Position numbers and translations under genes: made by a program
Shown: in pieces, positions 1 through 64,000 of the stretch
Numbering within the stretch: position 1 is the first letter of the stretch
How the letters are laid out: each line of letters starts with the position of its first letter
NCBI RefSeq assembly: GCF_007995095.1
Contig: NZ_VOPY01000001.1
Location: 1,265,001-1,329,000 of the forward strand
Origin: Flavisphingopyxis soli
GTDB lineage: Bacteria > Pseudomonadota > Alphaproteobacteria > Sphingomonadales > Sphingomonadaceae
DNA length: 64,000 nt
Direction: 5' to 3'
Notes under the pieces: model-generated
Databases searched by the model: none
What the model was told of the DNA's origin: nothing
The model's input: the letters and a program-made list of their open reading frames with translations, nothing else

Positions 1-313
1 GTTCGCCGGTCGCGTTGCGCGCCGCCTTGATGCGATCGACGTATTTCTTGGTGTCCTTGAACTTGAGCGGGTCCTCGGGCGCGCGCGGGCTTGGCAGGAT
101 TTCGGCACTGCCGGGATCGAACAGCATGGGGATGCGCTTGTCGGCGCCGATGCGGTCGTGATGGTCGCATTTGGGGCAGACGAAGAGATTCTCCTCCCAC
201 TCCTTGCAGAACACCATCTGATTGCACGCCTTGCACTTGTGCCACAGATTGTCGGGCGTCTCGCGCTTGGCGATCGACGAGATGGCGTTGCGAACGCGGT
301 GGATCCAGCTCAT
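1..313 (-). CDS. accD: Acetyl-CoA carboxylase carboxyltransferase subunit beta, N-terminal part (cut by window edge)
   Basis: This is the first ~104 codons of AccD, which with AccA transfers the carboxyl group from biotin to acetyl-CoA in fatty acid synthesis. The N-terminal zinc ribbon is visible as two Cys-x2-Cys pairs (CKAC and CPKC) after the start MSWIHRVRNAI, typical of alphaproteobacterial AccD. The ATG at 313 overlaps the TGA of trpA by 4 bases, so translation is probably coupled. A trpA-accD order is common in alphaproteobacteria. The carboxyltransferase core lies outside the window. Confidence 0.95.
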   Translation of the reverse strand, partial: MSWIHRVRNAISSIAKRETPDNLWHKCKACNQMVFCKEWEENLFVCPKCDHHDRIGADKRIPMLFDPGSAEILPSPRAPEDPLKFKDTKKYVDRIKAARNATGE

Positions 314-1110
314 GCGGAAATTTCCTCGGTGTTGCGGGCGCCGTCCATAGCGCGGCGGAGCGATGCGACAAAGGCCTCGACATATTGCGGCGCATTTTCG
401 CGGTGCTGGGCGATGAGTTCGACGATCGCCGAGCCGACGACGACGCCGTCGGCGACGCGCGCGATCTCGGCGGCCTGGTCAGGCGTGCGAACGCCGAAAC
501 CGACCGCGACGGGAAGGTCGGTGGCGGCTTTGAGGCGTGCGACAGCGTCGGCGATGCTCGCCTGCGCTGCCTGCTGCTTGCCGGTGATCCCGGCGACCGA
601 GACGTAATAGAGGAAGCCGCCGGCGCCTTCGAGCACAAAGGGCAGGCGCGCGGCATCGGTCGTCGGGGTGGCGAGGCGGATGACCGCGACGCCCGCAGCG
701 CGCAGCGCGGGGCCGAGCGCGGCGTCTTCCTCGACGGGGATATCGACGCAGATGACGCCGTCGACGCCCGCGTCCCGGCACTGCGCAGCGAACCAGTCGG
801 GGCCGCGCCGGACCATCGGGTTGGCATAACCCATCAGGATCATCGGCGTATCGGGGTGGCGGTCGCGAAACGCGGCGGCAAGGGCGAAGATGTCGGCGGT
901 CGTCGTGCCCGCGCCGAGGCTGCGCAGGTTCGCTTCCTGGATCGCGGGGCCGTCGGCCATCGGGTCGGTGAACGGCATGCCGAGCTCGATGACATCGGCG
1001 CCGCCCGCAACGAGCGCGTCGAGATTGGCCGCGGTGTCGCCGTCGCCCGCGGTGATGAAGGCGACGAGTGCGGGGCGGTCGGGGGAGAAGGGGGTGGCGA
1101 GGCGGGTCAT
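310..1110 (-). CDS. trpA: Tryptophan synthase alpha chain
   Basis: The alpha subunit splits indole-3-glycerol phosphate into glyceraldehyde 3-phosphate and indole, which is channelled to TrpB. At 266 residues it is full length for the family. The catalytic Glu and Asp fall at E42 ([11 protein letters not shown]) and D53 (ADGPAIQ), and the phosphate-binding GFGVRTPDQ and VVVGSAIV segments are present. Its start overlaps the stop of the upstream small membrane protein gene (ATGA), and its stop overlaps accD. A near-identical copy of its first 75 codons lies just upstream at 1301-1558, so this is the intact member of a partial duplication. Confidence 0.97.
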   Translation of the reverse strand: MTRLATPFSPDRPALVAFITAGDGDTAANLDALVAGGADVIELGMPFTDPMADGPAIQEANLRSLGAGTTTADIFALAAAFRDRHPDTPMILMGYANPMVRRGPDWFAAQCRDAGVDGVICVDIPVEEDAALGPALRAAGVAVIRLATPTTDAARLPFVLEGAGGFLYYVSVAGITGKQQAAQASIADAVARLKAATDLPVAVGFGVRTPDQAAEIARVADGVVVGSAIVELIAQHRENAPQYVEAFVASLRRAMDGARNTEEISA

Positions 1111-1304
1111 CGATGATCACCGTCTTTCTTGATAAGCGAATAGATAAAAGACCCAAGAACGCTGATTGCCACAACTGGCCACAGCCCAGCAGTAAGCTGC
1201 ATCGGTTTGCCTTCAGCGTACATAATCGTTGCGATGAGCAGCCAGCCGAGAAGAGAAAACGTCAGCGAAAACATGACAGATCGGCAAATGCGCTCACGGG
1301 TCAC
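1107..1304 (-). CDS. Small two-helix membrane protein of unknown function inside the trp operon
   Basis: This 65-residue protein has two hydrophobic stretches (about residues 11-30 and 39-58) separated by a short polar loop, and a charged Lys/Asp C-terminus ending KKDGDHR. It looks like a small inner-membrane protein. I do not recognise a family. Its GTG start overlaps the stop of the trpA'/trpB' fragment (GTGA) and its TGA overlaps the trpA start (ATGA), so it is coupled on both sides. Its base composition is more AT-rich than trpA. It either sat between trpB and trpA before the local duplication or entered later. Confidence 0.6.
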
Positions 1305-1558
1305 AACTTGATCTCCAGCGCCTCAGCGACGGTGAAGATGTCGGCGGTGGTCGTGCCCGCGCCGAGGCTGCGCAGGTTCGCCTCCTGGATCGCGGGGCCG
1401 TCGGCCATCGGATCGGTGAACGGCATGCCGAGTTCGATCACATCGGCACCGCCCGCGACGAGCGCGTCGAGATTGGCCGCAGTGTCGCCGTCACCCGCGG
1501 TGATGAAGGCGACGAGGGCGGGCCGGGAAGGTGAGAAGGTGGTGGCGAGGCGGGTCAT
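1301..1558 (-). pseudogene. Chimeric fragment: trpA N-terminus joined to trpB C-terminal tail
   Basis: This open frame of 85 codons copies TrpA residues 1-75 almost exactly ([20 protein letters not shown] onward). It then switches in frame at the shared residues DIF to the last residues of TrpB ([13 protein letters not shown] here, [13 protein letters not shown] in trpB). At DNA level the join lies at GAAGATRTC, present in both parents. The TrpA barrel stops after roughly the second beta/alpha unit, so it cannot be an active synthase. It retains a start, a stop and 4-base overlaps with both neighbours, so it may still be translated. It is the expected scar of a tandem duplication from the trpB end to the trpA start. 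Confidence 0.85.
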
Positions 1559-2019
1559 TCGGACGGCCCCCCTCCGCTGCGACTAGGCGATAAATCGCCA
1601 AGTCTCGCGCCTCCCCCCTGAAGGGGAGAGGGCATATTGGGTTTTTTAGCCCTCTCCCCTTTAGGGGGGAGGGTTGGGAGGGGGGCAATCGCCAAGGCTA
1701 TCGTTGTCAAAACACCCTCTAAATTTGAAACCACATCGGCGTTGGTGAAGCGGATCACACGATAGCCTTGCTGTTCGAGATATTCGCTGCGCATTGTGTC
1801 GTAGCGCACTTGCGAGCCATGGCTGTCGCCGTCGAGTTCGATCACCAGCATCGGATCGCGCGAGGCAAAATCCACGATATAGGGGCCGATCACCTTCTGA
1901 CGCCGGAATTTGGTTGCGGAGAAGCGTTTGGCTCTCAGCGCGAGCCAAAGCCGTGTCTCCGGCTCGGTCATCGCCTTGCGATTTTCGCGAGCGTGGTCGG
2001 TCAGGCGGGCTTCACGCAT
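1555..2019 (-). CDS. DUF559 (Vsr-like) endonuclease-domain protein inserted between trpB and trpA
   Basis: This 154-residue protein belongs to the DUF559 family, a small PD-(D/E)xK nuclease-like fold related to very-short-patch repair enzymes. Visible family features are [18 protein letters not shown], the [13 protein letters not shown] segment, the [11 protein letters not shown] strand with its acidic residues, and [12 protein letters not shown]. The domain ends near residue 112. The last ~40 residues are Pro/Gly/Ser-rich and are the translation of two dispersed palindromic repeats. The stop overlaps the start of the trpA' fragment (ATGA). Family function is poorly defined and nuclease activity is an inference from fold. 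Confidence 0.8.
1609..1673. repeat. Inverted pair of dispersed palindromic repeats forming a 25-bp-stem hairpin
   Basis: Positions 1609-1633 and 1649-1673 are reverse complements at about 23 of 25 bases, separated by a T-rich 15-base loop. Each arm is itself an imperfect palindrome of the CCCTCTCCCC-TTTA-GGGGAGAGGG type. The hairpin lies inside the 3' end of the DUF559 frame and supplies its C-terminal residues. Related copies occur at 2033-2057, 17487-17642 and 18461-18480. Confidence 0.85.
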
Positions 2020-2032
2020 TCCCCCCTCCCAA

Positions 2033-2057
2033 CCCTCCCCCCTGAAGGGGAGAGGGC
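2033..2057. repeat. Dispersed palindromic repeat, trpB-DUF559 spacer copy
   Basis: This 25-base unit matches the left arm at 1609-1633 almost exactly, and on the plus strand is followed by five T residues. It sits between the trpB stop and the DUF559 start. With the pair at 1609-1673, the DUF559 gene is flanked on both sides by the same repeat, which could have provided the homology for its acquisition. Confidence 0.8.
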
Positions 2058-2073
2058 TTTTTGGCAGTGTGCT

Positions 2074-3306
2074 TCACAACTCAACCCCCAAGGCCTCAGC
2101 CACGGTGAAGATATCCTTGTCGCCGCGACCGCACAAATTGGCGAGGATGATCTTGTCGCGTGGCATCGTCTTGGCGCGTTCGACGACGGCGGCGATCGCG
2201 TGGGCGGGTTCGAGTGCGGGGATGATGCCTTCGGTCTTGCACAGCAACTGGAAGGCGGTCAGCGCCTGCGTGTCGGTCACCGACGTATATTCGACACGGC
2301 CCGAATCCTTGAGCCAGGCGTGTTCGGGGCCGATGCCGGGATAATCGAGGCCGGCCGAGATCGAGTGCGCCTCGGCGATCTGGCCGTCCTCGTCCTGCAG
2401 CAGATAGGTCTTGTTGCCGTGGAGGATGCCCGGCGCGCCGCCGGCGAGGCTGGCGGCGTGCTGCTTGTCGAGGCCGTGACCCGCCGCTTCGACGCCGAGC
2501 ATTGCGACGTCCTTGTCGTCCAAGAAGGGATGGAACAGGCCGATGGCATTGCTACCGCCGCCGATCGCGGCGACGAGCAGGTCGGGCAGGCGCTCGGTGC
2601 GCGACAACATCTGTGCGCGCGCCTCGGTACCGATCACGCTCTGAAAATCGCGGACGAGTTCGGGATAGGGGTGCGGGCCCGCCGCGGTGCCGATGATGTA
2701 GAATGTGTCGTCGACATTGGCGACCCAGTCGCGCAGCGCCTCGTTCATCGCGTCCTTGAGCGTGCGCGCGCCCGATTCGACGCCGATGACCTGTGCGCCC
2801 AATAGCTTCATGCGGAACACGTTGGGCGCCTGACGCTCCATGTCGCGCGCGCCCATGTAAATGATACAAGGAAGCCCAAAACGCGCGGCGACGGTGGCGG
2901 TGGCGACGCCGTGCTGCCCCGCGCCGGTCTCGGCGATGATCCGCGTCTTGCCCATGCGGATCGCGAGCAGGATCTGGCCGATGCAATTGTTGATCTTGTG
3001 CGCGCCGGTGTGGTTGAGCTCGTCGCGCTTGAACCAGATTTCGGCGCCTTTGCTCTCGTCGCACTCTGCGCGGACCGCGTCGGTCAGCCGTTCGGCATAA
3101 TAAAGCGGGCTGGGGCGACCGACATAATGTTCGAGCAGATAATCGAACTCGGCCTTGAACGCAGGGTCGGCCTTGGCGCGATTATACTCGGCCTCGAGTT
3201 CGAGGACCAAGGGCATCAGCGTTTCGGCGACATAGCGACCGCCATAGGCGCCGAAATGGCCCTCGCTGTCGGGCTGGGTGCGGTAGGAGTTGGGGGTGTC
3301 GATCAT
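2074..3306 (-). CDS. trpB: Tryptophan synthase beta chain
   Basis: The beta subunit condenses indole with serine using pyridoxal phosphate. The PLP lysine is in HTGAHKINN (about K104 from the ATG at 3306), the catalytic Glu in AETGAGQHG (about E126), and the phosphate-binding loop is GGGSNAIG. At 410 residues it is full length. I chose the ATG at 3306 because homologues begin close to NSYRTGPD; a GTG at 3327 would add seven residues and overlap a palindromic repeat. The gene follows trpF by about 110 bases. Its final codons are copied into the chimeric fragment at 1301-1558. Confidence 0.97.
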
Positions 3307-3324
3307 GGGAGCTTCAATAGCGCT

Positions 3325-3347
3325 CACCCTGAGCCTGTCGAAGGGTG
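3325..3347. repeat. CACCCTGAG...TCGAAGGGTG palindromic repeat
   Basis: The 23-base element reads CACCCTGAGCCTGTCG followed by AAGGGTG, so its ends CACCCT and AGGGTG are inverted repeats. Elements of this type are, from general knowledge, common between genes in sphingomonads and related marine alphaproteobacteria. It lies in the trpF-trpB spacer next to the trpB start. A partial inverted relative (CGACAGGTTCAGCCTGGG) is found about 40 bases away, near 3388-3405. Confidence 0.6.
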
Positions 3348-3414
3348 ATTGTGATATAAGGGTTGGCGAAGTCGCCGTCTGCGACTCCGACAGGTTCAGC
3401 CTGGGCGCGGAAGG

Positions 3415-4050
3415 TCAGGCGCCGCGCACCGCTTTGCAGAACGCCTTGATCCTGTCCACATCCTTGACGCCGGGCGCGCTTTCGACCCCCGACGAGACAT
3501 CGACGAGCGGCGCGCCGGTGACGCGGATCGCCTCGGCAACGTTGGCGGGATCAAGCCCGCCGGCGATGCCCCAGGGCGTGGCCGGCGGATTGGCGGCGAG
3601 AAGATTCCAGTCGAAGCCGGTGCCGTTGCCGCCGGGCAGGGCCTGCGCGGGCGAATCGAACAGGACGCGACCGGCGATCCCTTCGAACTTGCGCGCCCAG
3701 TCGAGCGAGGCGGCGTCGCGCAGGCCGACCGCTTTCCAGATCTGGACGTCGAGATATTTCCGCACCAGCGCGAGCCATTCAGGGGTCTCGTTGCCGTGAA
3801 ACTGGATGACGTCGGGACGCACCGTATGAAAGGCGCGCTCGGTCGGTTCGGGTTGCGCATTGACGAGCAGCAGCACGACCTTGACGGTTTCGGGCACGCG
3901 CCGCCGCAGCTTTGCAGCGTCCTCGAGCGAGACGTGGCGCGGGCTCGGCTCGAAATGGACGAGGCCGACATGGGTGGCGCCCGCATCGACCGCTGCGTCC
4001 AATGTTTCGGGCGTCGAGAGGCCGCAGATCTTGATGAGTGTATCGGACAT
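3415..4050 (-). CDS. trpF: Phosphoribosylanthranilate isomerase
   Basis: TrpF converts N-(5'-phosphoribosyl)-anthranilate to CdRP by an Amadori rearrangement. The general-base cysteine is in KICGL (C9) and the general-acid aspartate is in VLFDS (D132). Phosphate-binding segments GIAGGLDP and DVSSGVES are seen near the end. The 211-residue length is normal. It lies between the GNAT gene (18 bases away) and trpB on the same strand, consistent with one transcription unit running to accD. Confidence 0.96.
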   Translation of the reverse strand: MSDTLIKICGLSTPETLDAAVDAGATHVGLVHFEPSPRHVSLEDAAKLRRRVPETVKVVLLLVNAQPEPTERAFHTVRPDVIQFHGNETPEWLALVRKYLDVQIWKAVGLRDAASLDWARKFEGIAGRVLFDSPAQALPGGNGTGFDWNLLAANPPATPWGIAGGLDPANVAEAIRVTGAPLVDVSSGVESAPGVKDVDRIKAFCKAVRGA

Positions 4051-4068
4051 GGGAGCAGCTCTTAGCCG

Positions 4069-4578
4069 TCAGGTCAGCGACTTGACCAGAACCTCCATGA
4101 AAAAGGGCGGATCGAGCAGGATCGGGAAGTCGCGCTTCTCACCCGTGACCCGCCAACCACGGCGGACATAATAAGCGATGAGCTCTGGCCGTTGATCGAT
4201 CACGGTCATTTCGATGGCGGTGCATCCGAAGCTGTCGCGCGCATGGGCTTCGGCCGCTGCGATCAGTTGGCGCCCGAGGTGCTCGCCTTGCCGCGCCGGT
4301 TCGATGCACAGCAGGCCGAGATAGGCGCGTCCCGCGCCCTGGTCGGCGACATTGACGCAGCCAAGCGGCGTGTCGTCTTCGAACAACGTCAGCAGGACCT
4401 GAGTCGGGCTGTCGACGATCGCCTCGAGTGTCGCCTGATCGGTGCGCGGATCGGACAGCAGGTCCGCCTCGTGCGTCCAGCCCAGTTTCGCGCTGTCGCC
4501 GCGATAGGCGCGTTCGATGACCGGCCGGAGCGCGACGAGATCGCGCGATTGCGCGGGGCGAATGGTCAAATTGGCCAT
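4069..4578 (-). CDS. GNAT-family N-acetyltransferase
   Basis: This 169-residue protein has the GNAT acetyl-CoA fold: an N-terminal strand MANLTIRPAQSRDL, the LGLLCIEPARQGEHLGRQLI segment corresponding to motif A with its Q/R-x-x-G-x-G/A-like loop, and the C-terminal YYVRRGWRVTGEKRDFP motif B. The substrate is unknown. I chose the ATG at 4578; longer upstream frames lack family similarity. It is 18 bases upstream of trpF and 80 bases downstream of pyrF, so it may be co-transcribed, but nothing links it to tryptophan synthesis. Confidence 0.85.
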   Translation of the reverse strand: MANLTIRPAQSRDLVALRPVIERAYRGDSAKLGWTHEADLLSDPRTDQATLEAIVDSPTQVLLTLFEDDTPLGCVNVADQGAGRAYLGLLCIEPARQGEHLGRQLIAAAEAHARDSFGCTAIEMTVIDQRPELIAYYVRRGWRVTGEKRDFPILLDPPFFMEVLVKSLT

Positions 4579-4658
4579 GGGCCGGGGATCCCCTCGTGCT
4601 TCGCCGACACGACCAGCGACGCGATTACTACGACTGGACGGAGCACAGTGACCGGTGG

Positions 4659-5333
4659 CTAAAGCGTCGCCTCGATCGCGCGCGCGGCGAGGTCGGGGTC
4701 TTCGGCCTTGGTGATCGGACGGCCGATAACGACGATCGAGGCGCCGTCGGCCATTGCCTGGCCCGGGGTGACGACGCGTTTCTGGTCGCCCACCGTGCTG
4801 TTGGCGGGGCGCACGCCGGGGACGACGAAAAAGCCGTCGGGCCATTCCTTCTTTGCCGCCTTCACCTCGGCACCCGAGCAGACGATGCCGTCGAGCCCGG
4901 CGCGGCGCGCGATGCCGGCGAGGCGGCGGACCTGGTCGTGCGGCGTGCCTTCGATGCCGGTCGCGGCAAGATCGCGCGCGTCGAGGCTGGTCAGCACGGT
5001 GACCGCGACGACTTTCGTATGGATCCCCGCCGCCGCCTTGGCGTCTTCGAGCATCGCGCGGCCGCCGCTGGCGTGGACGGTGAGGATCGCGGGTTCGAGC
5101 GGGCGGAGCGCCTGGACAGCCTTGGCGACGGTGTTGGGAATGTCGTGCAGCTTGAGATCGAGGAAGATCGGCAGTTTGTGCTTGGCCATCTCGTGCACGC
5201 CATGGTGGCCGTTATGGCAGAAGAATTCGAGACCGAGCTTGAGCCCGCCGACATGGTTGCGGACGCGCGCGACGAGCGCGTTGGCCGCGTCGAGATCGGT
5301 CATGTCGATGGCAAGATAGACAGGGCAGCTCAT
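4659..5333 (-). CDS. pyrF: Orotidine 5'-phosphate decarboxylase
   Basis: PyrF makes UMP from OMP, the last step of de novo pyrimidine synthesis. The catalytic D-x-K-x-x-D motif is visible in FLDLKLHDIPNTV (D59, K61, D64). The phosphate-gripper region VVIGRPITKAEDP ends the barrel. Its 224 residues match the bacterial class I family. Its start overlaps the lapA stop by 4 bases. Confidence 0.96.
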   Translation of the reverse strand: MSCPVYLAIDMTDLDAANALVARVRNHVGGLKLGLEFFCHNGHHGVHEMAKHKLPIFLDLKLHDIPNTVAKAVQALRPLEPAILTVHASGGRAMLEDAKAAAGIHTKVVAVTVLTSLDARDLAATGIEGTPHDQVRRLAGIARRAGLDGIVCSGAEVKAAKKEWPDGFFVVPGVRPANSTVGDQKRVVTPGQAMADGASIVVIGRPITKAEDPDLAARAIEATL

Positions 5334-5713
5334 GGTCGGTCGACGATATCCCGGTCGGCGGTGGTGGGTGAAGGTGCGGGCGCCGGGGCCGGTGCCTCGA
5401 GATTGGTCGGACGCTGATCGACCGACTTGGCGGCCGCCGCTGCGCTAACGTGCGAAACATCCTTGCCGCGATAGATTTCAAGCTCGCGCTGCGAGGTATC
5501 GAGCTGGCGCGAGAGGCGCCACTTGGTGATGCGGTGGGTCAGCCAGAGCGGCAGCGAGCCGAGCAGGAAGGCACCGATCGCGATCACCGGGAGCTTGGTT
5601 TCGAGCACCATGCCGGGCCAGAAGCGTACCGTTGCGGGGACCCAGTTGAACATTGCGAAGACGACGACGAGGACCGCCAGCATCACCCAGATGATCGTTC
5701 GCAAAGCCTGCAT
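5330..5713 (-). CDS. LapA/DUF1049-type inner membrane protein
   Basis: This 127-residue protein has two transmembrane helices (about residues 6-26 and 41-62) with the family-typical Asn-Trp after helix one (FAMFNWVPATVRFWP) and the LPVIAIGAFLLGSLPLWL second helix. A cytoplasmic helix with RQLDTSQRELEIYRGK follows, then a Pro/Ala-rich tail. In E. coli relatives, LapA with LapB controls LpxC and lipopolysaccharide supply; here no lapB is adjacent, so that role is uncertain. It is coupled to pyrF by a 4-base overlap, and the family is often found near pyrF in alphaproteobacteria. Confidence 0.85.
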   Translation of the reverse strand: MQALRTIIWVMLAVLVVVFAMFNWVPATVRFWPGMVLETKLPVIAIGAFLLGSLPLWLTHRITKWRLSRQLDTSQRELEIYRGKDVSHVSAAAAAKSVDQRPTNLEAPAPAPAPSPTTADRDIVDRP

Positions 5714-5825
5714 CGTATTACCTCGTTTGTCGTTGGGCCTGGTTGAGGCCAGCCTATGCGAATTTTCGGAGGGTGGCGAGTCTGTAAGGTCCGCCCGTCA
5801 CGGTCGAGCGCGCGACGGCGAAGGG

Positions 5826-7154
5826 CTAGGCCCCGAAGACGCGGTCGAAGATCGTGTCGACGTGCTTGAAATGGTAGCCGAGATCGAAGTTCTCCTCGAT
5901 CTGGGCATCGCTCAGCTTCGCGGTGACGTCGCTGTCACCCTTGAGCAGGTCGAGCAGCGACATCTCGCCGTCCGATTCCCACACCTGCATCGCGTTGCGC
6001 TGGACCGCCTTATAGGCGTCCTCGCGGCTCATCCCCGCCTGCGTCAGCGCGAGCAGGACGCGCTGCGAATGGACGAGGCCGCCCATCCGGTCGAGATTCT
6101 TGCTCATCCGCGCCGGGTAGACGAGCAGCTTGTCGATCACGCCCGTCAGGCGGCCGAGGGCGAAGTCGAGCGTGATCGTCGCGTCGGGGCCGATGAAGCG
6201 TTCGACCGAGCTGTGCGAAATGTCGCGCTCGTGCCACAAAGCGACGTTCTCGAGCGCAGGGACGACCGCGCTGCGGACCATGCGTGCAAGGCCGGTGAGG
6301 TTTTCGGTGAGGATCGGGTTGCGCTTGTGCGGCATTGCCGAAGAACCCTTTTGCCCGGGCGAGAAATATTCCTCGGCCTCGAGCACCTCGGTGCGTTGCA
6401 AATGGCGGACCTCGGTGGCGAGACGCTCGATCGAGCCGGCGACGACGCCGAGCGTGGCAAAGGCCATTGCGTGGCGGTCGCGCGGGATGACCTGCGTCGA
6501 AACGGGCTCGGGAGTGAGGCCGAGCTTGGCCGCGACGTGCGCTTCGACGCGCGGGTCGATATTGGCGAAGGTGCCGACCGCGCCCGAGATCGCGCAGGTC
6601 GCGATATCGTCGCGTGCGGCGATGAGGCGCGTCTTGTGGCGGGCGAACTCGGCATAGGCCTGGGCGAGCTTGAGCCCGAAGGTGACGGGTTCGGCGTGGA
6701 TGCCGTGGCTGCGGCCGATCGTCGGGGTGTATTTGTGCTCTTCGGCGCGGCGCTTGATCGCGACGAGCAGCGTGCCGACGTCGTCGATCAGCAGTTCGAG
6801 CGCGCGTTTCAACTGGACCGCGAGACAGGTGTCGAGCACGTCCGAGCTGGTCATGCCCTGATGCATGAAGCGCGCCCAGTTCTCGCCCGAATGCGCGCCG
6901 ACCTCGTCGGAGACCCAGGTCAGGAAGGCAATTACGTCGTGCTTGGTCACCGCCTCGATCGCGTCGATCGCGGCGACGTCGATCACGGGATCGGTAGCCC
7001 ACCAGTCCCACAGCGCCTTGGCAGCTTCCTTGGGGACGACGCCGAGATCGGCGAGCGCGTCGGTCGCGTGCGCCTCGATCTCGAACCAGATCGCGTAGCG
7101 CGCCTCGGCTTCCCAGATGGCGGACATTGCGGGGCGGGAATAGCGGGGGACCAT
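5826..7154 (-). CDS. purB: Adenylosuccinate lyase
   Basis: PurB catalyses two fumarate-releasing steps of purine synthesis, acting on SAICAR and adenylosuccinate. The superfamily signature with the catalytic serine loop, [11 protein letters not shown], is present, as is the [14 protein letters not shown] histidine motif. From the ATG at 7154 the product is 442 residues and begins [20 protein letters not shown], matching alphaproteobacterial PurB; the frame extends further upstream without similarity. It is monocistronic by spacing, with a divergent EF-hand gene on the other side. Confidence 0.96.
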
Positions 7155-7338
7155 GTTGCAGCCTTGTTGTTCGATTTTGGCGTACGGGACACCCGCGCGC
7201 GTCGCGCCGCCCGTTAGCAAAGGCGGCTCGCCGCGTCCATGCGGCGTGCAAGCAATCCGGTTATGGTCGCATTCAGGCGCGGCGGCTATGGGAGGCGCCA
7301 AGCAGCGGCCCATCGGGCGGCACAACGGAGATGTGACG

Positions 7339-8070
7339 ATGAAGACGACGACGACAATCGCCCTGATGCTGGCCGCTTGCGCCAGCGCCCCGCTGATCGC
7401 GCAGGACGCACCGACGCCGCCTCAGCAAGCCGCGGTGCCGCCGACCAAGGAGCAGATCGAAGCGCGACTCGCCGCCGCGTTCGCCAAATACGATGTCGGC
7501 GCCAAGGGCTATCTGAGCGTCGACGAATTCAACACGATGATGGAGCAGGAGGAAGGCAAGGCCGACCTCGCCCGGTCGCAGGCGGTCTATACCGATGCCG
7601 ACGCCGACAAGAATGGCGAGATGTCGCTCGGCGAGTTCACCGGCTTTGTCATGGCGCAGGTCCAGGCGCGGATGACGCGTGGAGCCGAAGGTCCTGCCGC
7701 CAACGGCGGTGATCGTCGCGGCCAGATGCTCGCGCAGTTCGACGAGACGTGGGACCGGTTCGATACCGGCGCCAAGGGTTATCTGACGCAGGACGAATTC
7801 GTCGCGATGATGGCCGACATCCAGACCAAGATCCGCATCGCCCGCGTTGGACAAAATGCGGATGGTGGCGACGATGCCGCTCGCCCGCGCCGCGATCGCG
7901 ATCCGGCACAGGCCGAGGCGCGCGCCAGGGCGAGCTTTGCCGAGGCCGATGCCGACGGCAATGGCGAGCTGACCAAGGACGAGCTCAAGGCGCAGTTCGC
8001 TGCGCGTGCCCGTCAGATGATGCAGCGCCGCGGCGAGCGTCCCGACAGCGGCGGCGGCGAAGAAGACTGA
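7339..8070 (+). CDS. Secreted or periplasmic EF-hand calcium-binding protein
   Basis: A 243-residue protein with an N-terminal signal peptide (hydrophobic to about residue 20) and four EF-hand-like loops in two pairs. Loops 2 (88-99, DADKNGEMSLGE) and 4 (204-215, DADGNGELTKDE) have the canonical D-x-D-x-N-G pattern and a Glu at position 12. Loops 1 (52-63) and 3 (142-153), DVGAKGYLSVDE and DTGAKGYLTQDE, lack acidic ligands at positions 3 and 5. This suggests two calcium-binding and two structural loops. The start at 7339 is chosen for the signal peptide and an upstream GGAG. Partner and role are unknown. Confidence 0.85.
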   Translation: MKTTTTIALMLAACASAPLIAQDAPTPPQQAAVPPTKEQIEARLAAAFAKYDVGAKGYLSVDEFNTMMEQEEGKADLARSQAVYTDADADKNGEMSLGEFTGFVMAQVQARMTRGAEGPAANGGDRRGQMLAQFDETWDRFDTGAKGYLTQDEFVAMMADIQTKIRIARVGQNADGGDDAARPRRDRDPAQAEARARASFAEADADGNGELTKDELKAQFAARARQMMQRRGERPDSGGGEED

Positions 8071-8098
8071 CGCACGCGCCCGCTTCGATTGGTACGCG

Positions 8099-8803
8099 CT
8101 AGATCAATCCCAGCGCGCGCATGCTGGCGTGGCCGTCGCGGGCCATGACGATGTGGTCGTGGACCGCGACGCCGACCTTGCGCCCTGCCTCGATCAGTTC
8201 GCGGGTGATCGCGATGTCCTGCCGGCTCGGCTGCGGATCGCCGCTCGGGTGGTTGTGGACGAGGATCACCGCGCTGCTGCCGATGTCGAGCGCGCGGCGC
8301 AGCACCTCGCGGACATAGATCGCCGACTGGTCGATTGTGCCCTCGCTCATCACCTCGTCGCGCAACAGGCGGTTCTTGGCATTGAGGTGGAGGACGCGGA
8401 CGCGCTCGGTCGACCGGTGCGCCATGTCGGCGCGCAGGTAATCGAGCAGCGCCTGCCAGCCCGACAGGATCGGCGTGTTGCGGATGCCGCTCGCCAGCAG
8501 CCGCAAAGCCGATGCTTCGACGATCTTGATCGCGGCGACGACAGCCTCGCCGGCGCCGTCGACGCGCGCGATCGCGGCGGGATCGGCGGCGACCAGCTGC
8601 GCAAAGCCGCCGAATTCCTTGAGCAAGCGCTTGGCGAGCGGTTTGGTGTCGCGGCGCGGGATCGCGGTGGCGAGGAGATATTCGACGATTTCGTGGTCGC
8701 CGAGCGCATCGCCGCCCTGGTCGAGCAAGCGTTGGCGCAGTCGCGCGCGATGCCCGGCGCCGTCGTGCCGCGGGATATTGGCAGGGTGCTCGCGCTCGGC
8801 CAT
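8099..8803 (-). CDS. radC: RadC family JAB/MPN-domain protein
   Basis: This 234-residue protein has an N-terminal UPF0758/helix-hairpin-helix region (LLKEFGGFAQLVAADP...RVDGAGEAVVAAI) and a C-terminal JAMM metalloprotease-like domain. The metal motif is H183-N-H185-x10-D196 in LVHNHPSGDPQPSRQD. RadC was named as a DNA repair factor, but its biochemical role remains unclear. It converges on the EF-hand gene, and its 5' end faces ydbH divergently. Confidence 0.93.
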   Translation of the reverse strand: MAEREHPANIPRHDGAGHRARLRQRLLDQGGDALGDHEIVEYLLATAIPRRDTKPLAKRLLKEFGGFAQLVAADPAAIARVDGAGEAVVAAIKIVEASALRLLASGIRNTPILSGWQALLDYLRADMAHRSTERVRVLHLNAKNRLLRDEVMSEGTIDQSAIYVREVLRRALDIGSSAVILVHNHPSGDPQPSRQDIAITRELIEAGRKVGVAVHDHIVMARDGHASMRALGLI

Positions 8804-8973
8804 GGCGATGTCCTAACCTGCCGCGCGCTCATGCTCAATCATCATGCCGCGCGGATCGATCAGGATCGCGACAAATCAGTGGCATGGAACAAGCGATAGG
8901 CTATCGTGGTTAGACCCTGACAGGCCTGCTTCGCGCGAAACCTGTCATTGCATCGACGAGGATTATCAGCGCT

Positions 8974-11900
8974 TTGGCAACCGACTTCACCGACGAGCCA
9001 GCGCCTGCGCTGCGCAGCCGTGTTCGGCGCGGCTGGGGTTGGTGGACGCTGGTCGCAGTCGCGACGCTGATCCTCGCGGCATTTGCCGCGGTGTGGCTGA
9101 TGCGCGTGTCGATCGCCGGCGACTTCGTCCAGGGCGAGCTCGACAAGCGTGGCGTGCGGGCAAGCTACACGATCGACAAGGTCAGTTTCCGCACGCAGCG
9201 GCTGACCGATGTCGTCATCGGTGATCCCGCGCGGCCCGACCTCATCGCACGCAAGGTCGAGGTCGATATCGACCTGTTCGGTGGCCCCGGCGTGGCCGAG
9301 ATCCGCGCCGACGGAGTGCGGCTCTATGGGCGTTTCATCGATGGCAAGCTGTCGCTCGGCGAACTCGACAAGTTTACCACGACGACCAAGAAGCAACCGC
9401 TCGGCCTGCCCGACCTGCGCGTTAGGCTGAGCGATGCGCGCGCCCGGCTGGAAACGCCGTGGTCCACCGTCGGGCTCAAGCTCGACGGGAGCGGCAACCT
9501 GCAGAACGGGTTCAAGGGCAAGCTCGCCGCACTCACGACAGGTATCCATGCGTTCGGCTGCCGGTTGGGGCGCACGACCGCCTATGTCGACCTTGCCGTC
9601 AGCAAGAAGAAACCGCGCGTCAAAGGGCCGCTGCGCGTCGCCGACATGGCCTGCGACAAGGGCCGGATGCGCGTCACCGCGCCGCAGTTCGGCGTGACCG
9701 CGAATTTCTCCGAAGAACTCGCGGTGCGCGACGCGACGTTTGATGTCGCCAGCGGTCCGATCGCGCTGCGCGGCAACCGGCTGGCATCGATCGGCGGTCG
9801 CATCGCGCTGTCGAACCTGCCCAAGACGGTGGCGACCGAGTTCGACCTTGCCGGCAAAAGCCTGGCGACGCCGTGGCTCGGCGCGCGCGGCCTCGGCATC
9901 AAGGGCCGGTTCGCCGCGGCCAAGGTTGTCGGCGCGAAGGATCCGCTCAAGTTCGACGGCGACATCCGGCTCGACCATGCGCGGGCGAGCGGTGCGACGA
10001 TGCGCGGCATCGCCGGGCTCGACGGCGCGGGCAAGGGGACGCCGTTCGGACCGATCCTCGCGAAACTGTCGCTCGCCGCGCGGCGCGCCGCCAGCAACGC
10101 CGACGTCACCGCGCACGTCGATTTCGGGCGGCGCGACGGCAACCGTCAACAGCTCGTCGTTTCCGACCTCAATGCCCGCGCGGCATCGGGCGCACGCGTC
10201 TTCCTCGATCAGGGCAACGGGCTGATCATCGATCCGAAATCGGGCCAGTGGCGGCTCGACGGACGGCTGCGCGTGACCGGCGGAGAATTGCCCGAGGGCG
10301 CGCTACGATTGAAGAGCAGCGCCAGCGGCCGCGTTTCGGGCGAGGCATTGTTCCGTCCCTATAGCGCAGGCGATGCGAGCGTGGCGCTGACCCCGATCCG
10401 CTTCACCAGCGGCGGCGGTGGTGCGACGCATCTGTCGACGACGCTGACGCTGTCGGGCCCGCTGGCGGGTGGGCGAATCGACGGGGTCCAGCTGCCGATC
10501 GAGGCAAGCGTGTCCCCCAGCGGTCGCTTTGCTTTGGCGGGCGGGTGTACGCCGGTCAGCTATCGCCGCCTGCAGATATCGTCGTTCGTCACCGAACCCG
10601 GCAAGCTCACGCTTTGCGCCGAGGCAGGTCGACCGTTGCTGGCGATCGGATCGGGCGGCGTCGAGAGCGCCGCGACGATGGCCAATGCCGTGATCCGCGG
10701 ACGGATCGGCAAGGCCCCGGCGACGCTCAAGGCCGACCGCTTCCGTTTTGGCCTGGCCGGGCAGGATTTCGCCGGTAGCGGCGTCGACATCGCGATCGGC
10801 GACCCTGCCGCGCCGGTAAGGATGCGCTTCGACCGGCTCGACGGCGCCTTTGTCGGCAGCACGATTCGTGGAACGATCGCAGGCGGCACGGGGCGGATCG
10901 CCAACGTCCCGCTCGACCTCGCCTCGGTCGCGGGCGACTGGAGCTATGCCGACAATCGCCTGACGGTGACCGGCGCGATGCGCGTCAGCGACATCGAGGC
11001 CGGCAGCGCAACCGGCGCACGGTTCGAGGAAATGGTCGTGCGCGACGTCACCTTCGTCCTCGCGGGCGATGCGGTGACCGCCAACGGCATGCTCGTCGAG
11101 CCGCTCAGCGGGCGCGACGTCGCCTCGCTCGACATCGTCCACAGCCTGTCGCGCGGCGTCGGCCATGCCGATATCGGCGTCTCGCACCTGGTTTTCGACA
11201 AGCCGTTGCAGCCGCCCCAGCTGTTCAAGAGCGCGCTTGGCGTCGTCGCCAATGTTCGCGGCGTCGTCGACGGGCACGGGCAGATCCGCTGGACCGGCGC
11301 GCAGGTGACGAGCGACGGCACCTTCCGCACCACGGGCATGGACCTCGCCGCGCCGTTCGGGCCAGTCGCGGGGATCACCACCGAGGTGCATTTCACCGAC
11401 CTGCTCGGCCTCGTCACCGCGCCGGCGAGCATGACGGTCGCGTCGGTCAATCCTGGCATCGAGGTGACCGACGGCGTCGTCGATTACCGCCTGCTGCCCG
11501 ATCAGCGGATCGGCGTCGCGGGAGCGCGCTGGCCGTTCGTCGGCGGGGTGCTGACGTTGCGACCGACGGTGCTCGACTTCAGCGAGAACCATACGCGCGA
11601 CCTCGTTTTCGACATCAGCGGGCTTGATTCGGCCAAGTTCCTCCAGCGCTTCGAATTCGACAATATCACTGCGACGGGGATATTCGACGGGACGCTGCCG
11701 GTCAGTTTCGATCAGCAGGGTGGCAGGGTCAATCACGGGAAGCTCGATTCGCGTCCCGGCGGCGGCACGATCCGCTATGTCGGCGAGCTGACCAACAAGG
11801 ACCTCAGCACCTATGCCAACATGGCGTTCGGTGTGCTCAAGTCGCTACGCTATGACGACCTGTCGATCGGCCTCGACGGCCGGCTCGACGGCGACATGGT

Positions 11901-12180
11901 GACCGACATCAAGTTTTCCGGGCTGAGCCAGGGCGAAGGCGCGAAACGCAACATCCTGACGCGGGCGATCGCCAAGATTCCGTTTGAATTCAATATCAAG
12001 ATTACCGCGCCGTTCCGCCAGCTGATCTTTTCGGCGCGCAGTTACTATAACCCCGAATTGCTGATCGAGCAGAACCTCCCGGCGCTCAAGCGGATGCAGG
12101 ACGAGGCGACGCGCGCAAGGCAGGCCGGGACCAAGGATGAACCGGGCGTTCAGCCCCCCGTAAGCGAGGATAAGCCATGA
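8974..12180 (+). CDS. ydbH: YdbH-like AsmA-family intermembrane phospholipid transport protein
   Basis: This 1068-residue protein has one N-terminal membrane anchor (about residues 24-44) and a long periplasmic beta-rich body ending in a dicarboxylate-type C-terminus (GTIRYVGELTN...NILTRAIAKIPFEFNIKITAPFRQL), as in YdbH. AsmA-like proteins bridge inner and outer membranes and carry phospholipid. The two following genes are ynbE and ydbL, the conserved partners, which makes the assignment firm. I used the TTG at 8974, preceded by a GAGG about 12 bases upstream; no in-frame ATG lies nearby. Its stop overlaps the ynbE start. Confidence 0.93.
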   Translation: MATDFTDEPAPALRSRVRRGWGWWTLVAVATLILAAFAAVWLMRVSIAGDFVQGELDKRGVRASYTIDKVSFRTQRLTDVVIGDPARPDLIARKVEVDIDLFGGPGVAEIRADGVRLYGRFIDGKLSLGELDKFTTTTKKQPLGLPDLRVRLSDARARLETPWSTVGLKLDGSGNLQNGFKGKLAALTTGIHAFGCRLGRTTAYVDLAVSKKKPRVKGPLRVADMACDKGRMRVTAPQFGVTANFSEELAVRDATFDVASGPIALRGNRLASIGGRIALSNLPKTVATEFDLAGKSLATPWLGARGLGIKGRFAAAKVVGAKDPLKFDGDIRLDHARASGATMRGIAGLDGAGKGTPFGPILAKLSLAARRAASNADVTAHVDFGRRDGNRQQLVVSDLNARAASGARVFLDQGNGLIIDPKSGQWRLDGRLRVTGGELPEGALRLKSSASGRVSGEALFRPYSAGDASVALTPIRFTSGGGGATHLSTTLTLSGPLAGGRIDGVQLPIEASVSPSGRFALAGGCTPVSYRRLQISSFVTEPGKLTLCAEAGRPLLAIGSGGVESAATMANAVIRGRIGKAPATLKADRFRFGLAGQDFAGSGVDIAIGDPAAPVRMRFDRLDGAFVGSTIRGTIAGGTGRIANVPLDLASVAGDWSYADNRLTVTGAMRVSDIEAGSATGARFEEMVVRDVTFVLAGDAVTANGMLVEPLSGRDVASLDIVHSLSRGVGHADIGVSHLVFDKPLQPPQLFKSALGVVANVRGVVDGHGQIRWTGAQVTSDGTFRTTGMDLAAPFGPVAGITTEVHFTDLLGLVTAPASMTVASVNPGIEVTDGVVDYRLLPDQRIGVAGARWPFVGGVLTLRPTVLDFSENHTRDLVFDISGLDSAKFLQRFEFDNITATGIFDGTLPVSFDQQGGRVNHGKLDSRPGGGTIRYVGELTNKDLSTYANMAFGVLKSLRYDDLSIGLDGRLDGDMVTDIKFSGLSQGEGAKRNILTRAIAKIPFEFNIKITAPFRQLIFSARSYYNPELLIEQNLPALKRMQDEATRARQAGTKDEPGVQPPVSEDKP

Positions 12181-12386
12181 CAGTAACGAGGGACATGAAG
12201 CTGGAGCCAAGAGCGACACTGCTGGGAACAGTTGCGATGGCGATGCTGCTGTCGGGATGCGTGACCGTTGAAGCGCCCGACAAACCGATCGTCATCAACC
12301 TGAATATCAACATCAAGCAGGAAGTCGTGTATAGGCTTGATGGTGAAGCCAAGGCGCTGATCGACGAACAAGGAGGTATTTTCTGA
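12177..12386 (+). CDS. ynbE: YnbE-like outer membrane lipoprotein
   Basis: A 69-residue lipoprotein with a lipobox ending LLSGC (Cys26) and the YnbE hallmark VINLNINIKQEV strand. In E. coli, YnbE forms an intermolecular beta-sheet with YdbH to complete the lipid bridge at the outer membrane. The ATG at 12177 overlaps the ydbH stop (ATGA) and has GAGG seven bases upstream. A later in-frame ATG at 12195 would shorten the signal peptide and has worse spacing. The stop overlaps the ydbL start (TGATG). Confidence 0.92.
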   Translation: MTVTRDMKLEPRATLLGTVAMAMLLSGCVTVEAPDKPIVINLNINIKQEVVYRLDGEAKALIDEQGGIF

Positions 12387-12769
12387 TGTATCGATATGCA
12401 AAATGGATGGCGGGAAGCGTGGCGCTGGCGATGCTGGCGACGGCTGGCGCCGCCTATGCACAGCGCGACCCCGCTTATGAAAGCGCGCGCCAGTCGGGGG
12501 TCATCGGCGAACTGCCTACCGGTTATCTCGGCTTTGTCGTCACCCCGACCGCCGCGGTCCGGGCAATGGTCGACGACATCAACATCAAGCGCAAGGCGGC
12601 CTATACCCAGCGCGCGGCGGCGACCAACTCGACTGTCGAGCAGTTCGCCTTCACCACCGGCTGCAACCTGATCGCCAAGACCGCGCCGGGTGAGAAATAC
12701 CAGTCGCCCGATGGCGTCTGGCGCACGCGCGGCAGCGAGCCGCCGATGCGCGACAGCCGCTGCCTGTGA
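12386..12769 (+). CDS. ydbL: YdbL family (DUF1318) periplasmic protein
   Basis: A 127-residue protein with a cleavable signal peptide (to AYA near residue 23) and the DUF1318 pattern: ARQSGVIGELPTGYLG, then RAMVDDINIKRKAAY. In E. coli, YdbL modulates the YdbH-YnbE interaction. A perfect AAGGAGGT ribosome binding site lies about eight bases before the ATG, which makes this the best-initiated gene of the operon. A strong terminator follows 18 bases after the stop. Confidence 0.92.
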   Translation: MYRYAKWMAGSVALAMLATAGAAYAQRDPAYESARQSGVIGELPTGYLGFVVTPTAAVRAMVDDINIKRKAAYTQRAAATNSTVEQFAFTTGCNLIAKTAPGEKYQSPDGVWRTRGSEPPMRDSRCL

Positions 12770-12787
12770 TGCGGCAATGAACGAACG

Positions 12788-12820
12788 GGGCGCTTTCGCA
12801 TCTGCGAAGGCGCCCTTTTT
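12788..12820 (+). terminator. Rho-independent terminator after ydbL
   Basis: A near-perfect 13-base-pair stem (GGGCGCTTTCGCA paired with TGCGAAGGCGCCC, one G-T pair) has a two-base nominal loop and is followed by five T residues. It ends the ydbH-ynbE-ydbL transcript before the ATP synthase operon. Confidence 0.92.
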
Positions 12821-12982
12821 CATGACAGCGCGCCGCCGCCTGTCGGCAATGGTTGACTCGCCCCGACCCGATTTCTAAAGGGACGCCATCCATGCGACCT
12901 GACGGGCGCGCGGACTGTGTCGCCGCGGGCAACCCGGCGACATCGTTTTATGAGCAAATTCTAGCCAAAGGGCACGCGGATT

Positions 12983-13297
12983 TTGGCCGACGAGCGCATC
13001 CACGACAGTGATCTCGACAAGCGGATCGCGGCGGCCAAGGCCGCTACCGAACGCGGGCATTCCTCCGAGGAAGCCCGCGCGGAGAATCGCGGCTGGGCGG
13101 TCGGCATCGAATTCGTCGGCGCGGTGCTCGTTTCGGGCTTTATCGGCTGGGGCATCGACAATTACGCTGGCCTCGGCACGTCGCCCTGGGCGATGATCGT
13201 CCTGCTGTTCCTCGGGTTCATCGCCGGCACGCGCCGCGCGCTCAAGACCTCGCAGCAGTTCGACACCGATCCCACCACCGGCAAAAGGGGACACTGA
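12983..13297 (+). CDS. atpI: F0F1 ATP synthase assembly/accessory protein I
   Basis: A 104-residue protein with a charged N-terminal segment (RIHDSDLDKRIAAAKAA) and two transmembrane helices (about 38-58 and 66-86) connected by a short loop with GWGIDN. This is the AtpI/AtpZ pattern that heads alphaproteobacterial F0 operons. The start is a TTG at 12983; no ATG is available in frame. atpB starts three bases after its stop. Confidence 0.9.
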   Translation: MADERIHDSDLDKRIAAAKAATERGHSSEEARAENRGWAVGIEFVGAVLVSGFIGWGIDNYAGLGTSPWAMIVLLFLGFIAGTRRALKTSQQFDTDPTTGKRGH

Positions 13298-13300
13298 GCC

Positions 13301-14050
13301 ATGTCCGGTCCGATGGAACAGTTTCAAATCAAGGTCCTTCGCCCGATCGAGGCGAACGGCTACGATCTTTCGTTCACCAACTCCTCGCTGTGGATGGCGA
13401 TTGCGCTCGGCGTCGTCGCGATCTTCATGTTCGTCGGCACGATGCGCCCGCAGCTGGTTCCCGGCCGCTGGCAGGCGGCGGTCGAATATCTCTATGATTT
13501 CGTTCGCAACATGGTCGACGAGACCGTCGGCCCCGAGGGCAAGCGCTTTGCCCCGCTGATCTTCTCGGTCTTCATCTTCGTCCTCGCGTGCAACCTTCTC
13601 GGCCTGATCCCGTGGGTCGGCGCGTTCACCCCGACGAGCCATATCGCGGTGACACTGGGTCTAGCGGCGATCGTCTTCGGCATCGTCTGCATCGTCGGTT
13701 TCGCGCTCCACGGCTTCAAGTTTTTCAAGCTGTTCTGGCCCGCTGGGTCGGGCGTCCTGCTCGGCGCGTTCGTTTTCGTCATCGAGTTCCTCAGCTTCCT
13801 GAGCCGCCCGTTCACGCTCGCCATTCGACTGTTTGCCAACATGACCGCCGGGCACGTGCTGCTCAAGGTGTTCGGCACCTTCGTCGTGACGCTCGGCAGC
13901 TTCCAGGCATTGCCCTATGTGTTCGGCGTGCTGCCGCTCGCGGTCAACGTTGCGCTGGCAGCGCTCGAAGTGCTGATCGCGGTGGTCCAGGCCTATGTCT
14001 TCGCGCTCCTCGCATCGCTCTATCTGAACGACGCGATCAACCTTCACTGA
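13301..14050 (+). CDS. atpB: F0F1 ATP synthase subunit a
   Basis: Subunit a forms the proton half-channels against the c-ring. The essential arginine is in LAIRLFANMTAGH, and five to six transmembrane helices are evident across 249 residues. The N-terminal PMEQFQIKVLRPI motif matches alphaproteobacterial AtpB. The ATG has GGGGACA about ten bases upstream, and the gene is closely spaced after atpI. Confidence 0.97.
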   Translation: MSGPMEQFQIKVLRPIEANGYDLSFTNSSLWMAIALGVVAIFMFVGTMRPQLVPGRWQAAVEYLYDFVRNMVDETVGPEGKRFAPLIFSVFIFVLACNLLGLIPWVGAFTPTSHIAVTLGLAAIVFGIVCIVGFALHGFKFFKLFWPAGSGVLLGAFVFVIEFLSFLSRPFTLAIRLFANMTAGHVLLKVFGTFVVTLGSFQALPYVFGVLPLAVNVALAALEVLIAVVQAYVFALLASLYLNDAINLH

Positions 14051-14086
14051 TTTTCAACTTCGTAATCCAACCTAAAGGAATTGAAC

Positions 14087-14311
14087 ATGGATCCTGAATC
14101 AGCACGCGTCATCGGCGCCGGTCTTGCAGCCATCGGTGCCGGCCTTGCCGCCATCGGCGTCGGCTCGATCTTCGGCCAGTATCTCAACGGCGCGGTTCGC
14201 AACCCCGAAGCCGACGCCAAGATGGGCGGACGCCTGATCTTCGGCTTCGCCGTGACCGAAGCTCTCGGCCTGATCGCCGCCGTCGTCGCGCTCGCCCTCG
14301 CGTTCTCCTGA
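14087..14311 (+). CDS. atpE: F0F1 ATP synthase subunit c
   Basis: The proteolipid ring subunit has 74 residues in two helices joined by a polar loop, RNPEADAKM. The ion-binding glutamate is E58 in FGFAVTEALGL. The Gly/Ala-rich first helix AGLAAIGAGLAAIGVG is typical of tight c-ring packing. An AAAGGA site precedes the ATG at 14087 by about seven bases; a TTG six bases earlier is less well placed. Confidence 0.97.
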   Translation: MDPESARVIGAGLAAIGAGLAAIGVGSIFGQYLNGAVRNPEADAKMGGRLIFGFAVTEALGLIAAVVALALAFS

Positions 14312-14337
14312 TCGCGAGCTAGACACCGGTCCAGGTC

Positions 14338-14826
14338 ATGCCCCAGTTCGATTTCGCCAACGTCTTCCTGCCGCAGTTCGTGTGGCTGGTCGGCTTTTTC
14401 GCGTTGCTCTATTTCGGCATCGTGAAGCTCACCCTGCCGAAGCTCGGCAAGGTGATCGACACGCGTGAGGGCAAGGTCCGCAGCGACATCCTCGGTGCCG
14501 AGGCGGCCAAGGCCGAATCGGACAAGATGGCCGCGGATTACGCCGCCGGGATCGCCGCCGCGCGCGACGATGCCCGCGCGGTGCTGACCGCGGCGAAGGC
14601 GAAATCGGCCAAGTCGGTCGAAACCAAGCTCGCCAAGGCGGGCGGCAAGACCGATGCGATGATCGACGACGCCGAAACGCGGATTGCCGCCGCGCGCGGC
14701 GCCGCGATGGGCGAGATCGAGGCGGTCGCCGCCGAGGCAGCGCAAGCGATCGTCACCAAGCTGACCGGCCTGCAGCCCGCCAAGAGCGACGCGCAGGCAG
14801 CGGTCAAATCGGCGATGGCCGCGTAA
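14338..14826 (+). CDS. F0F1 ATP synthase subunit b' (first b-type subunit)
   Basis: A 162-residue peripheral stalk subunit with one N-terminal membrane helix (FVWLVGFFALLYFGIV) followed by a long Ala/Lys/Glu coiled coil. The opening MPQFDFANVFLPQFVWL is characteristic of the b' subunit (often named atpG or atpF2) of alphaproteobacteria, which carry two unlike b subunits instead of a homodimer. It is 26 bases after atpE and 9 bases before the second b gene. Confidence 0.93.
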   Translation: MPQFDFANVFLPQFVWLVGFFALLYFGIVKLTLPKLGKVIDTREGKVRSDILGAEAAKAESDKMAADYAAGIAAARDDARAVLTAAKAKSAKSVETKLAKAGGKTDAMIDDAETRIAAARGAAMGEIEAVAAEAAQAIVTKLTGLQPAKSDAQAAVKSAMAA

Positions 14827-14835
14827 GGATCGACG

Positions 14836-15426
14836 ATGACCGTAACCGACACACATAGCGGAGCCATCGGCAGCAACGTCGTCGCCGAAGGCGCGATTGC
14901 CGGTCACACCGAAGTGGCGAGCCATGTCGGCGATCACGGCCCCGAACTGCTCGGTTTCAATGCCGAGCAGTGGGTCTGGGTCTCGCTGACGATCTTCATC
15001 GTCCTGGCCTTCACCGTCGGCAAGGCGTGGCAAAAGATCACCGCCGGGCTCGATGCACGGATCGCCGATACCAGGCGGACGCTCGACGAGGCCGAAGCAC
15101 TGCGCAACGAAGCGGGCCTGCTGCTCGCCGATGCGAAGAAGCGTCACCAGGCCAGCGCCGGCGACGCGACCAAGATCGTCGAAGGCGCGCAGGCCGAAGC
15201 CGCCGCACTCGTCGCGCAGGCCGAGGTCGACGCCAAGGCGCTGATCGCGCGGCGCGAGCAGTCGGCCAAGGAGCGCATCACCGTCGCCGAACGTCAGGCG
15301 ATCGCCGATATTCGGGCCACCGCGGTGTCGGCAGCGGCAACCGCCGCGGCACAGCTGATCGAAGGCAAGCTCGACGCCAAGGGTGACACCGCGCTGGTCG
15401 ACGAGGCGATTTCGTCGCTCAACTAG
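14836..15426 (+). CDS. atpF: F0F1 ATP synthase subunit b (second b-type subunit)
   Basis: A 196-residue stalk subunit with a polar N-terminal extension of about 45 residues, one membrane helix (WVWVSLTIFIVLAFTVG) and a long charged coiled coil. It pairs with the b' subunit upstream. The N-terminal extension is rich in Gly, His and Val and is longer than in E. coli AtpF. The F1 genes are not downstream, as is usual in alphaproteobacteria, where F0 and F1 operons are separate. A strong terminator follows. Confidence 0.94.
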   Translation: MTVTDTHSGAIGSNVVAEGAIAGHTEVASHVGDHGPELLGFNAEQWVWVSLTIFIVLAFTVGKAWQKITAGLDARIADTRRTLDEAEALRNEAGLLLADAKKRHQASAGDATKIVEGAQAEAAALVAQAEVDAKALIARREQSAKERITVAERQAIADIRATAVSAAATAAAQLIEGKLDAKGDTALVDEAISSLN

Positions 15427-15468
15427 AGCATCGCCCGATTTCGAGCGTGACAATCTCCTGTGGGAGAG

Positions 15469-15491
15469 GGCCGGGTTTTCCCGGCCTTTTT
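15469..15491 (+). terminator. Rho-independent terminator of the F0 operon
   Basis: A seven-base-pair GC stem (GGCCGGG with CCCGGCC) closes a TTTT loop and is followed by five T residues, about 43 bases after the atpF stop. Confidence 0.92.
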
Positions 15492-15526
15492 CTTGCCCGC
15501 GGCGCGCGAACGCCTAGATAGGAGCG

Positions 15527-17479
15527 ATGACGCGCACACCCGCAGGCCGACCCGACAATCCCGGTGCCGCCGAACGATTCAACGAAGAGAAATCGGTCTA
15601 TGTCGTGCAGGGCGCCGACAAGCCCGACCTTGACGCGGGCGTCGCCGCGATCCGCAACGTCGCCCAGACGCTGCCGTCGCGGCCGGGCGTCTATCGGATG
15701 CTCGATGCGCGCGGCGATGTTCTGTACATCGGCAAGGCGCGCGCGCTCAAATCGCGCGTGACGACCTATACGCAGGTATCGCGCCTGCCCAAGCGGCTCA
15801 GCCGGATGGTCGCGCAGACGCGCAGCCTGACGATCGTCACGACCAACAACGAGGCCGAGGCGCTGTTGCTCGAGGCGCAGCTGATCAAGCGCTATCGCCC
15901 GCCGTTCAATGTGCTGCTGCGCGACGACAAGAGCTTTCCCTATATCTTGCTGCGCGAAGACCACGCGTTTCCGCGGATCCAGAAGCATCGCGGCGCGCGG
16001 CGCGCCACGGGGCAGTATTACGGGCCGTTTGCCAGCGCGGGGTCGGTCAACCAGACGCTCAACGCGCTGCAGAAACTGTTCCTGCTCAGGAGTTGCACCG
16101 ACAGCTATTTCGCCAACCGATCGCGCCCGTGCCTGCTTTACCAGATCAAGCGTTGTTCGGCGCCGTGCGTCGGTCGGATCGACGAAGCCGGCTATGCCGA
16201 GCTGGTCGATGACGCGCGCGCCTATCTCGACGGCAAGTCGACCGAGGTGCAGGCGAAGCTGGGCGTCCAGATGGAGCAGGCCGCCGAGGCGTTCGATTTC
16301 GAGATGGCGGCGGTGTATCGCGACCGGCTCAAGGCGCTGACCTTCATCCAGGGCACGCAGGCGATCAACGCGGCGGGGCTGGGCGATCTCGACATCTTCG
16401 CGCTCGCCGACCAAGACGGCCAGGTTTGCATCCAGGCATTCTTCATCCGTGGCGGGCAGAACTGGGGGCACCGCACATTCTTCCCCGCGCACACCGCCGA
16501 GGTGCCGCTCGAAGAGGTGCTGGCGAGCTTCCTGATCCAGTTCTACGAGGCCGCGCCGCCACCCAAGCTCGTCCTGACCGATCGCGAACCCGAAGGCTGC
16601 AAGGTGCTCGCCGAGGCGCTGGCCGAGCTTGCCGGGCGCAAGGTCGAGATCGGCGTCGGCCAGCGCGGCGAACGGCGCAAGCTGGTCGAACAGGCGGCGC
16701 GCAACGCGCGCGAGGCGCTCGACCGGCGGCTTGCCGAATCGACGACGCAGGCGCGGCTGTTGCGCGGGCTGGCAGAACTGTTCGATCTCGATGCGCCGCC
16801 GGGGCGGATCGAGATCTACGACAACAGCCATATCCAGGGGACCAATTCGGTCGGCGCGATGGTCGTTGCGGGGCAGGAGGGTTTCCTCAAAGGTGCCTAT
16901 CGCAAGTTCAACATCAAGCGGGCCGAGACCGCGCCGGGCGACGATTTCGCGATGATGCGCGAGGTCTTCCACCGCCGCTTCGCGCGCGCGCAGGAAGAGG
17001 ATCCCGAGCGGATCAAGACCGACGGCAAATGGAGCTGGCCCGACCTCGTCCTGATCGACGGCGGCAAGGGACAGCTGTCGGCGGCGCAGGATGCGCTTGC
17101 CGAACTGGGGATCGAGGACCTCGCGCTGGTCGGCGTCGCCAAGGGGCCCGATCGCAATGCCGGGCGCGAGACGTTCTTTCTGCCCGGCGGGCGCGAGTTC
17201 ACGCTGCCACCCAACGATCCGCTGTTGTTCTACATCCAGCGGCTGCGCGACGAGGCGCATCGTTTTGCCATTGGTGCGCACCGGACCAAGCGCGCCAAGG
17301 CGATGGGATCGAGTCCGCTCGACGAGGTTCCCGGCATCGGTCCGGCGCGCAAGAAGGCGCTGCTGATGCATTTCGGCACGGGCCGGGCGGTACGCAATGC
17401 GAGCCTTGCCGACCTGCAGCAGGCGCCGGGGGTCAGCGCCGCCGTCGCGCAAGCGGTGTATGATTTCTATCATGGGTGA
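15527..17479 (+). CDS. uvrC: UvrABC excision nuclease subunit C
   Basis: UvrC makes the dual incisions in nucleotide excision repair. In order, the 650-residue protein shows a GIY-YIG 3'-incision domain (GVYRMLDARGDVLYIGKARAL), the Cys-rich segment around LLRSCTDSYF...CLLYQIKRC, a UVR motif (QMEQAAEAFDFEMAAVYRDR), the RNase H-like 5'-incision domain (IEIYDNSHIQGTNSVGAMVV, and LVLIDGGKGQ), and a C-terminal tandem helix-hairpin-helix region (LDEVPGIGPARKKALLMHFG). About 35 extra residues precede the usual start. It lies in its own unit after the F0 terminator. Confidence 0.97.
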   Translation: MTRTPAGRPDNPGAAERFNEEKSVYVVQGADKPDLDAGVAAIRNVAQTLPSRPGVYRMLDARGDVLYIGKARALKSRVTTYTQVSRLPKRLSRMVAQTRSLTIVTTNNEAEALLLEAQLIKRYRPPFNVLLRDDKSFPYILLREDHAFPRIQKHRGARRATGQYYGPFASAGSVNQTLNALQKLFLLRSCTDSYFANRSRPCLLYQIKRCSAPCVGRIDEAGYAELVDDARAYLDGKSTEVQAKLGVQMEQAAEAFDFEMAAVYRDRLKALTFIQGTQAINAAGLGDLDIFALADQDGQVCIQAFFIRGGQNWGHRTFFPAHTAEVPLEEVLASFLIQFYEAAPPPKLVLTDREPEGCKVLAEALAELAGRKVEIGVGQRGERRKLVEQAARNAREALDRRLAESTTQARLLRGLAELFDLDAPPGRIEIYDNSHIQGTNSVGAMVVAGQEGFLKGAYRKFNIKRAETAPGDDFAMMREVFHRRFARAQEEDPERIKTDGKWSWPDLVLIDGGKGQLSAAQDALAELGIEDLALVGVAKGPDRNAGRETFFLPGGREFTLPPNDPLLFYIQRLRDEAHRFAIGAHRTKRAKAMGSSPLDEVPGIGPARKKALLMHFGTGRAVRNASLADLQQAPGVSAAVAQAVYDFYHG

Positions 17480-17486
17480 GGATGGA

Positions 17487-17642
17487 CCCTCGCCCCTTAG
17501 GGGAGAGGACAGCGGAGCTTGGCGCCGCATGCGCTTAGCGCAGCTTGGAGAGGGGCGGCGTCCGGACGCCCCCCTCTCCCAACTTCGTCTAGATGGCTAC
17601 GCCAGCAAGACTTCGTATCCCTCTCCCCTGAAGGGGCGAGGG
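17487..17642. repeat. Cluster of dispersed palindromic repeats in the uvrC-recO spacer
   Basis: Three hairpins fill this spacer: a unit at 17487-17508 (CCCTCGCCCC-TTA-GGGGAGAGG), a hairpin at 17548-17579 whose ends GGAGAGGGG and CCCCTCTCC enclose a perfect GGCGTCCGGACGCC palindrome, and a unit at 17619-17642 (CCCTCTCCCCTGAAGGGG and onward). The last ends eight bases before the recO ATG, so it could occlude or shape recO initiation. The units match those in the trp region. Confidence 0.8.
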
Positions 17643-17649
17643 TTTTAAT

Positions 17650-18396
17650 ATGCCGCGGCTGATCGCCCCTGCCATCGTCTGTTCGGTGCTGGCCAATGGC
17701 GAGCATGGTGCGGTGGCGCGCTTGCTGACGCGCGAGGCGGGGTTGCTGGCGGGCTATGTCCGTGGCGGGCGATCGCGGCGGCTCAAGCCGGTGCTGATCC
17801 CGGGCAACCTGGTCCAGGCCGAGTTTCGCGCGCGGACCGAGGAGCAGCTGGCGCAGCTGACGGTCGAGCTCGAGCACAGCCGCGCGCCGTTGCTCGCCGA
17901 GCCGCTGGCGAGCGCGGCGATCGACTGGACGACGAGCCTCGTTGCCGCCGCACTGCCCGAGGGTCAGCGCTATCCCGAACTGTACGATGCGCTCGGCGGC
18001 GTCCTCGACGCGGTCGAGGCGGCGCCCGCGGCGCGCGGCTGGGCGCAGGCATTGGTCAGTTTCGAGCTACTTCTGCTCGAACGGATCGGCTTCGGGCTCG
18101 ACCTGTCGCGCTGCGCCGCGACCGATGCCAGCGGCGACCTCGCCTATGTCAGCCCCAACAGCGGCGCCGCGGTCTCACGCGCTGGCGCGGTGGGGTATGA
18201 GGCGCGCTTGCTCGCTTTGCCCGCGTTCCTGACCGAGGGCGGGACGGGCGACTGGGAGGCGATTTTCGCGGGGCTGGCGTTGACCGGCCACTTCCTCGCG
18301 CGATCGCCCGTTGCCGAACGCCGCGTCGACGTGATGGAGACGCGCCGGCGGCTGGTCGACCGGCTCAAACGCGTCCACGCCACCGCTTCCCTTTAG
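17650..18396 (+). CDS. recO: DNA repair protein RecO
   Basis: RecO binds single-stranded DNA and helps RecA displace SSB in the RecFOR pathway. The 248-residue protein starts with an OB-fold ([40 protein letters not shown]), followed by an all-helical domain with [20 protein letters not shown]. The usual four-cysteine zinc site is not present, as in many alphaproteobacterial RecO proteins. The start directly follows a palindromic repeat. Confidence 0.93.
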
Positions 18397-18460
18397 GGCA
18401 GGGGCCGGGGATGGGGTGGTTCCTCAGGCGACGCATAAACTGGATTTTCCCCACCCCAAC

Positions 18461-18480
18461 CCCTCCCCTGAAAGGGAGGG
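18461..18480. repeat. Dispersed palindromic repeat in the recO-apaG spacer
   Basis: The unit CCCTCCCCTGAAAGGGAGGG is a short hairpin of the same family as those at 1609-1673 and 17487-17642. It lies 64 bases after recO and about 60 before apaG. Flanking sequence (CCCCACCCCAA) is also shared with other copies. Confidence 0.75.
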
Positions 18481-18541
18481 GCTATGGAGCGGCTCCTGCT
18501 CCGAGCTTGACGCTAGGCCCGCCATCCGCGACACTTGGGCC

Positions 18542-18940
18542 ATGAAAGCGTTCTTCCCCTATGCCGAGACGACGGGCGATTGCACCGTCCGCGTGGCTGT
18601 GTCGTACCTTGCCGACCAGTCTTTGCCGAGCCAGGGGCGCTGGTTCTGGGCCTATCATATCCGCATCGAGAACCATGGTCGCGAGACCGTCCAGCTGCTG
18701 TCGCGGCGCTGGTCGATCGTCGACGGTCGCGGCGCGGTGTCCGAAGTCGAGGGCGAAGGCGTCGTCGGCGACCAGCCGGTGATCGAGCCGGGGCAAAGCT
18801 ATGACTATGTTTCGGGCTGCCCGCTCGGCACGCCGACCGGGGCTATGCAGGGCGCCTATGTCATGGCCGACAGCGAGGGCGAGGAATTCGTCATCGCGGT
18901 GCCGCGCTTTCCGCTGACCGCCTCGATGGCGCAAAACTGA
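18542..18940 (+). CDS. apaG: ApaG domain protein
   Basis: A 132-residue single-domain protein with the ApaG fold, an Fn3-like beta sandwich also called DUF525. Diagnostic segments are FFPYAETTGDCTVRVAVSYL, FWAYHIRIENHGRETVQLLSRRW and the GVVGDQPVIEPGQSYDYVSG core. ApaG is linked to cobalt resistance and magnesium efflux phenotypes in enterics; its molecular function is unsettled. I chose the ATG at 18542 because homologues start about there; the frame extends upstream into repeat DNA. Confidence 0.93.
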   Translation: MKAFFPYAETTGDCTVRVAVSYLADQSLPSQGRWFWAYHIRIENHGRETVQLLSRRWSIVDGRGAVSEVEGEGVVGDQPVIEPGQSYDYVSGCPLGTPTGAMQGAYVMADSEGEEFVIAVPRFPLTASMAQN

Positions 18941-18959
18941 TCGCCGCGGCGCGACCGCA

Positions 18960-19514
18960 ATGACGACATTGCCCATTTTGACGACCGAACGGTTGCGCCT
19001 GCGCGCGCTCCGTCCCGACGATGCCGAGAGCCTGCACAATGCGTTCGGCGATGTCGAGCTGATGACCTGGTGGTCGAGCGCCCCCGATGCGACGGTCGAC
19101 GACACGCGGCGCCGCGTTGCCGCCAATAGCGACAGCGACGCCTATCCGACCTGGGCGGTCACGCTGGCCGACGATGATCGCGCGCTCGGCTGGGTCGTGT
19201 TCATCCCGCGGCGGAGCGGCATTCGCGAAATCGGCTATATCATGCGCCGCGACGCCTGGGGGCAGGGCTATGCCCGCGAGGCGGTCTCGGCGGTGATCGA
19301 CTATGGTTTCGGCGATCTCGGCCTGCGGCGGATCATCGCCGATACCGACCCCGACAATGCGGGATCGAACCGGCTGCTCGAGACGCTGGGGTTCACCCGC
19401 GAAGGCCGTCTGCGTGCCGAATGGGAGACGCATATCGGCGTGCGCGATAGCTTCATCTGGGGGCTGCTCGCCGACGAATGGCGCGTCAGTCGGACGCCGC
19501 CACGAGGCGAATAG
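18960..19514 (+). CDS. RimJ/RimL-type GNAT acetyltransferase
   Basis: A 184-residue enzyme of the RimJ/RimL branch: the N-terminal LTTERLRLRALRPDDAESL, the central EIGYIMRRDAWGQGYAREAV (acetyl-CoA loop W-G-Q-G-Y-A) and the C-terminal DNAGSNRLLETLGFTREGRLR. This branch acetylates protein N-termini or small amines; the substrate here cannot be read from sequence. Its last 29 bases overlap the 3' end of the convergent hydrolase gene. Confidence 0.9.
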   Translation: MTTLPILTTERLRLRALRPDDAESLHNAFGDVELMTWWSSAPDATVDDTRRRVAANSDSDAYPTWAVTLADDDRALGWVVFIPRRSGIREIGYIMRRDAWGQGYAREAVSAVIDYGFGDLGLRRIIADTDPDNAGSNRLLETLGFTREGRLRAEWETHIGVRDSFIWGLLADEWRVSRTPPRGE

Positions 19515-20799
19515 CGCGCGAGGCGATGAGGAACATCTTGCCGTCGGAAAGCGGCGCGGCCGGATCGTTCCAGCTGGCCGAGACGGCGTACCAGCGTCCG
19601 GCCTTGTCGCGCAGCAGGTAGCTCGTGTTGAGCACACCCGATTCCGAGCCGCCCTTGTAACCGACATAGGCGAATTCCTGAGCGACCTGATCGGCGACAC
19701 CGGCGTTGATCGCGAGGATGTCGCGCGTCGCCTGGTCGCCGTTGCGACGCAGCCAGTCCATCACGCGGACGAGGTCCTCGGGCGAGGCGAACCATTCGAT
19801 GCTGTCGATCCAGCGCGGGTTGCCGCTGAAGCGGTCGGCCTCGATCGTCGCGCGATCGACGCGGGCGATCTGCGGCAGCAGCGCGCGCCGCGCCGCCTCG
19901 TTGCCGGCCATGTAGGCTTCGGCAAGACTCTCGTCGGTTGTGCCCTTGAGCGCGAACATGTCGTAGGTCGACAGCATTGGCCGGTTCGACGCGGCGTGGG
20001 CGTTGCCCGCGGCAACCATCATCGCCTCGACATTGTCGCGGCCAAGCGTGGCAAGCAGCGTGTCGGTCGCGGTGTTGTCGCTGATCGAGATCATCAGCCC
20101 GGCGAGCGTATGGAGCGTCAGCGGCGACCCCTGGGGCCAGTTCTGCAACATGCCAGAGGGCAGCGAGCGCCGGTCGAGCGTGACGACGTCGTCCCAATGG
20201 CGCGTCCCCGCCGCGATCTGCCGTGACAGTTCGGCAAGGATGTAGAGCTTGAATGTCGATCCGATCGCGGTCGCCTGATCGCCGCGCTCGCGGACCAGCC
20301 AGGTCGGACCGCTCTCGTCAAGCCGCGCGACCGCGAGCGATGCATGGCCGGGCAGCGCGCGCAGGTCGGCAACGACCTTGGCCATGTCGTCGCCGATCGT
20401 CTCACTGCCCTTGAACAGCAGCGTCGTGATCCGGTGCGGCGCATTGGGTTCGATGCCGATGTCGAAAGTCGCGACCGCCCGGGTGAAGGCAATGCGGACG
20501 GTGGCACTGTTTTCGCCCTGTTCGGCAATGCTTTCGATGCCGACGGGGTCGCCGAGTTCGGCCTTGAGCTGCCCGGTGATCTCGACGAGCTTTGCGGGCG
20601 GCAATTGCGCCAGCAGCGATGGCGCGAAAACCTCGGCAATGTCCGCCTTGCCGCCGAACAGGGCGACGATGCTGTTGGCGCGCAGGGTCAACGGGCCGGC
20701 GGTTTGCTGTGCCGCGACCGGCATCGGCAATGTGACGAGAGCCGCCGTGCCTGTCGCCATTGCGAGGCTGGCGAGGAAGCGTGCGGAGGAGCGAAGCAT
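19486..20799 (-). CDS. Class A beta-lactamase-fold serine hydrolase with N-terminal DUF3887-like region
   Basis: A 437-residue exported protein with a signal peptide (to VAAQ near residue 31), a region of about 100 residues resembling DUF3887-type Cpg domains (residues ~38-130), and a serine beta-lactamase-fold domain. Catalytic motifs are S181-T-F-K184, S240-D-N242 and K382-G-G384. I cannot find the class A E-x-x-L-N omega-loop glutamate, so true penicillinase activity is doubtful; an esterase, peptidase or D,D-hydrolase role is as likely. It converges on the GNAT gene with a 29-base overlap, and its promoter region holds palindromes. Confidence 0.85.
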   Translation of the reverse strand: MLRSSARFLASLAMATGTAALVTLPMPVAAQQTAGPLTLRANSIVALFGGKADIAEVFAPSLLAQLPPAKLVEITGQLKAELGDPVGIESIAEQGENSATVRIAFTRAVATFDIGIEPNAPHRITTLLFKGSETIGDDMAKVVADLRALPGHASLAVARLDESGPTWLVRERGDQATAIGSTFKLYILAELSRQIAAGTRHWDDVVTLDRRSLPSGMLQNWPQGSPLTLHTLAGLMISISDNTATDTLLATLGRDNVEAMMVAAGNAHAASNRPMLSTYDMFALKGTTDESLAEAYMAGNEAARRALLPQIARVDRATIEADRFSGNPRWIDSIEWFASPEDLVRVMDWLRRNGDQATRDILAINAGVADQVAQEFAYVGYKGGSESGVLNTSYLLRDKAGRWYAVSASWNDPAAPLSDGKMFLIASRAIRLVAASD

Positions 20800-20827
20800 A
20801 TGAAAACCTTTTGAATATCAGGCGCGT

Positions 20828-20863
20828 GTATTATTAGCCTAATACGTCCAGACAGTCTGTCAA
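20828..20863 (-). promoter_or_regulatory. Candidate promoter with two palindromes upstream of the serine hydrolase
   Basis: Reading leftward, a TTGACA (20863-20858) is followed by AT-rich sequence containing TAATAAT-like elements. Two short perfect palindromes overlap it: GACAG-T-CTGTC at 20851-20861, sharing bases with the TTGACA, and TATTAG-C-CTAATA at 20832-20844. They lie 33-62 bases before the ATG at 20799. Their placement suggests operator control, for example by a TetR-type repressor, but no regulator gene is adjacent. Confidence 0.35.
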
Positions 20864-20905
20864 CCGTCGCTGGGCAGGCAACGGTCGCACCCGCGGCAAG
20901 CAGCG

Positions 20906-22909
20906 TCAGGCGTCGATCGCGTCTTCTTCGAGGCTGGCGGCGTTGGCCTGGATGAAGGCGAAACGGTGCGCGGGGTTGGTCCCCATCAGCCGGTCGACGA
21001 GGTCCTTGACCCCGGCGCGCTGCTCATATTCCTGCGGCAGCGTGATGCGGATCAGGCCGCGCGTTTCGGGTGCCATCGTCGTTTCGCGCAATTGCTGCGG
21101 GTTCATCTCGCCGAGACCCTTGAAGCGGCTGACCTCGACCTTCTTGCCCTTGAACTCGGTCGCCTCGAGCTCGGCGCGGTGCGCGTCGTCGCGGGCGTAG
21201 GCGCTCTTGGCTCCGGCAACGAGGCGATAGAGCGGCGGCTGGGCAAGGAAGAGGTGCCCGCGTTTGACGATGTCGGGCATTTCCTGGAAGAAAAAGGTCA
21301 TCAGCAAGGTCGCGATATGCGCGCCGTCGACATCGGCGTCGGTCATGATGACGACGCGTTCGTAGCGCAGCTGGTCGGCGTCGCAGTCCTTGCGCGTGCC
21401 GCAACCGAGCGCGAGCGTCAGGTCGGCGATTTCCTGGTTGGCCATGATCTTGGCGTTGGTTGCGCTGGCGACGTTGAGGATCTTGCCGCGGATCGGCAGG
21501 ATCGCCTGCGTCTTGCGGTTGCGCGCCTGCTTGGCGCTGCCGCCGGCGCTGTCGCCTTCGACGATGAACAGTTCGGTGCCCGCGCTGTCGTCGTTGGCGC
21601 AATCGGTGAGCTTGCCGGGCAGGCGGACCTTGCGGCCCGAGGTCGCGGTCTTGCGCTTGACCTCGCGCTCCTGCTTGCGGCGCAGGCGCTCGTCCATCCG
21701 TTCCATGACATAGCCGAGCAGCGCCTTGCCGCGGTCCATGTTGTCGGCGAGGAAATGGTCGAAATGGTCGCGCATGGCGTTCTCGACCATCCGTGCCGCC
21801 TCGGGGCTGGTCAGGCGGTCCTTGGTCTGGCTCTGGAACTGCGGGTCGCGGATGAAGACGCTGAGCATCAGCTCGGCCCCGGTGACGATGTCCTCGGCCG
21901 AGATGTCCTTCGACTTCTTCGCGCCGACAAGATCGCCAAAGGCGCGGATGCCCTTGGTCAGCGCGGCGCGCAGCCCGGTTTCGTGCGTGCCGCCGTCGGG
22001 GGTCGGCACGGTGTTGCAATACCAGCTATACGACCCGTCCGAATAGAGCGGCCAGGCGACTGCCCATTCGACGCGGCCGCCCGACTGGCCGCTCTCGGTA
22101 TCGGGGAAGTCCTGCGATCCCGAAAAGAACTCGGTCGTCGCACAGGCGCGCTCGCCGACCTGTTCGGCGAGATGATCGGTCAGGCCGCCGGGAAACTGGA
22201 ACACGCCTTCGGCAGGCGTGTCGTCGGTGATGAGATCGGGATCGCATCTCCAGCGGATCTCTACGCCCGCGAACAGATAGGCCTTTGACCGCGCCATGCG
22301 GTAGAGGCGCGCGGGCTTGAACTTCGCGCCCTCGCCGAAGATTTCGAGGTCGGGGGTAAAGGCGATCGTCGTGCCGCGGCGATTGGGTGTCGGGCCGACC
22401 TTTTCGAGCGGGCCGAGGGCCAGGCCGCGCGCGAAGCTCTGACGATAGAGCGTCTTGTCGCGGGCGACTTCGACGACGGTGTCGCTCGACAGCGCGTTGA
22501 CGACGCTGACGCCGACGCCGTGCAGGCCGCCCGATGTGGCATAGGCCTTGCCGGCGAACTTGCCGCCCGAATGGAGCGTGGTCATGATGACCTCGAGCGC
22601 CGACTTGTCGGGGAATTTGGGATGCGCATCGACCGGGATGCCGCGGCCATTGTCGGCGACGGTCAGGCGGTTGTTCGCCTCGAGCGTGATCTCGATGCGG
22701 TTGGCGTGGCCCGCGACCGCCTCGTCCATCGAGTTGTCGATGACTTCGGCGGCGAGATGGTGGAGCGCACGCTCGTCGATCCCTCCGATATACATGCCGG
22801 GACGGCGACGCACGGGCTCGAGCCCTTCGAGCACCTCGATCGAGGATGCGTCGTAATCGGATTTAGCGGTTGGAGCGCCCCCCAAGGCGCCGAAAAGATC
22901 GTCGGCCAT
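20906..22909 (-). CDS. parE: DNA topoisomerase IV subunit B
   Basis: ParE is the ATPase subunit of topoisomerase IV, which decatenates chromosomes. The 667-residue protein has the GHKL ATPase domain (AAEVIDNSMDEAVAGHA; TVADNGRGIPVD; GGLHGVGVSVVNALS), the transducer domain, and the TOPRIM domain with EGDSAGGSAKQARNRKTQAI and DADVDGAHI. It is shorter than GyrB of this group and lacks the long GyrB insert, supporting ParE. It is transcribed away from the sulfatase-fold gene, 39 bases further along the same strand. Confidence 0.95.
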   Translation of the reverse strand: MADDLFGALGGAPTAKSDYDASSIEVLEGLEPVRRRPGMYIGGIDERALHHLAAEVIDNSMDEAVAGHANRIEITLEANNRLTVADNGRGIPVDAHPKFPDKSALEVIMTTLHSGGKFAGKAYATSGGLHGVGVSVVNALSSDTVVEVARDKTLYRQSFARGLALGPLEKVGPTPNRRGTTIAFTPDLEIFGEGAKFKPARLYRMARSKAYLFAGVEIRWRCDPDLITDDTPAEGVFQFPGGLTDHLAEQVGERACATTEFFSGSQDFPDTESGQSGGRVEWAVAWPLYSDGSYSWYCNTVPTPDGGTHETGLRAALTKGIRAFGDLVGAKKSKDISAEDIVTGAELMLSVFIRDPQFQSQTKDRLTSPEAARMVENAMRDHFDHFLADNMDRGKALLGYVMERMDERLRRKQEREVKRKTATSGRKVRLPGKLTDCANDDSAGTELFIVEGDSAGGSAKQARNRKTQAILPIRGKILNVASATNAKIMANQEIADLTLALGCGTRKDCDADQLRYERVVIMTDADVDGAHIATLLMTFFFQEMPDIVKRGHLFLAQPPLYRLVAGAKSAYARDDAHRAELEATEFKGKKVEVSRFKGLGEMNPQQLRETTMAPETRGLIRITLPQEYEQRAGVKDLVDRLMGTNPAHRFAFIQANAASLEEDAIDA

Positions 22910-22948
22910 GACACCGGCTATAGGGGGCGGGGAGTCGGCCCCGCAAGG

Positions 22949-24952
22949 TCAATCTGGCGCGCTGGTCGGGGTTTTGCGATGCGCCTGCCAGCGCGCGTTC
23001 GACCACAGGTCGATGAGCGCACGCGCGCGGCGCTTCTGCGTCCGATTCAACGCATCGTCGGTCAGCTCGCTATGGCCGCCGTCGAACGACCAGGTGCCGC
23101 GTTCGGGATTGTAGCCGATCCGCCCCGACGCATCGACCAGCCCGATCCGCGCGGGCGTGTCGAGATCGCCGATATGCTGAAGCACGGGGCGTTCGGGCAG
23201 GCGCGGCGGCCGGTTGGAGAGGATGTCGACGAGCAGGTCGCGTAGATCCCACAGGCCGGCGAATTTTCCCTCGACGCCGCGCACGTTGGTCACCGCGACG
23301 GTCCGCGTCTGGCTGTCGTTGAGCATGTGGCCGTGACCAAGGAAGCCGTCGTCGAGGAGCGATTCGCCGTGGTCGCCGACAACGAGCAGGACGGTGTTGT
23401 CCCATTGTCCCGAGGCCTTGAGCCGGGTGATCAATGCACCCAGCGCGGCATCGGACCAGGCGACCGCGTTGTAATAGGTCCGTGCGAGCGTGGCGCGATC
23501 GGTGCCGTCGGTGATTGCGCTGCGCGACAGCGGCGACGGCTCGACGAGGTTTTCCATGCCGTCGTGCCAATAGGGAAAGTGCGGCGACTGGAAATTGAAA
23601 TAGGCGAACAACGGGCGGTCGGTCGGCGCCTTGCCGAGCCGTGCGTCATAGGCCGCGAGCAGGCGTTTCTCGTCGACCAGCAGCGATCCTTCGGCGGCGA
23701 ACGCGCCCGCGCGCTGGTCCTGCAAGACGTGCGCGTCGACCATCGGGTCGGCGGCGGCGCGCATGCCGGTGACCGCGGCGATACCGCCGAAGCTTTCGGG
23801 CTGGCCCGAAAAGACCGCGACGCGATAGCCGGTACGCTTGAGCAGCGGGAACAGCGAGGCGCCCGGATGGGTCGGGGCGATCTCACCGGTGAACAGGCTC
23901 TTGAGCGAGGCGGTGGTGAAGCCGACATGGCTGTAGGCGGGAAAATGGCTGCCCTGGCGGGCGAGCGCCTCGAGATTGGGCGCGACGACCTTGCCGTGGA
24001 CGCGCATTCCCAAAACGTCGCCGCGCATGCTTTCGATGACGACGATGACCAGGTTCTTGGGCTGCGCGGGCAAGGCGAGCCTGGCATGTGGGTGGGGCGC
24101 GACGACCGCGGTGAAATCGCCGCCGATGCCGTCCTCGTCGCGGCCGTTGTCGGGAATGTCGAGCGCGAAGGGATAGCGCGCGGCGTCGAACGGTGCGGGG
24201 TCGCGCGTGAGGCCGAAGACGCCATAGCCGTCGCGGTCGAAATCGGTCGCGAGATCGAGCACGCCGCGCACGGCGGCGAGCGTGACGAAGCGTTCGGCAA
24301 CGAAGCGCGTGTCGCCGATCCGGTCGGCGATGGCCATCAGCGGAACGAGGGCGACGAGCCCGGCGGCAAAAGCGATCCGCCAGCGGCGCGAGACGCGATA
24401 GAGGCGGCGTGAGGCTGGGGCATCGCGCCGCGCCGCCCAGCGCATCGCCCATGCTGCAAAAACGATGGCTGCTGCCGCCAGCGCGATCGCCAGGCCCTGT
24501 CCGGCGAGGATGTAGAGCAGCGCGTCGGTCATGCTGCCGCCGCCGAGATCGCGCATCACGCGAAAGCTCATCGCATCGGAAATATAGCGCATCACCTCGT
24601 AGCGCGCGACGATCAGCGCGACGAGGATGCCTGGTACGAGCAGGCCGAGGTTGAAGACGAACAGGAGCCCGTTCCAGCGGCGGCGGTGAAGCTTGACGAC
24701 GATCCACGCGACCGCGGCGGCGAACAGCAGGTTGCCGAGTAGCAGCAGCGGCGCGAACGCGGCCCATTCGATCGGCGTGTCGAGCGTGCGCGATGCACCG
24801 AAGCCGCCGGTAAAGACGCCGAACTTGCGGTTCGCGAGGCCGAGCTCGAGAAAGCTCGGCACGGCGAACAGCACAATGAAGGCCGCGCCACGCCATGCAG
24901 GCGCCACGGCGCGCTGCGGCGTGCGCATATTTGCTGTTCGATTCCCGGCCAT
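22949..24952 (-). CDS. Membrane sulfatase-fold phospho(glycero)transferase, LtaS/OpgB-like
   Basis: A 667-residue protein with an N-terminal block of about five transmembrane helices (residues ~20-200) and a periplasmic alkaline-phosphatase/sulfatase domain. The domain opens with LVIVVIESMRGDVLGM (metal site), contains the probable nucleophile threonine in SHVGFTTASLKSLFTGE, and has the metal-binding VVGDHGESLLDDGFLGHG. This layout matches lipoteichoic acid synthase and osmoregulated glucan phosphoglycerol transferases. In a Gram-negative bacterium a glucan or lipid phospho-group transferase is the likelier job. The start at 24952 or an ATG eight codons later is possible. Confidence 0.82.
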   Translation of the reverse strand: MAGNRTANMRTPQRAVAPAWRGAAFIVLFAVPSFLELGLANRKFGVFTGGFGASRTLDTPIEWAAFAPLLLLGNLLFAAAVAWIVVKLHRRRWNGLLFVFNLGLLVPGILVALIVARYEVMRYISDAMSFRVMRDLGGGSMTDALLYILAGQGLAIALAAAAIVFAAWAMRWAARRDAPASRRLYRVSRRWRIAFAAGLVALVPLMAIADRIGDTRFVAERFVTLAAVRGVLDLATDFDRDGYGVFGLTRDPAPFDAARYPFALDIPDNGRDEDGIGGDFTAVVAPHPHARLALPAQPKNLVIVVIESMRGDVLGMRVHGKVVAPNLEALARQGSHFPAYSHVGFTTASLKSLFTGEIAPTHPGASLFPLLKRTGYRVAVFSGQPESFGGIAAVTGMRAAADPMVDAHVLQDQRAGAFAAEGSLLVDEKRLLAAYDARLGKAPTDRPLFAYFNFQSPHFPYWHDGMENLVEPSPLSRSAITDGTDRATLARTYYNAVAWSDAALGALITRLKASGQWDNTVLLVVGDHGESLLDDGFLGHGHMLNDSQTRTVAVTNVRGVEGKFAGLWDLRDLLVDILSNRPPRLPERPVLQHIGDLDTPARIGLVDASGRIGYNPERGTWSFDGGHSELTDDALNRTQKRRARALIDLWSNARWQAHRKTPTSAPD

Positions 24953-25120
24953 AGCCCCCCTTAATGCGGGGAGGTAAATATCGCGTTTTCCACTGTCAAA
25001 CGCCGCGACGCTGATCTCGCGTTGCCCCGTCGACCGCGATGAGTGGATCGCTTGACCGTTATTTACTGCCTGACTATCATCGCTTTAGCTCGGTTTTACG
25101 GTGAGCGTGGGGGAGGAAAT

Positions 25121-25804
25121 ATGCCAGCATCGATCTTCATGCGGGCGCGTCATGCGTTCGCCGCCAACCTGGAACTCGGACTGTCCGGTGCCGAGCAACG
25201 CAACCAGGCGAGCTTGGCGCGCTATTCGGTGCGCGAGGTCGAGCAGGCCGAAGACGATGCCCGCGACCAGCGCTTCGCCGCCGAACGCCGCCGCGACGCG
25301 GCCGAACAGCGCGAGGCCGAATTGGCCAAGGACATCGCCGAATGGGGCGAGAAGGCCGAATATTCGCTGTCGAAGGACCGCGAGGACCTCGCGCGTGCAG
25401 CCTTTGCGCGCCAGATCGACCTGGAACGCGAGCAGGCGCGACAAGGCGAGACCAAGGCGCAAGCCAAGCGCGAGATCAAGCGGCTGCAGGCGCTAGGCGA
25501 AGCCTTGGCGCAGCGTCGCCAGGAAATGGCGGAACAGCTGCGCTCGGCGACGGCCGATCGGGGAAGCTCGTTTGCGCGTGACGACGGAGCCGGGTGCGAC
25601 ACGGTCGAGCAGACCGTGGCCAAGGCCGAACAGCGCTTCGCCCGGATTATGGACGACCTCACCCGCGATCCGCCGGCGTCGAGCGACGACAAGGCGGCTT
25701 TCGCGGAAATCGATGCGATTCGCCGTGAAGACGCAGTCTCGCAGCGGCTCGCGGCTATGAAGTCGGGCAGCGCCAAGGCCAAAGCCGGTAAGAAAAAACG
25801 CTAG
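25121..25804 (+). CDS. PspA/IM30 family coiled-coil protein
   Basis: A 227-residue protein that is almost entirely charged coiled coil, with the PspA-family arrangement of an N-terminal amphipathic helix (MPASIFMRARHAFAANLEL) then long Glu/Arg/Ala helices and a basic tail ending KAKAGKKKR. PspA/IM30 proteins coat and stabilise stressed inner membranes. The ATG at 25121 has a very strong GGGGGAGGAA site; the frame runs upstream without support. No pspB, pspC or pspF lies nearby, so regulation differs from enterics. Confidence 0.7.
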   Translation: MPASIFMRARHAFAANLELGLSGAEQRNQASLARYSVREVEQAEDDARDQRFAAERRRDAAEQREAELAKDIAEWGEKAEYSLSKDREDLARAAFARQIDLEREQARQGETKAQAKREIKRLQALGEALAQRRQEMAEQLRSATADRGSSFARDDGAGCDTVEQTVAKAEQRFARIMDDLTRDPPASSDDKAAFAEIDAIRREDAVSQRLAAMKSGSAKAKAGKKKR

Positions 25805-25855
25805 ACTTGCCAGTGCTGCGTTGAATTCAGCGCGCCGACGAAGGGCAGGAAGCGA

Positions 25856-25880
25856 CGCCCTCCCGAACGCGGGGAGGGCG
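25856..25880. terminator. Weak bidirectional hairpin between the PspA-like gene and gcrA
   Basis: A nine-base-pair stem, CGCCCTCCC with GGGAGGGCG, closes a seven-base loop between two convergent genes. Neither side has a clear T-tract, so termination is only suggested by position. Confidence 0.35.
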
Positions 25881-25912
25881 CGCATTCGTGCGTGCCCGAT
25901 CGGCGTGGCGGG

Positions 25913-26608
25913 TTAGCGGACGCGCGGGCCGCCGAACGGGAGCGGCGGGGGCGGGCGGCGCGTGCCGCGTGGCAGCTGCGCCTGATAGGCGCGACCGCAA
26001 TGTTCGACGCAATAGGGGTAGCCCGGATTGACGTCGACGCCGCAGAAATGGAAATCGGGCTCGCCGGGATGGCCCATCGGCCAGCGGCAGATCCGCTCGT
26101 TGAGATCGAGCAGGCCGGTCTTGTCGGCAATCTCGGCGCTCGGCTTGGCGGGCACGCGGCGACGCGGCGGAGCGGGCGGGATCGGCGGCTGCTGATCGCC
26201 GGGACCCTGACGCAAGAAGCCGCCGGGGCCGACCGAGACGATCTTGGGAGTCGAGAACTTGCTGTCCTCGGGCAACGGCTGCGACTGGACGCCCGACGCA
26301 GCGGGACGCGGCGCGGCGGGCTCGGCGGCACGCGGCGCGGGGGCCGGGGGCGGAGCCGGAGCCGCGGTTGGCTTGCGCGCCGGAGCGGGCTTGGCGGGCG
26401 CAGCCTTGGCGGGTGCCGCCTTCTTGGCGGGCGCCTTGGCATCGGCGGCCTTGACCGGCGATGGCCGCGACTTGAGGCCGAGACGATGCGCCTTGCCGAT
26501 CACCGCGTTGCGGCTGACGCCGCCGAGATCGTCGGCGATCTGGCTAGCGGTCAGGCCCTTTTCCCAGAGCGATTTGAGCTGGTCGATACGTTCGTCGGTC
26601 CAAGCCAT
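25913..26608 (-). CDS. gcrA: Cell cycle regulator GcrA
   Basis: GcrA is an alphaproteobacterial transcription factor that binds sigma-70 and acts at GANTC-methylated promoters. The N-terminal helix-turn-helix MAWTDERIDQLKSLWEKGLT and SASQIADDLGG-like region with NAVIGKAHRLGL is highly conserved. A long Ala/Pro/Lys-rich linker (residues ~50-130) joins it to a C-terminal sigma-interacting domain with CRWPMGHPGEPDFHFCG and PYCVEHCGRAYQ. From the ATG at 26608 the protein is 231 residues, long for the family because of the linker. Confidence 0.95.
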   Translation of the reverse strand: MAWTDERIDQLKSLWEKGLTASQIADDLGGVSRNAVIGKAHRLGLKSRPSPVKAADAKAPAKKAAPAKAAPAKPAPARKPTAAPAPPPAPAPRAAEPAAPRPAASGVQSQPLPEDSKFSTPKIVSVGPGGFLRQGPGDQQPPIPPAPPRRRVPAKPSAEIADKTGLLDLNERICRWPMGHPGEPDFHFCGVDVNPGYPYCVEHCGRAYQAQLPRGTRRPPPPLPFGGPRVR

Positions 26609-26749
26609 GTGGCGGGGCACCCTTCTTGATAAATGCTGATGGCGCGCATGCCGGTGGCAGCGCGCGCCCGTCTCTGCGTGGCGAGTTAGGGATTCGCGAG
26701 CCGGATTGCAACTTGCCGCGTGCGCGCTGGGCCGATAGGCGCTGCCATC

Positions 26750-27598
26750 ATGGATAACGAAACAGGTCTTTCATCGCCAGCGCGCGCGACGCAGCGCTTT
26801 CCCGAACCCGGTGTGCGAACGATCCGGTCGGTCAACTGGTCGGGCACCCGCGCGCTGCTGATCAAGGAAATCCGCCGTTTCATGAAGGTCCAGACGCAGG
26901 CGGTCTGGGCCCCGGCGCTGTCGGCGATGCTGTTGCTCGTCGTGTTCACCGTCGCGCTCGGCCGTTCGGGGCGCGAAGTGATGGGCGTTCCCTTTGCCGC
27001 ATTTATCGCGCCGGGCCTGATCATCATGGCGATGATGCAGAACAGTTTTGCCAATGCCAGCTTCTCGCTGCTCGTCGGCAAGATCCAGGGAACGATCGTC
27101 GATTACCTGATGCCGCCGATTTCCGAAGGCGAGCTGCTCTTCGCGCTGGTCGCCGGATCGGTCGTGCGCGCGCTGATGGTCGGCGTCGCGGTGTGGGTCG
27201 CTGTCCTGCTGTTTGTCGGTGGCGAAGCGGTGCCGACGCATGTCTGGGCGGTCGCGGTTTTCGGCCTGCTCGGTTCTACCATGCTCGGCTTCATGGGGGT
27301 GATCGCGTCGATCTGGGCCGAGAAGTTCGACCATGCCGCGGCGGTGACCAATTTCGTCATCGCGCCGCTCGCGCTGCTGTCGGGGACATTCTATTCGGTC
27401 GAGGCGCTGTCGCCGGTGTTTCGCGCGATCAGCCACGCCAACCCGTTCTTCTATGCGATATCGGGCTTTCGCTACGGCTTTATCGGGGTCGCCGATTCGC
27501 CGCTGGCGATCGGCGTCGCGGTGCTCGTCGGGGTCAACCTGCTGCTGTGGGGCACGTGCCTCGCGCTGTTGCGTTCGGGCTGGCGGCTCAAGGCCTGA
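26750..27598 (+). CDS. ABC-2 type transporter permease
   Basis: A 282-residue six-helix permease of the ABC-2 family (YadH/NodJ-like): a cytoplasmic N-terminus, KEIRRFMKVQTQAVWAPALS leading into helix one, AFIAPGLIIMAMMQNSFANAS, and the conserved PLALLSGTFYSVEALSPVFRAISHANPFFYAISGFR region in the last third. I started at MDNETGLSSPA (26750). No ATP-binding partner is adjacent, so its ATPase must be encoded elsewhere. Substrate is unknown. Confidence 0.87.
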   Translation: MDNETGLSSPARATQRFPEPGVRTIRSVNWSGTRALLIKEIRRFMKVQTQAVWAPALSAMLLLVVFTVALGRSGREVMGVPFAAFIAPGLIIMAMMQNSFANASFSLLVGKIQGTIVDYLMPPISEGELLFALVAGSVVRALMVGVAVWVAVLLFVGGEAVPTHVWAVAVFGLLGSTMLGFMGVIASIWAEKFDHAAAVTNFVIAPLALLSGTFYSVEALSPVFRAISHANPFFYAISGFRYGFIGVADSPLAIGVAVLVGVNLLLWGTCLALLRSGWRLKA

Positions 27599-27632
27599 CG
27601 GCCGCGGACAGCCTCGCGATCAGTGGCCGCGA

Positions 27633-28016
27633 TCAGTGGCGTAGGCGCGCCTTGAGCGCATAATTGCCCGACCCGCTGAGGTCGAACAGCGACCCGATAC
27701 CGGGATGATCGACCGGACCGCCATCGGCATCGCGCAGCAGGTTCTGCTGGCTGACATAGGCGACATAGCTTTCGTCGGCGCTTTCGGCGAGCAGGTGGTA
27801 GAACGGCTGATCCTTGGCCGGGCGAATGCCTTCGGGGATCGAATCGTACCATTCGTCCGAATTGGCAAAGACCGGATCGATATCGAACACGACGCCGCGA
27901 AAATCGAACATGCGGTGGCGCACGACGTCGCCGATCGAAAACGTCGCGGTGGAAATCGGCGGCATGTCGGGCAGGGCGCGCGACTCGGTGCGGCCGGCGA
28001 AGGGAAAATCGGTCAT
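27633..28016 (-). CDS. hspQ: HspQ/YccV-like hemimethylated-DNA-binding-domain protein
   Basis: A 127-residue protein with the YccV-like domain: FSIGDVVRHRMFDFRGVVFDIDPVF, DEWYDSIPEGIRPAKDQPFYHLLAE and YVAYVSQQNLL. In E. coli HspQ is a heat-shock protein that acts as a specificity enhancer of Lon and was first described as binding hemimethylated oriC. An N-terminal extension of about 25 residues precedes the domain. The ATG at 28016 is the only good start. Confidence 0.88.
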   Translation of the reverse strand: MTDFPFAGRTESRALPDMPPISTATFSIGDVVRHRMFDFRGVVFDIDPVFANSDEWYDSIPEGIRPAKDQPFYHLLAESADESYVAYVSQQNLLRDADGGPVDHPGIGSLFDLSGSGNYALKARLRH

Positions 28017-28170
28017 GGCTTCAATGTAGGCGGCCGCGGCCGGGCTTCAAGCGAAATAGCATCGCCGGGCAGGTGCGTTGCGCAAAGGCTTGGCAAAGCC
28101 CTAACCATTGGCTATTGGCCCGCTTCCTGACGACCGGCCGGACGATTTCCCCCGCGCCATTCGCCTCTGC

Positions 28171-28260
28171 GGAGAGGTGGCAGAGTGGTCGAATGCGCTG
28201 CACTCGAAATGCAGTTTACGGGAGACCGTAACGTGGGTTCGAATCCCACCCTCTCCGCCA
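28171..28260 (+). tRNA. tRNA-Ser, anticodon CGA
   Basis: A 90-base tRNA with encoded CCA. The acceptor stem is GGAGAGG with CCTCTCC, the anticodon stem is CTGCA with TGCAG around loop CTCGAAA (anticodon CGA at 28205-28207), there is a long variable arm ACGGGAGACCGT typical of serine tRNAs, and the T-arm is GTGGG-TTCGAAT-CCCAC. Its last 17 bases plus one flanking base are repeated exactly at 38401-38418, marking it as the integration site of the adjacent element. Confidence 0.97.
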
Positions 28261-28261
28261 C
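28244..28261 (+). repeat. attL core of the tRNA-Ser element
   Basis: TCCCACCCTCTCCGCCAC at the 3' end of tRNA-Ser(CGA), including the encoded CCA. It is identical to the right-hand copy at 38401-38418 in the same orientation. Bases beyond the repeat differ on both sides. Confidence 0.92.
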
Positions 28262-28325
28262 TAACTTGCTAAATCGTACACATGGCCTAGGAAATTCTTG
28301 TTTTCCGCCACATATGGTGCATGGT

Positions 28326-28348
28326 CTGCTACATAGCTTGCTACATTA
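28326..28348 (+). repeat. Paired GCTACA repeats, left end (candidate integrase arm site)
   Basis: The sequence CTGCTACA, six unrelated bases, then GCTACATTA contains two GCTACA direct repeats 12 bases apart. The same arrangement with the same spacing and orientation occurs near the right end at 38317-38339, where the six spacer bases differ. Matching short repeats near both ends of a tyrosine-integrase element are expected of arm-type binding sites. Confidence 0.6.
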
Positions 28349-28357
28349 GAGGAGAAT

Positions 28358-29983
28358 ATGAAGGGGGTTCGGGGGCATCGATATCTCGCTCGTAGAGGCG
28401 ACAGATTGTATTATCGTAGGAGTGTGCCTGACGACGTTCGGCTCGCCTTCGGTGGTAGTGGCGAGGTCTGGAAATCCTTGAAGACGAGCGAATTGGCAGT
28501 TGCTCGAACTCGGTTGCAGAAAGCGAATGAGGCGTTCGAGACGCGCGTAGCAGTCGCTCGAAAAGAGGTCGCGCCTGCCAAGATCGCAACTGCGATCTAC
28601 GAGCCTACCAAGCGTGAGATTGAAGTCCAAGTTCTCAGTGCTTTTAAGAATCGGCTAATGCGGTTGCGGGGCGTAAATAAGCAAGACCCCAAGCAAATAG
28701 CTGCAGCCCGCATCCGGCTTGAAGACCTGAAGGCCTTTCGCCGCGCGGTTCAAGGCTCGCGGGGGCTCGAAAGCGATAGCGCACCTCTAGACGTTTACTG
28801 GCAGGGCGAGGCTCTCTGCGACCGGCTTGGCTGGTCGCTCGATCACCAGGGCGAAAAATGGCACACTCTGCTCGATATGGTAGCGCGCTCGCAGATTGAG
28901 GTAGCAGAGCGTGAGATCCAGTTTTTAGAGGGTCGCCCTGCAACTGTTTGCGATAGTGGATTTGGCCCCGAGGAATTGCTTCGTAACGAACGAGAAGAGG
29001 CCGACTGCGGCGCCACGTTCGGGCCACCGGTGTCACTCTCGACCTTGTTCGAGGAGTATCAGTTAGAGCGGAAGCCAAGCCCCGCGACCGTAAAATCATT
29101 CCGCGCTAAAGTTCGTTCGTTCATTGTTTTCCTCGGTCACGAAGACGCGCGTCGAGTGACAAAGCGCGATGTTGCCCTGTGGCGTGACCATCTGCTTTCC
29201 GAAGGCGGTGCAGCCGGTAAGCCGCTGAATGTGAAGACCGTTCGCGAGACGTATCTATCCGCGATCAAAACAACCCTGGCCACGGGTGTCGGAAGCGGAC
29301 AGCTACAAGAAAATGTGGCAAGTGGAGTGTCTGTCGCTGGTAAAAAGCGCGCGCCGAAGCTTCGTCCCAATGGTTTTACAGATAGCGAAGCCAAAGCGAT
29401 CCTTAAGGCAACGCTGGCGGAGCATCGAACCTCGTTGAGCGACGGAAGACGACTAGCGCGACGATGGCTGCCGTGGCTGTGTGCGTATACCGGATCGAGG
29501 GTCGATGAAATGGCACAGCTTCGCGCTGAAGATGTAGAACTGATAGACGACATATGGACCATCCGGATCACCCCCGAAGCCGGGGGCACAAAAGATGGAA
29601 GTGCGCGTGTGGTCGCGCTACACCCGCATTTAGTTGATCAAGGCTTCCCCGAGCTTACACGAGCTCGACGAGGCCCCATCTTTTATGATCCGGCGCTGGC
29701 TCGTGGCGGATCGAGTGCGAATAGGCAGTCGAAGAAGGTGGGGGAGCATGTTGCGCGATGGGTTCGTGGCGAGGTGGGAGTTACGGATCGCGGAGTAAGA
29801 CCAAACCACGGATGGAGGCATCGCTTTAAAACGCTTGCCCGCGACTGCCGCATGGTGCCGGAGATCAGGGATTACATTCAAGGTCACGTCCCTCGAACAG
29901 AAGGAGAAGCTTACGGTGACACTTCACCAAAAGCGACCCTTACAGAGATCGAGCGCATTCCTTGGTTTGATTTGGGGCATTGA
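28358..29983 (+). CDS. Tyrosine recombinase / integrase
   Basis: A 541-residue integrase with an N-terminal arm-binding region of the type with YLARRGDRLYYRRSVPDDVR (DUF6538-like), a core-binding SAM-like domain around residues 225-310, and a C-terminal catalytic domain. Catalytic residues appear as R381 (CAYTGSRVDEMAQLR), K412, H484 and R487 (NHGWRH), H510 (IQGH) and Y519. It lies 97 bases inside the element and is transcribed away from the tRNA. AGGAG precedes its ATG. It most likely catalyses site-specific insertion into tRNA-Ser. Confidence 0.93.
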   Translation: MKGVRGHRYLARRGDRLYYRRSVPDDVRLAFGGSGEVWKSLKTSELAVARTRLQKANEAFETRVAVARKEVAPAKIATAIYEPTKREIEVQVLSAFKNRLMRLRGVNKQDPKQIAAARIRLEDLKAFRRAVQGSRGLESDSAPLDVYWQGEALCDRLGWSLDHQGEKWHTLLDMVARSQIEVAEREIQFLEGRPATVCDSGFGPEELLRNEREEADCGATFGPPVSLSTLFEEYQLERKPSPATVKSFRAKVRSFIVFLGHEDARRVTKRDVALWRDHLLSEGGAAGKPLNVKTVRETYLSAIKTTLATGVGSGQLQENVASGVSVAGKKRAPKLRPNGFTDSEAKAILKATLAEHRTSLSDGRRLARRWLPWLCAYTGSRVDEMAQLRAEDVELIDDIWTIRITPEAGGTKDGSARVVALHPHLVDQGFPELTRARRGPIFYDPALARGGSSANRQSKKVGEHVARWVRGEVGVTDRGVRPNHGWRHRFKTLARDCRMVPEIRDYIQGHVPRTEGEAYGDTSPKATLTEIERIPWFDLGH

Positions 29984-30291
29984 TATTGGCTGCCTAAGCA
30001 GCAGCTTTCAACGCTCGGAGGTTAGGCAGCTATTGACATCTCTCGTGGTCAACTCCCCCCAATCACCGGCTTCTGGAACGAGCGCTTGATCAACAGCTGA
30101 CGATAGAGAAGACGCTCTGCCTTGCAACGCGTTGCAGAGCATGCTCCAGTACTGGGCTCCTTAAGTATTTCATCCGCGAAGACAGACGACTGCTCGACGT
30201 GCGACGATTGGGCCACGACCAGATTAGGAATTTGGGCACCCACTGTTTCATACGGCTAAAATAGTCATCGAAGGAAAATTGCAGATTTCAG
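29984..30291. other. Gap without a supported gene between integrase and ATPase
   Basis: This 308-base stretch separates the convergent 3' ends of the integrase and the ATPase gene. Only short frames without recognisable similarity occur; a 64-codon minus-strand frame at 30049-30243 has no ribosome site or family pattern. A short palindrome-like CAACGCGTTGCAG occurs near 30125-30137. I see no clear terminator. Confidence 0.5.
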
Positions 30292-33060
30292 CTACTGTCC
30301 GATATTTACGCCGCTGCGAGTGTTGCCTTCCAGCTCGACGACTCTCATGGCGCTGCCTCCTTCGGCCCGTAAGGTGTCGCCTACGCGTGCGAACTTCTCC
30401 GCGAGATGCCGAGTGAGAGAGCGGCTGGCAGTAGTGACGAGCACATTAGTTAAGCCCTCTTGTTCGATAGCTATTGATCTAAATACATCGATTAAACCCA
30501 CCCGATTTAAATCGTCCAAATGGGCCATGGGTTCGTCAAGAATAAAGCTTCCCCCGATGCTGCGAGCTCTCGCGAGAAATAACGCTAGCGCGAGGTCTTG
30601 GCGTTGACCGTGGCTGAACTCCGGTGGTTCGATACGTTCCGCCCCGCATCCTCCTGCCCAGTAAAGCGTCGCCTCTCCTAAGCTAATTTCGTCGATTACT
30701 CTATTGGAATGAAGACGTGAAAAGATAGCATTGACGGACGCCGTAAGGCCAGAAATTCGTGCCTTGCTCTCGACTGCCGCGTGACCGCTAAAGGCCAATA
30801 AGGCGTTGCTCGTTGACTGTAGCTGCGCCTGCAGTCGTTCGAGCTCTGACGATACTTCGCTCCTTTTCTCACGTTTGCGCGATGCGACGACTAGCCTCGC
30901 TTCAAGTTCCGCGCTAGCTCTCGCCGCCTCAGCTTCGACTTCTGCTTTCAGTAAAGATGCCTCGGTGCCCTCATCTTGGAGAGAAACCTTTTCCAGCGTT
31001 TCTCTGTTTATCGGTTCCGAAATCCCTAGGGCGCTCCAGCTCTGTGTAAGCACGTCCAGTCTATTCCGCGCCTGTGCCTCTTGCGTCTCATAAGCTCGTG
31101 CTGCGGCGTCGGCGGCTGAGATCTGTTGTTCCGCATCCTGGATTTGATACAGGATCGCGTTATGTGATGCCTCTAGCTCGCCAAGAGAAGCAGATGACGC
31201 GGCTAAGAGATTGCTTATGCTGGTCAGCGCTGCTGCACTTGCATCTTCTAGCGGGATCTCGGTGTCGAAGCTGACAAAACGCCCAATAAGGCCTTGCGCT
31301 TTATCTAAGCTCCGAAGAGCGTCGGCTAGATCGAGACTTATCAGAAGGCGTTGTAGGATATGGTCAGCTTCATCCGGAACGGGAGTGGTTAACCATCTTG
31401 CGGCGTTCTGCTCGAACTCTGCGCACGAGGAAATAAGTCGGGAGATTTCACCGGTGAGCACTTGGTGCGCTTCTTCTCGCGCTGCTGCTTCTACCTCCAA
31501 GGCGTTCTGAGCGGAAAGGTCTTTCTCGAGCACAGCAATTTGCCTCTCGATCGCCTCCAACGAAGCAGGCGTACGTTCGGAGATTGTCTCCAGTGCTCGC
31601 CGAAGTAAGTCGGTTGTCTCCCAATCGTGCCCGCACGCGGGACAATCCGTTCCATGAGCCTCATGCGCTGCTAATTCCCGAGCAAGCATCTGGAGCCTTT
31701 GCACTGGCTCTGCTTCCACCTCCAACCGGCGACGAAGCTCCCGAAGTCTTGCTTGGTCCTGGACCGTCGACCCGCGAGAAGCCTTCAACTCAGCGTCAAT
31801 TTCCAGCGCGGTGGTAGAGGTGATCAGCTCGCCTTGCTTAATCTCTAGCTCTGCTCTCCGCCTCCGGTATTCGGGAAGACCGAATGAGAGAGCTTGGACG
31901 GCGGCACGTTTAACCTGCCGCGCATCGTCCGATAGTTCCCAGTCTCTGGTTCGTGCAAAGGACTGGCTGAGCGACAGCTTTCCTGGTTGCTCAGCCCCAA
32001 GCCGCCCGTAATGCACGAGTACGCTTGAGCTAGCTGTTTTCAACTGCTCTCTGCCTTCAGCGAGGTCAGTGACGCGAGCTCTTAGGCCTTGCCGCCGACC
32101 TACGATAGAGGCGGCCTCCTCCTGTAGCTTGACAAGTTGAGGTCGGATTTTCGCAGATGTTGCCTCGGCAGCCTTGCGCCCATTCTCAGCTTCGGCAGCA
32201 TTTCTTTGAAGGTCGGAAATCTGAGGTATTTGCACTCGCAGCATTGCGATATTTAAGCGGCGCTGGGCGTACTGCTGACGTTGCCCTGCAATAGCGCCAA
32301 CAACCTGCTGCACTCTTGTCTCCAACGCAGCATCGGAGGATTGAAGATTCAACAGACGCTCGGCGGCTTCGATTGAGGCGCGGGCGGGCACCTCAGGAGC
32401 AGTCAATCCCGCACGTTCCAAATCGGCGAGCTCTTCGGTTATGCTGTCAAACGACGAAACTAATCGCCGCTCTTCTTTCTTAAGAGCTGTTTTTAACTTT
32501 TCGAGTTTGTTCTCAGCCTCAAGCAGGTGTCGAGTGCCGAGTAAATCAGAAAATATTTCTTGCCTCCGATCCTCGGCTTCAGGGTCTAATAGAATGGCTA
32601 ACGTGTCGGAGGATAAAAAGCGGGTACCCCGGATATACTCTTGTCTCTGGTGGATTGTGCGCTTGTAATGAGCCTTTCCTGCTCCTTCGGGGGCAAGTTT
32701 TTCCAACAGGTCAGACAGATTTACAGGGTGCCAGTTTCCATTACCCTCAGCCAGGCATAGCTCACCTATTCGTCGTCGAACGCGATGCACGGATCCATTT
32801 ATTCTTATATGTGCGGTAACCTCGGTCCGAAATGAGTTGTCGAACTTTGGACGTAGGATTGTTTCGTCGAAGCTTGGTCCAACGCATAGTCGAGCAACCT
32901 TGCCGGTGACTACCCACTCAGCGGCGTCGCAGATTGTCGTTTTACCGGTACCATTAGGAGCGTAGAGAACGGTGAGGGGAGATCTCAGATCAACCGGCAG
33001 CGGTTTAGCAAGGCCCCGGAAACCTTGAATTTCGATTTTGTCGATGGCCAGTGCTGTCAT
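30292..33060 (-). CDS. Rad50/SbcC-like ABC ATPase with zinc hook (putative defence system ATPase)
   Basis: A 922-residue SMC/Rad50-type protein. The N-terminal half-ATPase has Walker A APNGTGKTT (residues 34-42) after the Rad50-like strand IEIQGFRGL. Two long coiled coils flank a CPAC zinc hook at residues 473-476 (GTDCPACGHDWE). The C-terminal half has the ABC signature-like SHGQRQDLALALFLA (from ~816) and Walker B SFILDEPMAHLDD (D842, E843). Its start overlaps the stop of the middle gene by 4 bases. No Mre11/SbcD nuclease is nearby; the neighbours are a small protein and a nitrilase-fold protein, as in three-component conflict systems, not DNA repair operons. Confidence 0.9.
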   Translation of the reverse strand: MTALAIDKIEIQGFRGLAKPLPVDLRSPLTVLYAPNGTGKTTICDAAEWVVTGKVARLCVGPSFDETILRPKFDNSFRTEVTAHIRINGSVHRVRRRIGELCLAEGNGNWHPVNLSDLLEKLAPEGAGKAHYKRTIHQRQEYIRGTRFLSSDTLAILLDPEAEDRRQEIFSDLLGTRHLLEAENKLEKLKTALKKEERRLVSSFDSITEELADLERAGLTAPEVPARASIEAAERLLNLQSSDAALETRVQQVVGAIAGQRQQYAQRRLNIAMLRVQIPQISDLQRNAAEAENGRKAAEATSAKIRPQLVKLQEEAASIVGRRQGLRARVTDLAEGREQLKTASSSVLVHYGRLGAEQPGKLSLSQSFARTRDWELSDDARQVKRAAVQALSFGLPEYRRRRAELEIKQGELITSTTALEIDAELKASRGSTVQDQARLRELRRRLEVEAEPVQRLQMLARELAAHEAHGTDCPACGHDWETTDLLRRALETISERTPASLEAIERQIAVLEKDLSAQNALEVEAAAREEAHQVLTGEISRLISSCAEFEQNAARWLTTPVPDEADHILQRLLISLDLADALRSLDKAQGLIGRFVSFDTEIPLEDASAAALTSISNLLAASSASLGELEASHNAILYQIQDAEQQISAADAAARAYETQEAQARNRLDVLTQSWSALGISEPINRETLEKVSLQDEGTEASLLKAEVEAEAARASAELEARLVVASRKREKRSEVSSELERLQAQLQSTSNALLAFSGHAAVESKARISGLTASVNAIFSRLHSNRVIDEISLGEATLYWAGGCGAERIEPPEFSHGQRQDLALALFLARARSIGGSFILDEPMAHLDDLNRVGLIDVFRSIAIEQEGLTNVLVTTASRSLTRHLAEKFARVGDTLRAEGGSAMRVVELEGNTRSGVNIGQ

Positions 33061-33587
33061 CGCAGAAGCTCCAAAATTGTTGAAGCTTCGTTAGGCCCGT
33101 TTTTTCGTACAATTTCCCAAACGCCCAGCGCATCTTCATCCATATCTGGGTAAGATAGGTCTTCTGACGCGATAATGGGTTGGGGAAGAGCTATGACGGT
33201 GATTTTTTCAACGCCTTTCCAACTCAGATCATTGAGCTCTTCAAACCAAATGACGTGCTTTCGGCAAACCATTGTCGACTGCTCAATCTCACGAATAACA
33301 CCAATTTCGGAAGGTGGACTGGGCAATGCCAGAACCAAGTAGCCATCTGTCAACGACCCTCCCTCTTTCAGGGCTAGATTTTCGTCCAGCCAATCTTGTC
33401 CGGTAATCTCCGCCTCCTCTAATACGTGAGTTTCCACGCTGGCTACGGGCCAAAGGAGTAATGTAGCATAGCTACTTGTCCACATGGCGGCGCCATCGGG
33501 TAGAGGCATGTCGTGCGTCGGCTCGGCCCGACGCAGGCCCACCGTCTCACAGCGTTTACCTAGCTCGTGTAGGGGAAGCGTAATCAT
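33057..33587 (-). CDS. Small middle component of the ATPase-nitrilase operon, unknown fold
   Basis: A 176-residue acidic protein with no signal peptide or membrane segment. I do not recognise a domain. The N-terminal half contains hydrophobic strands (SYATLLLWPVASVETHVLEE; GYLVLALP), and the C-terminus (DALGVWEIVRKNGPNEASTI) looks helical. Its position between an effector-like enzyme and a coiled-coil ABC ATPase, with a 4-base overlap into the ATPase gene, matches the middle component (MC) of ABC three-component systems; that assignment is by context and length only. Confidence 0.6.
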   Translation of the reverse strand: MITLPLHELGKRCETVGLRRAEPTHDMPLPDGAAMWTSSYATLLLWPVASVETHVLEEAEITGQDWLDENLALKEGGSLTDGYLVLALPSPPSEIGVIREIEQSTMVCRKHVIWFEELNDLSWKGVEKITVIALPQPIIASEDLSYPDMDEDALGVWEIVRKNGPNEASTILELLR

Positions 33588-33601
33588 GACGTAAACTATC
33601 C

Positions 33602-35356
33602 TTAACGCAGGGCATCCGAAGCACGGGCCTTAACATTTTCGATTGTGGCAGCCCCGTCTGCATAGATCGCGGCAATCGTCCCCAGCGGTACGCACCTAAT
33701 TTTTCTAATGGATCGGGCTGCAGCCCAGTCGCCCTCTTCGGTAGGGGGTTGGCTAATGTCTGATTTTCGATCCGGAATGACGGGGCCAAGCGCAACATCG
33801 TCCGGGTTTCCGCGCGCAATCACCTGCAACGGTGGGTGTGCAGCGCCCTTGAGAGCCCAGTCCTGCAACGTTCTCATGATAGCGCGTCCGCTTAGGCGCG
33901 GATCGCGCCATACTAACACATTAGTTTCCCCTCGCCGCATCTGGCCCGCCTCAGCTGGGTCTTGTTGCCAAGTGCTCCCATCGAGGTCTGCCACAAAGGC
34001 GAGAGTGTTCAGCCCCTCAGAGAGGGCGTTCGCCACGGTAAAAAAATCGTCACCGTTCATGTCCGGATCGCGATCGACGCCTGAAATGATGCTTCCAGCG
34101 ATCAAAGATCCGCTAGGATAATTGCCTGTTTCCAAATGCGCTCTGATTTTTTGCAGGCCTGAGCCAAGACTGGATGAGAAATCTGCCTGTTGAGGGTAGC
34201 GCAGCGTGAACCTGTGCAATTCAAAATCACAAGTTGACATTCGTAGCGTGTCGTCAGTCTCGATCCGACCTGCATTTATTGGGCAGCAGTTAACCGCGCG
34301 CCAACGTACAAGCGAACTGATAGGTGTGTACGGTGGCCAAGCTACATCGCCACATACGACACAGGGACCGCTATCACGCAGTACTAGTCCATTAAAGTGA
34401 GGGGTTTGTACGGCGCGTCCGGCCGGGAACGCTTCGTGGCCCTTGTTAAGATCCGTGCGTCGCCCAAAGACGCCACTTAGTGAACGCCAGCGATCAAGCT
34501 CTTCCTCGGGGTGAAGTTTCCCGTATGCTTGATTGGCGACGGCTATAACCACAGCCTGATTACTTATTTGCGCGGCTACGTCGCCAATGGCGGTCTGCCA
34601 GTTTGGATCGAAGGCGGTGCTCTGCAAAAGCGAAGCTGTCACAAGGATAGGAAGGTCCAGTAGTTCGTCCCTGAGTGAACGTTCTAATCGGCTCTGGATG
34701 CTCCCATTTTCCATTCGCGGCCTAAGCATATCCGCGCAAATAAGGGGGAAAAGGCGAAGGTCTGAAAGTCTAACCTCTAAGAGCGCCTTTCCCTCTAGAA
34801 GATCTGGCTGCCCAAGAGCCTCATGCGATTGTTCAAGGTGATTTTTGACAAAAACGATACAGATGGGCGCCTCGTTAGGACGGTGGATCCAGCACCAACC
34901 ACCGTTCAGCCGACGATTTCCGGTGACCGGGCGCGCATCTTGATCCCAGGCCGCTAGCCTTTTTGTCTCACCGTCGTCGACGCCGAGCCATTCTTCAACA
35001 ACCGAGGCTGCGGTCATCCCAAAGCCAGCGATAAGTATAAGGGGTCTTGGCGACTGGCGAACGGCTTGGTCCACTCGGTGCCAATCCGCAGATGCCAACG
35101 CATACTCGGGAGCAAGGATGAGTGTGGGTGGCCGCTGAGGAATGAGATCGTCAAGAATTGGCACATGCCCCTCTCGACCCACCAATTCTTCAATCGTTGT
35201 AACTACGTCACTGCGGCTCTGATCGTCCGGTATATGCGATAAATCTACTGGTGCCACCTGCAGCAGACACGTAGCGAGGCGGCCACCCTCCCTCGCCGTG
35301 AAGTCCACTGTTACGACGGAATGTCCGTCCGTGTAATGAGTTGTGTGTTCGACCAT
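33602..35356 (-). CDS. Nitrilase-superfamily protein, probable effector of the three-gene system
   Basis: A 584-residue protein whose residues ~75-330 fit the carbon-nitrogen hydrolase fold. The catalytic triad is visible: E84 (TLILAPEYAL), K171 (ICIVFVKNHLEQ) and C207 (RLFPLICADMLRP). The typical later segment ILVTASLL...NWQTAIGDVAAQISNQAVVIAVANQAYG also fits. A C-terminal region of about 230 residues is unrecognised. It has no signal peptide. It is the first gene of the operon, 14 bases before the middle gene. Nitrilase domains occur in some antiphage proteins (for example fused to DRT1 reverse transcriptase), so a defence effector is plausible. The substrate is unknown. Confidence 0.75.
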   Translation of the reverse strand: MVEHTTHYTDGHSVVTVDFTAREGGRLATCLLQVAPVDLSHIPDDQSRSDVVTTIEELVGREGHVPILDDLIPQRPPTLILAPEYALASADWHRVDQAVRQSPRPLILIAGFGMTAASVVEEWLGVDDGETKRLAAWDQDARPVTGNRRLNGGWCWIHRPNEAPICIVFVKNHLEQSHEALGQPDLLEGKALLEVRLSDLRLFPLICADMLRPRMENGSIQSRLERSLRDELLDLPILVTASLLQSTAFDPNWQTAIGDVAAQISNQAVVIAVANQAYGKLHPEEELDRWRSLSGVFGRRTDLNKGHEAFPAGRAVQTPHFNGLVLRDSGPCVVCGDVAWPPYTPISSLVRWRAVNCCPINAGRIETDDTLRMSTCDFELHRFTLRYPQQADFSSSLGSGLQKIRAHLETGNYPSGSLIAGSIISGVDRDPDMNGDDFFTVANALSEGLNTLAFVADLDGSTWQQDPAEAGQMRRGETNVLVWRDPRLSGRAIMRTLQDWALKGAAHPPLQVIARGNPDDVALGPVIPDRKSDISQPPTEEGDWAAARSIRKIRCVPLGTIAAIYADGAATIENVKARASDALR

Positions 35357-35719
35357 ATTTGAGGAGCTTGGCAGAAGCCCGACGAAAAACCAATGGCTTG
35401 AGATTAATGTGTCCCTGCCTGGCTCTCGAAGCTTCTTGAGGGACCTTCCCCTAGTTGGACGGAGCGGGGACGCTCAATGTGGCTCACACTGGTTCAATTT
35501 ATCCAATTAGACGCTTTCTCGTATGCTCCTAGGAACATGTTGGACACCGAGATGCGTTAGTTTTTATGAACAAGATTATAGGTCAGATGAACAAGATTAT
35601 AGGTCAGTATGTATCAGCCGCATTTTATTTTCGAGACCTGTGTACAGTATTTGAATGTCCTAGACCGTGCGGCACACTCGGCTAGACTAAACCTAGGAGA
35701 AATAACCTAGGAAATTCGG
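35357..35719. other. Divergent control region between defence operon and recombinase, with tandem repeat
   Basis: This 363-base AT-rich region separates the leftward nitrilase operon from the rightward serine recombinase. It holds a perfect 21-base tandem repeat (35566-35586 and 35587-35607, starting ATGAACAAGATTATAGG) and, just before the recombinase start, two CCTAGGA motifs 14 bases apart (35694 and 35708 vicinity) that could form a recombination or operator site. Promoters for both operons are presumably here, but I cannot place them confidently. Confidence 0.5.
35566..35685 (+). CDS. Possible 39-residue peptide starting in an in-frame 21-bp tandem repeat
   Basis: A short frame begins with two copies of MNKIIGQ, each encoded by one 21-base repeat unit, and continues YVSAAFYFRDLCTVFECPRP to a TAG at 35683. 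The repeat preserves frame, which fits coding but is also what any 21-base duplication would do. A T5 tract precedes the ATG and no clear Shine-Dalgarno site is seen. It could be a leader peptide or chance. Confidence 0.2.
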   Translation: MNKIIGQMNKIIGQYVSAAFYFRDLCTVFECPRPCGTLG

Positions 35720-36286
35720 TTGCTTATTGGCTACGCACGAACTTCGACATTCGATCAGGTTGCCGGGTTAGACGCTCAACTTAGCGCCCTCGAACAAGTT
35801 GGTTGCATTGAGCGTCTGTTTCGAGAGCAGGTTTCCTCCGTCGGCGAGCGAGAGCAACTCGATCAGGCACTGGATTTTGCAAGAGAGGGTGACGTCTTCG
35901 TTGTCGTCAGGCTCGACCGTCTTGCTCGCTCCACCACCGACCTACTTCGGATTATCGACCTTCTTGAGACTAAGGGTGTCGCTCTACGTGTTCTGGACTT
36001 TGGCGGGGCCGAGATGGACACGAAGTCACCTACGGGCCGCCTCATGATCACGATGTTCGGCGCGCTCGCGCAATTCGAGCGAGAGTTGATGCTCGTCAGG
36101 CAGCGTGAAGGAATTGAACGCGCCAAACGGGAGGGCAAATATAAAGGCAGGGCACCGACGGCCCTCCGCAAATTGCCAGCGATGCGTGCGCTTGCTGGAG
36201 AGGGCCTCACTCCTTCGGAGATCGCCAATCGCCTGCAGGTGTCTCGCGCATCCGTTTACCGCCTGTTGTCGGCGGAACGGGCATGA
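35720..36286 (+). CDS. Serine recombinase (resolvase/invertase family)
   Basis: A 188-residue small serine recombinase. The catalytic serine is S9 in YARTSTFDQ, with the conserved arginines in RLDRLARS and the ALAQFERELMLVRQREGIERAKREGKYKGR long helix leading to a C-terminal helix-turn-helix (LTPSEIANRLQVSRASVYRLL). The start is TTG at 35720. It may act on a nearby site or on the element itself. Its stop overlaps the next small gene (ATGA), so it heads a three-gene chain. Confidence 0.92.
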   Translation: MLIGYARTSTFDQVAGLDAQLSALEQVGCIERLFREQVSSVGEREQLDQALDFAREGDVFVVVRLDRLARSTTDLLRIIDLLETKGVALRVLDFGGAEMDTKSPTGRLMITMFGALAQFERELMLVRQREGIERAKREGKYKGRAPTALRKLPAMRALAGEGLTPSEIANRLQVSRASVYRLLSAERA

Positions 36287-36477
36287 GAGTTCAGGCGAGG
36301 CACTTCGCGACACCAGCTGGCCAATTCGAGGGCATTTTTGAACTGCCAAATGAGGGGCCGGCGGTCAACCTACATGCAACTGTTAGCCGGGAAATCACGA
36401 GCCAAATCTGCACCTGGTTGCAAGGCGCTGTCAGTAAGCTACACGCCGCCCTTAACTCGACCGACCTGCGACCGTGA
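36283..36477 (+). CDS. Small hypothetical protein between recombinase and HNH-like gene
   Basis: A 64-residue protein (MRVQARHFATPAGQFEGIFE at the start) without recognised domain, signal or membrane helix. Both ends overlap neighbours by four bases (ATGA with the recombinase, GTGA with the HNH-like gene). That coupling is the main reason to call it; similarity evidence is lacking. Confidence 0.45.
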   Translation: MRVQARHFATPAGQFEGIFELPNEGPAVNLHATVSREITSQICTWLQGAVSKLHAALNSTDLRP

Positions 36478-36965
36478 TCGAACCATACAGTTCAGTCCCC
36501 GCTGATGTAATCCTTGATCGGAAGGTCGAAGCTCTCATCATAGATGGTTTTCCGTTGCCACGTTGGGGTTGGCCGGTACCCGGATCGTACAATGGTGCCA
36601 CGGGAGCTGAAAGGATCGCAGTGTGGCAGAAAAATAACATCGCTTGGCGGATGGGATTGCTAGAAAGGCATTCTATCTGCTCTCTATGTGAGACGCGTCA
36701 AGCAGAGCACAGCCATAACGAATTATATTTTCGACCGTTCGCTCTGAAGTCGGTTTGTCGGTCCTGCCATACCCGCATTCATCGCCGTTTCGACAATCCG
36801 ACAAAGTGGCGCGCATTTCTCGATGAGACGGTCCGAGCCGATAACTGGGCCTGCATCCTTTTGCCCGACCAGATTAGTCGCGCAGAAGCCAAAGCGCTGT
36901 CACATCGGCCCGATTGGCTGGCTGCCCTTAAGTCGGTTAGCGAGACTTACGCGGCAATTCGGTAA
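36474..36965 (+). CDS. HNH-like zinc-binding nuclease-domain protein
   Basis: A 163-residue protein with a treble-clef-like metal site: C69-S-L-C72, H79/H81 in AEHSHNE, C95-R-S-C98-H99 and H103 (CRSCHTRIHRRFD). The spacing of C-x2-C, central His/Asn and C-x2-C-H is that of HNH endonucleases, although the catalytic order HNH is not textbook. The GTG start overlaps the previous stop. It may be a homing-type nuclease or a cargo restriction-like enzyme of the element. Confidence 0.6.
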   Translation: MIEPYSSVPADVILDRKVEALIIDGFPLPRWGWPVPGSYNGATGAERIAVWQKNNIAWRMGLLERHSICSLCETRQAEHSHNELYFRPFALKSVCRSCHTRIHRRFDNPTKWRAFLDETVRADNWACILLPDQISRAEAKALSHRPDWLAALKSVSETYAAIR

Positions 36966-36980
36966 ATAGAATGTCTATAG

Positions 36981-37481
36981 CACGGCGCATCCGTTGATCG
37001 TTGCTACGACGACGACATGATGCTGACGAATTGGGATTACATGCCGATGTTGCGCGTCGTGCTCGATGAAGCCCACCCCGATTTCGATAATTCCCGGCAC
37101 ACCAGCGTGCGCGACGCCAAGCACCTCTACGGCAAGGGCGACAAGGTCCATTGGTTCGAGGTGCCTGACAGCCGCGAAGGTTGGGCAGAGGCCGTCGAAC
37201 TGCTGGAGATCATGACCTACCAGAAGGTCTACCGCGACGAACTGCTCGTGCTCGACTTCTCGAAGGTCCGCGAGAAGAACGCTCCGATCATGGGGATGCA
37301 AGGTCGCCCGTCCTCCGGACCCGTGCCCCTTATGAGCGCACTGGAGATGATTACCCAGATCAAGGGCGCTGGGATGAAGCCGTGGAAGCAGGCGCTCTAC
37401 GTCGACCACTGGCTGGCGTTGCCTGTCCTCGTCGGCGGAGCGCGCCGCGCCGCTCGCATGAGCACGAAGCACTGGTCCTAA
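36981..37481 (+). pseudogene. Internal fragment of a phage-type (class II-like) ribonucleotide reductase
   Basis: An open frame from a TAG at 36978 to a TAA at 37479 encodes ~166 residues that, from memory of the family, match the middle of phage ribonucleotide reductases. It includes RCYDDDMMLTNWDYMPMLRV before the first ATG (37017), the segments LDFSKVREKNAPIMGMQGRP and SSGPVPLMSALE, and the conserved GG-x-RR-x-A stretch VLVGGARRAARMSTKHW just before the stop. Similarity begins before any start codon and ends abruptly, and the N- and C-terminal parts, including catalytic cysteines, are missing. It is a remnant of a full gene. The assignment needs a profile search. Confidence 0.55.
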
Positions 37482-37508
37482 CACCGTAAATGGCATACAT
37501 TTTAGAGT

Positions 37509-38228
37509 ATGGTTCAACTAATAGACATGACAGGGCAAGTTTGGGGGGAGTGGGTCGTTTTGCGTCGCGACGACAACAGAAATCTAGGTGGAGCTTGGTG
37601 GATTTGCCGATGCTCATGCGGAGTGGAGCGATCAGTAATGGGGCGCCACATGCGTACGGGAAATTCCGTATCCTGCGGACACCTTGCACACACTGCTGAT
37701 GGCCTGTCGGCCCGGTATCCTAGCGAGTATGGAACCTGGCGTATGATGCTCCTTAGGTGTGGCGACCCTAGAAGTAGTTCATATGCAAATTACGGCGCAC
37801 GCGGCATCAGAGTTTGTAGTCGTTGGCAAGTTTTCAAAAGCTTTTTCGAAGATATGGGCCCTAAGCCTAACTCTGATTTTCAAATCGACCGACTTGATAA
37901 CGATGACGGATATTATAAGCAAAACTGTGCCTGGGTTAGCAGAAGCGAAAACATTAGGAACTCCACACGGTCGCGATTGATTGAGCATGACGGCGAACGA
38001 CTGCCAGTAGTCGTTTGGGCTAATCGCCTTGGTATCAAGGCATCTATTTTATACGGCAGGTTACGTATGGGGTGGACGGAGGAGCGAGCGTTAACTCAGC
38101 CTGTTCGGATGAACCCCAACACAAGGCAAGGCCGCGCCGTCGGCCCAGCTCAAGGACCCAGGCCCGAGATTGCCCCTCGGCCTCGGAGGAAGGCGTTCTT
38201 TAGCGCGAGCAGAGAAGATCTTCTCTGA
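37509..38228 (+). CDS. Phage-type HNH/AP2-like DNA-binding endonuclease
   Basis: A 239-residue protein of a family common in phages and prophages. An N-terminal Cys cluster (CRCSCG... SCGH) precedes the signature YGTWRMMLLRCGDP, YGARGIRVCSRW, F-x2-F-x2-DMGPKP, and the core QIDRLDNDDGYYKQNCAWVS. A C-terminal DNA-binding-like repeat (VVVWANRLGIKASILYGRLRMG) and a basic tail follow. Such proteins are usually annotated HNH or homing endonucleases. It sits 27 bases after the broken end of the ribonucleotide reductase fragment, a classic host gene for homing endonucleases. Confidence 0.72.
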   Translation: MVQLIDMTGQVWGEWVVLRRDDNRNLGGAWWICRCSCGVERSVMGRHMRTGNSVSCGHLAHTADGLSARYPSEYGTWRMMLLRCGDPRSSSYANYGARGIRVCSRWQVFKSFFEDMGPKPNSDFQIDRLDNDDGYYKQNCAWVSRSENIRNSTRSRLIEHDGERLPVVVWANRLGIKASILYGRLRMGWTEERALTQPVRMNPNTRQGRAVGPAQGPRPEIAPRPRRKAFFSASREDLL

Positions 38229-38316
38229 CGATTAGAGAAATAACAGATGCCAATTGTCGCTGGAGGTTTGAGCACTGAGCTGATTGGGCCGAGAAAGGAT
38301 GCGATAGCTACGCCGC

Positions 38317-38339
38317 CTGCTACAAAAAGGGCTACATTA
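38317..38339 (+). repeat. Paired GCTACA repeats, right end (candidate integrase arm site)
   Basis: CTGCTACA, six bases AAAAGG, then GCTACATTA: the same bipartite sequence and spacing as at 28326-28348, in the same orientation, ending 61 bases before attR. Confidence 0.6.
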
Positions 38340-38400
38340 TGCGTGACCTGATTATGGCCATTGCCCCAAAAATGGCGCCTTTCTTGTTGGAAGGGTAGTC

Positions 38401-38418
38401 TCCCACCCTCTCCGCCAC
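38401..38418 (+). repeat. attR core of the tRNA-Ser element
   Basis: TCCCACCCTCTCCGCCAC, identical to bases 28244-28261 at the tRNA-Ser 3' end. It marks the right boundary of the element. Confidence 0.92.
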
Positions 38419-38990
38419 CGATCGTTCCAGACCTGTCTCGTCCCAGTGCGGTCATGGTGCCCTATGGTCGCCCGTGAAGGTGCGCAGGTTGCCTGGCGAC
38501 GTGCACGAGAAAGGGTCGAAAATCCGATAGGGATGGGCGTCATGTCGGAAATGAGGCGAATCGAATTTGAGGGCAATATTGGCGATTGTTAGCGCGGAAA
38601 AGGCCATCATGCGCAACGTTGCCCCGAGACTCCAATAAACCCCTTGAGTGCCCGGCTTCCTGCCATGACGTTTCCGATCTGCTCTTCCGCGTAAGGAATT
38701 CTATTTCCTTGCAGTCGCCACCCGCAAACAGCCCTGCTTATAGGCTTAGGCGGAACGCGCGAGGAGTTCTCCTGAACGCGGGTTTCGACTTTCCCGATCC
38801 CGTCTGACGAATGTGTCACAATGCTGGCACCAAACTGTCATCGGATTGTCTCACTCCCTGCATCGCCGAGTCATGTCGCGCCCCTAGTGCCCCCTCAAGA
38901 CCGGCGCAGGGGGCGATGGTCGTTATATCGTTTCCCTGCTTCCGGATCGCTAGTTCCCACTAACGCCGGCGCGGCCGGAGCGGAGATATC

Positions 38991-40643
38991 ATGACCCAGA
39001 TGAAGACAATGCGTGCCCTATTCATGTTGAGCGTTGCGGGAACAGTCCTGAGCGCCTGTGGGGCCGGCGATATTGCGTCGCCCGGCACCGGCGGTAATGT
39101 GACGATCAACTATCCTGCGCCGACCCCGACACCAGCTCCTGCTCCGACGCCAACCCCTACCCAGGTCACGCCGGCGACCGGCTGCCCGACAATAGCAGAT
39201 CCTCAGGGTTTGACCGACGCCGGTACGATCACCGGCCCGACCGGCACCTACCGTGTCTGCAGCCTTCCCGCGCGAATCAACCGCAGCATTACGTTGCCCA
39301 AGATTGCCGGCCTTCTCTATCAGCTTACCGGCCGCGTCGATGTCGGCACCGACGGTGGCCCCGCCGCGTCGGCAGCCGATTCGAACGTCACACTGACGAT
39401 CGATCCCGGTGTAATCATTTACGGCGGCGCGGGTGTATCGTGGCTTGCCGTCAATCGCGGCAACAAGATCAACGCCGTCGGTACCGCGACGCAGCCGATC
39501 GTCTTTACCAGCCGCGACAATGTTCTGGGACTCAACACCGACAATTCATCGGGTCAGTGGGGCGGAATTGTCTTGATGGGCCGCGCGCAGATCACCGACT
39601 GTACGACCCCGGGTGCCCCGCCCCTGGCGAACGGCAGCTCACCAAATGCGGGCACGCTCGCGTGCGAACGGCAGACCGAAGGTGCGGTTGACCCGGCGGT
39701 ATACGGTGGCGTCAACAACGCCGATAGCAGTGGCACGCTGGACTATGTCCAGATCCGCTATTCGGGTTATGTCCTGTCGTCCAACAACGAGCTTCAGTCG
39801 CTGACCACCGAGGGCATCGGCAGCGGCACGAAACTTGACCACATCATGTCGTTCAACAGCTCGGACGATGGCGCAGAGTTTTTCGGCGGCCATGTTCACA
39901 TGAAGCATTATGTTTCGGTCGGGGCCGAGGATGACAATCTCGACACCGATACGGGGACGAAGGCGAACTTCCAGTACGTCATCGTCGTCCAGCGTCCGGG
40001 CATCGGCGACGCGATGATCGAGGCCGATTCGGACAACTCGGTCGATGCCGACAATCCGCGCCAGAATACCACGGTATCGAATGCGACCTTCATCGACCAG
40101 TCGGCGAACAATTCGGACCAGGCATCGATCCTTCTGCGCGGCGGCACCGATTATTCGCTGCTCAACACGGTAATGGTCAACAAACAGACGAACCCTTGTT
40201 TGCGCGTAAGCCGTAGCCAGACGGCAACGACTACGGCCGACAGCAGCAAGGACGAAGTCGGCGCGCCGATCTTCCGTTCGACCGTGTTCAGCGGCTGCGG
40301 CACGCAGAAATACATCGGCTCGAGCGGCGTTACCGATGCCGCCGTCGCGGCGCTGTTCGGCACCGGCACGAACAACAACAACGACAATTACACGCCGTCG
40401 CTGATGAGCCTGTTCATCAACGGTGCAACCGAGAACGCCGTCACGCCGTTCGACGCCAGCACGTATAACGGGCGGGTAATCAACGGGATCGAAGTGACCC
40501 GCGCAGGCTTCTTCGACAAGACCAGCTACATCGGTGCGGTCAAGGACGCCTCGGATACCTGGTACCAGGGCTGGACCTGTAACAGCTCGACCGCGGACTT
40601 CGGCGCCGGCGGAAGCCTTTGCACCTCGCTCCCCACGAACTGA
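38991..40643 (+). CDS. Exported lipoprotein with repetitive beta-strand (beta-helix-like) body
   Basis: A 550-residue lipoprotein: lipobox LSAC with Cys23, a Thr/Pro-rich linker (PAPTPTPAPAPTPTPTQ), then about 480 residues rich in Gly, Asn, Asp and short strands (VTLTIDPGVIIYGGAGVSWLAV; IVFTSRDNV; WGGIVLMGRAQI; GTLDYVQIRYSGY) resembling a right-handed beta-helix. A few cysteines may form disulfides. It precedes a TonB-dependent receptor and the type II secretion operon, so it is a candidate surface-displayed secretion substrate or receptor partner; in Caulobacter a lipoprotein (ElpS) is exported by this route. Function is unknown. Confidence 0.8.
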   Translation: MTQMKTMRALFMLSVAGTVLSACGAGDIASPGTGGNVTINYPAPTPTPAPAPTPTPTQVTPATGCPTIADPQGLTDAGTITGPTGTYRVCSLPARINRSITLPKIAGLLYQLTGRVDVGTDGGPAASAADSNVTLTIDPGVIIYGGAGVSWLAVNRGNKINAVGTATQPIVFTSRDNVLGLNTDNSSGQWGGIVLMGRAQITDCTTPGAPPLANGSSPNAGTLACERQTEGAVDPAVYGGVNNADSSGTLDYVQIRYSGYVLSSNNELQSLTTEGIGSGTKLDHIMSFNSSDDGAEFFGGHVHMKHYVSVGAEDDNLDTDTGTKANFQYVIVVQRPGIGDAMIEADSDNSVDADNPRQNTTVSNATFIDQSANNSDQASILLRGGTDYSLLNTVMVNKQTNPCLRVSRSQTATTTADSSKDEVGAPIFRSTVFSGCGTQKYIGSSGVTDAAVAALFGTGTNNNNDNYTPSLMSLFINGATENAVTPFDASTYNGRVINGIEVTRAGFFDKTSYIGAVKDASDTWYQGWTCNSSTADFGAGGSLCTSLPTN

Positions 40644-40664
40644 ACCGCGACGCAAGCCATTGAG

Positions 40665-40691
40665 GGGGTGCGCACGTGGCGCACCCCTTTT
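40665..40691 (+). terminator. Terminator between the lipoprotein and receptor genes
   Basis: A nine-base-pair stem (GGGGTGCGC with GCGCACCCC) closes an ACGTG loop and is followed by TTTT. It lies 22 bases after the lipoprotein stop and only 25 before the receptor ATG, so it may reduce rather than abolish readthrough into the receptor gene. Confidence 0.85.
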
Positions 40692-40715
40692 CATGCCAGA
40701 TATTAGGGAAATACA

Positions 40716-43427
40716 ATGTCCAAGTCCTGGAAGCTGACCGGCCTTTTGCTCGCATCGTCCGCTTTGGTGATGCCGGCTGCTGCGCTGGCCCAAACGGCAC
40801 CGAGCATGCCGCCATCTGATAATGTCCAACGCGAAGAGACGGTAGTCAGCGACCAAGCGACGCCGGACGTTCAGCAAGTCGACGATCAAAATGCCCAGCC
40901 CGACATTTCGATTCCCGGTGCCATGACCGGGCAAGGCATTGTCGTTACCGGCGAGCGTCGCCGCAATATCGAACAGGTTGCCACGCAGGTGGTCTCGGTC
41001 CTGTCGAGCGCCGATATCGCTCGCACCGGCGAAGGCGATATCGCTGGCGCACTTGGTCGTGTTCCGGGGCTCAGTGTCGTAGGCAACGGCTTCGTCTATG
41101 TCCGCGGGCTAGGCGACCGCTATTCGCTGGCGCTCCTCAACGGCTCGCCGCTGCCAAGCCCCGAACCGCTCAAGCGCGTCGTCCCTCTCGACCTTTTTCC
41201 TGCGAGTATCATCGCCTCCTCGCTCGTGCAGAAGAGCTATTCGGTGAACTTCCCCGGCGAATTCGGCGGCGGCGTCATCAATCTCACGACCAAGGCGGTG
41301 CCCGAGGAAAGCTTTCTTACCTTGGGTGGCGGCATCGGCATCGATTCCGAGACGACAAACCAGCTCGGCTATACCTATTATGGCAGCAAGACCGACTGGA
41401 CGGGGTTCGATAACGGCAATCGCGATATACCACCCGCGCTCGCCGATTATCTTTCAAGTGGACAGCGCCTCAGCCAGGGCACCGTCGATGGCCAGGCGAT
41501 CGCCAGCCAACTGGTGACCGGACGCAACGTCATAGTGCAGCGAAACAGCCACTTGCCGCCCAATGTGTCGGCATCGATTACGGGCGGGACGTCGTTCGAA
41601 CTGGGTGGAGACACGCGCCTGGGAATCATCGCCTCGGCAAGTTACGGCAACAAATGGCGCACCCGCGATGCGCTTCAACAGACGTCGAACGCGGCCGATT
41701 TGTCGTCGACCGAATTGAACTTCCAGCGTGTCATCACCGATGATCGTATCGTCGTCAACGGCCTGCTCGGTCTCGGTCTCGAGATGGGCGACAACAAGAT
41801 ACGCCTGACCAACCTCTACATCCGCGACACGCTCAAACAGGCGCGGCTCGGCGTTGGCCAGCGCCAGACCACCTCGCCGACGGCGACGCTGATGCAGCAG
41901 GATACCGCCTGGTACGAACGCCAACTAATCGATTCGCAGGTGACCGGCGAATTCAATTTCAAAGGTGTCAGCATCGACGTCCGTGGCGGCTATGCCAATT
42001 CGCAGCGCGAGGCGCCCAACGAGTTCAGTTTCGAATATTATCGCAGCAACAGCCCCACCGATCCGCTCGGCCAGTATTTCATCAACCGCCTGAACAATGG
42101 ACAAAATGGCAGCGCGACAGTCAGCTATTCGGACCTCAACGAGAATCTGTGGTCGGCGGGAAGCGACATCGGTTATCGGTTCTCCGACCTTCTGGCGGTC
42201 ACAATCGGCTACGCCTATTCGGATACCCAGCGCCGCACCGAGGTGCGCGAATTCCAGTTTACCGCGCCAAGCGATTTTCCGATCGGTGTCTCGCTGTTCC
42301 GCCCCGACCTGTTGCTAGAGCCGGCAGTAATCGACGCATTCAACGTCGCGCTCATCGACACCAATGAGGCCAATCCGGTCTTCCTGTCCAAACTGCGCAC
42401 CAACGCCGGCTATGGCCAGGTCGACCTCCAGTTTACCCCAGCGCTCAGCCTGAATGCGGGTGTTCGTTACGAATCCGCAAACCAGTCGGTGACGCCGGTC
42501 CAAGTGTTCGATACGCCGACCGCCTCTTTGGCAGGCACCAAGATCGATCGCGCCTATTGGTTGCCCGCGGCGACTGTAACGTGGGAATTTGCCCCCAAGA
42601 TGCAATTGCGTCTGAGCGGCTCGAAGACGATCGCCCGGCCGCAGTTCCGCGAACTCGTGTTTCAGACGTTCTTCGATCCTGAAAGCAATCGCCAGTATCA
42701 GGGCAACCCCCTGCTCACCGACAGCCAGCTCTACAACGCCGAGGCGCGGTACGAATATTATTTCGCGCGCGATCAGCACATCTCGCTCGCGGGGTTCTAC
42801 AAGCGGCTCGACAATCCGATCGAAACCTATTCGACATTCAGCGACAACACCGTGATCACGAGCTTTGCGAATGCGCCGCGCGCCAACCTCTATGGCGTCG
42901 AGCTTGAAGTGCAGAAATATGTTCCGCTCGAGACGCTCGGGACCGCGTTCGCTGCGCGACGGCTCGTCCTGATCGGAAACTATACCTACACGAAGTCCAA
43001 GTTGCTCGTGCGCGACACCGATCCGCTCGCGATCTTCGCTTTCTCGGCGAACAAGGCCACCGACGTGTTCCGCGACGGCGCGCCGCTCACGGGGCAGTCC
43101 GATCATATTGCCAATATCCAGATCGGCCTGGAGGACGAGGACCGCCTGTCGCAACAGACGTTCCTGATCAACTACGCCAGTCCGCGAGTGACCAGCCGAG
43201 GGGCGTCGTTGCAGCCCGATATCCAGGAGAAGCCGGGCCTGACGCTCGATTTGGTGGCGAGACAGGGTTTCGATGTCCTCGGCAGAGAGCTCGAAATCAA
43301 GTTCGAGGCGCGCAACATTACCGGCCAGAAATACCAAGAATACCAGCAGTCGGGTGACAACATCATCTATTTCAATCGCTACAAGCTCGGCACGACGGTC
43401 TCACTCAGCGCTTCGATAAAGCTGTAA
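40716..43427 (+). CDS. TonB-dependent outer membrane receptor
   Basis: A 903-residue receptor with a signal peptide (to LAQ near residue 26) and an Asp/Gln-rich segment before the plug domain. The plug starts at GQGIVVTGERRRNIEQVATQVV and includes GALGRVPGLSVVGNGFVYVRGLGDRYSLALLNGSPLP. It then has a large beta-barrel with a C-terminal aromatic-rich strand ending RYKLGTTVSLSASIKL. The ligand cannot be predicted. It lies between the lipoprotein and gspC. This TonB receptor type (with YVRGLGDRYS) is frequent near lipoprotein or secretion genes in sphingomonads and caulobacters, by my recollection. Confidence 0.94.
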   Translation: MSKSWKLTGLLLASSALVMPAAALAQTAPSMPPSDNVQREETVVSDQATPDVQQVDDQNAQPDISIPGAMTGQGIVVTGERRRNIEQVATQVVSVLSSADIARTGEGDIAGALGRVPGLSVVGNGFVYVRGLGDRYSLALLNGSPLPSPEPLKRVVPLDLFPASIIASSLVQKSYSVNFPGEFGGGVINLTTKAVPEESFLTLGGGIGIDSETTNQLGYTYYGSKTDWTGFDNGNRDIPPALADYLSSGQRLSQGTVDGQAIASQLVTGRNVIVQRNSHLPPNVSASITGGTSFELGGDTRLGIIASASYGNKWRTRDALQQTSNAADLSSTELNFQRVITDDRIVVNGLLGLGLEMGDNKIRLTNLYIRDTLKQARLGVGQRQTTSPTATLMQQDTAWYERQLIDSQVTGEFNFKGVSIDVRGGYANSQREAPNEFSFEYYRSNSPTDPLGQYFINRLNNGQNGSATVSYSDLNENLWSAGSDIGYRFSDLLAVTIGYAYSDTQRRTEVREFQFTAPSDFPIGVSLFRPDLLLEPAVIDAFNVALIDTNEANPVFLSKLRTNAGYGQVDLQFTPALSLNAGVRYESANQSVTPVQVFDTPTASLAGTKIDRAYWLPAATVTWEFAPKMQLRLSGSKTIARPQFRELVFQTFFDPESNRQYQGNPLLTDSQLYNAEARYEYYFARDQHISLAGFYKRLDNPIETYSTFSDNTVITSFANAPRANLYGVELEVQKYVPLETLGTAFAARRLVLIGNYTYTKSKLLVRDTDPLAIFAFSANKATDVFRDGAPLTGQSDHIANIQIGLEDEDRLSQQTFLINYASPRVTSRGASLQPDIQEKPGLTLDLVARQGFDVLGRELEIKFEARNITGQKYQEYQQSGDNIIYFNRYKLGTTVSLSASIKL

Positions 43428-43556
43428 CCCAAGCCTTCGCCCGGATTGGCTCAAGCATGTCCGGGCAGTTGAAATATTTGAGTCATTTAAACGTCAACAC
43501 GACGTCACGACCCGCTGTCACTGAAGCTGCATCCAGGGGGTGCAATTCGTAATAAC

Positions 43557-44396
43557 ATGCTGAGGACTGTGACCATCGAAAGGCTTTCGCGCGTCGGGCA
43601 ATGGCTGCCGCGCGACGTCTATTTCTGGGCGAAGGCGCTTATCCTCGCAGCGATTGCCATCCAGCTCGCGCGTCTGGCCTGGGCAATCGCAACGCCGCTC
43701 GGCCCCGTTGGCGACTGGCGTCCGGCCCAGGCCCGCGCGATGGCCCCCGCGGCTCAGGCCGCATTGATAGCGGGGTTCGATCCCTTCGGTCGCGGGGCGT
43801 CGCCCGATGACGCGGTCACCAGCGTCACCGACCTCGACATCGCTCTGTTCGGCGTGCGGGAAAACATCAGCGCCGGGACTGGCTCGGCAATCATTGCAGG
43901 CCCCGATGGAATCCAGAAAAGCATCGGCGTCGGCGAAGAGATCTTGCCCGGCGTTAGGCTTTCCGCCGTAGCCTTCGATTATATCGTGATCGAGCGCGGG
44001 GGCCGCAAAGAAAAGCTGTTCCTCGACCAGTCGACGCCAGCCGAAGTCGTCGTCGATGCTGCAGCTGGGCCGAACGCCGCGAGCGATGTGCCAGCCGCAT
44101 CATCCGGCGGGATTTCCGCTGCCGAAGCGCGCGCGGGCATCGCGCTGGCACCACGTAGCGAGGGCGGGCGTGTCACCGGCCTCGCCCTGTCGCCGCAGGG
44201 CGATGGCAAGATCTTTGCCGCAGCGGGATTTCGCCCGGGTGACATCGTCACCGCAATCAATGGCCGGCGAATTACATCGCCTGCCGACCTAGCCGCGCTC
44301 TCGGGGCAGATCATTCCCGGAGCGCGCCTCTCGATCACTGTCGAACGCGGTGCCGAAACCGTCCCCGTCGCCCTCAATCTGTCAGGCAATCCATGA
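43557..44396 (+). CDS. gspC: Type II secretion inner membrane protein GspC
   Basis: GspC links the inner-membrane platform to the secretin and helps select substrates. The 279-residue protein has one membrane helix (about residues 26-45), a homology region with DLDIALFGVREN and SIGVGEEILPGVRLSAVAFDYIVIERGGRKEKLFL, and a C-terminal PDZ domain (GLALSPQGDGKIFAAAGFRPGDIVTAINGRRITSPADL). It is the first gene of the gsp operon; its stop overlaps the gspD start. Confidence 0.93.
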   Translation: MLRTVTIERLSRVGQWLPRDVYFWAKALILAAIAIQLARLAWAIATPLGPVGDWRPAQARAMAPAAQAALIAGFDPFGRGASPDDAVTSVTDLDIALFGVRENISAGTGSAIIAGPDGIQKSIGVGEEILPGVRLSAVAFDYIVIERGGRKEKLFLDQSTPAEVVVDAAAGPNAASDVPAASSGGISAAEARAGIALAPRSEGGRVTGLALSPQGDGKIFAAAGFRPGDIVTAINGRRITSPADLAALSGQIIPGARLSITVERGAETVPVALNLSGNP

Positions 44397-46561
44397 AGCG
44401 TAAGTTTATCGGCATAGTGGCCATGCTGCTAGCAACCGCGACCCCCTCGGTCGCGCTGGCGCAATACACGATCAACATGCGCGACGCCGATGTCCGCGCT
44501 TTCGTCGACGACGCCGCGCGTGTGACCGGTATGACCTTGATCGTCGACGGCCGCGTTCAGGGCAAAGTTTCTGTGGTGAGCGAACGCGCGCTCAGCCGAT
44601 CGGAATATTTCGAGGTATTCCTGTCGACGTTGCGCGCCAACGGCCTTGTCGCAATCCCGATTCCGGGCGGCTATCGCATCCAGCCGCTCGACGGCGCAGC
44701 GAGCCAGCCCAGCCGGGTCACCAACGAAACCGGACAGCGCAACCAATTTGTCACAGCGGTCTTTCGCCTGAAGGCAATCGACGCAGTCGGCGCGATCGAG
44801 ACCTTGCGTCCATTGGTCAGTCCGCAAGGGTCAGTGACCGCGAACAAGAATGCAAATTCGCTCGTTGTCGTCGATTTTGCCGACAATGTCTCGCGCATCC
44901 GCCAGCTGATCGGCCGGATCGACCGCGACAATGCCACCAGCGATATCGTCTACCTGAAAAATGCCGGGGCTCGCGAAGTCGCGACCGCTTTGCAGGGCTT
45001 GGCGGGAGCAGGCGGCAGCGGGGCAGCGCCCCCCGTCACCGTGGCAGCGATCGATTCGTCGAATGCACTCGCGCTGCGCGGCGATCCCGGCGCGGTCGGT
45101 CGCTTCGCGGCGATGGCGCGCGAGCTTGATCAGCGCGCCGCCGACGGCACCGATATTCGTGTCTACTGGCTCGAGCATGCCGATGCCGAACAGTTGCTAC
45201 CGGTCCTCCAGCAGTTGCTCGGCCAGCCGGCGACGCAGAGCTCGGCGGCACCGGCCTTCATCACCAGCCAGTCGGGCGAAGGCACCGGCGCAGGGCCTGC
45301 GCCGCAAGCGGCCCAGATCAGCGCTGGTGGCGGCAGCCAGCAATCGACCGGGATCGCGCGGCGCGGCCCGGCCATCGTCACGCGCTATGCCGGAACCAAC
45401 GCGATCATCGTCGCGGCGAATGCCGACGTGCAACGGCAGTTGGGCGAGGTCATCCGCCAGCTCGACACGCGCCGCGAGCAGGTGCTGGTCGAAGCGATCA
45501 TCGTCGAGATCGGCGACGATGCCGCACGCCGCCTAGGCGTCCAGTTCCTCCTCGCTGGTAAGAACGCGCCGTTTGCCGCAACCAATTATTCGAACTCGGT
45601 GCCCAACATCTTCACCGTCGGCGGCGCGATCGCCAATTACGAACTCGGCCGCCAGACCACGGTGAACGACAACGGCACGACGACGACGACCTATGACAGC
45701 CCGCTCGGCCAGGGCGTGACCGATGCCGCGGTTCAATCGGTCCTGAACGCCACCGGCGGATTCGGCGGCGGACTCCTCAATATCGGCAAGAATACGGTGT
45801 TCGGGGCGATCATCAACGCCGTCCAGTCGGACACCGCGTCGAACATATTGTCGACGCCGTCGATCATGACGCTCGACAACCAGGAGGCCAAGCTGCTCGT
45901 CGGGCAGGAGGTTCCGGTGACGACGGGCGAGGCGCTGAGCACCAATTTCGACAACGCCTTCCGGACGGTCCAGCGACAGAATGTCGGCATCCAGCTCGAC
46001 GTGAAGCCGCAGGTCAATTCGTCAGGATCGATCAAGCTTTTCCTGCGCCAGGAGGTATCGAGCGTTGCCGGGCCGGTCTCGAGCCGATCGAGCGACCTCG
46101 TCATCAACAAGCGCGAGTTCAAGACGGTGCTGACCGTCGACGATGGTGAAATCCTCGCGATCGGCGGGCTGATCGACGAGAACGAGCGCCGCACGATCGA
46201 GAAGATCCCGCTGCTCGGCGATATCCCGATCATTGGCGAACTGTTCAAATCGCGTTCGCGTAGCAAGACGAAGACCAATTTGATGGTCTTCATTCGTCCG
46301 ACGATCGTTCGATCGAGCGCCGATGCGCGTGCGCTCACCGCCCAGCGTTACGGCTATATTCGTGGCGAACAGTTGCGACGAAACCCCGATGAAGAGCCGT
46401 CGCTCGACGCGCTGGTCCGCGATTACATGGGGGCGATCCCGCCAAGTGTGATCGAGGTCCAGCCCAATGACGTGCGCTATCAGGGCTATGTTCCAACCCC
46501 GGGAGCGGTCCAGTCGGTCGACCTGCCGCAATCGAGTCCTGCGCCGGACCCGCAGCGATGA
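44393..46561 (+). CDS. gspD: Type II secretion secretin GspD
   Basis: The outer membrane channel. The 722-residue protein has a signal peptide (to ALAQ), N0 (INMRDADVRAFVDDAARVTGMTLIVDG) and N1-N3 repeats (VFRLKAIDAVGAIETLRPLV; VYLKNAGAREVATALQGL; VYWLEHADAEQLLPVLQQLL) with a Gly/Ser/Gln-rich loop in N3. The secretin barrel follows (VLVEAIIVEI; LSTPSIMTLDNQEAKLLVGQEVPV; TVDDGEILAIGGLIDENE; VPLLGDIPIIGELF-like end). Its stop overlaps the gspE start. Confidence 0.96.
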   Translation: MKRKFIGIVAMLLATATPSVALAQYTINMRDADVRAFVDDAARVTGMTLIVDGRVQGKVSVVSERALSRSEYFEVFLSTLRANGLVAIPIPGGYRIQPLDGAASQPSRVTNETGQRNQFVTAVFRLKAIDAVGAIETLRPLVSPQGSVTANKNANSLVVVDFADNVSRIRQLIGRIDRDNATSDIVYLKNAGAREVATALQGLAGAGGSGAAPPVTVAAIDSSNALALRGDPGAVGRFAAMARELDQRAADGTDIRVYWLEHADAEQLLPVLQQLLGQPATQSSAAPAFITSQSGEGTGAGPAPQAAQISAGGGSQQSTGIARRGPAIVTRYAGTNAIIVAANADVQRQLGEVIRQLDTRREQVLVEAIIVEIGDDAARRLGVQFLLAGKNAPFAATNYSNSVPNIFTVGGAIANYELGRQTTVNDNGTTTTTYDSPLGQGVTDAAVQSVLNATGGFGGGLLNIGKNTVFGAIINAVQSDTASNILSTPSIMTLDNQEAKLLVGQEVPVTTGEALSTNFDNAFRTVQRQNVGIQLDVKPQVNSSGSIKLFLRQEVSSVAGPVSSRSSDLVINKREFKTVLTVDDGEILAIGGLIDENERRTIEKIPLLGDIPIIGELFKSRSRSKTKTNLMVFIRPTIVRSSADARALTAQRYGYIRGEQLRRNPDEEPSLDALVRDYMGAIPPSVIEVQPNDVRYQGYVPTPGAVQSVDLPQSSPAPDPQR

Positions 46562-48159
46562 AGATTCGCAAGGGCGACGCAGGTGACGCGAAAGACGGTG
46601 CGCTAGAGCCAGTGGACGGCCTTCCCGTCGACGACCCCCTACTGCTCGACGTCGAAATGGCGACGCGCCAGTCGCTTCCGATTACTGCGATCATCGATAT
46701 TCCGTATGGCTTTGCACGCGAACGCGGCGTGGTGATGCTGCCGCACGAGGACGGGAGCCTGACCGTGGCATTGCGCGACGGCGCAGATCCCGAAGTCCTG
46801 ATCGAGGTGCGCCGGCATCTCGCCCAGTCATTCGACATCGTCTTCGTCGATGGGCCGGCGTTCGATCTGCATCTCCAGGAACGCTATTCGATCGACCAAA
46901 GTGCGGCTGGCCTGGCTGGCGAGATCGGGACCGGAGAAGAACTCGATGCTCTCGCGAGCGGCATTCCGAGTGCAGAAGACCTGCTCGACAGCGCGGACGA
47001 CGCGCCCGCGATCCGGCTGATCAACGGCATCATCGCCGAAGCCGTGCGGCAGGGCGTCAGCGACATCCATATCGAGCCGTATGAGAGTGGCCTTATCGTT
47101 CGGATGCGGATCGACGGCGTGCTCAAGGAATCGCTCCGCATGCCCGCACGCGTCGCTCCGGTCGTGGTCAGCCGGATCAAGGTCATGGCGCGGCTCGACA
47201 TTGCCGAGCGCCGCATTCCCCAGGACGGTCGGATCGGCCTGTCGCTCGGCGGAAAGTCGCTCGACGTGCGCGTATCGACGCTGCCGAGCCGGGCAGGGGA
47301 GCGTGTTGTGCTGCGCATCCTCGACAAGGATCAGGCGGGGTTGTCGCTCGACCTGCTCGGGCTGTCGGGCGCGGTGGAACAGGTCCTGCGCGAGGCGCTT
47401 GCCGAACCCAACGGCATCATCCTCGTCACTGGCCCGACGGGCTCGGGCAAGACGACGACGCTCTATGCGGGTCTGCAACAGCTCAACGACGGCAGCCGCA
47501 ATATCCTGACGGTCGAGGACCCTGTCGAATACGCGATCGAGGGTGTCGGCCAGACGCAGGTCAATTCGAAGGTCGGGTTGAGCTTTGCAGCCGGTCTGCG
47601 CGCGATCCTGCGCCAGGATCCCGATGTCGTGATGATTGGCGAAATCCGCGATCGCGAAACCGCCGATATCGCGGTGCAGGCATCGCTTACCGGTCATCTC
47701 GTCCTGTCGACCGTCCATACCAACGATGCGCTCGGCGCGATCACGCGGATGCGCGACATGAAGGTTGAACCGTTCCTGCTCGCATCGAGCTTGCGCGCGG
47801 TGATCGCCCAGCGGCTGGTACGGCATTTGTGCGAACATTGTCGCAAGCCGGTTCAGTCGGACAAGAGCGTGGCCGCGCTACTGGGGTTCGATACGGGCAC
47901 GATCGTCTACGAGCCCGCGGGTTGCGCCAAGTGCAACAATACCGGGTTCACCGGTCGGATCGGTGTGTTCGAGGCCGTCCGGATCGATGCGACGATCCGT
48001 CGCCTGATCAACGACGGCGGCGACGAGGCGGTGATCGCGCGGCACGCATTCGTCAACGCACCCAATCTGGGTTCCGCGGCCCGCGCGCTCGTCAAATCCG
48101 GCCAAACAACGGCAGAGGAAGCGATCCGCATTTCGCGCAGCGAGGACAATGATGGCTGA
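46558..48159 (+). CDS. gspE: Type II secretion ATPase GspE
   Basis: The cytoplasmic motor of 533 residues. It shows an N-terminal domain, then SDIHIEPYESGLIVRMRIDGVL, Walker A GPTGSGKTTTLY (about residues 291-302), the Asp box TVEDPVEYAIEGVGQTQVN, Walker B LRQDPDVVMIGEIRDRETA, the His box LVLSTVHTNDA, and a tetracysteine zinc site (CEHCRKP ... CAKCNNTGF). Its 3' end overlaps gspF by 11 bases. Confidence 0.97.
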   Translation: MKIRKGDAGDAKDGALEPVDGLPVDDPLLLDVEMATRQSLPITAIIDIPYGFARERGVVMLPHEDGSLTVALRDGADPEVLIEVRRHLAQSFDIVFVDGPAFDLHLQERYSIDQSAAGLAGEIGTGEELDALASGIPSAEDLLDSADDAPAIRLINGIIAEAVRQGVSDIHIEPYESGLIVRMRIDGVLKESLRMPARVAPVVVSRIKVMARLDIAERRIPQDGRIGLSLGGKSLDVRVSTLPSRAGERVVLRILDKDQAGLSLDLLGLSGAVEQVLREALAEPNGIILVTGPTGSGKTTTLYAGLQQLNDGSRNILTVEDPVEYAIEGVGQTQVNSKVGLSFAAGLRAILRQDPDVVMIGEIRDRETADIAVQASLTGHLVLSTVHTNDALGAITRMRDMKVEPFLLASSLRAVIAQRLVRHLCEHCRKPVQSDKSVAALLGFDTGTIVYEPAGCAKCNNTGFTGRIGVFEAVRIDATIRRLINDGGDEAVIARHAFVNAPNLGSAARALVKSGQTTAEEAIRISRSEDNDG

Positions 48160-49381
48160 GTTTGCGTATTTCGCGATCGACGCCAGAGGCCGCGAACGAC
48201 GTGGCGTCGAACGCGCCGCCAATGACGTTGGCGCCCGTGCGGCGCTCGAAGCGCGCCAGCTCTATGTCGTCAGATTGGCCCCGGGGACCGGTGCTGCGAC
48301 CACATCGGCAAGGCGCGGGCCGCCGCTGTTGTCGCGCGGGAAAACCAAGCTCAGTGCCAAGCAACTGACACTGTTTACCCGCCAATTCGCGACGATCAGC
48401 CAGGTCAGTCCGCTCGAAGAAGCGCTGCGAACGATCTCCCGGCAAAGCGAACAGGACCACGTTCGCGCAATCGTCGCCCGCGTCGCCGACGGGGTCGTCG
48501 AGGGCCGCCGCCTGGCCGACGCGATGGCGCGTGAACCCAAGAGCTTCCCGCCATTGTTCCGCGCAATGGTGGCGGCAGGCGAAAGCTCGGGCTCGCTCCC
48601 CGATCTGCTCGAACGCCTGTCAATGCTGCTCGAGCGCCAGGCCGAGATGCGGGGCAAAATCCTTTCGGCGCTCGCTTATCCCATCGTCCTGACGATCGTC
48701 GCGATCGGCGTCGTTGCCGCGCTGATGATCGCGGTTGTGCCGCAAGTCGTCGAACAGTTCGACGATGTCGGCCAGCAGCTCCCGCTGCTGACGCGGATCG
48801 TGATCGCGCTGAGCGACGCGCTGGCGGGTTATTGGTGGGCGATCCTCGGCGTGCTTGTTATTGCCGGGGCGGGCTTTGCCTATGGGCTGCGGCGCGAGCC
48901 GGTTCGCTTCGCCTTCGATTCGATGCTGTTGCGCCTGCCGCTGGTCGGTCGGTTGATCCGCGATCTCCACGCCGCACGAATGGCGCGGACGCTCGCGACA
49001 ATGATCGAGAGCCGCCTGCCGCTCATCGACGGTCTGCGCCTGACCGCGCAGACCGTCCATAACCGCGCGCTCCGCAATGCGATGCTGGGGCTGGTTGAGG
49101 CTATCCGTGGCGGCGGGAGCCTTTCGGGCGCGATCGGCCGCGCTGGGGTTTTCCCACCACTGCTCGTCTATCTCGCTGCGAGCGGCGAGAGCGCTGGGCA
49201 GCTCGATGTCATGCTGGCTCGGGCGGCCGATTATCTAGAACGCGAATTCGATAATTTCACTGCAACCGCTCTGTCGATGCTCGAGCCCGCGATCATCGTC
49301 GTGATGGGGGTCGTCGTCGCGACGATCGTCCTCGCGATCCTGCTCCCCATCCTGCAACTCCAAACCCTCATCGGAGGTTGA
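48149..49381 (+). CDS. gspF: Type II secretion inner membrane platform protein GspF
   Basis: A 410-residue polytopic protein with two cytoplasmic T2SF domains and three membrane helices. Family segments include FTRQFATISQVSPLEEALRTI, FRAMVAAGESSGSLPDLLERL, KILSALAYPIVLTIVAIGVVAALM and SGQLDVMLARAADYLEREFD. Two consecutive ATG codons (48149, 48152) could start it; either overlaps gspE. Confidence 0.95.
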   Translation: MMAEFAYFAIDARGRERRGVERAANDVGARAALEARQLYVVRLAPGTGAATTSARRGPPLLSRGKTKLSAKQLTLFTRQFATISQVSPLEEALRTISRQSEQDHVRAIVARVADGVVEGRRLADAMAREPKSFPPLFRAMVAAGESSGSLPDLLERLSMLLERQAEMRGKILSALAYPIVLTIVAIGVVAALMIAVVPQVVEQFDDVGQQLPLLTRIVIALSDALAGYWWAILGVLVIAGAGFAYGLRREPVRFAFDSMLLRLPLVGRLIRDLHAARMARTLATMIESRLPLIDGLRLTAQTVHNRALRNAMLGLVEAIRGGGSLSGAIGRAGVFPPLLVYLAASGESAGQLDVMLARAADYLEREFDNFTATALSMLEPAIIVVMGVVVATIVLAILLPILQLQTLIGG

Positions 49382-49385
49382 TCCC

Positions 49386-49886
49386 ATGCGAAGCCTATTT
49401 CTTCGTCTCTTTTTTAACCTGTCGCGTGACCGACCCGTCCTCCGCATCGCCGCGGCACCCGAGCCGGTCGAGGAAAACGGATTCACGCTGGTCGAATTGA
49501 TGGTCGTCATAGTTATTATCGGCCTGCTGGCGACCGTCGTCCTGATCAACGTTCTGCCGAGCCAGGACCGTGCGATGGTGACCAAGGCGAAAGCCGATAT
49601 TGCCACGCTCGAACAGGCAATGGAAATGTATCGGCTCGACAACATGACCTATCCCGCCGGAGCTGACGGGTTACGCGCCCTAAAGAGCCCGCCACCGGGG
49701 CTGGCGCAACCCGGCCGCTATCGCCCGGGCGGCTATATCAAGAAATTGCCCGACGACCCGTGGGGCCGACCCTATCAGCTGCAGGTGCCTGGCAAGGCCG
49801 GCCCGTTCGATATCTATTCGCTTGGTTCGGACGGCGCGCCAGGCGGAGAAGGCGATGCCGCCGATATCTATTCGGGCGAAGGCTGA
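49386..49886 (+). CDS. gspG: Type II secretion major pseudopilin GspG, with long prepilin leader
   Basis: The major pseudopilin, 166 residues. The prepilin site is NG|FTLVELMVVIVIIGLLA, cut after G32 with Glu at +5. The C-terminal calcium-site region DPWGRPYQL and SLGSDGAPGGEGDAADI is typical of GspG. The leader is 32 residues from the ATG at 49386, much longer than the usual 6-10. The start has GGAGG about eight bases upstream overlapping the gspF end, so the long leader appears real. Confidence 0.95.
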   Translation: MRSLFLRLFFNLSRDRPVLRIAAAPEPVEENGFTLVELMVVIVIIGLLATVVLINVLPSQDRAMVTKAKADIATLEQAMEMYRLDNMTYPAGADGLRALKSPPPGLAQPGRYRPGGYIKKLPDDPWGRPYQLQVPGKAGPFDIYSLGSDGAPGGEGDAADIYSGEG

Positions 49887-49897
49887 GGATATTGCGC

Positions 49898-50416
49898 TTG
49901 GCTCATTGTGCCGCCTTGTCAGCCCAGCGACCGCGCCATGCTGGCCAGCGACCCTGTGGGCGCTGGTCCGAGCACGGGCGTTCCTCCGAACACGGCTTCA
50001 CGCTGGTCGAACTGATGGTCGTAATGGCGGTCATGGCGCTGATGGCGGGAGCGGTGGTTCTGACGATCGGGTCGAACCGTGGCGATCTCTCCGAGACGAC
50101 GAGCCGCTTTGCTAGCCGGATTGCCGCTGCACGCGACGAGGCGATCGTCGGCGGTCGGCCGGTCGCGGTCTGGATCAGCCCATCGGGCTACGGGTTCGAA
50201 CGATATGGCGACGGGCGCTGGCAAGCGTTCGAACAAAAGCCGTTCGAAGCGCACGACTGGGGCAAGGGACTGAGCGCAACAAGCGGCGAAGGACGTTCGC
50301 GTATTGCGTTCGATACCGTCGGGCTACCCGATAGCGGCTGGGTCGTATCGATCAGCGATGGCGATCGTCGCGCCAGCGTCGGGCTCGCGTCCAACGGCGA
50401 TGTGGCGGTGGAATAG
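49898..50416 (+). CDS. gspH: Type II secretion minor pseudopilin GspH, with long leader
   Basis: A minor pseudopilin with cleavage site HG|FTLVELMVVMAVMALMAG and a body containing SRFASRIAAARDEAIVGGRPVAVWI, typical of GspH. No ATG or GTG is in frame between gspG and the cleavage site, so I chose the TTG at 49898, with GAGG nine bases upstream; a TTG at 49892 is also possible. The resulting leader is about 33 residues, Cys/Arg/His-rich, with an SEHG-RS-SEHG repeat before the site. Confidence 0.82.
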   Translation: MAHCAALSAQRPRHAGQRPCGRWSEHGRSSEHGFTLVELMVVMAVMALMAGAVVLTIGSNRGDLSETTSRFASRIAAARDEAIVGGRPVAVWISPSGYGFERYGDGRWQAFEQKPFEAHDWGKGLSATSGEGRSRIAFDTVGLPDSGWVVSISDGDRRASVGLASNGDVAVE

Positions 50417-50420
50417 CCCC

Positions 50421-50816
50421 ATGACGCACCGCCCAAATGGCTTCAGTCCCTTTTCGCGTTCCGCCGAACACGGCTTCACGCTTATCGAGATGCTCGTCGC
50501 TCTCTCGGTCTTTGCGATTGCGGCGCTCGCCCTTTTGCGGCTCGATGCCTATGCCGTCGCCACCGCTGCCGACCTTTCGGGCAAAGCAGGTGCGCAACTG
50601 ATTGCCGAAAATAGTGCCGCGCTGATTACCAGCGATCCTGCTGCGCCGGTTCGCGGCACCAAGAGTGCGACCGTCTCGAATGGCGGACGCAGTTTCGTCG
50701 TTGCGCAAACCGTTGCACCGACCGACGACGCGCGCCTCGTGCGTGTCGATATCCTTGTCCGTGAAGTCGACGGCACCGGTCGTGCCGGCCTGACGCTGGT
50801 CAAGCGCGTGTCATGA
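50421..50816 (+). CDS. gspI: Type II secretion minor pseudopilin GspI
   Basis: A 131-residue minor pseudopilin with leader of 18 residues (ending SAEHG) and cleavage before FTLIEMLVALSVFAIAALALL, Glu at +5. The start at 50421 is the ATG just after gspH; the frame extends upstream inside gspH without meaning. GspI and the other minor pseudopilins form the pseudopilus tip. Its stop overlaps the gspJ start (ATGA). Confidence 0.9.
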   Translation: MTHRPNGFSPFSRSAEHGFTLIEMLVALSVFAIAALALLRLDAYAVATAADLSGKAGAQLIAENSAALITSDPAAPVRGTKSATVSNGGRSFVVAQTVAPTDDARLVRVDILVREVDGTGRAGLTLVKRVS

Positions 50817-51448
50817 CACCAGTCCCCGACCAAATCCCCGCAGAGCGCGAGGCGGGCTTCACGCTGATCGAAATGCTCGTCGCCCTGGTCATCTTCGCTA
50901 TTCTGGCAGGGGCGGGTGTGGGCTTGCTGCGTGCCAGCGTGGACACGCAAAGCGCGGTAGAAATCCGGCTGGCCGACGTGACGGCAATCGAGCGGCTCCG
51001 CCTGGTCCTGGGCGCCGATCTGAGCCAGGCGGTCGATCGTCCGACGCGCGGTACAGGCGGCAGCACCAACGCTGCATTCGTCGGGCAAAGCGACCGCTTT
51101 ACCCTCGTCCGCGGCGGCGTCGCGAATCTTGACGCGTATCCGCGTTCGTCGTTGCACCGCATTGCATGGCAGTCGAACAATGCGACCGTCGAACGTCGCG
51201 CCTTCGCAGTGCTTGACGGCGACAATAGCGGACAGGCTGCGGTGCTGGCGTCGAATATTGCCATGCTTTCGTTTCGCTATCGCGGGGCCCACGGCAATTG
51301 GACGTCGACCTGGCCAGTCGACGGCGGGCCACCACTGCCGCGCGCCGTCGAGACAACACTGCAGCGCGAGGGTGAGGCACCGCTGACAATCGTTATCGCC
51401 TTACCGTGGTCGCCGTCGCCGATCGCAGCCACAGAGGCGCAGCCATGA
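50813..51448 (+). CDS. gspJ: Type II secretion minor pseudopilin GspJ
   Basis: A 211-residue minor pseudopilin with a 15-residue leader and site EAG|FTLIEMLVALVIFAILAGAG. The body has RLRLVLGADLSQAVDRPTRG and SFRYRGAHGNWTSTWP, in keeping with GspJ. Starts and stops overlap gspI and gspK by four bases each. Confidence 0.92.
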   Translation: MTPVPDQIPAEREAGFTLIEMLVALVIFAILAGAGVGLLRASVDTQSAVEIRLADVTAIERLRLVLGADLSQAVDRPTRGTGGSTNAAFVGQSDRFTLVRGGVANLDAYPRSSLHRIAWQSNNATVERRAFAVLDGDNSGQAAVLASNIAMLSFRYRGAHGNWTSTWPVDGGPPLPRAVETTLQREGEAPLTIVIALPWSPSPIAATEAQP

Positions 51449-52428
51449 CCCCGCCGCGCTCCGAACGCGGTGCCGCGTTGCTCACCGTACTGCTGCTCGT
51501 TGCGGTGATGGCAACGATTGCCGCGACCGCACTCGATCGACTTTCGCTGGCGACGCGGCTGGCAGGCAATGCGGTCACGCTCGGCCAAGCGCGGGCTTGG
51601 CTTGGCACTGCCGAATTGCTCGCAACGACCCGGCTTGAGGATCTGGTCGCAGCCAGTCCCGGCGAGACGACACTTGCGGGCGGCTGGATGGGCATCGAAC
51701 GGACGATCGCGCTGCCCGACGGTGCCAGCGTGCGCGCAACGGTGCGCGATGGGGGCAACTGCTTCAACCTCAACAGCCTCGTCGAGGCCACCCCGGACGG
51801 CATGCTCGTTGCGCGGCCGCGCGCCGGCGAGCAATTCGCCGCGCTGATGGTATTGCTCGGCATCGGGTCGGGCGAGGCCCTGGGTGTCGCCGGCGCCACC
51901 ACCGACTTTATCGACAGCGACAGTGTCGTTGGTCCGGCGGGCGGCGAAGACGGCGCTTATGGCGGACGCGATGCAGCGTTGCCTGCCAATCGCTTGCTCG
52001 CCGACAAGAGCGAGCTGCGGGCAGTGGCGGGGGTTACGCCGCGTATTTATGCGACGCTCGACCCGTGGATTTGCGCGCTGCCGGTTGCCGAACTGTCCCC
52101 GATCAACGTCAACACGTTGCTGCCCGAACAATCGTTGCTCCTCGCGATGCTCGCGTCGACACAGCTGACGCCGGCGCTTGCGCGCGCACAACTGGCGGGG
52201 AGGCCGCAGGGCGGCTATGGCAGCGTCTACCGATTCTGGGCTTCGCCGATATTGGCGAGTTTGAAGCTGCCCAGCGAAGTGACCGCGCAAACCCAGGTCC
52301 GCACGACCTGGTTTACGCTGTCGGCAAGTGTGGCTGCGGGAGGATTGGACGTGACCGAGGCAGCACTGATCGACGCTCGCCAGGCGCCTGCCGTTGTCGT
52401 GCGCCGTCAATGGGGCGAAACCCGCTAG
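51445..52428 (+). CDS. gspK: Type II secretion minor pseudopilin GspK
   Basis: A 327-residue pseudopilin tip protein with site RG|AALLTVLLLVAVMATIAATA; the +5 residue is not Glu, as usual for GspK. The large globular insert includes DGGNCFNLNSLV and the helical SAM-like repeats with FIDSDSVVGPAGGEDGAY and ELSPINVNTLLPEQSLLLAMLA. I started at the ATG overlapping the gspJ stop (51445). Confidence 0.92.
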   Translation: MTPPRSERGAALLTVLLLVAVMATIAATALDRLSLATRLAGNAVTLGQARAWLGTAELLATTRLEDLVAASPGETTLAGGWMGIERTIALPDGASVRATVRDGGNCFNLNSLVEATPDGMLVARPRAGEQFAALMVLLGIGSGEALGVAGATTDFIDSDSVVGPAGGEDGAYGGRDAALPANRLLADKSELRAVAGVTPRIYATLDPWICALPVAELSPINVNTLLPEQSLLLAMLASTQLTPALARAQLAGRPQGGYGSVYRFWASPILASLKLPSEVTAQTQVRTTWFTLSASVAAGGLDVTEAALIDARQAPAVVVRRQWGETR

Positions 52429-52432
52429 CACC

Positions 52433-53554
52433 ATGACCGCAACCCTCGTTCTTGCCCTTTCTGCCGTTCCCGACGCGCGCGATGCGACAACCTATTGGTG
52501 GTCGATCGTCGACGATGCGATCGTTGCGCGCGGAGCAGACGCCGGGTGGCGCGACCACGTTACTAGAGACGGAGTGCCCGTTAGAGTTGTCGCGCTGGCA
52601 CCGGCTGCGGCGACGCGAATCGGATTTGCGCGTGTCGCCGACATGCCTCCCCGTCAAGCGGTGGGCATTGCGCGAATGCAAGCCCTTGAAAGCGCACTCG
52701 GCGATCCAGGGACGCTCCATTTTGTCGCTCAAGGCCCTACGGCTCCCGGTGAGCCATTCGTAACCGCCATCGTCGCCAACGCGGCCATGCTGGAATGGCT
52801 CGACTGGCTCGAGGCCATGGGGGTCGATGCAGGGTCGATCATCCCTGCCGCGCTGTTGCTGCCACTCGGTGAAGACTGGCGCGCGGCGAGCATCGCCGGC
52901 GAATCGGTGATCGGACGCAGCGGCATCGTCTTTCCCAACGAGCCCGCGCTGGTGTCGGCGCTGGTCGGTCAGGATGAGGTCGCCGAAGTGTCGCCCGAAA
53001 CCATCGATGCTGCGTTGCTGGCAGCGCTTGGCGCACCGCCGCTCGACCTGCGCGTCGGCGCCTTCGCGCGCCGCCGCCGCTGGTTCGTCGATCGCGCGCG
53101 GATTCGCGAAATCGCGATACTGCTCGCCTTTGTTCCGGTGATCGCGCTGATGATTGCGCTAGCGACTTTGTGGCAATTCAATGCCAGCGCCGAGCGGCTC
53201 GATGCCGATGCGGTCGCGCGCGCCTCGATGGCGCTCGGCAAGCCGGTTACGATCGCCAATGCCGAGGCAGAACTCAATGTCCGTGCATCGAATATCGCGG
53301 GCGCAGGAGGGCAGCTCGCCACTCCGCTGGCCGCGCTCTATCAGCAGATGCAGGGCGAAACGACGATCAGCGCGACCGCGTTGGGCTGGCGCAGCGATGG
53401 GACACTGGCGGCGACGCTGGCCGCTCCGCGTATTGACGAGATCAACCGCTTGCTGCTCGGCTTGCAGCGAGAAGGTTACACCGTCACGGCGGTTCCGCGG
53501 CAAGGTAGCGATGGGCGCAGCATCGCCGACATGACGATCAGGGCCCGGCCATGA
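52433..53554 (+). CDS. gspL: Type II secretion platform protein GspL
   Basis: A 373-residue protein with an actin-like cytoplasmic domain (residues ~1-215), one membrane helix (EIAILLAFVPVIALMIALATLW) and a small periplasmic ferredoxin-like domain (LAALYQQMQGETTISATALGW). GspL recruits the ATPase GspE to the platform. The ATG at 52433 follows gspK by four bases. The stop overlaps the gspM start. Confidence 0.88.
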   Translation: MTATLVLALSAVPDARDATTYWWSIVDDAIVARGADAGWRDHVTRDGVPVRVVALAPAAATRIGFARVADMPPRQAVGIARMQALESALGDPGTLHFVAQGPTAPGEPFVTAIVANAAMLEWLDWLEAMGVDAGSIIPAALLLPLGEDWRAASIAGESVIGRSGIVFPNEPALVSALVGQDEVAEVSPETIDAALLAALGAPPLDLRVGAFARRRRWFVDRARIREIAILLAFVPVIALMIALATLWQFNASAERLDADAVARASMALGKPVTIANAEAELNVRASNIAGAGGQLATPLAALYQQMQGETTISATALGWRSDGTLAATLAAPRIDEINRLLLGLQREGYTVTAVPRQGSDGRSIADMTIRARP

Positions 53555-54033
53555 TCGCGCGGCTGATCGATTATTGGGGCCAACGCTCCCTGCGGGAAAG
53601 GCGGCTGATTGCGATAATGCTGATCATCGCCGTGCCGTTGCTGCTGTGGCTTCTCGTCGCGCGTCCACTGAACGGTGCGCTGGCCGACGCCAAGGAGCGA
53701 CAGGCCGAAGCGGTGGCGCGGCACGGCCGCATTCTCGCTCGGATTGACGCCATCGACGACGAGACGACATCCGATTCTTCGCCCGTGAACGTCGGCTCGC
53801 TCGACCTGTTCGTTGCCGAAGCGGCAAGCCAGCGTGGACTGACGATCGATAGCAACAGTCCGCAAGGATCCGATGCCGTTTCCGTCCGGATCGCGCATGC
53901 GCGGCCCGAAGCCCTGGTGGAATGGCTCATCGGCTTCGAAAAGCAGGGCATCGTCGTAGCGGAAATGCATATGACGGCGAACGCCGACGGCAGCGCGGCC
54001 CTCGACGCTCAGTTGCGGCGGAGCGGGACATGA
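53551..54033 (+). CDS. gspM: Type II secretion platform protein GspM
   Basis: A 160-residue bitopic protein with a cytoplasmic start (WGQRSLRERRLIAI), one membrane helix (residues ~21-38) and a periplasmic ferredoxin-like domain. It pairs with GspL. Identity is by layout and position as GspM sequences diverge strongly. It overlaps both neighbours by four bases. Confidence 0.87.
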   Translation: MIARLIDYWGQRSLRERRLIAIMLIIAVPLLLWLLVARPLNGALADAKERQAEAVARHGRILARIDAIDDETTSDSSPVNVGSLDLFVAEAASQRGLTIDSNSPQGSDAVSVRIAHARPEALVEWLIGFEKQGIVVAEMHMTANADGSAALDAQLRRSGT

Positions 54034-54734
54034 GCCGCCGATGGTTGATCTGGAGCCTGGCTCTCCTGCTGCTCGCGCTGATCGCGATGTTTCCATTGCG
54101 GATTGCACTCGGGCTGAGCCATGTGGAGCGCATGGGACTTGCTGCTCGCGCGGTCGCCGGACCGGTCTGGAGTGGCGCGATCGGCGATTTGAGCTTGCGC
54201 GATCAGGCGCTCGGCAGCTTCGCGGTCGGGCTCGACCCGATGGCCTCGCTCAGCGGCGCCACGCTCGATTTCGCTCGGCTCGAAAGTGCTGAAGGACCAC
54301 TCAGCGGCTCGCTGCGCGTCGGTGGTGCGCGCCGCGGTATCGTCGAAACCAGTGGCCGGATCGCGACCGCCGCGTTGTTCGGACAACTGCCGGTCGATGC
54401 AGTCGAATTCGCCGATGCGACTGTCCTGTTCGACGGCGGTCGATGCGTCGAGGCGTCGGGCAAGCTTACTGCCATCGTCGGCACGCGGATCGCCGGGCTA
54501 GATCTCTCGCGCGGAATGACGGGTAAGCTGTCATGCGCCGGCGACGATGTCCGCATCGCCATGGCGAGCCGCTCGCGGATGGAACGGATCGACCTCACGA
54601 TCGCGGCTGATGGGAGCTACAGCGCGCGCATGCGCATCGCAACGGGCACGCCTGAGCTTGGGATAGCACTTGCGCTGTTCGGTTTTCGCCAGAGCGGCAA
54701 CACCTTGGGACTGACCGTCAACGGACATTTCTGA
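54030..54734 (+). CDS. gspN: Type II secretion protein GspN
   Basis: A 234-residue protein with an N-terminal membrane anchor (WLIWSLALLLLALIAMFPL) and a periplasmic beta-rich body (GPVWSGAIGDLSLRDQALGSFAVGLDPMAS) of the GspN family, which is absent from many T2SS. Its role is poorly known. I started at the ATG overlapping the gspM stop; the frame extends upstream inside gspM. The stop shares a base with the peptidase start. Confidence 0.87.
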   Translation: MSRRWLIWSLALLLLALIAMFPLRIALGLSHVERMGLAARAVAGPVWSGAIGDLSLRDQALGSFAVGLDPMASLSGATLDFARLESAEGPLSGSLRVGGARRGIVETSGRIATAALFGQLPVDAVEFADATVLFDGGRCVEASGKLTAIVGTRIAGLDLSRGMTGKLSCAGDDVRIAMASRSRMERIDLTIAADGSYSARMRIATGTPELGIALALFGFRQSGNTLGLTVNGHF

Positions 54735-55492
54735 TGGGGACAGGCTTGATTCCCGTTTTCTTCGCTGCGGCATTAGCGGTCCTTGGAGCCATCATCGGAA
54801 GTTTTACGGCCAATCTGTGCCTGCGCTGGCCGCGCGGGGAGGGGGTCGTCGTGGGCCGCTCGCGATGCGATGCGTGTGGCCGCACGCTGGGCGTCGGCGA
54901 GCTGTTGCCCATACTAAGCTTCCTCGCCACGCGCGGTCGCTGCAAAAGCTGCCGTGTCCCGATCGATCCGCTGCATTGGCGCGTCGAGACCGCCAGCGCG
55001 GCGATCGGTTTCGTCGCCGTATTCGCTTTCGGCGCTGGCGTGCAGGCGATGGCGATTGCCTTGCTCGGCTGGCTGTTGGTGCCGCTTGCGATTCTCGACT
55101 GGCGCCATTTCTGGCTCCCCAATCGGCTCACTCTTGTCGTTGCAGCGACCGGTCTCGCGCTCGGCGGCTGGGCGTCAACAGAGCCGCTCGTCAATCGTCT
55201 CGCTGCCGGAGCAATCGGTTATCTATCGCTCGCGGCGATAGCCTCAACATATCGGCTGCTCAGGCGCGTTGAAGGCATGGGTCGAGGAGACCCAAAGCTG
55301 TTCGGCGCGCTCGGTCTTTGGCTAGGCATCGCTGCGATGCCCATCATGCTCCTGCTTGCCGCGCTTGTCGGCATAATCGTGGCGATCGTTAAGCGTGATG
55401 CTCGCAGTGGACGTGAGCCGGTTGCCTTCGGAACGATGCTGTGCGTGGCCGCTTTACCTGCAATGTTAATTGCCCACATCTCAATAATTTAA
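54734..55492 (+). CDS. gspO: Prepilin peptidase (type IV leader peptidase/N-methyltransferase)
   Basis: The 252-residue polytopic aspartic protease that cleaves and N-methylates the pseudopilins. It has the zinc-binding cytoplasmic loop C45-x2-C48 ... C70-x2-C73 and two catalytic aspartates, D122 (LAILDWRHFWLPN) and D186 in G-x-G-D (GMGRGDPKL). About seven to eight membrane helices are evident. It is the last gene of the gsp operon, so the system supplies its own maturation enzyme. Confidence 0.94.
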   Translation: MGTGLIPVFFAAALAVLGAIIGSFTANLCLRWPRGEGVVVGRSRCDACGRTLGVGELLPILSFLATRGRCKSCRVPIDPLHWRVETASAAIGFVAVFAFGAGVQAMAIALLGWLLVPLAILDWRHFWLPNRLTLVVAATGLALGGWASTEPLVNRLAAGAIGYLSLAAIASTYRLLRRVEGMGRGDPKLFGALGLWLGIAAMPIMLLLAALVGIIVAIVKRDARSGREPVAFGTMLCVAALPAMLIAHISII

Positions 55493-56055
55493 TTCGCCTC
55501 ATCCCCCGACATAACGCCCCCAAATTAATCGGATTTTCGACCAATAGCTCGATCATATCGAGCGGCATCGCCGCTTTTTCGCAGCGGCACTTCATGGATC
55601 GCCATTTCGGGGGGCATCCTTCGACTAAGCCTCGGCGAGCGCATCGGAAGCGACGCTACCCCTTGGGGTTTGGCGGGCCTATTTCTGACCGTTGCTTTCT
55701 TAGCAGTTCTGGCCCTGACGAAGTCGCGTCCGATCCACGCGTTTCTCGTTCCCACTCACCTTATCCTTCTCATTGCCGCAACCATTCGGCAACCAGTGTA
55801 GAATTCGTCCGCTTCCCACCCAAATGTCGGCCACTGGCGCTCGAGCTTCGCTGTCGGCAAAGCTGCCCATTGGAAATGTTGATCTTCCAACAGCCGCGAC
55901 GGACTCTTAGCACCATCCCAAGCCGCTCTCGGCGGCCCGGCGCCTGGAGCAAATAGCTTTATAAGCCCCACATCTTCGAAGCGGCTGGAACTTTAGCCGT
56001 TGAAATCGGATGTTAATTCCTCCGAGCTACATGTCAGGCGAAAGAGGATCGCCGA
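55493..56055. other. Spacer without supported gene between gspO and the EAL gene
   Basis: This 563-base stretch has open frames that cross the gspO end, but none has a recognisable product, ribosome site or codon pattern. I see no clear hairpin terminator. It must include the promoter of the EAL gene near its right end. Confidence 0.5.
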
Positions 56056-56823
56056 ATGTCGTGTGTGGGCTGTCAGGATGGTGTGGGATTCGAAGTCCCG
56101 ATTACGATGGCCTTCCAGCCCATCGTCAACGTCGAAACGGAGCGAGTCTTCGCTTACGAGGCGCTTGTGCGTGGGCAAGACGGTCAGGGTGCGGCCGACA
56201 TATTGTCGCAGATATCGGCCGACAACCGCTATGCGTTTGACCAGCTCTGCAGGAAGACCGCGATCGAGTTAGCGGCAACGTTGGACTTAGCCACCGGCGG
56301 GGCCAATCTCTCGATCAATTTTCTCCCCAACGCTGTCTATGAGCCCAGGGCCTGCATTCGGGTCACACTGGCGGCGGCGCTGCAAACCGGTTTCCCACTC
56401 AACCGCATCATCTTCGAGTTCACCGAAGGCGAGGAGATCGATACCAATCACATCCTCAATATCCTCAGATGTTATCGAGCTATGGGTTTCAAGACCGCAA
56501 TAGACGACTTTGGTGCTGGATACGCGGGCCTGGGACTGCTGAGCAAGTTCCAGCCAGACATAGTCAAACTCGACATGGCGCTCATTCGCGACATCGATAC
56601 CGATCGGGCAAAACGAACGATCGTCCACCATACCTTGGCGATGTTGCGCGAATTCAACATCGAGCCCGTGTGCGAAGGTATCGAAACCGCCGGCGAATAC
56701 GACGCTCTGCGCGATCTCGGGGTTTCGCTTATGCAGGGTTATCTGCTCGCCAAACCGGCAGTCGCGGCGCTGCCATCCGTCTCCTCGGTGCGTTCGCTTA
56801 TTCAGCTGGCCCGAAGCGCCTAG
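56056..56823 (+). CDS. Stand-alone EAL-domain cyclic-di-GMP phosphodiesterase
   Basis: A 255-residue protein that is essentially one EAL domain. Conserved catalytic residues are all visible: EALVRG, the N of SINFLPN, the E of FEFTEG, the DD of AIDDFGAGY, K of VKLD, E of CEGIET and Q of QGYLLAKP. It should hydrolyse cyclic-di-GMP to pGpG. No GGDEF or sensor domain is present, only a short N-terminal segment with C3-x2-C6. It lies alone between the secretion and glycan loci, both of which could be controlled by this messenger. Confidence 0.92.
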   Translation: MSCVGCQDGVGFEVPITMAFQPIVNVETERVFAYEALVRGQDGQGAADILSQISADNRYAFDQLCRKTAIELAATLDLATGGANLSINFLPNAVYEPRACIRVTLAAALQTGFPLNRIIFEFTEGEEIDTNHILNILRCYRAMGFKTAIDDFGAGYAGLGLLSKFQPDIVKLDMALIRDIDTDRAKRTIVHHTLAMLREFNIEPVCEGIETAGEYDALRDLGVSLMQGYLLAKPAVAALPSVSSVRSLIQLARSA

Positions 56824-57052
56824 CACTAGCTCTGATCTGCGCTCTCGAGCGGTCAGGGCAACGCCTTAAATGGTCAACCGCCTAAGCCGCCAACTAACTT
56901 CATATTTAGCTACGGGAGTTGCGCCTCAAACGGCGGCTCTTGGGCCGCAAGCTGACGTTCTGCTGACATTCGCCCAACAGGCGAAACGGACGTTTATTTT
57001 CCGCGACTGATGGCAACCTTCAGTCAACAACAGCGTCAATTTCACTACTGCT

Positions 57053-58333
57053 TTAACGGGTAGTCGCGGCTCGCTGATCAACGACACCAGGATTCGGATC
57101 ATCCGGTATCTCGCGCAGCGACAGAGCGTCTCTGGCTTCGCCAAAGCTTAACACCTCGCCTTTGGCGTCACGAACCGGCGGCGGCGCGGACACCTTGCTG
57201 TCGATCCCGGGTGCGATACCGCGGGCGCGGATGATGAACGAGAAGCGTTTGCGCAAGGCGAGCGCCGGCTTTTCGATGATGTGCCAAGAGAACATCGCCA
57301 GCGGGATCAGGCAGACAAGGACGATGATCAACAGCACGACCGAGTTCTGGATCGACGGAAAGGTGGCGCGAACCGCCTGCTGGACCGGGATGCCATAGAG
57401 ATAGATGCCGTATGAATAGTCGCCGCGACCCAGAATCGGCAATCGCGGCAGCCGAGTCACGCCAGTGAATAGCGTCAGATAAACGATAAGGACCCATGCG
57501 ATGAGCCCGTAAGACGGGTTTTCCAGCGGCGCGAACGCGGCAAAGCCAACAAGTGCCGCCGCACAAGCTGCACCGAGCAGCGGGTGATAGGAAATATGAT
57601 GACGCAGACCGTATGCACCGTAACCGAGCAGAAAGGTGAAATAGAGGCCGGGCCCTCTGCCCTCGAACAGCGCTGAGATCAGGGCGCGCAGGCTTTCCTG
57701 TTCAGCGCTCGGCGGGTGATCCCAGAAATGTCCGGTCGCCAATATCCATAGAACCGCCAGGCCGATAATCGCGAAGCTGCGCCGTCCGACGAGCAACGGC
57801 GCCAATATCGCGGCGATCACATAGCAGCTAAGCTCATAGGGTATTGTCCACAACGACCAGTTGACCCCGCCTTGCGGATTGCTCGCGAATACACCTGGCA
57901 GATTGTAGTTCACCCATCCCACGATATTGGTGAAATACTTGATGAAACCCCAGTTCAGAAAATAGCCCTTAAGCGGTAGTTCGGTAAAGATCGGACCGAG
58001 GATCAGCGCACACAAAACCGTTTCGGTGATCAACGCGGGAAATATCCTGAGCCCACGATTGATAAAGAATTGGCCGGTCGCAAGCCTGGTGGCGCTCCCG
58101 GCGACGAGAAATCCGGCCATCGCGAAAAGCGCCGGCATCAACGTGGTGCCGACCAGCCAGGCCCAGCGCGTCTGCGGCCATGGCGTACCGAACATCGCGA
58201 TTTGTTGGTGGCACATGATGACGCTCAGCGCGATCAGGACACGCAGCGTATCGAAACCGACGCCGATCCCACCGTCGCGATCAAGCCGCGCGCCGATGGT
58301 GGTCAACCTGTCCGGTTTCACACCTTCCAGCAA
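57053..58333 (-). CDS. Acyltransferase-3 family membrane O-acyltransferase
   Basis: A 426-residue protein with about ten membrane helices and the acyltransferase-3 (OafA/ExoZ-like) pattern: FDTLRVLIALSVIMCHQ, with the His implicated in catalysis, and the R-x2-R motif in FFINRGLRIFPAL. GDYSYGIYLYGIPVQQ is typical of the C-terminal half, and a hydrophilic tail of about 60 residues follows. It probably adds acetyl or another acyl group to a surface glycan. Its first codons overlap the 3' end of the methyltransferase gene by 16 bases. Confidence 0.9.
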   Translation of the reverse strand: MLEGVKPDRLTTIGARLDRDGGIGVGFDTLRVLIALSVIMCHQQIAMFGTPWPQTRWAWLVGTTLMPALFAMAGFLVAGSATRLATGQFFINRGLRIFPALITETVLCALILGPIFTELPLKGYFLNWGFIKYFTNIVGWVNYNLPGVFASNPQGGVNWSLWTIPYELSCYVIAAILAPLLVGRRSFAIIGLAVLWILATGHFWDHPPSAEQESLRALISALFEGRGPGLYFTFLLGYGAYGLRHHISYHPLLGAACAAALVGFAAFAPLENPSYGLIAWVLIVYLTLFTGVTRLPRLPILGRGDYSYGIYLYGIPVQQAVRATFPSIQNSVVLLIIVLVCLIPLAMFSWHIIEKPALALRKRFSFIIRARGIAPGIDSKVSAPPPVRDAKGEVLSFGEARDALSLREIPDDPNPGVVDQRAATTR

Positions 58334-59166
58334 AACAGCTCGATCCCCTGAATGACTTCGCCGGGCTGGCCGCTGGTCGGGTTCCAGCTGCGCTGAGCGA
58401 CGTGCTCGTATTTGGCCCAGTGGCGGTAGGTCGATTCGAATTCGGGCATGCGCACGAACTTGATCAGGAAGCCGAGCTCGCCGACCACGTCGACCAGCGA
58501 AGCGAGGTCGGGCACCTGCATGTGATAGAGCGCATTGAGCTTGGCGAGATCGCCCGCCTGAGCCTGCTGAACGGCAGGGCGGCTACGATGGTCGACCGCG
58601 TAAAAGTCCTTGATATAGAGCGCGCCCCCCTGCTTGAGCGCGCGATATGCGCCTGCCAGCACGATACGATAATCCTCGGCATGGCAGAGCGATTCGAGGA
58701 ACATGACCCGGTCGAAAACCGGTTCGGGATAAAGCTCGCTAATCGTCGCGAAGTCGCCTTGGGTAACGCGCACCCGGTTGGTCAGGCCAGCCTCGGCTAT
58801 GCGGATCTGCGCCAGATCCGCCTGCACTTGTGCCAGCGTCATGCCATCAATCCTGACATCGCGGCGCTGGGCGATGCCGATCGCAGGACCGCCGACGCCA
58901 CAGCCCGCATCGAGCACGCGCATGCCCGGCTCCAGGTCGAGCGCGTCGGCCAGATAATCGAGCAGCTCCTCGGTCGAATCGGGGCGGCTGCCCTGAAAGA
59001 CCGGGCCGAAGCCTTCGAGATAGGCAGGCGTCATCGCCTCGTAATAACTGCGCACACCTTGCGTCGTGTGTGGCGTATGCCCGCCCCGCGCATCGCGCAT
59101 TGGCGCTGGAACTGACGCTGAGCGCCTCCCCAGCAGGGCGCGGATATGGTCGATCAGCCTAGCCAA
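58318..59166 (-). CDS. Class I SAM-dependent methyltransferase
   Basis: A 282-residue methyltransferase with motif I VLDAGCGVGGPAIGIA (residues 84-99), the post-I acidic strand IDGMTLAQVQ, motif II around FDRVMFLESLCH and GGALYIKDF. It resembles the sterol/gamma-tocopherol/cyclopropane-type branch acting on lipids or quinones. It overlaps the upstream UbiA-family gene by eight bases, hinting that both act on the same isoprenoid substrate. Confidence 0.85.
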   Translation of the reverse strand: MARLIDHIRALLGRRSASVPAPMRDARGGHTPHTTQGVRSYYEAMTPAYLEGFGPVFQGSRPDSTEELLDYLADALDLEPGMRVLDAGCGVGGPAIGIAQRRDVRIDGMTLAQVQADLAQIRIAEAGLTNRVRVTQGDFATISELYPEPVFDRVMFLESLCHAEDYRIVLAGAYRALKQGGALYIKDFYAVDHRSRPAVQQAQAGDLAKLNALYHMQVPDLASLVDVVGELGFLIKFVRMPEFESTYRHWAKYEHVAQRSWNPTSGQPGEVIQGIELFCWKV

Positions 59167-60223
59167 GAATAAATCTCGGAAGTCTGATCAGGTCGTGGAC
59201 GAGACGCGCGTAACACCGCCAGAAAAGCAAGCCGTGCGCGGCGAGCACCCAGACATCTGCATAATGCGCGACGACCGCCGCCATCAACACCGCGAGCGGC
59301 AGGAACAGCTCATAATATTCGCCGAGCACAATCACTGAACGCGGCGCCGGCGCGACCAGGATCGGATGCTGTTCGAACCGCTCGGTCTTGGCCAGAATGA
59401 AAAAGGCATAAAGCGTTAACGGCAGCAGACCCGCCGCGATGCCGACCTGAATGGCAATCACGATCAAGGCGGTGAATTCGATCGGAAACAACAGCCCGCG
59501 CACGACGCGACGAATACGCAATTCACCGAAGCGCACGGCAAAGGTGCCCAGCGCAACCGCGCGATCATTGGCAAGATCGAGCAGCTGATGCGACAGGATG
59601 CCGCGCAGGCCATAAGCCAGACTCCACGTCAGCACCGTCCCGGTCCACAACGGATCGGCGATAAGCATGGCGGGGGGCCAAACGAGTTGCAAGGCGAGCA
59701 ACGTCGGCAACAGATGCGCGCCGGTCGCGTCAGCAAGGACTCCGGCTAGACCGCGCGCCTTGAGACGGATCGGCGGAAGCGAATACAGCATGAAGACGAC
59801 CCATGCCGCAAGATAGGTGGCAGCAAGCCAAGGTCGGTCCGAGAACTGCCAGAGAAAACCGAGGCCTGCAGTAATCGTCGTGGCGACGAGCAGCAGCGCC
59901 ACCGACGGCGACAGGTCGTCCAGCCGGTTGGCCTTGCCCGCGGCGTGGTCGTCCGCGCGGTCGGTATAGTCGTTGATCAGGCTGACGAAGGCAGCCCCCA
60001 CCGCAAGCGATCCCAACAACGCCAGTAACGGTATCATGAGATCGACGAGCGCGGTCTCGCTGCGATATGCCGTGGCGTAGAAAACACCCAGCACCGGCGG
60101 CAGCTTTTGGTGCCACCAGGTATTCGGCCGCATGCTTGCGAGCCATTTGCGTGTCGGGTTTGTCGGTTCGTCCGACCTGCCCCCGGCCGAACCGATCGAC
60201 GCTGTCGATTTCGCTTCGGACAA
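59159..60223 (-). CDS. UbiA-family prenyltransferase
   Basis: A 354-residue polytopic protein with the UbiA superfamily aspartate motifs: N84-D-x2-D-x3-D (NDYTDRADDHAAGKANR) and the second motif around LLDLANDRAVALGTFAVRFG. Nine hydrophobic segments can be counted. Members attach prenyl chains to aromatic rings or transfer phosphoribose to polyprenyl phosphate. The neighbours (methyltransferase, sugar epimerase, glycan genes) leave both open; sequence does not decide. Confidence 0.85.
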   Translation of the reverse strand: MSEAKSTASIGSAGGRSDEPTNPTRKWLASMRPNTWWHQKLPPVLGVFYATAYRSETALVDLMIPLLALLGSLAVGAAFVSLINDYTDRADDHAAGKANRLDDLSPSVALLLVATTITAGLGFLWQFSDRPWLAATYLAAWVVFMLYSLPPIRLKARGLAGVLADATGAHLLPTLLALQLVWPPAMLIADPLWTGTVLTWSLAYGLRGILSHQLLDLANDRAVALGTFAVRFGELRIRRVVRGLLFPIEFTALIVIAIQVGIAAGLLPLTLYAFFILAKTERFEQHPILVAPAPRSVIVLGEYYELFLPLAVLMAAVVAHYADVWVLAAHGLLFWRCYARLVHDLIRLPRFILG

Positions 60224-60346
60224 AAGCCTAAATGCCTTCTCGGCCGACAGCCGCCAACCGCGTTGGTCCGACGGGACCAGACTTCGAGTTTACGCAAAAT
60301 GCCCCGCCTAGATACCGCCGGAGGGCTCGGCTACGACCCGTCCGCA

Positions 60347-61294
<948 letters not shown>

Positions 61295-61327
61295 GGCCTT
61301 AGCCGCCTCCCCACGATCATTGCCCAA

Positions 61328-61674
61328 GATCAGCGATCACAACATGTAACCCTGGAGGTGTCAATACACCGTCAGGGGCGGTCAACATCAAACTGTTCAT
61401 TTTCCGGAAACGTTTGCCGGTTGCTTCCATGCAATGCAGCTACCCGAACACTTCGCGACCCAGCGGACCATTGACCAGCAGCGACGGGATGCCGCGCGAG
61501 GGGTGGACTCTGTTGCGCTAGTAAATGATGTAGGCCAGACACTGGCGGGAGGCGATCGCGAGCGCTGGGCGCGGCACGATATGGACAGGGATTGGCTATG
61601 ACCGTTGCGGCGTCTTACTTCTTCGTCGGGTCGTCTCGACTTATTGCATCGTCACGCTCCCGCCAGGATCATGC
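61328..61674. other. Divergent promoter region between epimerase and glycosyltransferase
   Basis: A 347-base spacer between divergent operons. I see no gene. It presumably contains the promoters of both sets; an AGGA site six bases before the GTG at 61675 serves the glycosyltransferase. No convincing -35/-10 pair could be fixed by eye. Confidence 0.5.
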
Positions 61675-62718
61675 GTGGTGACTTTGCCCCGAGTGAGCGT
61701 GGTCATGCCTGTTCGCAATGCCATGCCCTTTCTTGATGCCGCTGTTGAATCGGTTCTTGACCAAACACTTAGGGATTTTGAATTTGTAATCGGCGATGAT
61801 GCATCGGACGATGGTTCGAGTGAGCGACTGGAATATTGGGCGCAACGCGATCCGCGAATCCGGCTTGCCCGCAGATCCGTCGCGAGCGGCCCGGTAGGGG
61901 CCAGCAATTGGGTGGTCGCCATGGCCCGGACCGACATCTTGGCGCGTATGGACGCCGACGATGTCGCGTTGCCAACCCGATTGGCCAAGCAACTCGCGGT
62001 CCTTGATGCCGACCCGCAAATAGTTCTGATTGGATCGCTTTGGTTAGGCATAGACGCCGGCGACCGGACCATTCGGCCGCCCGATTATTCATCGACGCTG
62101 GATTCGCGCCCATTACGCTTTCCCTTCGCTCACGGGTCGACGATGATCCGCAAACGCGCGTTCGATGCGGCAGGCGGCTATCGCGAAGCGTGTGCCTATT
62201 GGGAGGATGCTGACCTGTTCCACCGGCTCGGCGGACTTGGCAGGATGGTGGTGCTGCTTGAGCCGCTCTATCGCTATCGCTCGGCGACGACGAGCAACCG
62301 CTTAACTTCCGATCGTGCGACGATCGCCGCACAGCACGCACTCCTCGACCGTTGCTGCGCGGCGGCTCGGAGCGATGGCGATTACGAGCACCTTATCGAC
62401 GGCAGTAGCGGTCCGGCAACCCCGCCGGACAAGCTGTACCTAGAAGATCTCCAGAAGCGCGCCGCCCTTCAGGTCCGCGCCGGCCACCGCTCGGACGCCT
62501 GGCGCGAGTGGATGGGCATTGATCGAGCCCGACGAGGCCCTTTTTCGTTTCCGCACTTCGCCTTTCTGGTGTGGAGCGGCCTCGCCCCACGCAGTCTGCG
62601 TTGGGTGCTCGGCGCGATGGTCTCGGTGCGCAACCGGAGTGCGCTCAAGCAGCTGCGTGGCATGACCATGGTCGAGTGCCTATCGGGCGGTGAGCAACGA
62701 TCGGCGTTGCAGCAATGA
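61675..62718 (+). CDS. Family 2 glycosyltransferase
   Basis: A 347-residue GT-A fold enzyme: N-terminal VSVVMPVRNAMPFLDAAVESVLDQTLRDFEFVIGDDAS, metal-binding D-x-D in ILARMDADDVAL, and the acceptor-side segment YREACAYWEDADLFHRL. A C-terminal region of about 110 residues has amphipathic helices. Start GTG at 61675 is favoured by spacing from AGGA. It overlaps the start of the dioxygenase gene by 29 bases if that gene uses its GTG. Confidence 0.9.
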   Translation: MVTLPRVSVVMPVRNAMPFLDAAVESVLDQTLRDFEFVIGDDASDDGSSERLEYWAQRDPRIRLARRSVASGPVGASNWVVAMARTDILARMDADDVALPTRLAKQLAVLDADPQIVLIGSLWLGIDAGDRTIRPPDYSSTLDSRPLRFPFAHGSTMIRKRAFDAAGGYREACAYWEDADLFHRLGGLGRMVVLLEPLYRYRSATTSNRLTSDRATIAAQHALLDRCCAAARSDGDYEHLIDGSSGPATPPDKLYLEDLQKRAALQVRAGHRSDAWREWMGIDRARRGPFSFPHFAFLVWSGLAPRSLRWVLGAMVSVRNRSALKQLRGMTMVECLSGGEQRSALQQ

Positions 62719-63748
62719 TGTGCTTATGACCTCTGGGCTCGCAGTCGGCGGTAACCCGAGATGCGCGTTGCGCGACGGACCGCGCTGCGCCGATCCCGAC
62801 CTTGAGCGTGCGCTGGCGCATGACGGTTATGTCGTCGTCCGGTTGCTTTCCGACGGCGACGCGCGCGATGTCGCGCGCGATATTGCGGCGCTATATCCCA
62901 GCGGAGTCGTGGCCAACCAGCCGCAATCGAACTGGTATCTCGGCCTGATCGACCCCGACCGCGATCTGGCGATCCGGTCGGCCAGCATCGTCTGGGACAC
63001 GGTCGCGCCGCACTTGGCGGCGCTGCTCGTCGAGGCGCGCTGCCATTACACGAGCGTCGCGATCAAGGCGCCCGGGGCGGCGGCGACGCCGATGCACCAG
63101 CACTGGCCGACAACGATCGACCCGTTTGCGCGCCGCATAGGATGCTGGGTGCTGTTGTCCGAGGCATGTGAGGGTCCGGGCGTGTTCCGCCTGGTCCCCC
63201 GGAGTCATCAGCTGCTGCCCTTCATACGCCATGCAAATTCGGGCGATTATTTCGAGGCCTTCTCCGAACGCGTTCGCGAACATTATTCTATCGATATCGC
63301 GCTCCAACCTGGTGAGGCGGTGCTGTTCGAAGACAGCATCCTGCACGGCACCCGCGCCAACCTAACGCCGGGGATGCGCATTTCGGCGATCGCCAATTTC
63401 ATTGGCGCGGACATGCGCACCGCTGCGATACTGCCCGAAGACGACAAGTTTGCGGTCGTCGATACCAACAGGCGCGACGGCATGGCTCACTATCTTCGAA
63501 CGGGGCTTTGGCCCGAGCAATGGCACCGGGTGGCCACACTGCCCAATCGCAATCGCGCGATTACCGAAGCCGAGTTCGTCAAGCTGCTGGCTTTCGGTCG
63601 CAAGGCGAGCCTCGATTTCGATCCGCTGTCGCTAGTCCGACCTGAACGCGCGTGCGCCGGTCACGCATGTGATGCCGGCCACGACGACAGGTTGAGCATG
63701 CCCGGCATTCTATCGCGACTGGCCACAAGGCTAACGCGATGGCGATAA
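62690..63748 (+). CDS. Phytanoyl-CoA dioxygenase (PhyH)-like Fe(II)/2-oxoglutarate enzyme
   Basis: A 352-residue protein of the PhyH superfamily. Candidate iron ligands are H136 with H138 (TPMHQHWP) and H219 (ILHGTR), with R222 or nearby residues for 2-oxoglutarate. The usual H-x-D/E pair reads H-x-H here, which is unusual. The double-stranded beta-helix core is evident in GCWVLLSEACEGPGVFRLVPRSH and PGEAVLFEDSILHG. GTG at 62690 or ATG at 62726 could start it. Such enzymes in glycan loci may modify sugars or lipid carriers. Confidence 0.78.
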   Translation: MSNDRRCSNDVLMTSGLAVGGNPRCALRDGPRCADPDLERALAHDGYVVVRLLSDGDARDVARDIAALYPSGVVANQPQSNWYLGLIDPDRDLAIRSASIVWDTVAPHLAALLVEARCHYTSVAIKAPGAAATPMHQHWPTTIDPFARRIGCWVLLSEACEGPGVFRLVPRSHQLLPFIRHANSGDYFEAFSERVREHYSIDIALQPGEAVLFEDSILHGTRANLTPGMRISAIANFIGADMRTAAILPEDDKFAVVDTNRRDGMAHYLRTGLWPEQWHRVATLPNRNRAITEAEFVKLLAFGRKASLDFDPLSLVRPERACAGHACDAGHDDRLSMPGILSRLATRLTRWR

Positions 63749-64000
63749 ATGAAGCAATCGAACCGCGTGTGGGTGCATTGCGCCGAGCGATCGCAGCATG
63801 GACCAGCGCGTTGCGCATCGGCTGGCCGCTTTACCTGCTTGAACTCAAAGCCAGGAAGCGGCGCCACTGGATCGGTCTCGTCTGGATATTTGCGCCGCTG
63901 CTTGTCGTCCTGGCGATCGGATTTGGCATCGAGGCTACCCGATGGGGTGGGCGAGCCATTGCGGTCGGCATGCCTTATCCGGTCTATATCGTCACCGGCC
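63739..64000 (+). CDS. ABC-2 polysaccharide/lipid exporter permease, N-terminal part (cut by window edge)
   Basis: The first 87 codons of a permease: cytoplasmic N-terminus, then LYLLELKARKRRHWIGLVWIFAPLLVVLAIGFGIEA, the typical amphipathic-then-first-helix pattern of KpsM/Wzm-like ABC-2 permeases that export polysaccharide. The ATG overlaps the end of the dioxygenase gene by ten bases. The rest of the gene and presumably the ATPase lie beyond the window. Confidence 0.7.
   Translation, partial: MAINEAIEPRVGALRRAIAAWTSALRIGWPLYLLELKARKRRHWIGLVWIFAPLLVVLAIGFGIEATRWGGRAIAVGMPYPVYIVTG

Follow-up and report, generated by a model that had tools for sequence, protein, structure and literature searches.

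A piece of a ribonucleotide reductase gene that lies directly upstream of an HNH endonuclease-like gene, as is the case in Flavisphingopyxis soli, raises the question whether the endonuclease has invaded the reductase gene or whether both reached their present place as foreign DNA. Both possibilities had been offered in a preliminary description of the window, i.e., of the whole stretch of 64,000 nucleotides that was analyzed. The two neighbors are the following:

36999-37478, plus strand, fragment of a class II ribonucleotide reductase, codons ~186-345 (Pfam, PHROGs, NCBIfam, PDB chain, and alignments of relatives)
37509-38228, plus strand, HNH2, a phage-type HNH endonuclease-like gene, 239 aa (phrog_374, E 7e-50; alignments of relatives; structure model)

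As had been described, the ATG of HNH2 at 37509 is located 27 bases past the stop codon of the fragment, on the same strand.

The reductase fragment and its limits

The frame that contains the fragment runs from stop to stop (36981-37478, 166 codons), is closed by a TAA at 37479-37481, and has its first ATG at 37017, and thus is indeed open before any start codon. Its proposed comparison with reductase profiles and sequences was carried out and confirmed that it represents the middle of a class II enzyme. It matches PF21995 of Pfam (B12-dependent RNR insertion domain, E 6e-16), phrog_367 (ribonucleotide reductase, E 3e-21, positions 161-293 of 701 of the profile), TIGR02505 of NCBIfam (E 9e-15, at 53.9 bits below the whole-protein cut-off of 340.05), and residues 177-324 of the solved chain 1l1l, a ribonucleoside triphosphate reductase (E 5e-10). 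The best of the matches listed were a complete frame of Novosphingobium rosa (L017) with 77% identity to the fragment and a complete frame on the IMG/VR viral contig L097 with 72% identity. Only one other of 397 family genomes, the own genome included, has a reductase match (G316, a complete frame, 65% identity). Reductase matches are present in 940 of 50,697 phage records and in nine plasmid records, all of them below 60% identity. Judged by these matches, the fragment comes from the central part of a B12-dependent (class II) reductase, a type that is found in phages and in some bacteria. Two observations on relatives are added here. In G316, a chromosomal-looking class II reductase (L016, 7733-12652) adjoins a B12-binding radical SAM-like gene, as seen by eye, and the reductase of Rhizobium phage L338C (L006, 4887-6941) is annotated as three genes and aligns in several pieces.

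The fragment contains neither an internal stop codon nor a frameshift, and it breaks off abruptly at both ends. Upstream of ~36990 and downstream of 37478, its DNA is no more similar to the N. rosa gene and to L097 than background. Of the 43 columns that are invariant in its 40 closest relatives, taken from 81 distinct reductase sequences, four are changed in the window (N1H, G4S, G6D, and E147L), and three of these departures are within the first six residues of the frame. As a control, each of the 40 relatives was compared with the others plus the window, and each departs at 0-2 of 39-41 invariant columns. The first six residues (HGASVD) are therefore probably not reductase, to judge from their sequence. 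Because of the departures at invariant columns and the base-by-base drop of identity at both ends, the homologous piece was delimited to ~36999-37478, which corresponds to codons 186-345 of ~860 in the numbering of L097.

Accordingly, the fragment comprises only ~160 of ~860 codons and lacks the gene start as well as the C-terminal part. Three conserved motifs of L097, NC[AS]T (as NCAT at 164), NPCGE (at 495), and the C-terminal CxxxxCP (at 847), which we take to be the catalytic motifs of class II reductases, are all outside of the retained region. When the full-length proteins of N. rosa, L097, and G316 were compared with the whole window, the region 36981-37478 gave a strong match, all remaining matches had E-values of at least 0.019, and no second reductase part was found between 37478 and 39000. 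The host genome contains another frame for a large RNR subunit, with 680 aa. The GyrB/ParE-like protein of this host shares 78% identity with that of N. rosa, versus 63% and 62% with those of a Magnetospirillum and a Mesorhizobium, which points to a sphingomonad. As read from its sequence, the fragment cannot by itself yield a working reductase, and it is presumably dead and without function.

The divergence of the fragment was analyzed by codon position, with the first 18 bases left out. At sites where N. rosa and L097 agree, the window-specific changes at positions 1/2/3 number 9/7/23; the respective numbers are 8/12/27 for N. rosa-specific and 18/10/38 for L097-specific changes where the other two agree, and the split in the window does not differ from either (Fisher p 1.0 for both). 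Judged by this codon pattern, the divergence would mostly date from the time when the gene was still working, by a test that is weak in that up to about half of the changes on the window branch could postdate the capture (5% level). A captured and eroded phage segment had been one of the two original proposals. Capture of a foreign segment remains the best reading of the locus, but erosion was not borne out, because the piece, its truncation apart, is open and has the codon pattern of a working gene.

In a tree that covers 56 of 123 rows, the window groups with N. rosa (99/84) and then with L097 (95/90), and viral and bacterial rows are intermixed. The closest reductase in this tree, that of N. 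rosa, is encoded on a bacterial contig and not by a phage. Because of the intermixed rows, phage and bacterium are both possible as donor. A bacterial donor of the fragment would thus be compatible with the sequences; we infer that the donor was a phage and that the capture was fairly recent.

Introns and inserts in related reductase genes

If an endonuclease had invaded the gene, traces of an intron or of a second gene part might be expected. The suggested test with intron models was negative: no Rfam intron family was detected at the gathering level in the whole window or at E<=10 in 36200-38990, by a search that could miss a truncated or unfamiliar core. The two break points were also inspected in 265 reductase loci, with own copies left out and repeats of the same contigs included. 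All 255 loci that reach both sides align in a single unbroken piece across positions 176-196, and the same is true for 260 of 261 loci across positions 336-356, the exception being L011 with an insert at 335/336. No HNH insertion was found at either of the two break points of the window in the compared loci. The proposal that an endonuclease invaded the gene at this place was thus not supported, since neither an intron nor a downstream gene part was detected, and the relatives are unbroken with the one exception.

The general idea behind this proposal, that this region of reductase genes attracts inserts, was fair. Two viral loci, L011 and L298, have large inserts at 335/336, about ten residues before the right break of the window, and by eye these look like inteins. 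Large inserts were found near positions 164, 335, 450-525, and 650, while those of L168 and L170 could be placed merely between 393 and 623. In L358 (1837-6001), the reductase gene contains ~4.1 kb of extra DNA, at a point close to 451-463 in the numbering of L097.

Several specific arrangements were considered. An intron with an endonuclease in a reductase gene was rejected because no intron RNA core was detected and an exon match exists on the upstream side only. The fragment as an exon between two endonuclease introns was ruled out because the HNH gene to its left, HNH1, belongs to a resolvase module. For an intron-less, endonuclease-split reductase of the Aeh1 mobE kind, the complementary second gene part is missing in the window.

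HNH2 and the tRNA-Ser(CGA) island

HNH2 is an HNH-family sequence with conserved residues. It retains 18 of 19 columns that are invariant in seven relatives and departs at residue 137 (P to K), and from its sequence it may still be an active nuclease. The original label "HNH/AP2-like" was right in its first half, as the match to phrog_374 shows; the second half found no counterpart in Pfam, where nothing matched at E<=1, though some phage relatives are annotated as AP2. A sequence search against the PDB likewise gave nothing at E<=1. The structure model has a mean pLDDT of 76 and a pTM of 0.50. Among PDB chains it comes closest to PacI, an HNH enzyme, with a modest score (Z 6.2, rmsd 3.1, 79 aligned residues, within residues 63-155), and an unrelated chain follows closely with Z 5.6. 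The last ~36 residues have no match in the aligned relatives and were modeled mostly with pLDDT <50. Matches to HNH2 are present in 1,020 of 50,697 phage records, all below 60% identity, and, at E<=1e-15, in nine of 397 family genomes, the own genome included. A perfect palindrome of 18 bp is located at the end of HNH2 (38210-38227), and a search of the phage collection with the DNA of 38080-38420 gave no match at E<=0.01.

It had also been suggested to look for phages with the same combination of genes. The reductase loci fetched were drawn from the best 80 of 194 and the best 80 of 413 matches, and for these loci no phage was found in which a class II reductase is accompanied by a close HNH2 relative. 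An HNH2-like gene next to a reductase was present only in the viral contig L161, with a distant class II reductase and 33% identity of the HNH2-like gene, which lies directly 3' of the reductase (6503-7132) and has an in-frame stop codon. HNH1 was found beside a reductase only in Rhizobium phages, and a later set of 103 reductase loci contained neither HNH1 nor HNH2 beside the reductase.

The wider setting had not been part of the preliminary description. It consists of an island at a tRNA-Ser gene, with an integrase and a defense operon, and the left HNH gene belongs to its resolvase module. The following features were assigned:

28171-28260, plus strand, tRNA-Ser(CGA), the attachment target (ARAGORN; Rfam tRNA)
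28244-28261, plus strand, attL core, 18 bp, the tRNA 3' end and one base (exact repeat of 38401-38418)
28358-29983, plus strand, tyrosine integrase, 541 aa (PF02899, E 4e-5; PF20172, E 8e-13; relatives adjoin tRNA-Ser(CGA) elsewhere)
30292-33060, minus strand, SMC/Rad50-like ATPase (LmuB-like), ABC-3C/Lamassu-type (PF13476, PF02463; PADLOC LmuB, E 3e-33)
33057-33587, minus strand, ABC-3C middle component 1 (PF20289, E 2e-8)
33602-35356, minus strand, ABC-3C protein with C-terminal domain 3 (CTD3), effector side (PF20395, E 1e-60)
35720-36286, plus strand, small serine resolvase (PF00239, E 2e-38)
36474-36965, plus strand, HNH1, Cys4/His HNH-like, partner of the resolvase (phrog_2340, E 4e-6; resolvase upstream in 11 of 12 other places)
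38401-38418, plus strand, attR core at the right border of the island (exact repeat of attL; same layout in four other islands)

The island extends over 10.2 kb between the two copies of the tRNA-Ser(CGA) end, with the fragment and HNH2 at its right end, and with an integrase beside the tRNA gene and a duplicated tRNA end it is a tRNA-targeted integrative island. Integrase matches at E<=1e-40 were found in 23 of 249 family genomes, the own genome included. Four of the five other integrase places that were fetched (L230-L234) are beside tRNA-Ser(CGA) and one is beside tRNA-Tyr. All four tRNA-Ser(CGA) places have a second att copy 8-17 kb away, in which the variable base is that of the local tRNA end. 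Five relatives that had been retrieved for their tRNA flank served as a control; four of them have a single copy of the core, and L251, which belongs to the same genus, has a second copy with a weaker match. In the empty-site comparison, the left flank was recovered by DNA in all five fetched relatives (the left protein in three), and right-flank proteins in none. The ATPase, the middle component, and the CTD3 protein are encoded side by side, which makes 30292-35356 an ABC-3C operon of the Lamassu type. For the effector-side protein (33602-35356), profile matches of the Pfam/PADLOC type identified CTD3 and no N-terminal domain.

Of 298 family genomes, the own one included, 11 contain HNH1-like genes at E<=1e-8. 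Apart from the window itself, these genes occupy 11 places, and a further place in G332 was found by DNA, so that there are 12 other places in total. In 11 of these a resolvase of the same kind is encoded upstream on the same strand, the exception being L196. The gap between the resolvase end and the first ATG of HNH1, stop codon included, is ~180-196 bases in four of five regions (the genes overlap in the fifth) and 190 bases in the window. All five HNH1 regions that were read in detail contain a tRNA gene. The DNA directly 3' of the HNH1 stop codon in the window is, by eye, not common to any of the five. Because the resolvase-HNH1 pair recurs in other islands, HNH1 is island hardware and not a reductase invader, and the left neighbor of the fragment is, as far as the sequences tell, the edge of a recurrent module beside changing content. 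The pair was seen in L201-L205, L230-L232, and L235-L238, with a tRNA gene near most fetched regions and varying downstream genes. Among the papers listed by a literature search that covered few subscription titles, none dealt with this pair or with the arrangement in the window.

The slot between HNH1 and attR has different contents in two other tRNA-Ser(CGA) islands, L231 and L232, namely, HNH genes of other families (L231, 11570-12616; L232, 2779-3330), a reverse transcriptase-like gene (L232, 4988-6097), and unnamed genes. Such variable contents therefore fit a joint as well as a separate capture of the fragment and HNH2. HNH1 relatives were absent from viral contigs and present in only five of 50,697 phage records, four of which represent three Rhizobium phages (L338C is recorded twice). 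These three phages also carry a class II reductase, 1.6-1.7 kb upstream of the HNH1 relative, a proximity that might be a coincidence and is unexplained. Over ~104 residues, HNH1 of the window is 41-55% identical to five island copies and 45-47% identical to two phage copies; because these ranges overlap as measured, identity does not decide between an island and a phage origin.

Origin of the fragment and comparison with known systems

The reading that we prefer is that the fragment and HNH2 form one foreign stretch that was captured as passenger cargo of the island, the reductase part being dead, and we regard it as evenly balanced between right and wrong. The reductase middle and the adjacent HNH2 would have arrived as a single stretch of foreign DNA, which would have entered by recombination the variable slot that has the resolvase-HNH1 pair on one side and attR on the other. 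Capture is favored by the abrupt ends, the missing catalytic parts, the att duplication, and the pairing of HNH1 with a resolvase elsewhere, and also by the wide distribution of HNH2-type genes in phages. That the two genes came together we infer from their spacing and strand alone; the failure to find a phage with the reductase and a close HNH2 relative, L161 being the sole and distant case, speaks against it, as does the GC content of 0.62 for the fragment versus 0.51 for the HNH2 core. The difference in GC content would be more easily accommodated if both had been acquired separately and had become neighbors by chance in a gene-collecting slot, for which the different genes in the slots of L231 and L232 provide parallels. 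However, the gap of 27 bases is tight and the strand is identical, and separate acquisition appears rather unlikely to us. A sharper form of the joint capture would be an invasion by HNH2 that took place in a phage, at the KHWS|D codons of its reductase gene, either borne by an intron or intron-less like mobE of Aeh1, with a later uptake of a part of the split gene by the island. It would account for a reductase frame that ends just before HNH2, the inserts of L011 and L298 are only ~10 residues upstream, and introns, inteins, or endonucleases frequently interrupt the RNR genes of phages, according to the available part of one source (PMC3653736). Yet nearly all relatives are unbroken across 336-356, with the one exception having its insert at 335/336, and neither an Rfam intron nor a reductase part downstream of HNH2 was detected, which makes this variant quite improbable.

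The Rhizobium phages open a further route, by which HNH1, the reductase piece, and HNH2 would all stem from one phage of the RHph_I4/P11VFA/L338C kind. Four of the five phage records with an HNH1 relative, from three phages, carry this reductase in the vicinity, but the gene order is reversed in them, HNH1 is paired with a resolvase at similar spacing in nearly all of its other places, and the identities of HNH1 do not decide; we therefore deem an origin from one phage very unlikely. Lastly, HNH2 could be a phage-derived endonuclease that is kept as island cargo and cleaves, in phages that infect the host, their class II reductase gene, in which case the fragment would be a trace of a former homing site or a one-sided repair template at it. 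Interference between phages by an endonuclease has been described for gp210 of PhiPA3 against PhiKZ, in the part of the source at hand (PMC11620839). For HNH2 we consider such a role highly improbable. If it were nevertheless to cut phage reductase genes, a bacterial island would employ a phage homing endonuclease for defense, and it would combine a Lamassu-type system with a weaponized homing endonuclease. With capture of one foreign stretch as the preferred reading, the tempting story of an endonuclease-invaded reductase resolves into cargo of a defense island, and the locus, in which a tRNA island harbors a truncated gene of phage type next to an HNH gene, adds one more case to a familiar kind. 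The resolvase-HNH1 pair beside variable genes in tRNA-side islands offers a testable lead on the change of cargo, and the family may merit a study of its own.

Several known systems can be compared with the locus. In Aeromonas phage Aeh1, nrdA is split by mobE without an intron, and nrdE of Twort contains introns, as given in the accessible part of PMC3653736. Here, too, an HNH-type gene directly follows a reductase frame, so that the locus is similar to a split of the Aeh1 nrdA/mobE type of which the left part is present and the right part is missing. In contrast to the split genes of both phages as they are portrayed there, the window has no second gene part and no detected intron, and it is situated in a bacterial island and not in a phage. 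The defense operon agrees with ABC-3C systems, which belong to the Lamassu superfamily, in having an SMC-like ATPase, a middle component, and a protein with the ABC-3C C-terminal domain 3, as far as these are covered in the available part of PMC10586767. With NrdJ/RTPR, the class II reductase represented by PF21995, phrog_367, and 1l1l, the fragment shares the stretch matched in 1l1l and the insertion domain, whereas the catalytic motifs, the gene start, and the C-terminal part of this enzyme are lacking. Integrative islands that target tRNA genes and carry defense cargo are a known kind of element, and the present island conforms to it with a duplicated tRNA-Ser end, a tyrosine integrase at the tRNA gene, and a defense operon within. 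It differs in that it adds the resolvase-HNH1 pair, which it has in common with other islands of the family.
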